The notes under the pieces are model-generated. The model did not search any database and was not told the DNA's origin. It worked only from the letters and a program-made list of their open reading frames with translations. A program made the translations under genes and the position numbers. A stretch of 34,809 nucleotides of DNA from positions 1,403 through 36,211 of the forward strand of contig PFUG01000658.1 of assembly GCA_002789955.1 (NCBI GenBank), read 5' to 3'. The DNA comes from Deltaproteobacteria bacterium CG_4_9_14_3_um_filter_63_12 (GTDB taxonomy: Bacteria > Myxococcota_A > Bradymonadia > UBA4248 > UM-FILTER-63-12). Positions 1 to 34,809 of this stretch are shown here, piece by piece; the stretch's first letter is position 1; each line of letters opens with the position of its first letter.

Positions 1-109
1 GCAGGGTGTGGCCCTCGAAGCGAAACTCGTAGCCGGCCGTGCCCAGCCAGCGGATCTCGAGACCGGTCGGGCGTTTGGGGGGCCGGATTTGGAAGTCTTT
101 GGGGTGCAT
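1..109 (-). CDS. MBL-fold metal-dependent hydrolase (UlaG-like), N-terminal fragment running off the window
   Basis: Reverse complement from ATG at 109 reads MHPKDFQIRPPKRPTGLEIRWLGTAGYEFRFEGHTL, typical of the first strand pair of MBL-fold hydrolases (IxWLGxAGxxFxxxGxxL). Confidence 0.65.
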   Translation of the reverse strand, partial: MHPKDFQIRPPKRPTGLEIRWLGTAGYEFRFEGHTL

Positions 110-381
110 GGGCTCGGCTGCGGGTCTGGGGTCGCGGGACTTCGAGGTCTAAGGCGGCACGTGGGGACGTCAGACCCGTCGAACAGTGGAAACTGTTTGC
201 AGATAGACTGAGGTGGGAGGAAGATGACTGTCAAGCAACGAGCAATTCCCTGTGGGTTCGAGCCGTACCGCCTGCCTCCAAGTCTGGGTCGCGTGTTGCT
301 CGTGCCTCGAAAACGATCGCAAGAGTTGGTCACATGTCCCCAAGATCCTCCGACTTTGCTGTTTGCCACGACGACGCTACG

Positions 382-834
382 TGCGCCAGCCCGATGCACG
401 ACATCGGCAAAATAGGCATCCCCGACCATGTCCTGCTCAAGCCCGGCAGCCTTACACCGGACGAGTGGGCGATCATGAAGGAGCACGCCTCGATGGGCGC
501 GGAGATCCTCGGCAAGAGCAAGTCGCCCTATCTCAAGATGGGCGCCGAGATCGCGCTTCATCATCATGAGCGCTGGGACGGCGGGGGCTATCCGCAGGGC
601 AAACGGGGCGAGGAGATCCCTCTGGCGGCGCGCATCATGTCTATTTGTGATGTCTACGACGCCCTTCGAAGCAAGCGGCCCTACAAGCTCGCCTACGACC
701 ACTCGAAGACGATGGACATCATTAGGCGCGGCGATGGCCGCGTCGAGCCGGAGCATTTCGACCCGGCCGTGCTGGCGGGCTTCGAGCAGAACCACCAATC
801 GTTTTGCGATATCTATGAGGCGCACGAGGGGTAG
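382..834 (+). pseudogene. C-terminal fragment of an HD-GYP domain protein, 5' truncated
   Basis: ASPMHDIGKIGIPDHVLLKPGSLTPDEWAIMKEHASMGAEIL...IALHHHERWDGGGYPQGKRGEEIPLAARIMSICDVYDALRSKRPYK...FDPAVLAGF is an HD-GYP core. The upstream frame has no HD-GYP helices and no receiver domain, so the N-terminus is missing. Confidence 0.7.
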
Positions 835-914
835 TCGCGGCGGCCTGGTTTCTTGTTCGCGCTGAGGCGACGCTGAATCGGGCGGGCTGCGGGGCGCAAG
901 GCTTCGGCCTCACC

Positions 915-951
915 CCGGCCCTGCGGGCCGGTCCTCTCCCCGGCGGGAGAG
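915..951. repeat. Twin-hairpin intergenic repeat (REP-like)
   Basis: CCGGCCC-TGC-GGGCCGG (915-931) followed by CTCTCCC-CGGC-GGGAGAG (934-951). Confidence 0.6.
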
Positions 952-1645
952 GGAGTGGTCACGTTCTGGGTGGCGAGGCAAACCAAGCTTCGACGGCGTG
1001 ACCCTTTGGGCATGAGGGAGCCTCGATCGGATTTTCGCGCGCGACTCGGAACAAAGGCGGCTGTTCGGCCCCCCCTCGGTTGATGTCGGTCGCACCGACA
1101 CGCAAGACCTCGGGGCAGGGCTGCAGAGCGCGCTGGGCCTTACGGGGAGGAAGACTGGGCGCCGCTCGTCGACTTCGGCGGCGAAATCTCGACCGACGCA
1201 GACGTGGTGACAAGGTCTTGCTTGGCTTCGGCGCTCATCCCGCCGCCGTACTCGGTCGCAAACCTCACCTTGGCTCAAGCACGGCAGGAAACGTTCGCGT
1301 GGCGTGAGGATTCGAACGTGTGTCATACTCCAGGTGAACTCGAAGACGGGATGAACGCATGGATCTCTTCGATGAGTTTCTGGGTCTTGTGGGGCTTTCG
1401 GACGAGGGAGACGGCAGTGATTCGTAAACCGGTTGATATGTCGTCGGACGCAATAGACAAGAGGCTGCGCGAGCTGGCTCAGCTCTGCAAGCTCGGCATG
1501 TCGTTGAGAGGCGCCAAACGGGTGGGTACGGCCAAAGAGTTGCTGTGCAGCCCAGCGGTGGTCTCGGACGACAAGGACGCCAAACGTCCACAGTGACACC
1601 CTCGCAGCTTGTGCGTTTGTCCCCGCGGCCCGCAAAGGCAACCCC

Positions 1646-2845
1646 ATGATTTACCTCGACCACAACGCCACCACCCCCACCGCCGAGCCCGTCATCGAGG
1701 CCTGTGCGGCGGCCATGCGCATGCTCTCGGGCAACCCGTCGAGCGTGCACCTCGAGGGCCAGCGCGCGCGCCACGCCATCGAGCTGGCCCGCAAGCAGGT
1801 CGCCGACTTGGTGGGCTCCAATGCGCGACAGTGGGTCTTCTGCTCTGGCGCCACGGAAGCCAACCGCCTGGCTCTGGGCTCTTGGTCCCAGGCCCTCGAA
1901 AAACCCCACTTCATCAGCAGTCCCGCCGAGCACGCCTCGGTCGCCAATTGGCTGCTCGAGCTCGGCGAGTTCGACGCCAGCCGTGTGCATTGGCTGCCGG
2001 TGGACGCGCAGGGCCGCATCGCGGCCGAGTCCGTGGCGCAGTCGCTGGAGGCCTGCAAGGCCAAAAGTCATCCGACAGTGCTCGTGACGATGTTGGTGCA
2101 GTCGGAGCTGGGGAACCGCTACCCGGTGGCCGAATTCTCGCGGCTGGCGCGCCGCCATCGGGCCTACGTGCACTGCGACCTGACCCAGGCCGTGGGCCGC
2201 GTCGAGGTTGAGGTCGACGCCTTGGGCGCCGACACCGCCAGCTTTTCCGGACATAAATTTGGCGGGCCCAAGGGCGTGGGCGCCCTCTTCGTCCGCAAGG
2301 GCAGCCCCATCGACGCCAAGTTCGCCCTCAAGAGCCAGGAGCGCGGCTTGCGCCTGGGGACCGAAAACGTCCCGGGCATCGTCGGCCTGGGGCGCGCCTG
2401 TGTCCTGGCTCGCGGCGAGCGCTTGGCGGATTGGCGGCGCGTCGCCGGCCTGCGAGACCGCCTGCTGGCCGGGCTCCTCGCAGGCGTCCCTGGCGCAGAG
2501 CTGGTGGGGGACCCGCATTCCAATATCGGCAACACCTGCAGCGTCAGGTTCCCAGGCACCGAGGCGCAAGACCTGTTGATGGCCTTGGACCTGGCCGGCA
2601 TCGCCGTCGGCGCAGGCAGCGCCTGCGCCTCGGGCAGCTTGGGCGTAAGCCCAATTCTGGCGGCCATGGGCTTGAGTCCGGCGGAGGCGCGCTCGGTGGT
2701 CCGCTTCTCGACGGGCTGGGGCAACGACGAGGCCCAGATCGATCAGGCCCTGCGGGCGATCTCCGACGAAGTGGGGTACGTAAGACAGATTTCCAGGGGC
2801 GCAGCGCCCTCTGGACGCACCTCAAGAGTGAGGGAGGAGCTGTGA
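1646..2845 (+). CDS. Cysteine desulfurase (NifS/IscS family), probably dedicated to MnmA
   Basis: MIYLDHNATTPTAEPV start, PLP-Lys motif SFSGHKFGGPKGVGALF, catalytic Cys loop GSACASGS. Overlaps mnmA by GTGA. Confidence 0.95.
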   Translation: MIYLDHNATTPTAEPVIEACAAAMRMLSGNPSSVHLEGQRARHAIELARKQVADLVGSNARQWVFCSGATEANRLALGSWSQALEKPHFISSPAEHASVANWLLELGEFDASRVHWLPVDAQGRIAAESVAQSLEACKAKSHPTVLVTMLVQSELGNRYPVAEFSRLARRHRAYVHCDLTQAVGRVEVEVDALGADTASFSGHKFGGPKGVGALFVRKGSPIDAKFALKSQERGLRLGTENVPGIVGLGRACVLARGERLADWRRVAGLRDRLLAGLLAGVPGAELVGDPHSNIGNTCSVRFPGTEAQDLLMALDLAGIAVGAGSACASGSLGVSPILAAMGLSPAEARSVVRFSTGWGNDEAQIDQALRAISDEVGYVRQISRGAAPSGRTSRVREEL

Positions 2846-3936
2846 ACCCAGAGCCCGACAAAGGAGCCCGCGTCATCGTCGCCATGAGCGGCGGCGTGGA
2901 CTCGTCCGCGGTGGCCGCGCTCTTGGTGCAGCAGGGCTACGACGTCATCGGCGTGTCCATGCGCCTCTACTCGACGCGCTCGGTGGAGCGCTCGAAGAGT
3001 TGCTGTGCGCCCGACGATCTCTACGATGCGCGCGCCGTGTGCGCCACGCTGGGGATCCCGTTTTACGTCAGCGACGAGGAGTCGCTGTTTCGCGAGCAAG
3101 TCATCGAGCCGTTCATCGCCGAGTATCTGCGCGGCCGCACGCCGAATCCTTGCGTCGCCTGTAACGACCACCTGAAGTTCGACCTGCTGCTGCGCAAGTC
3201 TAGGGCGCTGCGGGCCGCCTTCTTGGCCACGGGCCACTACGCCCGCGTCGAAGAAATCGACCAGGAATGGGCGCTGCTCAAGGGCAAGGACTCGCGCAAA
3301 GATCAAAGTTACTTTTTGTTTGGTCTGGCGCGCGAGAATCTTCGATTTATTCGATTCCCGCTGGGCCTGATGACCAAGGACGAGGTCCGAGCGCTCGCCG
3401 ATTCGGCGGGACTGTCCACGGCGGAGAAAGCCGAGAGCCAGGAGATCTGCTTCGTGAACGGCGACTACGCCGACCTCATCGAGCAGAGCGTCGACGCCTC
3501 CCAGCTCAAGGGCGGCCGCTTCGTGCTCGAAGATGGGACCGACCTGGGCCCGCATCAGGGCATCCACCGCTACACCATCGGGCAGCGGCGCGGGCTGGGC
3601 ATTGCCACGGCCAACCCGCTCTACGTCAAGTCCATCGACCCCGATGGCGGCGACGTGGTGTTGGGCGATCGAGAGTCGCTGGCCTGCGCTGGGCTGACCG
3701 CCGGACGCAGCAATTGGCTGGTCGACGTCGAGCTCAATGTCCCCTTCGAGGCGCAGGTCAAGGTGCGCTACCGCAGCGAGCCCTTCGCCATGACGGTCAC
3801 GCCGTTGGAGCGCGACCGCTTCGAGGCGCGCTTCGTCGATTCTGGAAGCGCCGTGACACCAGGCCAAGCGGCGGTCATATATAGCGGCGACAGAGTGCTG
3901 GGCGGCGGTTGGATCGAGAAGCCGCTCAAAGGATGA
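2842..3936 (+). CDS. mnmA: tRNA-specific 2-thiouridylase MnmA
   Basis: P-loop AMSGGVDSSAVAALL, GRTPNPCVACN, SQEICFVNGDY, GQRRGLGI. The listed ORF begins earlier; the GTG at 2842 overlaps the upstream stop (GTGA). Confidence 0.95.
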   Translation: MNPEPDKGARVIVAMSGGVDSSAVAALLVQQGYDVIGVSMRLYSTRSVERSKSCCAPDDLYDARAVCATLGIPFYVSDEESLFREQVIEPFIAEYLRGRTPNPCVACNDHLKFDLLLRKSRALRAAFLATGHYARVEEIDQEWALLKGKDSRKDQSYFLFGLARENLRFIRFPLGLMTKDEVRALADSAGLSTAEKAESQEICFVNGDYADLIEQSVDASQLKGGRFVLEDGTDLGPHQGIHRYTIGQRRGLGIATANPLYVKSIDPDGGDVVLGDRESLACAGLTAGRSNWLVDVELNVPFEAQVKVRYRSEPFAMTVTPLERDRFEARFVDSGSAVTPGQAAVIYSGDRVLGGGWIEKPLKG

Positions 3937-3939
3937 AGG

Positions 3940-4641
3940 ATGAATTGGTCGAAGCTGGAAGGTGTCTTGGGCTATACGTTCAACAACCGTGACCTCTTGG
4001 TGCGGGCGTTGACGCACCGCTCGTACGTCAACGAGTCGAACGACACGGACAAGGACAACCAGCGCCTGGAGTTTCTCGGAGACGCCGTACTGGGCTTGGT
4101 GATCACCGAGCTGTTGTTCGCCCGTCACCCGGACTACACCGAGGGCGCGCTGTCCAAGTTGAAGTCGCAGCTGGTCTGTGAGCCGGCGCTGGCGACCATC
4201 GCGGCGCGCATCGAGCTCGGGAGCTACCTGCGGCTCGGCAAGGGCGAAGAGAGCAGCGGCGGGCGGGAGAAGGCCTCCGTTCTCGCTGACGCCTACGAGG
4301 CCCTGCTCGCCGCCGTCCATCTCGACGGAGGCTTCGAGTCCGCGCGCCGGTTGATCCGCAGCCAACACGCTGACCCCCTCCAGGGAATCACCTCGCCGTC
4401 CACCGGCTTGGACGCCAAGTCGAAGTTGCAAGAGCACCTGCAGCGCGACTCCGGAGTCCGTCCCACCTACCACATCCTCGAGGCCACTGGCCCGCACCAC
4501 GCGCGGCGCTTCTCCGTCTCGGTTTCCTTGGGTGAGGAGGTCTTGGGGGTGGGCGAGGGGAGCAGCAAGAAGGAAGCCCAGCAGGCGGCTGCTTTCGCGG
4601 CACTCCACGCGCTCAACGAGGCGGAGTCGACTGACGATTGA
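3940..4641 (+). CDS. rnc: Ribonuclease III
   Basis: LTHRSYVNE, NQRLEFLGDAVLGLVITELLF, LADAYEALLAAVHLDGG, C-terminal dsRBD with SKKEAQQAAAFAAL. Starts 3 nt after the mnmA stop. Confidence 0.95.
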   Translation: MNWSKLEGVLGYTFNNRDLLVRALTHRSYVNESNDTDKDNQRLEFLGDAVLGLVITELLFARHPDYTEGALSKLKSQLVCEPALATIAARIELGSYLRLGKGEESSGGREKASVLADAYEALLAAVHLDGGFESARRLIRSQHADPLQGITSPSTGLDAKSKLQEHLQRDSGVRPTYHILEATGPHHARRFSVSVSLGEEVLGVGEGSSKKEAQQAAAFAALHALNEAESTDD

Positions 4642-4746
4642 CACCCATTGGGTGCAGAACTATCTTCCGCCGCGCGCTCGAAGCCGGGTCGACGTCGGCA
4701 TTTTGCCGCGTTCTCCGACCTCTGTAGAGCGCCTCGAGGGACGACC

Positions 4747-5040
4747 ATGATCGCATTGGGTTCTGAAACACTTGCCGGAGTCGCGATGTTCGGACTCGGG
4801 ACCACTGAGCTCGTCATCATCGCCATCGTGGTCATCTTGCTCTTCGGCGCCAAGCGCATCCCTGACCTTGGCAGGTCTGTCGGGTTGGGCATCAGCAACT
4901 TCAAAAAGGGCCTCAAGAAAGCCGAAGAAGAAGACGACAACGAGGACGACGACGACGAGAAGCCCAAGTCTCTCGAAGGCAAGTCGGTGAGTGACGTCCC
5001 AGTGCTCGAGGCTAAGAAGAAGACCAAGACCAAGGTTTAG
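4747..5040 (+). CDS. tatA: Sec-independent translocase TatA/E-type protein
   Basis: MFGLGTTELVIIAIVVILLFGAKRIPDLGRSVGLGISNFKKGLKKAEEE. The start could also be ATG 4786. Confidence 0.9.
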   Translation: MIALGSETLAGVAMFGLGTTELVIIAIVVILLFGAKRIPDLGRSVGLGISNFKKGLKKAEEEDDNEDDDDEKPKSLEGKSVSDVPVLEAKKKTKTKV

Positions 5041-5044
5041 TCCC

Positions 5045-5306
5045 GCGTCTGACTGACGTCGACGGGGATCCTCAATCGTCCGGACGAGCTCCGACAACCG
5101 ACGGCCTGAGACCGAACCAGCGTCTGACTGACGTCGACGGCGATCCTCAATCGTCGGACTGAGTCTGGCCTCCGGCACCGTCTAGGCCTAAGGCCTGAGG
5201 CCGAACCGGCGTCTGCTGACGCCGGACTGGGGCCCTCAATCGGATTTCGCGCGCGACTCGGACTGAATCCGGCATCCGACAGCGGCTAGGCCTGAGGCCG
5301 AACCCG
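5045..5306. repeat. Degenerate tandem repeat array (about 75-90 nt units)
   Basis: GCGTCTGACTGACGTCGACGGNGATCCTCAATCGTC at 5045 and 5120, a diverged copy at 5209. Units close with GGCCTGAGRCCGAACC (5103, 5193, 5289). Confidence 0.75.
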
Positions 5307-5399
5307 CCATTCACGGTGTCCAATACTTGTTGAGCCCCCGCAAAAAAAGAGCGACACCTCTTCGCTCCTCGATGACATAGGACTCTGAGGGCATCCAGT

Positions 5400-5419
5400 G
5401 GGCGCAGCGCGCTGCGCCC
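5400..5419. repeat. Perfect 20-bp palindrome GGGCGCAGCGCGCTGCGCCC
   Basis: Self-complementary; a near-identical motif (GGGCGCAGC-GT-GCTGCGCCC) occurs at 28759-28778. Confidence 0.7.
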
Positions 5420-5461
5420 CTACGCCCCTTTCTGTCCGCCCCCATTTTCTCGGAGTGTTCG

Positions 5462-6112
5462 ATGAACCCTCTCGAAACGGACTCGACCGCTGCTCTCGGA
5501 CGCCTCTTGGCGCGCCTGAAAGACGGCGACGCCGAGGCCCTGACCCCCTTCTACGAGCGCTTCGTCGACGGGCTCTACGCCTTTGTTTTCTACCGTGTCG
5601 GCAAGAATCCGACGCTGGCCGAGGACGTCGTGCAGGAGACCTTCCTCTACGCCCTCGACCACCTCGAGCTCTACGACCCCAACAAGGGCTCCCCCGCCAC
5701 CTGGTTGAGCCTGAGCTCGAAGAACTTCATCCGCAAGCACCTCAAACTCCAACAGAGGAGCGAGCAGCTCATGGAGCTTTGGGAACGCATCGACGAGCGG
5801 CTCGTCGAGGCCCTAGCCGCGGTCGACAGCGCGCCACTCAGCGACGAGCTGATCGAGCGCACCGAGACGCGCGAGCTGGTGAACATGACCATCGCGCACC
5901 TGCCGGAGAGCTACCGGCGCGCGCTGAACGGCAAGTACGTCGAGGGCGAGTCGCTGGCCGAGCTGGCCGAGCAGCTCGAGCTCTCCGAGAGCGCGACCAA
6001 GTCGTTGCTGGCCCGCGCCCGCGGCGCCTTCCGCGCCACCTTCCAGACCCTCAGCCAGGCCCTCTTCGGCCCGCAGCTCGGGCGCTCCGGCGCCGAGGAG
6101 TCGTCACGATGA
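5462..6112 (+). CDS. ECF-type RNA polymerase sigma-70 family sigma factor
   Basis: Region 2: VGKNPTLAEDVVQETFLYALDHLELYDPNKGSPATWL. Region 4: HLPESYRRALNGKYVEGESLAELAEQLELSESATKSLLARARGAFR. Confidence 0.9.
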   Translation: MNPLETDSTAALGRLLARLKDGDAEALTPFYERFVDGLYAFVFYRVGKNPTLAEDVVQETFLYALDHLELYDPNKGSPATWLSLSSKNFIRKHLKLQQRSEQLMELWERIDERLVEALAAVDSAPLSDELIERTETRELVNMTIAHLPESYRRALNGKYVEGESLAELAEQLELSESATKSLLARARGAFRATFQTLSQALFGPQLGRSGAEESSR

Positions 6113-9100
6113 AGAAGGACAAAACCCCCGTCAACACTGGGCTCGACGACTCGCCTGAGGCTGAAAACTCCGTCTTGGAAAAGAACCTCGAGGCGCTGCT
6201 CAACCGTGCCCACGATCCGCCCGTCCTCAACGACGAGGCCAAGCAGCGCATCCACGCCCGACTGCAGGACCATCTGAGCCAGGTGTCGACTGACCACGCG
6301 CAAGAACCAGGCACCAGCGACCAGGTTCTTGAACAAGAGGGAACCGAGATGGCCTCCAAGCGGCGAGCGCTCTCTGGCGCTCGTCCCAGCCGCGCCAAGC
6401 GCGCGCCGGGCTCCGGCCACTACGGGCTGCTCGCCCTGGCGGCCGCAGCGGCCCTGCTGCTGCTCTTCTATGTCGTGCGCAAGCCCGGCCCCGAGCGCAA
6501 ACCGGACGAGACGATGCAGGCCGAGACCCAGGCGCCCGCCGAGCAGCCCGGGACAGAAACCGTCGCCGAGCGGATCGATGACGACCCCGTCCTCGCCCTG
6601 GAGACCGTGACCCTGGACGACGGCACCGTGCTGATCATCGACAAAGACAGCGTGCTGACCCAACTCGGGCCGCGCGCCATCAAGGTCCTTCGCGGACGCG
6701 TCCTACTCGACGTCGCCAAAGGCGACCAGCCCTTCGTGGTGGAGTCGCCCCACGGCGACGTGACCGTGCTGGGAACCCGCTTCTTGCTGACCGTCGACGA
6801 GCTCGAGACCGTCGCGTCCGTGCTGCGTGGGCGCGTCAACTTGTCGAACAGTTTTGGCAACGCGACGCTCGCCCGCGGCCAACAGGGCAGCCTCACCGAC
6901 AACGGCCGCCCCACGCGCCGGGCCGCGCCGCGCCTGAGCCACCTGACCAGCTGGGCGCGCTCTGAGAACAGGACCGGCAAAGGCCCCGAGGTCGTGCGCA
7001 AGGGCAACCTGCTCGCCCGCAACCCGCGCTGGCAGGAGCAAGAGTTCCCGCTGCAGATGCGCGACTTGGTGGTCGACGTGCACCTCGAAGACCAGGTGGC
7101 GCGGGTCACCTTCGACCAGACCTTTTTCAACCACACCTACCAGCAACTCGAAGGCGTCTACTCCTTCCCCTTGCCCGCCGACGCGGCCATCTCCCGGCTC
7201 GCCATGTACGTCGATGGGCAACTCATGGAGGGCGGCATCGTCGAGCGCCAGCGCGGGCGCGACGTCTACGAGAGCATCGTCTACCAGCGGCGCGACCCGG
7301 CGCTGCTCGAGTGGATGAACGGCAACGTCTTCAAGGTGCGCATCTTCCCGTTGCCGCCCCGCACGGAGAAGCGGCTCCTGCTCTCCTACACGCAGAATCT
7401 GGACCGGCTCTACGATCACTACCAGCTGCAGGTTCCCATCAGTGAAGTCGACCAGCCCGTGGCCCGCGCCCGCTTCGACGTGCGCTTGGTTGGCGGCGCC
7501 GACTTCGAGGTGAAGTCCAGCAGCCACGACCTCGAGACCCGAATCGAAGGCGACGATCTGCGCGTCAGCGCTGTGCTCAACGACAGCCACCTCGGCACCG
7601 ACTTGCTCCTCGACATCTGGGAGGGCGGCGAGGCCGAAGCGGCGCAGCTGGCGCAAAGCCCAGCCGCGGACGGCGAGACCTTCGTGCTGACGCGAGTGCG
7701 CCCCGAAGTCGTGGGCGAAGTCGACGCGCGCCCCCGCCGCTGGGTCATCCTGGACGACACCAGCGCCTCCCGCGACCCGCAGCTGCTCGCCGCGCAGGCC
7801 TTCGTCATCGACCGCTTCGTCGACCACGTCGACGAGGACGACGAGGTCAGCGTCGTGACCTTCGACACGCTGCTCAACGCCTGGCATACGCAACCCGTGA
7901 AGGCCAGGGATTTGGACCGCGAGGACTTGTCCAAGTTCCTCGATATGGCGCACCAGAACGCAACGGGGAGCACCGATCTGGCGAGCGCGCTGACGATGGC
8001 GGCCGAGCTCCTGGGTTCGGGGACGGCCGAGGACGTCGAGAAGATGGTGTTCTATGTGGGCGACGGCATGGCGACGGGCAAGGTGCGCGCAGCCGCGGAC
8101 CTAATCGCCCTGCTGCAGGGTCGGGCGAGCGTCGTCGCGGTTGGCCTGGGCGACAGCGTCGACGGGCGCCTGCTGCAGCAGCTGGCCGGGGCGACCGGCG
8201 GGCTCTACTCGGCGATGAACCCCGAGGAGGACCTGGATTGGCGCACGTTTGACCTAGTGGCGTCATTGAACACAGCGAGGGTCTTGGAGCTCGAGACCAG
8301 CCTGCTCGACGCCGAGGGAGTGCCCGTGGAGAGTGACGGGCTCTACGTCTCCGCAGAGTCTCTGGCGGCCGGCGAGGAGCTCACTGTGGTGGCAAAGGTG
8401 AGCCGCCTGCCCGTGGCGGTGCGGCTCAACGGCTCGATGAATGGGACGCCTTGGCAGCAGACGCTGCCGTTGGCGGGCAGTGCGGCGTCGGAGGCCGGGT
8501 ATTTGCCCAGGCTCTGGGCACAGCGACGGGTCGAGGCGCTGCTGCGCGAGAGCGGCGATCGCTCGGAGGAGATCACGGCGCTGGGCATGGCGAACTTCCT
8601 GCTCACACCCTACACGTCGCTGTTGGTGCTCGAGAACGAGAAGATGTACCGCGAGTTCAAGCTCAAACGCGGCACTGAGCAGACCTGGGCGCGCTACCCG
8701 GCGCCCGAGAAGATCGAGGCGGTGTACGAGGCCCAGACGCGCCCCATCTGGCAGATCGACGGCGAGGTCATCGTGCGGCGCCCCCTGCCGCTGGTTCAGA
8801 GCTACTCTCCCTATGACTACAGGGTGACCCTCGATGGGCTTGGCGCTCACGGCGTCGGCATTGGTGGAGGCGGCTTCGCCATCCCGGACGTGACCAACAT
8901 GGACAGCGCCGGGATCCTGAGCATCACGACGGCGCCGACCAGCGCCAGTGTGCTGCAGCCGACCGAGCACAGCGCTGGGCCAATGGCACGGCCGATGTCG
9001 ACGGTCCCGTTCGACGACAGCTTCGACGCGAACGATTGGAAGGTGGAGCGCAAGCAATCTGACCGGGCCAAACGCAGCAGGGGAGAAGGGCGAGGGTATT

Positions 9101-11487
9101 CGGCGTTCGACCCATACGAAGATGGAGTGCTTGGCGGGCTTTATGGGGGCGGCACCTTGGGCACCACCTACCCGTCGATGTACACGTCGAACACCGACAG
9201 CCGTCTGGACGACCTCACCGAGTTTGTGCCTGGCTTCTTCACGGACGCGTTCGACCTCTGGGCCGAGTCGTTGATGAAGCGCGTCCCGTCGCGCGCCGGG
9301 GCGCTGAGCGCCGCGGCTCGCGCGAAGATAGAGGCCTCGCGGGCTGCGTTGGTCGCGCGCGACTACGTGCTCGAGGGTGCTGAGACGGTGCGCCTCAACG
9401 CCGACGGGCATTTCGAGGTCGTGTATCGGCTCGAGACGGGCCTCGAGGAGCGCGTCACGTACGACGGCGAGTCGCTCTTCAACGCCTATCCGGAGCTGGG
9501 GGTGGCGACACGGCGTAAGGTGGGCTCCTTGGAGTCGGCGCTGCTCGCGCGCTGGCTGCCCTTCGTCATGCCGACGGCGTCCAACCTAGAGGCCTGGTAC
9601 GACGGCGACATGGTCGGAGAGACCTTGGTCCTGAGACCCGTCGACGGCGGCGCGGGGAGGGTGGAGTTCGAGTTCGACGGGTCGAGCCGCATCGTGACCT
9701 TGCGACGAGTCGACGGCGACTCGTCGAGCGAGACCCAAGTTCGCTACGACGGCGACGCCATCGAGCTGAGCTCCGACTTACAGAAGCCGACTCGTTTGGA
9801 GCCGAGCGAGCCCTTCGTGTCCATGCCTTTCGAGGCGTCGAGTTGGGCGCTGGTGGAGATGCCCTTGCGGCCAGTGTCCTACTGGAACGAGCAGCTACAG
9901 TCGCTGACCACCGGGACCTCAGAGTGGCGGGTCGCCGAGCGGCAGCTGATGGCGAGCGCTGCGGCGACGCAGAACCCGAGCGCGGTGGCGGCGGCCTTCC
10001 AGGCCATCGACAGTGCCTTCGAGGTGAGCGAAGGGGAGCTGACCCTGGCCAGCCAGGGGAACGTCTACTTTTCGAAGGAGATGCTCACACGTCTACGCCA
10101 GGAGCTGCCTGAGAGCCGTGTGCTGTCCTATCTCCTCGCCTCGCTGCAGCTCCGCTCGAACACCCGCAAGCCCATGACGGCGCTAGCGGGCTCAGAGCCT
10201 TCGCTGGTGAACCTCCTGGCCAGCTACCGCGACACGCTCTACGAGCTGGACTATGCCCGAAATCGTCCGATAGAGGCCGCGCGGGGCATCAAGCGTTTCG
10301 CGGCAGCGCATCCCTACCCCTCGTTCCTGTTTGTCCTTGCGTACCAGTTCGCGGCTCGTTGGCAATGGAACTCACCGGACGCTGCGCTGCAAACCTGGGC
10401 GCTGCTGGCGACCTTCGACGAGTGGTCGGAGCGCGCGGCGCTGGAGACGATTCGGGTCTTGAATTCTCGAGGGCGCTACGATGAGGCGAGCGAAGCGAGC
10501 GAGGCGCTCTTCGCGAAAATGTCCGAGCGGGGGCAGACCCCGTCAGCGGACTATGCCTACTACCAGGCTTATATTTACAGCTCCCGCGGGCAGGCCGGCT
10601 GGAAGCGATTCTGGGCGCAGTGGCAGGAGCGCGCGGTGACGAGCGGGACTTCGGCGTCGATCGTCGGCGTCTTCAACATGGCGATGATGTGCGGCCTGAG
10701 CGCCGACCTGGACGGTTTCCTGCTGAAGCTCCCCTTAGAGCGCCTACAGGACGCCAGCTTGGCGTTACCCCTGGCCAGCGCGAGCGCCTCGCTGGGCCGC
10801 GCCGACCTCGCGTGGACCCTGGTGCAACCTCATCTTGCTGGGCTCTCTGCAGCGGATGACCAAGCGCACATTGGCCTGCTCGCCCTTGCCTCGATAGTCG
10901 CCGAACGCGTCGGCCGCAACGAGGAGGCCGTCGACACCTTAGAGCGCCTGCTGGCGGCGCTGGACGGCAGCGTGATGACGCTGGCCGAGCTGCGCCAGAG
11001 CTATTCGCGGCTGCTTCGCCTGCGCGTCAACCTGGTGGCGACGCGGCTCGCTCCAGCCCAGCGCGCAGAGGCCGTCAACCTGGCAATCCGGACCGCGCAC
11101 GAGTGGCGAGGGCAAGATCCGGACAACGCGGAGATCGACCGCACGATCGCCTCGATGTTGTACTCTCTGGGGGACACAGAGCGGGGTTGGCGCGAGCTGT
11201 CGAACCTCATCGAACGTCATCCTGCCGATGGCTTCTCGTATGGGGAGGTGGCCTCGGTGCTGGAGCAAGAGGGGGAGCTGGGGCACGCCTCAGACCTCTG
11301 GGAGACGGCGAGCCAGGTGGAGCCTACGAACCCAACCTGGTTGCTCGCGTGGTCGAACAATCTAGTCACTCGGGGGGAGGTGGCCGCTGCCGCCGCGCTG
11401 CTGGACCGCATTGCGCAGGGCAAATGGCAGGACCGCTTCTCGAACGTGCTGAGACAGGCCCAGGAGTCCAAGCGCCGTCTGAAGTGA
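6109..11487 (+). CDS. Large membrane-anchored FecR - VIT - VWA protein with TPR-like C-terminus (1792 aa)
   Basis: ATGA overlap with the sigma factor. TM GHYGLLALAAAAALLLLFYVV; FecR DDGTVLIIDKDS...GDVTVLGTRFLLTVDE; VIT VDVHLEDQVARVTFDQTFFNHTYQQLEGVYSFPLPADAAI; VWA with MIDAS DTSAS, GSTDLASAL and YVGDG; alpha-solenoid C-terminus. The listed ORF from 5398 merges an unrelated upstream frame. Confidence 0.9.
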   Translation: MKKDKTPVNTGLDDSPEAENSVLEKNLEALLNRAHDPPVLNDEAKQRIHARLQDHLSQVSTDHAQEPGTSDQVLEQEGTEMASKRRALSGARPSRAKRAPGSGHYGLLALAAAAALLLLFYVVRKPGPERKPDETMQAETQAPAEQPGTETVAERIDDDPVLALETVTLDDGTVLIIDKDSVLTQLGPRAIKVLRGRVLLDVAKGDQPFVVESPHGDVTVLGTRFLLTVDELETVASVLRGRVNLSNSFGNATLARGQQGSLTDNGRPTRRAAPRLSHLTSWARSENRTGKGPEVVRKGNLLARNPRWQEQEFPLQMRDLVVDVHLEDQVARVTFDQTFFNHTYQQLEGVYSFPLPADAAISRLAMYVDGQLMEGGIVERQRGRDVYESIVYQRRDPALLEWMNGNVFKVRIFPLPPRTEKRLLLSYTQNLDRLYDHYQLQVPISEVDQPVARARFDVRLVGGADFEVKSSSHDLETRIEGDDLRVSAVLNDSHLGTDLLLDIWEGGEAEAAQLAQSPAADGETFVLTRVRPEVVGEVDARPRRWVILDDTSASRDPQLLAAQAFVIDRFVDHVDEDDEVSVVTFDTLLNAWHTQPVKARDLDREDLSKFLDMAHQNATGSTDLASALTMAAELLGSGTAEDVEKMVFYVGDGMATGKVRAAADLIALLQGRASVVAVGLGDSVDGRLLQQLAGATGGLYSAMNPEEDLDWRTFDLVASLNTARVLELETSLLDAEGVPVESDGLYVSAESLAAGEELTVVAKVSRLPVAVRLNGSMNGTPWQQTLPLAGSAASEAGYLPRLWAQRRVEALLRESGDRSEEITALGMANFLLTPYTSLLVLENEKMYREFKLKRGTEQTWARYPAPEKIEAVYEAQTRPIWQIDGEVIVRRPLPLVQSYSPYDYRVTLDGLGAHGVGIGGGGFAIPDVTNMDSAGILSITTAPTSASVLQPTEHSAGPMARPMSTVPFDDSFDANDWKVERKQSDRAKRSRGEGRGYSAFDPYEDGVLGGLYGGGTLGTTYPSMYTSNTDSRLDDLTEFVPGFFTDAFDLWAESLMKRVPSRAGALSAAARAKIEASRAALVARDYVLEGAETVRLNADGHFEVVYRLETGLEERVTYDGESLFNAYPELGVATRRKVGSLESALLARWLPFVMPTASNLEAWYDGDMVGETLVLRPVDGGAGRVEFEFDGSSRIVTLRRVDGDSSSETQVRYDGDAIELSSDLQKPTRLEPSEPFVSMPFEASSWALVEMPLRPVSYWNEQLQSLTTGTSEWRVAERQLMASAAATQNPSAVAAAFQAIDSAFEVSEGELTLASQGNVYFSKEMLTRLRQELPESRVLSYLLASLQLRSNTRKPMTALAGSEPSLVNLLASYRDTLYELDYARNRPIEAARGIKRFAAAHPYPSFLFVLAYQFAARWQWNSPDAALQTWALLATFDEWSERAALETIRVLNSRGRYDEASEASEALFAKMSERGQTPSADYAYYQAYIYSSRGQAGWKRFWAQWQERAVTSGTSASIVGVFNMAMMCGLSADLDGFLLKLPLERLQDASLALPLASASASLGRADLAWTLVQPHLAGLSAADDQAHIGLLALASIVAERVGRNEEAVDTLERLLAALDGSVMTLAELRQSYSRLLRLRVNLVATRLAPAQRAEAVNLAIRTAHEWRGQDPDNAEIDRTIASMLYSLGDTERGWRELSNLIERHPADGFSYGEVASVLEQEGELGHASDLWETASQVEPTNPTWLLAWSNNLVTRGEVAAAAALLDRIAQGKWQDRFSNVLRQAQESKRRLK

Positions 11488-11502
11488 CGGAAGCGGCAGG
11501 AA

Positions 11503-11527
11503 AGAGGGGAGGTCGCGGCTCCCCTCT
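11503..11527 (+). terminator. Hairpin 16 nt downstream of the 6109-11487 stop
   Basis: AGAGGGGAG-gtcgcgg-CTCCCCTCT, 9-bp perfect stem. The T-tract is weak. Confidence 0.5.
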
Positions 11528-11720
11528 CTTGCAACGATATCAATACGCGCAACAAAATTCGTTCGGTGGTCATTGATCGTAGGTCCCGAAGTCGGGTACT
11601 GTGTCGGCACACGACGAACGATGAACGGCCACGACGATTGGGGGAATGTCACCCCACGTCCGTCACATGTGTCTCTGCTCACAGTGTGTGCTTATGGGTC
11701 CATACCTCCCGGTGACCTCG

Positions 11721-12176
11721 ATGATTGAGTTCGATGACAGCCACTGGCCTCTGTGGGTCGTGACTTTCAGGGATCTCCCGCCGCGTTCTGGTGTGGAGAG
11801 GTTCCTCGCGAACGCTGACGTCATCTTCGAACGCCAGGAGCCCTTTGCCTGGCTGCTCCATTCTGTCCACACCAAAGCCATCCCCCATCAGCACCGCGCA
11901 CGGTACGCAGAGTGGATAAAGGACAACCATGCACTGTTGTCCAAGTACTGCCTCGGTGCGGGTTTCGTGGTGCCGACGGTGATCGGTCGGCTGGCCATGC
12001 GAAGTATCTTCCTGCTCCAACCTCCGCCTTGCCCACATGCGGTCATGCGTGAGATCGATGCAGGCCGAACTTGGTGTCTTGGGCGACTCGACGCCAACGG
12101 GCTGCTCGACGTTTCCCTCAGAGAGGAGACGTCGGCCCATCCGGGCCCCAGAAAAAGCGAGCCGCGAGGCCGGTGA
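11721..12176 (+). CDS. Hypothetical protein (STAS/SpoIIAA-like fold suspected)
   Basis: MIEFDDSHWPLWVVTFRDLPPRSGVERFLANADVIFERQEPFAWLLHSVHTKAIPHQHRARYAEWIKDNHALLSKYCLGAGFVVP. Resembles a recurrent small single-domain family from myxobacteria. The start is a choice within the 11646 ORF. Confidence 0.6.
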   Translation: MIEFDDSHWPLWVVTFRDLPPRSGVERFLANADVIFERQEPFAWLLHSVHTKAIPHQHRARYAEWIKDNHALLSKYCLGAGFVVPTVIGRLAMRSIFLLQPPPCPHAVMREIDAGRTWCLGRLDANGLLDVSLREETSAHPGPRKSEPRGR

Positions 12177-12304
12177 GCCTGTAGGCCGCTCGCCCCCCCA
12201 GACAACTCTTTGCGACTCCGTGGGTTTGCGTCAAGAACGAGGCCCAGCCTCATCGCAGCACCCAAGCTCCACCGACGAAGTCCCGCCAAGAAGGCTCAAA
12301 GCCC

Positions 12305-13213
12305 TCACGGGATTTTGCGCAATCGCATCTGGTTCGGCTCCCCCCTGATGACGTCGATGAGCTGGTGACGGGCTCCGGCCTCGAGCTCGCGGTGCAGCGC
12401 GCGGATGGCGTCGCTGTCTTCGGCGTTCATGAGGCGGTCGTGGTCGAGCGCGGGCTTTTGCCACCCTTCGCTGAGGATGGCCTCGAGGCGCGCGTCGTCG
12501 ACCTCGAGGAGGTAGGAGAAGGTCTCCTCATGGGTGTGCGCTGGGGTATACGCCGAGAGCAGCTCGAGCTCACCGAGGGTGAGGTGGATGCTCAGGCTGG
12601 TGCTGTCCCACTGGGTGGCTCCATATTGCTTGCGCACCTTGGCGCATTTCATCCCCAGCAGCTTGGTCAGCGTGCCGAGGCCAGGAAGGGCGTCGTCGCC
12701 GAGGACGAGGTTGGCGGACGAGAGGTTGTGTCCGAACCAAGCCCCGGGCTCGACGCAGGGGATGGCGACCCACATGGAGAGGGGTACGAAGCGATCGCGC
12801 GTAGGCACGCTGCTGGCTCGCTTCGAGCCAGCTCGGTGCCGAGTAGCGCGCGAATCCCAATCGAGGTCGTCGTCGCCAACGTGGTACCGAACGCGGACCT
12901 CGGGCGAAAGCTCAGAGGCCCGCTTGCCAAAGCCGAACACCATGCCCGGGAACTCACCGCAGTCGAAGAGAACCCACCGTGGCATGAGCATCTCCTGGGG
13001 GCCGAAGGCAAAGCTGTCCAGGTGATGCAACCCGTTCACGACGTCGCGCGACTCGAGCGATGTGGCGGTGTAGCGCCGCTCCACGGGGATCTCGACTCCC
13101 ATTGGGGCCATGTCGAGATAGGGCCAGTTGGCCGTGTAGCTGATGACGTAGGGCGTACAGGTGTCGAGGATTTTTCGGTAGCGTGCCGCTACGTCTTTGG
13201 CAGCGATGGTCAT
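12305..13213 (-). CDS. Hypothetical protein containing an in-frame palindromic repeat insertion
   Basis: MTIAAKDVAARYRKILDTCTPYVISYTANWPYLDMAPMGVEIPVERRYTATSLESRDVVNGLHH... No family recognised. Confidence 0.7.
   Translation of the reverse strand: MTIAAKDVAARYRKILDTCTPYVISYTANWPYLDMAPMGVEIPVERRYTATSLESRDVVNGLHHLDSFAFGPQEMLMPRWVLFDCGEFPGMVFGFGKRASELSPEVRVRYHVGDDDLDWDSRATRHRAGSKRASSVPTRDRFVPLSMWVAIPCVEPGAWFGHNLSSANLVLGDDALPGLGTLTKLLGMKCAKVRKQYGATQWDSTSLSIHLTLGELELLSAYTPAHTHEETFSYLLEVDDARLEAILSEGWQKPALDHDRLMNAEDSDAIRALHRELEAGARHQLIDVIRGEPNQMRLRKIP
12793..12861 (-). repeat. Dispersed palindromic repeat, copy E (69 nt), inside the 12305-13213 CDS
   Basis: Reverse complement ATTGGGATTCGCGCGCTACTCGGCACCGAGCTGGCTCGAAGCGAGCCAGCAGCGTGCCTACGCGCGATC; aligns with copies C, D and F. 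Confidence 0.85.
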
Positions 13214-13282
13214 CTTCAGTCCAAGTTTCGCAGGTCGGACACCCAAGAATAAAAGGCAGTGGACTCGGCTCGCCGCTTCAGG

Positions 13283-14218
13283 TCACCAGGGTTCGGCTTC
13301 CAAGAGCAGCAGGAGCAGCGCTTTCTGGGCGTGGAGCCGGTTCTCGGCTTGGTCGAAGACGGCCGACCAGCGGCTATCCATGACCTCGTCGAGCACCTCT
13401 TCGCCGCGGTGCGCGGGCAGGCAGTGCAAGAAGATGGCGTCCTCGCGGGCCTGCTCCATGACCTTGCCGGTGATGCTGTAGCCGTCGAGCTTGGCGCGCA
13501 GCGCGTTGGCCTTCTCGTCCTGGCCCATGCTCACCCAGGTGTCCGTGTAGACCGCGTGTGCGCCTTTGACGGCGGCCATGAGGTCGTGCTCCACCGAGAC
13601 GAGCGTGCCGGCCGCCTTGGCGTCTTGGCGAACACGGGTCATGACGACGGGATCGGGCTGGAGGTCCGGCGGACAGGCACAGACCACGTCGAGGTTGGCC
13701 CGGGGACCGGCGAGGAGCAGAGAGTGCGCGACGTTGTTCCCGGCGCCCACGTAGACGAGCTTGCGACGCTCTTCTCGCCCGAAGCGCTCCTGCATGGTCA
13801 TGACGTCGGCGAGCGCCTGGCACGGGTGGAACTCATCGGTCAGCGCGTTGATCACTGGTACTGAGCCGTACTCGGCGAGCTCGTCGACGATGCTCTGTGC
13901 GGTGGTGCGGATGACGATGGCGTCGACGTAGCGGCTCAGCACCCGCGCGGTGTCGGCGATGGTCTCGCCGCGTCCCATCTGCATCCCGACGTTGCCATCG
14001 GCGGTCAAGATGAGCGGCTGAGCGCCGAGCTGGTAGCAGCCGACCTCGAAGGAGACGCGAGTGCGCGTGGATTGCTTGGCAAACACCACGGCGATCGACT
14101 TCCCATCGAGCTTCTTGCGATAGGCGCTCGGATTGGCTTTCACCTCTTTTCCGAGATCGATGACGCGCTGCAGCTCATTCGCAGACAAATCCAGAAGATT
14201 CCTGAGGTGTCGAGCCAT
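13283..14218 (-). CDS. argF: Ornithine carbamoyltransferase
   Basis: MARHLRNLLDLSANELQRVIDLG, STRTRVSFEVG, GRGETIADTARVLSRYVDAIVIRT, EFHPCQALADVMT, HCLPAHRGEEV. Confidence 0.95.
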   Translation of the reverse strand: MARHLRNLLDLSANELQRVIDLGKEVKANPSAYRKKLDGKSIAVVFAKQSTRTRVSFEVGCYQLGAQPLILTADGNVGMQMGRGETIADTARVLSRYVDAIVIRTTAQSIVDELAEYGSVPVINALTDEFHPCQALADVMTMQERFGREERRKLVYVGAGNNVAHSLLLAGPRANLDVVCACPPDLQPDPVVMTRVRQDAKAAGTLVSVEHDLMAAVKGAHAVYTDTWVSMGQDEKANALRAKLDGYSITGKVMEQAREDAIFLHCLPAHRGEEVLDEVMDSRWSAVFDQAENRLHAQKALLLLLLEAEPW

Positions 14219-14407
14219 CTGTGCTCCTGAGTCTTTCGTTGGAGGGGCGAAGTCGTTTGCTCGTCGATGCCCGAATGTCGGGCAAGTGCGGGCGCGCAAT
14301 GGCGGTGTGTACGACCAAGAGAGGGAATTTGCCAGCATTTTTTGGCGGCAGAAGACGCCACGCAACCTAGCAATTCGGCAAAGCGTAATCAACGCGCTGT
14401 CGGTTTC

Positions 14408-14475
14408 ATCGGATTTCGCGCACGCTCGGAACAGAGGTGGCTCGAAGCAAGTCACCTCGCGTCCCTACGCTGCGC
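14408..14475 (+). repeat. Dispersed palindromic repeat, copy C
   Basis: ATCGGATTTCGCGCACGCTCGGAACAGAGGTGGCTCGAAGCAAGTCACCTCGCGTCCCTACGCTGCGC. Confidence 0.85.
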
Positions 14476-14512
14476 GGGGTGCGGTTGGCGGTTGGCGTGC
14501 GCGAGGGGCGGG

Positions 14513-14570
14513 GGCGCGCTTCTCGGAACAGAGGTGGCTGGAAGCGAGCCGCTCGCATCCCTACGCGATC
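14513..14570 (+). repeat. Dispersed palindromic repeat, copy D (5' end degraded)
   Basis: GGCGCGCTTCTCGGAACAGAGGTGGCTGGAAGCGAGCCGCTCGCATCCCTACGCGATC. Confidence 0.8.
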
Positions 14571-14835
14571 AGAGGAGGGCGACCAGGACGAGCAGAGCGA
14601 GGGCAATGGCCACGACGATGGCGACGGTTCCGAGCACGCCGCTCCACTGCGCCCACCCTACCCGCCCTGCTCCTTGGCGAAAGCAGGAATGGCAAACGGC
14701 GACTTTCTTCACCTCGCCGCCGGTGAGCTCGCAGCAGTCGGCGCAAACCAGGGCTTGGCAGGTGGCGCAGGGACCAGCGGCGGGCGCGTGGCAGTAGACG
14801 CAGTAATCTGCGTCGGGTCGCAGGGGGCTGAGCAT
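14569..14835 (-). CDS. Small Cys-rich (B-box/zinc-ribbon-like) protein with C-terminal TM helix
   Basis: MLSPLRPDADYCVYCHAPAAGPCATCQALVCADCCELTGGEVKKVAVCHSCFRQG... then GVLGTVAIVVAIALALLVLVALL. Confidence 0.7.
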   Translation of the reverse strand: MLSPLRPDADYCVYCHAPAAGPCATCQALVCADCCELTGGEVKKVAVCHSCFRQGAGRVGWAQWSGVLGTVAIVVAIALALLVLVALL

Positions 14836-14855
14836 CCTTGTCCTATGCTGGACCG

Positions 14856-14893
14856 CCCCCTCCCCCAGGTCGGGCCCAGGTCGGGGGAGGGGG
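14856..14893. other. Strong inverted repeat between two minus-strand genes
   Basis: CCCCCTCCCCC-AGGTCGGGCCCAGGTC-GGGGGAGGGGG, 11-bp perfect stem. Confidence 0.6.
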
Positions 14894-14901
14894 TTGGAGA
14901 G

Positions 14902-17736
14902 CTAGTGTTCGGTTCGGGTCCACTGGGTGCCGTCGTAGCGCAGCTCCCAGGTCGGCCAGAACTCGAAATCGGTGCGCAGCGTGAGCATGCGCTCCATGCC
15001 CTCCAGATCCATGACCTTGAGGCGCACGGACTGGCGATCCTCTTCGCCCGAGATGGCTTGCATGAACGCATCGAGGTCAGGAGTGGGGATGTCGTCGACC
15101 TCGATGATGCGCTGCACGGGGTCAATCATGTAGTGGGACGCTGGCGAGCCACCAGCGGTGTAGGTGATGTAGACGCCGCTCACATCGGTGCTGCGTTGGG
15201 CGGCGACCGCGAGGTGAGGCTCGTGCAGGAGGAGCCCTGCCCAGGAGACGATGCGGTCAACTCCGATGTTGGAGAGCTCCTTGGTCTTCACGGAGACCTC
15301 GAGCTCCTTGCCATCACGGATGACAACGAGAGCCACGTCTTCGTCCTGTGCGATCTTCTCGAGCTCCTCGAAGGTCGAGACCGTGCGCCCTTCAGCCGCG
15401 ACGATGATGTCGCCACCCTCCAACGCCAGCTCAGACGGGAACCCCGAGTAGCGCCGTACGACGTACATGACTTGGCGCTGAGCCGGCGGGCGCTTCTCGA
15501 GGTCGTCGATGCGGGCGTCGGAGAGGCCCGCTTCTCGAGCGTCCGCCAGATTGAGGGTGTGGAGCTCGACGCCGAGGCTGCGGTAGACGACGGGCTTGCC
15601 TGCGACGAGGTCGTCGACGATCCAACCCACCAGGGTGGTGGGTGTTCCCGCGAAGACAGGACCTTTGTCGTCGAAGCCGAACGAGCCCCAGAGCGCTCGG
15701 ACGCTGCCGTCGGCGTTGGCCAGCACGCCGCCGACCGTGCTCGGGGCCGCAGAGACCTCGACGACGTCGAGGTTCGAGGCGCGGAAGGCGGGGTAGTCGG
15801 GCAGCGGCAGGAGGATCGGAGCGATGCGCGTCACGGTCGACTCGTTGGACACTAGGTCGTAGTCGGCCTCACGTCCGACCAACCAGAGCTTATCGTGGGC
15901 GGCGAGGGGTGTGTCGTCGAAGCGGGCGCTCTTGACGGGGGTGTCGCCGACGAGCGCTGGGTCGTATTGGATGACCGCGAAGTTCTGAGTGGGATGCAGG
16001 AACACCACTTTGGCCGGAATGCGCAGGCTGGTCCCGAAGGTCAACTGGGCGTCACCGAGCAGGATCGAAGCGGTGTCTCTGTCCGTCACGACCAGGCCTT
16101 TGGCCGCGTCGACGACCAGTCCGGCACCAACGTAATGGGCTGCAGCCGCGCCTTCAGCGAAGTACGGCACGTCGAACTCGACCATGACCATGGAGTCCGC
16201 GAGCGCCGCCTCCACTCCCGACTCTGGCGCGGTCGAGGCGACGGTGCGGGGCTCGGGCGTCCAGACCCCTGTGGCCGGCGGCGCGGCCTCACAGGGCCAT
16301 TTGCCGGTGGCGTCTTCACGGGTGCAGCGCTGCAATGGGAACCACCGGCGGTCCAGGTAGACGACCGCGATCTGTTCCTGCGCCGAATCGAAAGGCACCG
16401 CATAACGCACACGGATGCGGGCACGGTCGTCGAGGGAGAGCAGCACGGCCCAGAGCTCGTCGACGGTGTTCACAGCCCTGCCATCGATGGACTTGATCAG
16501 TGAACCCCAAGGAATGGAGCCGCCAAAGAGGTAACCCGGACGAGCGAGATAGAGGCCTCGAACCGGCTCCCGGAAGTTCCTCGCCTGCTGATACGAGAGC
16601 GGATGAATAACGGCGGAGCCGACCTCGACGTATTCTGATGGCGTGATGGCATGCAGATCGCCGACTCGAAGCTCCACCTCAACTTCTCTCGACCCTTTGA
16701 GAATGACCAGCTTGAGCAGGTCGCCGACCGAGCCGTCCAAGTGCGTCTCGAGGGTGACGAAGTCGAGTACCGGCTCGCCCTCGATCGAGAGCAAGATGTC
16801 TCCGGGCTCGAGGGCTTCGGCGCCAGGGCCGCCGGGAACCACTTCGTCGACGACGAGCAAGCCAACGGTGTTGGCGTCCACTTCGCGAAGTTGCTTCTCG
16901 AGCTCGAGGGGTAACCCGAGTCGACGCAGCTCGTCGAAGGACTGTCGCTTGAAGACAGTCTGGATGGTGCCGCGGGTGACGGGCTTCCCCTCTTGAAAGG
17001 CGTGCAGGGCGCGCACGACGCGGTCGAGAGGCAGGAAGTAGCTGGTCTCAGCCATGAACGCGCCACCGGCGTTGAGCGCGACGGCTCGACCTTCGATGTC
17101 GATCACGGGCGAGCCGGAGGAGCCGCCCGAGGTCCCGGAGGCGGCCTGGAAGTAGAAGGTGTTGAAGTCGTTGTAGCTCAGCCCGTCATAAGCGGGTGCG
17201 TCGCGGTCGAGTCGCGCCAGCGTGCCGTTGAGAATCGAGAGCTTCTCGCCGCCATCGTTGCCGACAATCTTGACGTCGATGCCGACGCGAGCGGCCTCGG
17301 GTGCGAGCGGGATCTCGTTGACCTCGGTGAACCGGAGGTCTGCGGGATCGTACTGGTAGAAACCGAAGTCGTGCACCGGATCGCGATAGATGGCGCGTAA
17401 GTCGACCTCCTCGTGGTTGAGGAAGACCGCCTCGGCGACCACAGGGCCAGGCTGCACGAGGTGTCGATTGGTGAGGATGATCCCTCGTTCGGCGTCAACC
17501 ACAAAACCCGTGCCAAGGTAGGAGCCGCCGAACTCCGTGTCGAAATCGCGCGGCACGCTGATGCGCAAGACGACGACCCCTTTGACAACCTGGTCGAGGG
17601 TCTGCTCCCAGCCTTTGCCCGACTCCCCGAGCGCAGCTCCAGTGCCACGAGGTGGAGTGTGACCGCACGCGGCGACGCTCGCCATCACGAACAATGCGAC
17701 CAAGAACAGGCCCAGGTGGATTCTTACAGACTTCAA
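14902..17736 (-). CDS. Lipoprotein with two tandem HtrA-like (trypsin + PDZ) modules, the second catalytically degenerate
   Basis: Candidate TTG start at 17736 after GAGGGG. Lipobox-like LFVMASVAACG. First module: TNRHLV, DPVHDFGFYQYD, SGGSSGSPV. Second module: TDRDTA, HPTQNFAVIQYD, APSTVGGVL. Confidence 0.85.
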   Translation of the reverse strand: MKSVRIHLGLFLVALFVMASVAACGHTPPRGTGAALGESGKGWEQTLDQVVKGVVVLRISVPRDFDTEFGGSYLGTGFVVDAERGIILTNRHLVQPGPVVAEAVFLNHEEVDLRAIYRDPVHDFGFYQYDPADLRFTEVNEIPLAPEAARVGIDVKIVGNDGGEKLSILNGTLARLDRDAPAYDGLSYNDFNTFYFQAASGTSGGSSGSPVIDIEGRAVALNAGGAFMAETSYFLPLDRVVRALHAFQEGKPVTRGTIQTVFKRQSFDELRRLGLPLELEKQLREVDANTVGLLVVDEVVPGGPGAEALEPGDILLSIEGEPVLDFVTLETHLDGSVGDLLKLVILKGSREVEVELRVGDLHAITPSEYVEVGSAVIHPLSYQQARNFREPVRGLYLARPGYLFGGSIPWGSLIKSIDGRAVNTVDELWAVLLSLDDRARIRVRYAVPFDSAQEQIAVVYLDRRWFPLQRCTREDATGKWPCEAAPPATGVWTPEPRTVASTAPESGVEAALADSMVMVEFDVPYFAEGAAAAHYVGAGLVVDAAKGLVVTDRDTASILLGDAQLTFGTSLRIPAKVVFLHPTQNFAVIQYDPALVGDTPVKSARFDDTPLAAHDKLWLVGREADYDLVSNESTVTRIAPILLPLPDYPAFRASNLDVVEVSAAPSTVGGVLANADGSVRALWGSFGFDDKGPVFAGTPTTLVGWIVDDLVAGKPVVYRSLGVELHTLNLADAREAGLSDARIDDLEKRPPAQRQVMYVVRRYSGFPSELALEGGDIIVAAEGRTVSTFEELEKIAQDEDVALVVIRDGKELEVSVKTKELSNIGVDRIVSWAGLLLHEPHLAVAAQRSTDVSGVYITYTAGGSPASHYMIDPVQRIIEVDDIPTPDLDAFMQAISGEEDRQSVRLKVMDLEGMERMLTLRTDFEFWPTWELRYDGTQWTRTEH

Positions 17737-17960
17737 TTGCCCCTCATTTGGATTCCATTGCCAAACTTCCTCACGACCGGCTTTCGCTCCGTTCGAGGAG
17801 CAAAGGTCGGTCGTGCGCTCAGCAACTGCTTGGGATTCTTTGGCACGACACCAACTGTTGGCGTCGAACCCATCCGACGCACGGCAGTCGTTTGCGCACG
17901 AAATGCGCCAACGCTCGTCGAGTGCACATGCATTCCAACAAAGCCCGAAGCAATGCAACC

Positions 17961-18032
17961 GATCGCGAGCGCAGGGACGTGAGGTGGCTCACTTCGAGCC
18001 ACCTCCGTTCCGAGAAGCGAGCGAAATCCAAT
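17961..18032 (-). repeat. Dispersed palindromic repeat, copy F
   Basis: Reverse complement ATTGGATTTCGCTCGCTTCTCGGAACGGAGGTGGCTCGAAGTGAGCCACCTCACGTCCCTGCGCTCGCGATC. Confidence 0.85.
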
Positions 18033-18073
18033 CGCAGCAGCTCTGTTCTTGAACGGCAGCGAGCGGGACTGGC

Positions 18074-19030
18074 TCAGCGCGGCTGGGTCGGCGAATCGGT
18101 GCGCATGGCAAGCAAGTCGACACCTGCGCCTTCGATGGCGGCGAGGGTCGTGTTGACGAGGTTCTCGTAGGCGGGCCCGTGGACCTTGAGCCCACCGAAG
18201 CCACCATTGAGCTCACCCGAGTAGATCCCCCCGAAGCGCGCGGTCTCATCGTCCTCGAAGACCACCCCTCGTTTGCGCAGCAGGCTGGCCACCTTGCTCA
18301 GGTTGGTCTTGGTTGGCACCGAGACAGCGAAGAAGGCCTGATCGACGGGCCAGTGGTGGCGCGTCGTGAGCAAGTACGCGAGAATCGCGCCGGAGCGGTC
18401 CCCGCCGTGATCGCAGTGAATGTAGATTTGAGAAGGCTCGAAACCTGCCGTGCCTTGGATGATCTTCTCTTGGCTGGGGAAGCGACTTCCAAAGGCGATG
18501 TCGACACGCGCCATGGACAGCGCGTCGATCTGTTCCTCGACGTTGCGGTCGAGGTGCGAACCGCTGATCACCAAGCGGACGCCACGAGCATACAGCTCGC
18601 GGATGTGGGAGGCGTCCGGCAGTGAGCCCACCCAATAGCCCTCCTGGACCTGTCGGATGTTGCGGGGCAGACCGTTGTTGGACAGGCGCCACCGGGCTCC
18701 AAAGCTGCTCGAGACCAGACTCTGGACGCCGAGCGTTTGTAGCTGTTGCGTGAGGTTTTTGTCGAAAGGCTTGGCGGCGATTTGGGTTGAAGGACTGGCC
18801 TCCTGCTTCTGAGCTGGGAGCACCATCCTCGCCGGGGCACTCGGCTCCGTGGAGTGCGGCGGAGTGTGCCTCTCGGAGGCTTGCGCAACCTCTTCCTCGC
18901 AGGACCACGCCGGAATGAGCGAGGCGACGGCGAGGAACGACGCAAGACACAAGCCCGCCAAGGCGCTCACCACGAGCGCTTTGCGAAGTCTTGGTACTGG
19001 GGGGTGTTCGAGAACTTGTGTCATGTTCAT
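18074..19030 (-). CDS. Membrane-anchored or secreted protein with CX5R phosphatase motif (DSP/PTP-like)
   Basis: N-terminal hydrophobic helix ALVVSALAGLCLASFLAVASLI; VQEGYWVGSLPDASHIRELYARGVRLVISG; IYIHCDHGGDRSGAILAYLLTTRHHWPVDQAF. Confidence 0.7.
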   Translation of the reverse strand: MNMTQVLEHPPVPRLRKALVVSALAGLCLASFLAVASLIPAWSCEEEVAQASERHTPPHSTEPSAPARMVLPAQKQEASPSTQIAAKPFDKNLTQQLQTLGVQSLVSSSFGARWRLSNNGLPRNIRQVQEGYWVGSLPDASHIRELYARGVRLVISGSHLDRNVEEQIDALSMARVDIAFGSRFPSQEKIIQGTAGFEPSQIYIHCDHGGDRSGAILAYLLTTRHHWPVDQAFFAVSVPTKTNLSKVASLLRKRGVVFEDDETARFGGIYSGELNGGFGGLKVHGPAYENLVNTTLAAIEGAGVDLLAMRTDSPTQPR

Positions 19031-19191
19031 ACGAAAACAGCTGATTGCCGGTCCAGCCGGGTTGTCGAGCCCGATACAATCGGGCTCGCGACCCTCGAGC
19101 TCGAGGCTCTGAGCCTCAGCTGTGCGAATGATAGTACGAAGATGAAGGTGTGAAAATTTTCGTCGGTCGCCTTCACTCACCTCGGCGCCAC

Positions 19192-20523
19192 CTATTTCTT
19201 CTCAGCGTGGGGCTGGAGCGCCTCGACTTTGGGGTGCTGAGGAATTTCCCCCTTTATTGCTGTGGGAATCGTCCGAGGGCGCTGAATCTGGGGCAGGTTG
19301 GACGCCGGCATTGGGTTGGCGTTCGGGGGCCGTTGGACCTGCACGCGGGCGCTGTAGATGACCTCGAGCTTCTCGGCATCACCCTTCTGATCGGTGAGGA
19401 TCCAGAGCGTGCTGTTCGCGACCTGCTTGCCTTCTGCCATCGTCATCGTGACCTGATAACGATCTCCCACCTTGTCGATCTTCGCTTGGACCATGTTCTG
19501 TGGGTCTTCGATGCCGGTGACCTTGAATTTGGTTCCCTTGATAGTGGAGACGAAGACGACGACATCGCGGGTCGATTTTCCGTTCTCATCAAAGAAGAAA
19601 TGAACCCGATCCTGATCCACGCTGATGTCGCTGGTGGCCCTTCCGTCGACACGGAGCTGGACCTCCTTGGGGGATTCGAGGTTGGTCTTCACGGTGAGCA
19701 GGCCGCCGAACCGGCGCGCCACATCGCCAGGCTTGATGGTGACCTCGAGGGTTGGCTCCTTCGCGCCTTTGACCATCTTCCCCGAGATGAGATTGGGATC
19801 GCTCGAGACCATCTCCACGACCTTCACTTCTTTGGCTTTGCTGCCGACGAGCTTGACCTGCTGGACTATGGTGTCACCCGTCATGACGTCGCCCATCGAG
19901 AGGCGCTCTGGGTCGAACCCTACGGCGACCTCGACGGTTCCTGAGATGTTGAGCTTGAAGGCAGGGTTGACGGGATCGTCAGAGCTGACGGTGACGGTCT
20001 TGGCGAGGACGCCGTGCCGACCTGCAGTGTGAACAGTGACTTCGATTTTGGCTTCTGCACCTGGGGCTACAATTGGCTCGCTGACCACGGCCGCTGTGCA
20101 CCCTCAGCCACCATCGGCGCGACTGATGGTCAAGGGTCCTAGGCCCGAGTTCTTGACCACGAATGTGTGTTTGACGTCGTCGCCTTGAGCGACGGTGCCA
20201 TAGTCGAACGACGGCGCGTCACAGCCGATCGCCGGAGCGGGCCCTGCAGGTTTGGACTCCTCGACAACCGGTTTGGCGACCTTCGGATCGACACCAGCAA
20301 CCCTGCGGAGCTGTTCGAGCTTGGCCTTCGGCGGCCGAGTCTTGGGCTCTGGAACAAGGTCCTTTGCCACTTGTGGCGCCTCGTCAGCCTCGCAGACGGG
20401 GATGGCCTCTTCGCCCTCCTTCTGAGAAGCTCCCTCGCCTTCCTCCTTTTCGTGCTCAGCACGCTGCGGTAAGCAGCCGCCAAGCAGGAGGATCAGCAGG
20501 GCGATGAAAGGGAAACGTCTCAT
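19192..20523 (-). CDS. DUF1573/ASPM-SPD2-HYDIN-like lipoprotein with an in-frame UGA (candidate selenoprotein)
   Basis: ORFs 20104-20523 and 19192-20088 are in the same frame and separated only by TGA (20106-20104) plus 5 sense codons. Joined reading: FDYGTVAQGDDVKHTFVVKNSGLGPLTISRADGG[UGA]GCTAAVVSEPIVAPGAEAKIEVTVHTAGRHGVLAKTVTVSSDDPVNPAFKLNISGTV. Lipobox LLILLLGGC. Confidence 0.75.
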
Positions 20524-20636
20524 ACCTCTTCTCCCAGTTTGCGCGTGAGCGTATTGCGGCGCTCCGATGCTTCGGAGCGCCGCGTCAGAACAACATGCTC
20601 ATATCGCATTTTTTGGCCGTTGCCAAACCCACGTTT

Positions 20637-23600
20637 TCAGCCGCGCGGGGCACCAAGGCTTTCGCTCCCTTCGAAGCGCTCGACGTCGTAGACGCGGTGG
20701 CACAGGTAGCGACCCAAAGAGCGGATGGCCTGGTCGGCCGAGCGAAATACGGGGACTCCGCGCGAGCGTATGGCGCGGGCCAGCGGATCGTATAGGCTTC
20801 CGGAGTCGACCACGACGATGATCGGCTTCTTCGATTGGTGGAAGAGCCGCGGCAGCCGCTCGACGAGCGAGCCCGTTTCTCCAATCTCATCAGGTGTGGT
20901 CTCGAGGGCCGCTGTCAGGGGCACCACTCCGACAACGAGGGCATGGATTTCCGGGCTGTCCAGCATGACGCGGATCGCGCCTTCATAGGCGTCTTCGTTG
21001 GCCATGGGCGTCAGATCCAGGGGATTGCGAGGGTTCACAAGGGCCCCGAGGCCCTGCTGCGTGAGCAGCTGCGCGAGTCGCGCCGTCGGCACGCCCGAGA
21101 GCTCCACCATGTCCACCTTGTAGCGGTGTCCTCGGATGGCATCCGCCATCCCGACGGTCTCGAAGCCCGCATTGGAGATGGCGCCGACGTGCACGCCTGC
21201 GACGTCCTTGCAGTGCAGCGCCGTACACAGCTCCATGAGCTGCTCGAACTCCTTGAAGGTGTCCGTGACGATCGCTCCCGCCTGCCCAGCCGCGGACTGG
21301 CAGACGTCGTAGTCGCCCGCGACCGCCGCCGTGTGCCCAGCGGCCGCGCTGCGCCCCTGCTCGGTGCGCCCTGCCTTGTAGAAGACGATGTCCTTGCCGG
21401 CCTCGCTGAGGGTGCGGATCGTCTGGATGCTCACCAGTCCGTCGAGATCGTTGAAACCTTCGGCGTAGAGACCGATGACATCGATGTCGTCACGGCGCCC
21501 GATGGCCATCATGACGTCGGACGGAGTCAGGTCGAGCTGGTTGCCAATGGACACCGCGAACGCCGGATCCAACGTCTCCAGGTTGCTCAAGCGGCTGACG
21601 ATGAACGCGCCGCTCTGAGAGAGCAGCGCCGCGCGACGCGCCGGTTTTGCCCAACGCTTGTCCAGCTTGCCGCTGGGGATGAAGAAGGTGTCGTAGTGGC
21701 CAGGCCGCGAGATGACGCCGAGGCTGTTCGGCCCCAGGAAGACCGTGCGACGCCCTTCCCGCCGCCCCTCCGCAATCGCCGCCCGCACCTCCTCCTTGAT
21801 GTCCTCCGAGCCCTCTGTCTCGCCGACCCCACCAGAAATCAAGATGACCGCCCCTACATCCGCCGCCCACGCCTCGCGGACCAAGGCCGGAAGCTGCTTT
21901 GCGGCCGCCGCGATGACCAGCAGGTCGAGGGGCTCTGGCGCTTCGCTCAACGTGGCGATGCAGCGCGCTCCATCCAGGGTTTCTTGTCCGGCCTTGACGG
22001 CGTAGAGCCGCTCTCGGGGGAAGCCGGAATCGAGCACATTGTTGAGGATGATGCGGCCGAAGTTCATGGCCGTCGCCGAGGCGCCGAGCACCCCGATGGA
22101 ACGCGGCTCGAGCAAGGCTTCGACGGCCGCGACCGGGCGCGCGGGCGTGCCAAGGGCGACCGGAAACAGGGTCCCTCGCCCGTCGAGGGGGATCATCCGC
22201 TGTTGCCTGAACGCAAACGGGTTGACCTCGAGCTCGGCGACGTCCGGGCCACCCTCCCCTCTGGCCACACAGAAGCGCTGCGCCAAGAGGATAAAGGCCC
22301 GGAAGCAGCGCAGGAGCTCGCCGTCGGAAACCTCGCGGCGGCGACCGCGGGCGCGGCCCGAAAGGATGTCGTAGGCCGCAGTCTTCTTGAAGAGCTCGAG
22401 GAACTCCTCGGCCGTCGTGTCCGTAGCCAGAGCTTTTGCGACGGCGATGCCTGGGAGCATCTTGCGGGCGAGGTACTCCGTATCGATGCCGCCTAGACCA
22501 GCGGCGATGACGGGACCAAATTCTCGCGTCGCCCGAATCCCAAGAAACAGCTCGTTGCCGAAGCCCGGCTGGGTTCGTTCGACAAACTCGACGACCAGCA
22601 CTCCGCGCACATCGGCCGTCTCGCGATGGCGCTCGATGAGCCGGTCGATCTCCTCGCGCACCGAGTCGTAGTCCTTGCGGACGAAGACGATGCCGTTGGC
22701 GTCGCTCTTGTGCACGACGTCCGGCGAGACCAGCTTGACGACGACTCGCTCGCCGGGGAACTGGGCCAGGGCGTCCTCGGAGATGAGCTCGTCCATGCTG
22801 AGGAAGATGTGGTGCGGGGGCGAGATCGCGCCGATCAGCTGCACGATGGTGTAGACCTCGTGCTCGAAGAGCTGGGTGCGGCCTTCTTCGTAGACGTTGC
22901 GGAGGGCGCGCTCGACGGCGTGGACTTCGGCGCCGGAGAGCTTGTCCTGCATGTGGACGACGTCGATGACGGGCATATCAGGTCGCTCCGGTTCGGCCAG
23001 GTGCTCGGTGGGGAGGGTCTCGAGCCAGTGTCTGACGGTTCTGGAGGTGGCGCCTCGCTCCAGGCCGTCGAGGTAGGCCATGGCGGCGTTGCGGCCGAAG
23101 CGAAAGGCCCGCTGGTTGACCTCGACGACGTTCTCGCCTTTGTCCTCGAAGAGGGCGGAGACGGCGTCCTCGAGGTCCTGGGGGTCGAGGGCGAGGTGCA
23201 GCGAGGCGGCGCCGAGGACGGCCATGTTGGAGGCGCGACCAGACCCCGCTGCGCGGGCGATGAGCTCGCCGTCGATGAGGATGTGACGGCGATGGGCCGA
23301 GACACGGTCGAGGACCGTCTCGATGGGGGGATAGTTGCCGATGTTGACGAAAGCGTTGAGGCTGCTGACCAGCGCGCCCTGCTCGGCGAGGTAATGGACG
23401 TAGCGCAGCGACTCGAGCGGCTCGACTGCGATGATGAGGTCGACGTGGCCGACCTGGATTAGGTCGCTGAAGATCTCGTGGCTAGCGATGCGCAGGTGGG
23501 ACTGAACGCCCCCGCCGCGCTGGCTCATGCCGTGGACTTCCGCCTGCTTGATGTGCAGACCTCGGCGCAGGGCGGCCTTGGAGATGGCTTGTGCGATGGT

Positions 23601-23648
23601 GAGGATGCCTTGGCCCCCAACTCCTGCGAGGATCAGATTCTGTTCCAT
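20637..23648 (-). CDS. Indolepyruvate oxidoreductase beta subunit fused to NDP-forming acyl-CoA synthetase (ATP-grasp then CoA-binding/ligase domains)
   Basis: IorB: MEQNLILAGVGGQGILTIAQAISKAALRRGLHIKQAEVHGMSQRGGGVQSHLRI. ATP-grasp: VVVKLVSPDVVHKSDANGIVFV. CoA-binding: LLEPRSIGVLGASATAMNFGRIILNNVL. Phospho-His loop: GRSAAAGHTAAVAGDYDV. Confidence 0.9.
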   Translation of the reverse strand: MEQNLILAGVGGQGILTIAQAISKAALRRGLHIKQAEVHGMSQRGGGVQSHLRIASHEIFSDLIQVGHVDLIIAVEPLESLRYVHYLAEQGALVSSLNAFVNIGNYPPIETVLDRVSAHRRHILIDGELIARAAGSGRASNMAVLGAASLHLALDPQDLEDAVSALFEDKGENVVEVNQRAFRFGRNAAMAYLDGLERGATSRTVRHWLETLPTEHLAEPERPDMPVIDVVHMQDKLSGAEVHAVERALRNVYEEGRTQLFEHEVYTIVQLIGAISPPHHIFLSMDELISEDALAQFPGERVVVKLVSPDVVHKSDANGIVFVRKDYDSVREEIDRLIERHRETADVRGVLVVEFVERTQPGFGNELFLGIRATREFGPVIAAGLGGIDTEYLARKMLPGIAVAKALATDTTAEEFLELFKKTAAYDILSGRARGRRREVSDGELLRCFRAFILLAQRFCVARGEGGPDVAELEVNPFAFRQQRMIPLDGRGTLFPVALGTPARPVAAVEALLEPRSIGVLGASATAMNFGRIILNNVLDSGFPRERLYAVKAGQETLDGARCIATLSEAPEPLDLLVIAAAAKQLPALVREAWAADVGAVILISGGVGETEGSEDIKEEVRAAIAEGRREGRRTVFLGPNSLGVISRPGHYDTFFIPSGKLDKRWAKPARRAALLSQSGAFIVSRLSNLETLDPAFAVSIGNQLDLTPSDVMMAIGRRDDIDVIGLYAEGFNDLDGLVSIQTIRTLSEAGKDIVFYKAGRTEQGRSAAAGHTAAVAGDYDVCQSAAGQAGAIVTDTFKEFEQLMELCTALHCKDVAGVHVGAISNAGFETVGMADAIRGHRYKVDMVELSGVPTARLAQLLTQQGLGALVNPRNPLDLTPMANEDAYEGAIRVMLDSPEIHALVVGVVPLTAALETTPDEIGETGSLVERLPRLFHQSKKPIIVVVDSGSLYDPLARAIRSRGVPVFRSADQAIRSLGRYLCHRVYDVERFEGSESLGAPRG

Positions 23649-23779
23649 GGTGCCTGTCTCGGGTTTCGTCGGTTTTCACTCAACTTTCAAAGGTAACTGG
23701 CTTCGCTCAGCGGCCGACCACGTCGATTTCGATGCCCGGCGGTCAACGGCCAGCAGAAGAATTCGACGGCAGTTTTGGG

Positions 23780-25396
23780 TCAGGAGGCCGCTTGCAGCTT
23801 GGCCGCGAGCTTTTCTCTTCGCGCGCTGTGGATGCAGGCCCGTTGGGGGATCACGACGCTCAAACCTGGGTAGGCAATTTCGCGCCGGATGGCCTCGACG
23901 TTGTCCTTGTGCGCCTTGGCCACGGGGTTGAGGACGATGGTGTGCTCCGGGTCGACCCCAAGACCGCGCAGAACGTCGAGGAGCTGCTCTCCCGAGGTCA
24001 TGGTGAGCTGGCCGCCGGTCATGGCGACGGTGGCGTTGTCGAGGATGAGCACGGTCATGTTGGCGTTCTGTCGCGCGGCGGAGATGAGGCCGGTCATGCC
24101 GGAGTGCGCGAAGGTGCCGTCGCCGATGGTGCAGACAACCGGATGTTTGCCGGCCCTCGAGGCGCCGAGCGCCATGGAGATGGAGGCGCCCATGTCGAGG
24201 CAGGCGTGTACGGCCCGAAAGGGCGGCAACACGCCCAAGGTGTAGCAACCGATGTCGGAGAAGAGGACGGGGTCTTCGTAGATGGAGGTCGCTTCGACCA
24301 AGGCGCGGAAGCTGTCGGAGTGGGGGCAGCCGCGGCAGAGCTGCGGCGGACGCGCAGCGAGGTCGGTCAGTGGCAGGCCGGACTGGGTGCGAGGTCGGCC
24401 TAGGGCCTGGGCGAGCGCGTCTGGACTGAGCTCACCGGTGGAAGGCAAATCGCCGGTCAGCTTGCCTCGGATGGCCTTGCCTGGGATGCCGAGGAGGCCT
24501 TGCAGGCGGCGTTCGATGAAGGGGTAGCCCTCTTCGACGACCAAGATCTCATCGCAATGATTGACGAGCTCGCGGATCAGGGTGACGGGCAGCGGATAGA
24601 GGCCGACGTGCAGCAGGGAGACGTCTGCGTTGCCGTTGAGGGCCTCGCGCACGTAGTTGTAGGCGAGACCAGCGCAGAGGACGCCGCGGCTGCTGCCGAG
24701 GGTGAGCTTGTTGAAGGAGGAGCGCTGCGAGCGCTCGACGAGCTCGGGCTGGAGGTCGACCAGCTGTTGGAACTTGCGACGCGCGTTGACCGGAACGAGG
24801 GTCCAGTCGTTGGGGTTGGGTCGGCGTACGTCGGCGGCGGAGCGGGTGATGAGCTCGCGCGTCTCGACGTTGGCACGGCTGTGGCACAGGCGAGTGACGA
24901 GGCGCATCATGACGGGGAGACCGATGGCCTCTGAGGTCTGGAAGGCCTCGCGAGTCATCTCGTAGGCTTCTTGCTGATTGGCGGGCTCGTACATGGGGAG
25001 CTTGGCGAAATCGCCATAGAAGCGGCTGTCTTGCTCGTTCTGCGAGGAGTGCATGCCCGGATCGTCGGCGATGACGACCACCATGCCAGCGTTCACGCCG
25101 GTCAGCGCGGAGTTCATGAAGGGGTCGGCGGCGACGTTGAGGCCGACGTGCTTCATGGAGACCAAGGCGCGCTTGCCCACATAAGACATGCCCAGCGCTT
25201 CCTCGTAGGCCGTCTTCTCGTTGGTGGACCAGATGGCAGAGATGCCCGGTCTTTCGGCCCTGTTTGCGGCCCTACTACGGATGTACTCGAAGATCTCGGT
25301 GGCGGGGGTTCCGGGATAGGAGAAGGCCCCGCCTATCCCCTCATCGATGGCACCCCGTGCCACAGCCTCATCTCCCAACAACAGTTCAGCGCTCAT
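23780..25396 (-). CDS. iorA: Indolepyruvate oxidoreductase alpha subunit lacking C-terminal ferredoxin domain
   Basis: MSAELLLGDEAVARGAIDEGIGGAFSYPGTPATEI; LCRGCPHSDSFRAL; TPP motif IGDGTFAHSGMTGLISAARQNANMTVLILDN. Ends VVIPQRACIHSARREKLAAKLQAAS with no CxxCxxC. Confidence 0.92.
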   Translation of the reverse strand: MSAELLLGDEAVARGAIDEGIGGAFSYPGTPATEIFEYIRSRAANRAERPGISAIWSTNEKTAYEEALGMSYVGKRALVSMKHVGLNVAADPFMNSALTGVNAGMVVVIADDPGMHSSQNEQDSRFYGDFAKLPMYEPANQQEAYEMTREAFQTSEAIGLPVMMRLVTRLCHSRANVETRELITRSAADVRRPNPNDWTLVPVNARRKFQQLVDLQPELVERSQRSSFNKLTLGSSRGVLCAGLAYNYVREALNGNADVSLLHVGLYPLPVTLIRELVNHCDEILVVEEGYPFIERRLQGLLGIPGKAIRGKLTGDLPSTGELSPDALAQALGRPRTQSGLPLTDLAARPPQLCRGCPHSDSFRALVEATSIYEDPVLFSDIGCYTLGVLPPFRAVHACLDMGASISMALGASRAGKHPVVCTIGDGTFAHSGMTGLISAARQNANMTVLILDNATVAMTGGQLTMTSGEQLLDVLRGLGVDPEHTIVLNPVAKAHKDNVEAIRREIAYPGLSVVIPQRACIHSARREKLAAKLQAAS

Positions 25397-25582
25397 TTGC
25401 CACTCCATTGCATTTGTTTGCCACTCCCGCGGGCCTTGGGCCAGCGGGGTTGAGCACAGCGCGAGACCTCTATTTCGGCACTCGAATCGGTGGTCTCTGA
25501 GCTCGGCATCTCGTCCGTCAGGGGCGCCAGACTGCGAACTCAGACGAGATGGGGGTGTTGGACACCCGGCGAGGAATCCTTA

Positions 25583-25737
25583 GGAGTCGTCCGGGAACAA
25601 GATGCGCATTTGGGCGAAGTCAGAGGTGGGAGGGCAGGAGGTCGATGCAGGCGATGCCCAGCATCGTCGAAGCAGACCGACGCTGCCATCACGCCTCCGG
25701 CGATGCTCAAATGGGCAGGTTGTTTCCTGACGACTCC
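25583..25737. repeat. 155-bp imperfect inverted repeat with concentric inner hairpin
   Basis: 56-nt arms (25583-25638 versus reverse complement of 25682-25737) align without gaps at about 41/56. Inner CGATGC-CCA-GCATCG at 25652-25666. Confidence 0.65.
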
Positions 25738-25928
25738 TTCGGTTCGGCAGGACGCTGGCGACTCGACGGTTCGGGCTGTAGGCCCTGATGTTCGTGGACA
25801 CTCACGCTGTGGTGTCAGCGCCTTAATAGGTTCGGGCTCCGTTCTCGTCAACAGACCAATGAATACTCATTCAATCGTGGGGGTTTGCGCTCCGCGAGTC
25901 GTTTGTAGGTTGTCGTAGAAATGCGGGT

Positions 25929-28094
<2,166 letters not shown>

Positions 28095-28097
28095 GCT

Positions 28098-28223
28098 AGC
28101 GCCCGTCCGGAAATGCCCCATCTGCGGCATCGCCTTCCTTCCTCGCTCCTCGGCGTACCGGTCATGCGCCTGCGTCGCTCGGTCGTCGGCTCCTTGCACC
28201 TTGGGCATTTCCGAACGGGCACT
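28098..28223. mobile_element. Possible MITE-like element: 126 bp bounded by 21-bp terminal inverted repeats
   Basis: AGCGCCCGTCCGGAAATGCCC (28098-28118) versus reverse complement of 28203-28223 AGTGCCCGTTCGGAAATGCCC, 19/21 identical. Confidence 0.45.
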
Positions 28224-28262
28224 CACAAGATGTCCTTCGGGAAGAGTTCGGAGTCCACGCGG

Positions 28263-28706
28263 CTATTCGACGACCGGGCTCTCTGCCGCTTCGAGCCGCT
28301 GCCGTGCCTCATGGATCAACGTCAGAACGATGTCCTTCGAGATCCCAGACTTCTGGGCCACGACGAAGATCACCTTCTTCTCGTCCAGCGCGACATCGCC
28401 GTCGATCATGGCCAGCTCGATCATGTCCTCGAGGCACAGGATCCGCGTCGAATAGCGGCTCAGAGGTCTCAGCTCTATGTCTGAGCCACGGTTCTCGAGG
28501 AGCTCGACCAACAGCTCGGGAGGGGCTCCGATGTTCGCGCAGACCTGCGCCAGGAACGCGTTCTCGGACATCAACACCACAGCGTCAGCGGTGGCGATGG
28601 CGATCAGATTCCCGAGGTATTGCCTCTGGTCTGCTGCGTTCATGGTCTCCTTCTGCTTGATGAGCACTGGCCAGAAGTCCAGCTGCGTGTCGGTGTGATG
28701 TGGCAT
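28263..28706 (-). CDS. TerB-like domain protein
   Basis: MNAADQRQYLGNLIAIATADAVVLMSENAFLAQVCANIGAP...CLEDMIELAMIDGDVALDEKKVIFVVAQKSGIS. The start may be ATG 28643. Confidence 0.65.
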   Translation of the reverse strand: MPHHTDTQLDFWPVLIKQKETMNAADQRQYLGNLIAIATADAVVLMSENAFLAQVCANIGAPPELLVELLENRGSDIELRPLSRYSTRILCLEDMIELAMIDGDVALDEKKVIFVVAQKSGISKDIVLTLIHEARQRLEAAESPVVE

Positions 28707-28758
28707 AGGTCTGAAGGTGCTCCGCGTCGCCTGAACTTGTCAATCACCAAACCGCCAG

Positions 28759-28796
28759 GGGCGCAGCGTGCTGCGCCCAGGCGCTGCACGCTGCGC
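28759..28796. repeat. Overlapping alternative hairpins 3' of glnS
   Basis: GGGCGCAGC-GT-GCTGCGCCC (28759-28778) competes with GCGCAGCGTGC (28761-28771) / GCACGCTGCGC (28786-28796). Confidence 0.55.
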
Positions 28797-28805
28797 ACAC
28801 AGCAA

Positions 28806-31160
28806 TCACTGAAGGTTCTTGGTCAACTCTTTTCGGACGTCGTTGGAGTCGGCGGCGCCCTTGGTCATCCGCATCACCTGTCCGAGCAAGAAACCAAAGA
28901 GCTTCTGCTCCCCAGCGCGATAGCGAGTCACAGCCTCTGCGTTGGCCTCCATCACGCTACGGATGGCTTCGTCCAACACGTTGCCACCGACCTTTCCGAG
29001 CCCTCTGACTTCTGCGATGCGCTGCGGATCTCCGCCTTCGGCCAGCAGCGTCTCGAAGACCTCTTTCGCCGCAGTCAGCGTGATGGTCTCGGCGTCCGCG
29101 AGTGCCACGAGCTTCCCGAACTCGACGGGACCAAACGGCAATCGGTCGAGCGAGCGAGTCTTCAGCTCCCGGAAGAGCTCGTTGACCATCCACTTCGAGA
29201 CCGACTCGGGTGCTGGGTGAACCTTCAACGTGGCCTCGAAGAACTCGGTCAGCGCAGAGTCGCCCGTGAGCAGCTCGACGATGTGGCTCGCCAACCCCAA
29301 CTCACTGGTGTAGCGCTCGTAACGCGCGTCCAGCTCTGGGTCTGCGATGCGGGCCAACTGGCGCTCGCTCATGCGGATCGTGGCGTCTCGCTCGGGGTCC
29401 TTCGCCCGGTTGAACATCGGCTTGGGCACTTCGACCTCCAACGGGGCCTCCTCGCCCAGGACGAACTTCGCCCACGAGTCCTTGAGCGAGACCACGCGGT
29501 TGAAGACCAACCGACCTGCGGTGTGCTCGACGGGATCGCTGAAGAAGAAGCCCTGACGTTCGAACTGGTAGTGTTCTCCAGGCAGAGCGCTGCCAAGGCT
29601 CTCTTCGACCCGGGCCTCGCCCATCGTGATGAGAGACGCGGGGTTGAGGTCCTCCAAGTAGTCGTGCTCGACCCCGGGCCTCTCGACCTTGAAGAGGCGG
29701 TCGTAGAGCCGAACCTCGGCCGGGCAGGAGCGGGCCGCCGAAACCCAGTGCAACGTGCCCTTCACCTTGCGCCCGTCGGGAGCCGTCCCGCCGCGGGTCG
29801 CTGGGTCGTAGGTGCAGCGCAGCTCGACGATCTTGCCGCTCGCGTCCTTGAGCACCTCGTCGCAGGTCACGTAGTAGGCATAGCGCAACCGAACCTCGAC
29901 GCCGGGAGCCAGCCGATGCCACTTCTTGGGCGCCTCCTCCATGAAGTCCGCGCGCTCGATGTAGAGTTCCCGCGAGAAGGGCACCTCGCGGCTCCCTTCC
30001 TTGGGCACGTCGTGCGGCCAATAGCTGGCCTCGAGCAGCTCGATCGAATCCTCGGGGTAATTCGTGATGACAACCTTGAGCGGATCGAGCACAGCCATGA
30101 CTCTAGGCGCGCGATGATTGAGGTCGTCGCGCAGGCAGTACTCGAGCTTGCCGATGTCCACGGTGCTGTTGGCCTTGGCCACGCCGATGAGCTCGGCAAA
30201 GGCTCTGATGGCCTCGGGTGTCACCCCTCGGCGGCGCAGGCCTGCGAGGGTCGGCATGCGGGGATCATCCCAGCCGTCCACCAGCTTGTCGGTGACCATG
30301 CTCAGCAAATTGCGCTTGCTCATCACGGTGTAGCCGAGCGCCAGCCGCGCGAACTCGAGCTGTTGCGGATGACAAGGCGCTGAGACGTGGTCGAGCACCC
30401 AATCGTAGAGCTCGCGGTTGCTCTCGAACTCCAGCGTACAGAGCGAGTGCGTGATGCCCTCGAGGGCATCCTCGAGACAGTGCGCGAAGTCGTACATCGG
30501 GTAGATGCACCAAGTATCGCCGGTGCGGTGATGATGCGCGTGCTTGATGCGGTAGAGCAGCGGGTCACGCATCAGCATGTTGGGCGACGCCATGTCGATC
30601 TTGGCTCGCAGGACGTGGGAGCCCTCGGCAAATTCGCCCGCGCGCATGCGGCGGAACAGGTCGAGGTTCTCCTCGACCGAACGGGCCCGGTACGGGCTCT
30701 CGGTCCCCGGCTCGTAGATCGTGCCACGCCCTTCTTGGATCTCTTCGCGCGAGAGCGAACAGACGTAGGCCAGACCCCTCTCGATGAGCTCGACGGCGAA
30801 GCCGTACATGGCCTCGAAGTAGTCCGACGCAAAGTAGATCTTCTCGCCGGGATCGAAGCCGAGCCACTTCACGTCGGCGATGATGGAGTCGACGTATTCT
30901 TGGTCTTCTTTGGCCGGGTTCGTGTCGTCGAAACGCAGGTTGCAGTGGCCCTTGTAGTCGAGCGCCACGCCGAAGTTGAGGCAGATCGACTTGGCGTGCC
31001 CGATGTGCAGATACCCATTGGGCTCTGGCGGGAAGCGCGTCAGGACGCGGCCGTCGTGTTTGCCGTTGCGCAGGTCTTCGTCGATGATGGCGCGGATGAA
31101 GTTGCTTCGCCCACGCTCCTCGGGACGCTCTTCCGAACTCGGGTTATTCTCGATACTCAA
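28806..31160 (-). CDS. glnS: Glutaminyl-tRNA synthetase with C-terminal YqeY-like domain
   Basis: [33 protein letters not shown]-terminal extension [13 protein letters not shown]...[27 protein letters not shown] resembling GatB/YqeY. TTG start 31160 preceded by GGAGG with 5-nt spacing. Confidence 0.92.
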
Positions 31161-31357
31161 CGCTTCCTCCAACCTACTGGCGCTTCGCACAACGATTTGG
31201 GTTCCATGCGACCGTTGAAGTCTATACTCCGAAAAGCTCCCGGCTTCCAAGACCCCGCGACACCCCTGTGATGCGTGTAGAGACGTGAATTCCAATCCAC
31301 CAACGCCAGCACAGCGCCTGCGTGCCATGCCTCGTGAACTCTCAGGAACGCTGTTCG

Positions 31358-33370
31358 ATGAGTGACCTCTCGCAGCCAGCAGCGCGCGACTTCCTGCCGC
31401 GCTTCTTCGCAACGCTGGTGGCCCTGACCTTCGTGGCTCACCTCGTCGCGCTGCAAGTGCGCGAGTCCATCTTTGGCGGCGGCTGGCTGAAGAACTTGGT
31501 CTACGTCGCCTGGGACGAGCGCCTCGGGCTCGCCTTCGCCCTCCTGCTCTTCACGGTGGCGAGCGTCGGACTCTGGCTGCTGGCGTGGCTCAAGCTGTTG
31601 ACGCTTCTCGGAATGCCGAGGCGGCGGGCTCTTAGCCTCGCCGCCGGAGCCTGGGTGGCGCTGCTGGCGCTCGACTTGGCCGTCCGACAGCAGCTCGCCA
31701 GCATCTTCGGCGACGCCTTCGATCTCTTTGAGTTCAGCCGCGGCGTCGGCGGCGTGCTGGCCATGTTCCGCAACCTCTGGACCTGGTACCACCGCGAAAT
31801 CCTGCTCGGCGGCGGCGCGCTCATCGCCCTCTTCGTCGCCGCCGTCCTCCTCTCGAGCGCCTTGCGCTCAGAGCGCCACACCTGGTGGGGCGTCGACCGC
31901 CTGAGCGCCCGCAGCGTGCAAGTGACCACGGCCCTCGGCTGTCTCGCCGTCCTCGCCTTCCTCACGGTCTTGTCGCAGATTTGGCCCGAGACTCGGGTCT
32001 TGCTCACCGGCGACACCCTGGTGGGGCTCCCCTTTGGCGCGCTGGTCTCGGCCACGACGGACTTCGACGGCGACGGCTACAGCCAATTCGAGAGCCCCCC
32101 GGACACCGCACCGTGGGACCCCGACCAGCACCCCCACGCCCTCGACACGCCCAAGGACGGCATCGATCAGGATTTGCTCCTCGGCGACCTCGATCTGGAC
32201 GGCCTACCCGACGAGGTGCTCCTCGAGCTGCGCGCCCGCACTCACTACGACCAAGCCCAATTCTCCAGACGCCTCAACGTCGTCCTCGTGATTCTCGAGA
32301 GTGTCCGCTACGACTCGCTGCGCGCCGAGGTCCGGGGCGTCCCCGTGATGCCCAACCTGCAGAGCCTCGTCGCACAGGGCGCGCTGGCTCCGGACGGATT
32401 TCAGGCGACCGCGGGCTTCACCACGCCGAGCCTCAGCCAGCTCTTCTGGGGCAACACCTTCAATCCGGGCAGCAGCCTCCTCGACGACTTCCGCGACAAC
32501 GGCCGCAAGCTCGGCGTCGTCAGCGGCTATAACCTCGAGGAGGAGGGGTTCGAGCGCAACATCGGCCTAGACAAAGTCGACTTCCTCTTCGATTCCCGCG
32601 CCGACACCGAGCTGGACGCGCGCATCGACACGACGCCGGCGCGCCGGCTGGTGCCCCAAATCGACGCTTTCCTGACCCAACAGGCCAAGAACAAGGCGCC
32701 GTTCTTCCTCTTCGTGCACTTCGCCGACTCGCATTTCCCCTATCTGCAAGACAACGAGCGGGTGCTCGGAGAGTCGAGCCTGAGCCGCGGGGAGATGACT
32801 GCGGCGCGGCGCAACGAGCTCTTGGAGGTCTACTACAACCAGGTCCACCACCTCGACCGGGGCTGCGGCGCGCTGATGGAGTCCTTGCAGCGCAACGGTT
32901 TGCGGGACAACACCGTGGTCTTCTTCATGAGCGACCACGGCGAGTCGCTCTTCGACGACGGCATCCTGCTCGGGCACGGCACGGCGCTGACCGAGGTCAT
33001 GACTCACGGCGTGATGGTGGTCGCCGGGGCGACTCAAAATGTGCCCGAGGTCTTCTCACACCTCGACGTGCGGGCGCTCGTGCGCTCGATGCTGACCAAG
33101 CCGCCTGTTGTCCGGCCAAAGGTCGTCCGCAGCCCCGCGCAGCACGTGCTGCACTACCTCGGTTCGCCCACGAGCCCCTCCAAGATCGGCCTCACGCGGG
33201 CCGGCGAGCAAGTGGATTACGACTTCGAAACAGCTCGGACGCGGCTGGACGCGGGGGCTTGGGAGCCCTTCGACCCGACGTCCACCAAGCAGGAAGCCGT
33301 CAAACAGCTGCTCCTGGAGTGGGAAGCCATGCAGTGGCTCAACCGCGACAACGCCGGTTGGCAGTACTGA
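31358..33370 (+). CDS. LtaS-like membrane sulfatase/phosphoglycerol transferase family protein with Asp-rich insert
   Basis: Several N-terminal TM helices; [54 protein letters not shown]; sulfatase core [59 protein letters not shown]. Confidence 0.88.
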
Positions 33371-33411
33371 CGGCGGCCTGTTCACAATCGAGCGTGGGTG
33401 CAGGGAAGAAG

Positions 33412-33452
33412 CAGGGCTCTGCCCTGACCCGCCGGGGGACTTTGTCCCCCGG
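33412..33452. repeat. Twin-hairpin intergenic repeat
   Basis: CAGGGC-TCT-GCCCTG (33412-33426) then CCGGGGGAC-TTT-GTCCCCCGG (33432-33452), both with 3-nt loops. Confidence 0.7.
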
Positions 33453-33507
33453 ACCCCCAATTGCTTTCTTGTTTTCAGTGAAGGTACGAAAGACGGGCCA
33501 TCCCCAT

Positions 33508-33546
33508 CGGACACTGTCCGGTTTCGAGTGTCCGCCAGCGGACACT
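33508..33546 (+). promoter_or_regulatory. Operator cluster of TGTCCGC palindromes (candidate enhancer-binding-protein site)
   Basis: CGGACACTGTCCG (33508-33520) and perfect AGTGTCCGC-CA-GCGGACACT (33527-33546). Confidence 0.6.
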
Positions 33547-33614
33547 TTCCCGTGTCAGCCCGCAGCCGAGTTCGCAAACCCTTTGACAGCATCGGGATGA
33601 GGCCTGCGCGCCCA

Positions 33615-33630
33615 CGGCCCGGTCGTTGCA
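33615..33630 (+). promoter_or_regulatory. Candidate sigma-54 (-24/-12) promoter
   Basis: CGGCCCGgtcgTTGCA compared with TGGCACGnnnnTTGCW: 10 of 12 defined positions match; GG-N10-GC spacing is exact. Confidence 0.55.
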
Positions 33631-33754
33631 ACTCTCTCTGCTGGGTCCGGCGCGGCGATGTTCAGCTGGACGGCGAATCGCCTGCATGGACCTCCGCTCA
33701 CGCTTCCTCTCCCCTTTCGTCTTCGAAGGGGGGAGAGACAGGAGGTCGAAGGTC

Positions 33755-34540
33755 ATGTCAAGCCGACGACGCAGTTTTGAGAATGCAGTGCTAATCAGTG
33801 TTTTCGCAGTGGTCTTGGGCCTCGGCTCGAGTGCGCTGGCGGCTGGCCCGGAGAAGGGCTTGGCGACGGCCCAAAGCGGCTCGGAGAAGGGCTTGGCGAC
33901 GGCCCAAAGCGGCTCGGCATCGAAGGCGAGCTCCTCGAAGACCTTCAAGCGCGCCGACAACAAGACCGTGAGCATCACTCGCCTCGATTCCAGCCCCACA
34001 CCCACGCGGCGCGGCCTTGACGCACAGGTCGCCACCGAGCTCTCCGACGAAGAGCTGCTCGAGATGCACGACGGCTCCTTCTACCTCGACGTCTGGAGTT
34101 CGGACACGGCCGAAGCGAACTTGGCGCTGCGTTTCGGCGGCGGCCACACCTACACTTTCCTGGCCGCAGGGACCGACCTGAGCGTCGCGGAGCCCGGCGA
34201 AGACCGCCGCTACGAGGTCGGCGCTGGCGCGGGCATCCGCGGCTTCATCGACGAGGCGTTCATCGACTTCGACCTCTCTCTGTACGTGCTTCTGGACCAA
34301 GGCGGTTCCCCGCTCGAGGCCGGCATGGCGAAGATTCGATTGGGTGTGGGCAGCCGCTTCTCGAGGTACTTCGCCGTCTCGGCAGGCATGACCGCGACGC
34401 TCTTTGGCGACCTCGACATTCCCACGCAGGACACCACGGTCGCGCACCCCACCTACGTGCAAGCCGTCACGTACCTCGACGTCGAGGCACCCCTGCGCTT
34501 GGCGCTGTGGCCCGGCTTCTATGCCGGCATGGAGTTCTGA
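33755..34540 (+). CDS. Exported hypothetical protein, possibly outer-membrane beta-barrel
   Basis: Signal peptide RRRSFENAVLISVFAVVLGLGSSALAA; alternating strands such as YEVGAGAGIRGFIDEAFIDFDLSLYVLL and ALWPGFYAGMEF with terminal Phe. RBS ggaggtcgaaggtc-ATG. Confidence 0.75.
   Translation: MSSRRRSFENAVLISVFAVVLGLGSSALAAGPEKGLATAQSGSEKGLATAQSGSASKASSSKTFKRADNKTVSITRLDSSPTPTRRGLDAQVATELSDEELLEMHDGSFYLDVWSSDTAEANLALRFGGGHTYTFLAAGTDLSVAEPGEDRRYEVGAGAGIRGFIDEAFIDFDLSLYVLLDQGGSPLEAGMAKIRLGVGSRFSRYFAVSAGMTATLFGDLDIPTQDTTVAHPTYVQAVTYLDVEAPLRLALWPGFYAGMEF
33851..33916 (+). repeat. Perfect 33-bp tandem duplication inside the 33755 CDS
   Basis: GAGAAGGGCTTGGCGACGGCCCAAAGCGGCTCG twice (EKGLATAQSGS x2). 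Confidence 0.95.
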
Positions 34541-34553
34541 GGTTCGAGCGGTC

Positions 34554-34718
34554 GAACCGCGTCCGGCCGCATGAACCCACCACGGCGAACCGCGTCCGGC
34601 CGCTCGAACCCACCACGGCGAACCGCGTCCGGCCGCTCGAACCCACGACGGCGAACCGCGTCCGGCCGCCCGAACCCACCACGGCGAACCGCGTCCGGCC
34701 GCCCGAACCCACGACCCC
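34554..34718. repeat. 33-bp minisatellite, five copies
   Basis: GAACCGCGTCCGGCCGCNYGAACCCACSACGGC at 34554, 34587, 34620, 34653 and 34686 with no spacers. Confidence 0.95.
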
Positions 34719-34762
34719 CCAGGGCGTTGCCCTGGGCTGGTATGGTCGGCCCTTTCAGGGCC
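34718..34762. repeat. Twin-hairpin intergenic repeat
   Basis: CCCAGGGC-GTT-GCCCTGGG (34718-34736) then GGCCCT-TTC-AGGGCC (34748-34762), both with 3-nt loops. Confidence 0.7.
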
Positions 34763-34809
34763 GGGCGGGCCGACGCCCAGGATCAACGCAGTCCGTATCG
34801 CGACGGAGC

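Follow-up and report, generated by a model that had tools for sequence, protein, structure and literature searches.

In-frame palindromes have long been discussed chiefly for Rickettsia and Wolbachia, which have small, AT-rich, intracellular genomes. The elements concerned, the Rickettsia palindromic elements (RPEs) and the WPEs, lie in frame within ORFs, and their inserts fall in solvent-exposed areas of the proteins (PMC3767692, PMC10969869). RPEs measure 100–150 bp, are alphaproteobacterial and occupy the same sites in different species (PMC3767692). A second described class comprises the REPs, which are 20–40 bp long, have a terminal unpaired tag, and are associated with RAYT genes that often have flanking REPs. 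Some REPs are wholly within ORFs, where they add 20–30 residues, often in DNA repair genes and in several species, with examples in Opitutus terrae and Rickettsia conorii; the main text of that report is silent on Haliangium, Sorangium, Myxococcus and Deltaproteobacteria (PMC3733652). Third, there are short non-autonomous inverted repeats, some of which are within genes and in frame (PMC10969869, PMC2759123).

The window analyzed here is a stretch of 34,809 nucleotides (G000:C599, positions 1403–36211) from the draft genome of Deltaproteobacteria bacterium CG_4_9_14_3_um_filter_63_12. An initial annotation, made from the sequence alone, had noted in it a dispersed palindromic repeat inside a protein-coding gene and had compared it with the RPEs. 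The features of concern are as follows.

12305–13213, minus strand: host gene, encoding a conserved protein of unassigned function, 302 aa (homologue alignments, family searches, structure model)
12793–12863, plus strand: type A copy of the palindromic repeat, 71 nt, bounded by GATCG on the left and AATCG on the right
14408–14470, minus strand: repeat copy, model positions 9–72
14514–14567, minus strand: repeat copy, model positions 8–62
17961–18036, plus strand: full-length copy, type B, with the left end GCGAGCGCAGGGACG
1023–1062, minus strand: right-half repeat fragment, model positions 37–75
5236–5262, minus strand: right-end repeat fragment, model positions 49–75 (E=0.001)

Beside the last of these fragments, at 5042–5155, lies a 39-bp direct repeat pair (GCGTCTGACTGACGTCGACGG), of which only parts recur elsewhere in the DNA examined.

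The repeat copy in the window and its host gene

The ORF and repeat searches confirmed that the minus-strand ORF at 12305–13213 is stop-free over its full length and holds the repeat copy at 12793–12863 in frame. The translated insert, between VGDDD and RFVPLSMW, is LDWDSRATRHRAGSKRASSVPTRD, the peptide that had been annotated. The best match of the window repeat elsewhere in its own genome has an E of 6e-23 in the DNA search, and the RNA fold of the window copy has an energy of −42.8 kcal/mol (z=−3.3).

Homologues of the host protein are found mostly in Myxococcota (Polyangiaceae, Nannocystaceae, Minicystis, Paraliomyxa), and the source genome is probably that of a myxobacterium-like bacterium. 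Searches with the protein returned no Pfam or NCBIfam family above cut-off and no PDB sequence match, and a weak GNAT-acetyltransferase-like fold match (E=3.7e-4, low TM-score) was obtained. The initial annotation had proposed several checks, namely an alignment of homologues, a count of the copies in coding sequences with their frames, and a prediction of whether the insert forms an exposed loop; homologues carrying the same residues would, it held, speak against an insertion. The peptide is lacking in all homologues checked. Thus, a single clean gap at the insert was found in 13/13 aligned homologues and also in 24/24 homologues with public records at 36–63% identity, two sets that overlap in part. 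In the DNA of a homologue from the same class (G017), the contiguous blocks 5076–5405 and 5406–5885 cover query residues 7–116 and 140–298, with no insert between them.

Since the assembly is a draft, one may ask whether the host gene is a degenerating pseudogene in which the repeat merely landed. However, residues 8 to 302 align in an unbroken frame with homologues (identity up to 63%), there is coding signal on either side of the insert, and the pattern recurs in Mfd, LarC and other genes (below); we therefore regard a pseudogene as extremely improbable.

The structure model of the host protein has a mean pLDDT of 89.3. Within this model of one protein, insert residues 117–119 and 121–132 show pLDDT below 50, and the modelled insert loop runs between a helix (104–109) and a strand (142–144). 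The exposed-loop check thus came out as a predicted disordered loop.

At the insertion site the homologues have a loop of a few residues, the number of which differs between homologues. Because the length of the host loop itself varies, the alignment cannot separate insert lengths of 63, 66, 69 and 72 nt, all of which are whole codons; indeed, removing any of them from the window gene gave about the same fit to the homologues.

The repeat family, its hairpin and its unit length

The genome searched is an 8.29 Mb draft of 689 contigs, about 94% complete. A DNA search of it with the repeat gave 354 candidates, the strong matches being 85–95% identical, and a 33-base core pattern with up to 3 mismatches had 218 matches genome-wide against 0 for the reversed-pattern control. 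The genome therefore holds at least 218 copies, far more than chance would give. None of the 56 further genomes from the class had the repeat, and no match was found in viral contigs. A covariance model run over 290 genomes of the phylum, the source genome included, found, outside that genome, only two isolated weak matches.

Two types of copies are present. Type A copies begin GATCGCGCGTAGGnACG and type B copies begin GATCGCGAGCGCAGGGACG, the latter being two bases longer at the left, while both share the right end GCGAAATCCGATCGA. Sequence conservation ends abruptly at each end of the repeat. Terminal inverted repeats, as in MITEs, are present in the form of a full-length hairpin, which base-pair covariation supports: counted for the named structure, covariation is 0.142, as compared with 0.088 for shuffled alignments and 0.02–0.04 when the pairing partners are slid. 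Compensatory pairs are clear, for example at columns 24/42 (C-G in 25 copies, G-C in 21) and 16/51. From the mixed-subtype alignment RNAalifold recovered no more than 10 pairs; the probable cause is that the left ends of the two types do not line up. In the supported hairpin, the tetranucleotide GTAG is between two helices, inside the longer stem and at no unpaired end.

Unit length can be read from copies that lie head to tail. In 9/9 exact head-to-tail pairs, the second copy begins 5 bp before the end of the first, such that the two share exactly 5 bp (GATCG or its variant); the value is 3 instead of 5 in two pairs in which the second copy is of type B and begins two bases earlier. As tandem copies share one GATCG, the unit is the element length minus 5, which is 66 nt for the window copy. 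Independent support for this length is provided by the copy in a tricorn-type protease gene (L169), where removal of 66 nt gives VRPLWIAERIYFVSD, to be compared with VRPMWIGERVYFLSD in a relative, with a gapless junction. For the window, therefore, the insert would most likely be a unit of about 66 nt (e.g., 12798–12863) that adds 22 codons to the minus-strand gene. The initial annotation had put it at 69 nt, or 23 codons. Its whole-codon character stands, whereas the length is probably to be revised as above, given the GATCG shared by all nine pairs.

The flanks offer little further guidance: comparing them for identity gave no convincing signal of a target-site duplication beyond GATCG, with a slight excess at most in that register. 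Nested or paired copies are common, as 15 neighboring pairs less than 200 bp apart, mostly head to tail, occur among the 158 copies counted below. Loci with nested or paired copies include L107, L119, L167 and L179. In most REP families, by contrast, head-to-tail pairs are rare.

Copies inside genes

Copies were counted in 0.95 Mb of the genome's own sequence, where 158 have E below 1e-3. The gene models used are our own three-periodic Markov/Viterbi calls with the element masked. By these models 97 copies are intergenic, 20 are at gene edges and 41 are inside genes, many of the 41 being near N-termini, where the gene start is uncertain. In-gene copies are strongly depleted: they make up 26% of the copies, while 83% of the DNA is coding. 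In each of the 41 the frame ahead of the copy continues unshifted behind it, and they read open throughout, which answers the second check proposed by the initial annotation.

Length offers an independent test, because the gene model takes no account of element length. Of the 31 measurable in-gene copies, 27 have an inferred inserted length divisible by 3, against 34 of the 79 copies between genes (p=1.7e-5); type B was placed in register by its two extra left-end bases. The same holds for copies separated from the gene start by 40 codons or more and from the gene end by 20 or more (15/17, p=6e-4), and for type A alone (12/14 in genes versus 28/69 between genes, p=0.002).

These two properties bear on whether the insert is removed or skipped, by RNA-level splicing, translational bypass or protein splicing, to leave a mature protein without the extra residues. 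The strong mRNA hairpin recalls bypass and splicing elements. However, such removal would place no constraint on divisibility by 3 or on stop codons, and yet both constraints are seen; moreover, an Rfam search at the window site gave no match, and 22 residues are far below the size of an intein. Removal or skipping is, in our judgment, very unlikely. The length and the freedom from stops argue instead that the insert is translated, and we infer that the window copy adds about 22 residues in a disordered loop.

The antisense orientation is more frequent than the sense orientation among in-gene copies (27 versus 11). This excess is expected from freedom from stops alone (p=0.40 against stop avoidance alone), as intergenic copies are open in 81–88% of cases in each antisense frame and in 37–62% in each sense frame. 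All six combinations of frame and orientation are used, giving unrelated peptides.

This last point matters for the possibility that the repeat has been domesticated, with the Arg/Ser/Ala-rich peptide or the mRNA hairpin kept as useful, for example in regulation or protein evolution. The compensatory changes that keep the hairpin, and the in-gene copies that are open throughout, are what one would expect of it. On the other hand, the different frames and both orientations yield unrelated peptides, in-gene copies are strongly depleted, and the covariation can stem from the needs of mobility rather than those of the host, which makes domestication improbable. The initial annotation had left the choice between a selfish and a peptide-generating element. 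Since all six frames are used, tolerance of a selfish insert fits better than selection for one peptide, and the peptide-generating alternative is not borne out.

The host genes in this genome include those for LarC, Mfd, a tricorn-type protease, a histidine kinase, a U32 peptidase, a Ser/Thr kinase and a GATase/SIS protein. The LarC-type nickel insertion protein has two tandem copies at the junction of its two parts; its Pfam match covers 427 aa, corresponding to 374 profile positions, and it has extra residues relative to the solved LarC 12bi. In the histidine kinase, two copies are within HATPase_c, which takes 152 residues for 106 profile positions. The sites in Mfd and the U32 peptidase are in variable stretches, where no clean gapless join was found and the gap is less exact. 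The copy in Mfd, the transcription-repair coupling factor (L133, G000:C324), is of type B. Together with the REPs in repair genes of other species, this host may hint at a bias in the class of host genes.

Proposed mobility and relation to described systems

Our proposal is a mobile hairpin, non-autonomous and with no sense of frame, of whose copies selection keeps those that are in frame, stop-free and located in exposed loops; we put the probability of this reading at roughly 85%. It is built on what the sequences display, namely the family itself, the covariation of the hairpin, the insertion relative to homologues, the preserved frame and the 5 bp shared by tandem copies, from which we infer that the element moves in trans, that GATCG guides its insertion, that the insert is translated in the cell and that the added peptide is neutral. 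Thus, a hairpin-forming element of about 66–72 bp would spread through this lineage by inserting at GATCG-like sites, blind to the reading frame. Its right end would recreate GATCG, so that fresh copies could enter existing ones in head-to-tail order, and nested arrays would arise for this reason. Most insertions into genes would be lost through selection against broken genes. The survivors would be those with a unit length that is a multiple of 3, with no stop, and with a position in an exposed loop, a linker or a terminus. The copy at 12793–12863 would be one such survivor, read as about 22 added residues in a disordered loop.

What would mobilize such an element bears on whether it is simply one more REP family, of the ordinary GTAG type, moved by a resident RAYT transposase. 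It shares with intragenic GTAG/CGTC-tagged REPs that it is a high-copy palindrome within ORFs, with Mfd as a host here; GTAG is near one end, the genome has three Y1/RAYT-like (Y1_Tnp) genes, and REPs within ORFs are already known. The differences are that GTAG is internal to a longer stem instead of at an unpaired end, that the unit is 66–72 bp and not 20–40, and that none of the three Y1_Tnp loci is flanked by a copy, the nearest copy being about 4 kb off on one contig. The missing flank is nevertheless compatible with mobilization by a RAYT, because some RAYT genes have unrelated repeats as flanks (PMC3733652). We consider an ordinary REP family rather unlikely. A Y1/RAYT-like transposase domain was also seen in frame within a long ORF at 1589–5761 (plus strand) of L186 (G000:C220). 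The flanks of this ORF match the BREX methyltransferase PglX (residues 533–1389 on PglX 272–1121), as if a mobile-element domain had entered PglX with the frame unbroken.

Short non-autonomous inverted repeats within genes and in frame are likewise similar to the present hairpin. They may differ from it: no flanking duplication past GATCG was detected here, and the half-copies in the 0.95 Mb revealed neither a long autonomous version of the repeat nor a parent insertion sequence sharing its ends.

The comparison with RPEs made by the initial annotation, of an in-frame insert of their kind in an unrelated lineage, is supported by the homologue gap, the frame-kept copies and the predicted loop. 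As with RPEs and WPEs, dispersed palindromes lie in frame within ORFs whose protein family is still recognizable (PMC3767692, PMC10969869), and copies occur in several unrelated genes of one genome. Unlike RPEs, the present repeat is 66–72 bp long, GC-rich, observed in a single genome and arranged in head-to-tail arrays that share GATCG. It differs from the RPE families in size, base composition and lineage, and we claim no sequence relation to them. The parallel also has more precedent than had been implied, because wholly intragenic REPs have been reported in several non-rickettsial species (PMC3733652). By analogy, then, the repeat appears to work like RPEs and intragenic REPs, yet we would class it as a separate family of a known kind.

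More tentatively, and at somewhat less than even odds, protein-coding palindromes may have arisen once more, independently, in Myxococcota, through a GATCG-directed hairpin that supplies in-frame peptides to dozens of proteins in a single lineage, among them proteins of DNA repair and cofactor assembly. The outcome known from intracellular genomes is met here in a genome that is large, GC-rich and from another phylum, and with a frame filter, the multiple of 3 seen in genes but not between them, that is measurable. This points to a more general, and quantifiable, tolerance of random peptides inserted in frame. The copies could also serve as natural insertion-scanning data, in which loops of Mfd, LarC and kinases would have accepted about 22 foreign residues.

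Near the end of the window, 33-bp tandem repeats were observed at 34553–34712 (4.8 copies) and 33845–33917 (2.2 copies); their period is a whole number of codons.

Follow-up and report, generated by a model that had tools for sequence, protein, structure and literature searches.

A DUF1573 lipoprotein gene of a Myxococcota bacterium very probably encodes a divergent selenoprotein with an in-frame UGA at a conserved Cys position

Interrupted frame and domain layout

The analyzed stretch of DNA (the window) covers 34,809 nucleotides of an 8.3 Mb assembly in 689 contigs (G000). On its minus strand, a 139-codon open reading frame with ATG at 20523 ends at a TGA (20106-20104), and the same frame continues for 303 stop-free codons to a TAG at 19194-19192 (Table 1). 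A sequence-only reading of this DNA had described two ORFs in one frame parted by this TGA alone and about 300 intact codons downstream of it; both observations were confirmed. With the UGA read through, the joined protein comprises 443 residues. DUF1573 (PF07610) scores 79 bits over residues 102-197, where the curated cut-off, a criterion for the published UxC family, is 26.1, and because this match runs across the UGA, a single domain spans the apparent stop. No other DUF1573 match occurs in the assembly. In an alignment with Cys homologues, the UGA-encoded residue 140 falls on the invariant first Cys of the C-G/S-C-T motif, the position at which the sequence-only reading had placed it. Like published DUF1573 selenoproteins, the predicted protein has a U-x-C pair (U140-G-C142) with the in-frame UGA opposite Cys.

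Table 1. Features of the DUF1573 locus and its surroundings in the window
Feature	Position	Strand	Evidence or remark
Selenoprotein gene (predicted), DUF1573 lipoprotein, 443 residues with Sec at 140	19192..20523	-	Single TGA breaks frame; PF07610 across TGA
UGA as putative selenocysteine codon (Sec140), position one of U-G-C-T	20104..20106	-	TGA in 15 other Myxococcota genomes, otherwise Cys
DUF1573 (PF07610), Ig-like, residues 102-197	19933..20220	-	79 bits, cut-off 26.1; confident structure model
Ig-like domains 2 and 3, approximately residues 198-400	19300..19932	-	AlphaFold2 model; approximate boundaries
Putative lipoprotein signal peptide MRRFPFIALLILLLGGC, lipobox LGGC, anchor Cys17	20473..20523	-	Recognized by eye
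Ribosome-binding-like stretch GGGAGAAGAGG	20525..20535	-	Directly 5' of ATG; recognized by eye
Candidate proximal SECIS hairpin, GGCCGU-GGUCA-GCG(A)GCC	20075..20092	-	Conforms to bSECIS model
POR-gamma fused to acyl-CoA synthetase-type domains	20637..23648	-	ATP-grasp_5, Succ_CoA_lig, CoA_binding_2
POR_N/TPP-enzyme gene	23780..25408	-	Adjoins the fusion gene; resembles indolepyruvate oxidoreductase alpha
33-bp tandem repeats, 4.8 copies	34553..34712
33-bp tandem repeats, 2.2 copies	33845..33917

Selenocysteine genes of the genome

The sequence-only reading had proposed a search for the Sec machinery, and all of its components are present in the assembly, each above its cut-off: tRNA-Sec (selC, 69.3 bits, cut-off 47; called likewise by ARAGORN and Rfam), SelB (320 bits, cut-off 242), SelA (490 bits), and SelD (355 bits). 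The SelD gene (L056, G000:C13) and an FdhA gene (L203, G000:C101) each contain one in-frame TGA (..TCG-U-AAKIGP.. and ..HQCAAT-U-HAPTVAG.., respectively). Therefore, the organism possesses the Sec genes together with at least two classical selenoprotein genes.

Distribution of the UGA and Cys forms

A search for orthologues across 387 genomes from the phylum revealed homologues with an in-frame TGA in 15 other genomes (~24-40% identity), always at the column of the window's TGA. Among these, the homologue of Myxococcota bacterium Modern_marine.mb.298 (L075) is the same gene as that of G017. The other interruptions among the phylum homologues were one TAG near the C-terminal end and, in a different homologue, one terminal TGA. 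Since all 15 further in-frame TGAs fall at one column, chance is excluded; the sequence-only reading had argued that a random nonsense mutation would hardly hit this residue.

A nonsense mutation, a pseudogene or an assembly error, with Cys as the true codon or the gene dead, would be compatible with the fragmented assembly and with the ordinary folding energy of the hairpin that follows the UGA in the window. Nevertheless, homology and the open frame persist for 300 codons past the TGA, the sel set of the genome is complete, and the 15 TGA-bearing genomes have to be accounted for. Because genomes assembled independently of one another have the UGA at this same column, a sequencing or assembly error appears very unlikely, and we give this explanation as a whole very little credence. 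A 298-codon ORF does start at GTG 20088, so that the UGA could be a true stop separating a short lipoprotein from a restarted second product. However, this break would split the DUF1573 domain and leave a second part in which no signal peptide was recognized by eye, and homologues have Cys in place of the UGA but never TAA or TAG at this column, making two products scarcely believable.

The Cys-aligned homologues that the sequence-only reading had asked for were also found, with C-G/S-C-T at the site (e.g. L033, L030, and L019). Among the Myxococcota genomes, selA was detected above the cut-off in 14 of 16 with the UGA form versus one of nine with the Cys form (Fisher p = 0.0003). With regard to the two UGA-form exceptions, selA was not found in the genome G065 and is represented by a fragment of only 89 positions in G259, while G098 has a distant Cys-type DUF1573 yet carries selA. 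The same division was observed within one genus (g61), where G083 has UGA and selA, whereas G110 and G217 have CSC and lack selA. The choice between Sec and Cys is tied to whether the Sec machinery is present, even within a genus. Decoding of UGA as an ordinary amino acid by a suppressor or an altered genetic code would explain the open frame equally well, but it is barely tenable given that SelD and FdhA, the other genes of the genome in which an interrupting UGA was seen, are classical selenoproteins and that selA presence follows the UGA form.

On its well-supported branches, the phylogenetic tree requires no fewer than three changes between Sec and Cys; the attachment point of the window gene is not fixed by it. 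The DNA of a contig collection was scanned with the pattern N-x-G-x3-L-x-I-x6-UGA-G-C-T, yielding at least 119 loci with at least 122 instances, and nearly all of those listed have long open frames on both sides. The listed matches include Desulfobacterota, Nitrospirota, Zixibacteria, Acidobacteria, Planctomycetota, Spirochaetes, Bacteroidetes, and others; one carrier of the gene, Desulfoluna butyratoxydans (L073), is cultivable. A scan of the same collection with the window protein alone gave no match, and a plasmid search gave only two, both weak and partial. In one zixibacterial locus (L070), three DUF1573 genes follow in succession, and in all three an in-frame TGA occupies the Sec position.

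Candidate SECIS hairpins

Bacterial SECIS elements have been modelled with an apical loop of 3-9 nt containing G in its first two positions, a stem of 4-16 bp, a spacing of 16-37 nt, and a minimum free energy of at most -7.5 (PMC13188914). The proximal hairpin of the window agrees with this model through six pairs with one bulged A and a GGUCA loop (20086-20082) spaced 17 nt 3' of the UGA, and it reaches the energy threshold only via a longer fold (-17.5 kcal/mol for 51 nt, -6.3 kcal/mol for the bare hairpin). Its pair probability is 0.98-1.0 in a 42-nt context and only 0.35-0.57 in shorter contexts. Of the SECIS-like folds suggested previously, neither is favoured as drawn; a candidate hairpin is nevertheless present after the UGA, and the second suggestion overlaps it. 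SECIS elements of the E. coli fdhF type have a small apical loop starting with GGUC about 17 nt past the UGA. The window hairpin resembles this type in its GGUC start and ~17-nt spacing and differs in the stem, which contains a bulged A on its 3' strand.

By energy alone, the window hairpin is unremarkable; such energy-only tests carry no information in GC-rich DNA. A loose G-loop criterion is satisfied by approximately 20% of TGAs. The GGUC loop is common to the DUF1573 gene (GGUCA, 17 nt), FdhA (GGUCU, 18 nt), and SelD (GGUCCU, 20 nt) of the genome, with the GGUC fold of SelD being a minority conformer. With the criterion sharpened in this way after the loop had been seen, a hairpin of the same stability with a GGUC loop at this spacing follows 3 of 2203 TGAs in sequence of this genome (the Sec UGA counted) and is reached by 0.75% of synonymous recodings of the window gene. 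Taken over 130 Sec genes, the proximal hairpin is more stable than in synonymous recodings, with a mean z of -2.35 and p ≤ 0.05 in 57% of cases; in 11 Cys genes, it does not rise above them (z +0.29). Stem pairing also exceeded that in column shuffles in the Desulfobacterota-type set (68% versus 56%), the remaining mixed set with many Nitrospirota (63% versus 45%), and the Myxococcota set (82% versus 69%).

A different hairpin was found about 40 nt after the UGA in 14 Myxococcota Sec orthologues (L018, L029, L031, L032, L034, L035, L037-L039, and L043-L047), where the sequence reads TT-CCC-CCG-GGN-GGG-GAA. The codons CCC, GGG, and GAA are each present in all 14 of these genes and CCG in 13, although the genes are related and do not represent 14 independent observations; in the same genes, the share of these codons within their families is 25-44%. 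The codon preceding CCC always has T as the third base, and the Gly codon that follows is free to vary. By energy, the distal hairpin stands out only weakly from synonymous recodings (mean z -0.97) since codons for Pro and Gly are inherently complementary, and codon identity is the better test. At the same place, Zixibacteria have GCUGUC-GGU-GACAGC, encoded from different amino acids, and SelD genes from several of the same genomes carry GG-type loops (GGGAC, GGUCG, and CGGUG). This pattern suggests that the distal GG-loop hairpin is a putative SelB-binding element in those lineages. Its form (UUCCCC-CGGGY-GGGGAA, ~40 nt) lies outside the 16-37 nt of the model. The window gene lacks the distal hairpin and has ATTGTAGCCCCAGGTGCAGAAGCC there, so that it would depend on the proximal GGUC loop instead.

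No description of the distal hairpin was found in open papers, and its strong synonymous constraint in the 14 orthologues and its absence from the window are new as far as searched. We propose that DUF1573 mRNAs have a two-hairpin Sec element, proximal (~17-21 nt) and distal (~40 nt), with lineages differing in which of the two they rely on and the window lineage using, in place of a distal hairpin, the GGUC loop shared by its selenoprotein genes; the considerations for and against this model are evenly balanced. It would make the family a case of SECIS change while the protein site stays fixed. The Cys-form genes L033 and L036 (G110 and G217, both without selA) partly retain the distal GC-rich codon pattern, possibly as a relic of a Sec ancestor.

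Relationship to known DUF1573 selenoproteins

The sequence-only reading knew of no described DUF1573 selenoprotein, but such proteins are already on record. A 2008 table of the marine selenoproteome has an entry OS_HP2 (pfam07610, UxC) with two Sec sequences (PMC2398784), a 'DUF1573 domain-containing protein, UGC' is named in two reviews (PMC9312934, PMC13188914), and NCBIfam NF041425 (OS_HP2_seleno) models the family. The window protein shares the Pfam domain and the U-G-C position with the OS_HP2 selenoproteins. It differs in being longer (three Ig-like domains), in its origin from Myxococcota, and in scoring 85.4 bits (E 2.6e-24) against NF041425. Because this score is below the cut-off of 100, the protein is a divergent relative that is not filed under this model; among its Myxococcota orthologues, L018 (100.9) and L038 (101.2) pass and L045 (89.1) fails. 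The Cys-form proteins (L033, L030, and L019) have the same domain and C-G/S-C-T at the aligned column, but differ in having Cys for Sec, mostly no selA, and no selected hairpin after the codon.

What computation shows is a conserved reading frame, a complete Sec machinery, a candidate SECIS, and an association of Sec and Cys forms with selA. We conclude that this apparent stop-interrupted 'pseudogene' is very probably a real selenoprotein gene encoding a divergent DUF1573 protein of the OS_HP2 type (UxC) with Sec at the UGA. The selenocysteine proposed from the letters alone was thereby upheld by the sel genes, the TGA-bearing orthologues, and the Cys-aligned homologues. No report of DUF1573-type selenoproteins in Myxococcota or Myxococcales was found in open papers. 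The family, for which the 2008 marine survey listed two Sec sequences, now extends to many phyla, and this wide spread (at least 122 pattern-matched instances) and the repeated Sec/Cys switching are, as far as searched, new.

Predicted structure and possible role

In the proposed mechanism, SelB-GTP-Sec-tRNA would bind the hairpin 17 nt past the UGA via its GGUCA loop, and the bound complex would lead to insertion of Sec140; otherwise, termination would leave a 139-residue fragment. The full-length predicted lipoprotein would be exported and lipid-anchored at Cys17, displaying three Ig-like domains. The AlphaFold2 model (mean pLDDT 80, ~95 over residues 100-400) consists of Ig-like beta domains, in line with the Ig-like repeats anticipated downstream of the TGA, with pLDDT values of ~85-97 per ten-residue block in domains 2 and 3. 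It places Sec140 in a first-domain loop between strands 131-138 and 143-147. When the fold was searched, the matches were all generic Ig-type structures (ciliary central-pair proteins, titin, and cadherins) at low TM-scores, so the fold indicates no function. Searches of the PDB gave no match with the single sequence and two weak matches with a profile.

Sec140-Gly-Cys142 would most likely act as a selenol/thiol redox pair, forming a selenenylsulfide or exchanging with extracytoplasmic dithiols. Because of the U-x-C pair and the probable lipid anchor, an extracytoplasmic redox role is our best guess, one that we think has about an even chance of being correct. Genes neighbouring 14 related loci code for thioredoxin (Trx), DsbD_TM (CcdA-like), rhodanese, MauE, or ArsP_1 permease; the loci with redox-type neighbours belong to other phyla and not to the window. 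A further role, compatible with Sec insertion, would be binding of soft metals by U-G-C. ArsP_1-type permease genes adjoin the Sec gene in five loci, and an Ig-like scaffold bearing a U-x-C pair could form a metal site, but the Trx, DsbD_TM, rhodanese, and MauE neighbours indicate thiol redox chemistry, most selenoproteins with an assigned function are oxidoreductases (PMC2398784), and no metal gene was noticed around the copy in the window. We therefore consider metal binding possible but rather unlikely. This probable extracytoplasmic selenoprotein is a candidate for biochemistry.

The neighbours of the gene in the window, which include a POR/acyl-CoA synthetase fusion, a POR_N/TPP enzyme, and an HtrA-like protease, give no direct clue to the role. 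A Sec-DUF1573 protein from Nitrospirota (L102:2893-3573, plus strand) extends into a CxxCH-motif stretch with weak matches to cytochrome-c families. The two 33-bp tandem arrays elsewhere in the window show ~96-97% matches inside each array, and their unit length is a multiple of three.
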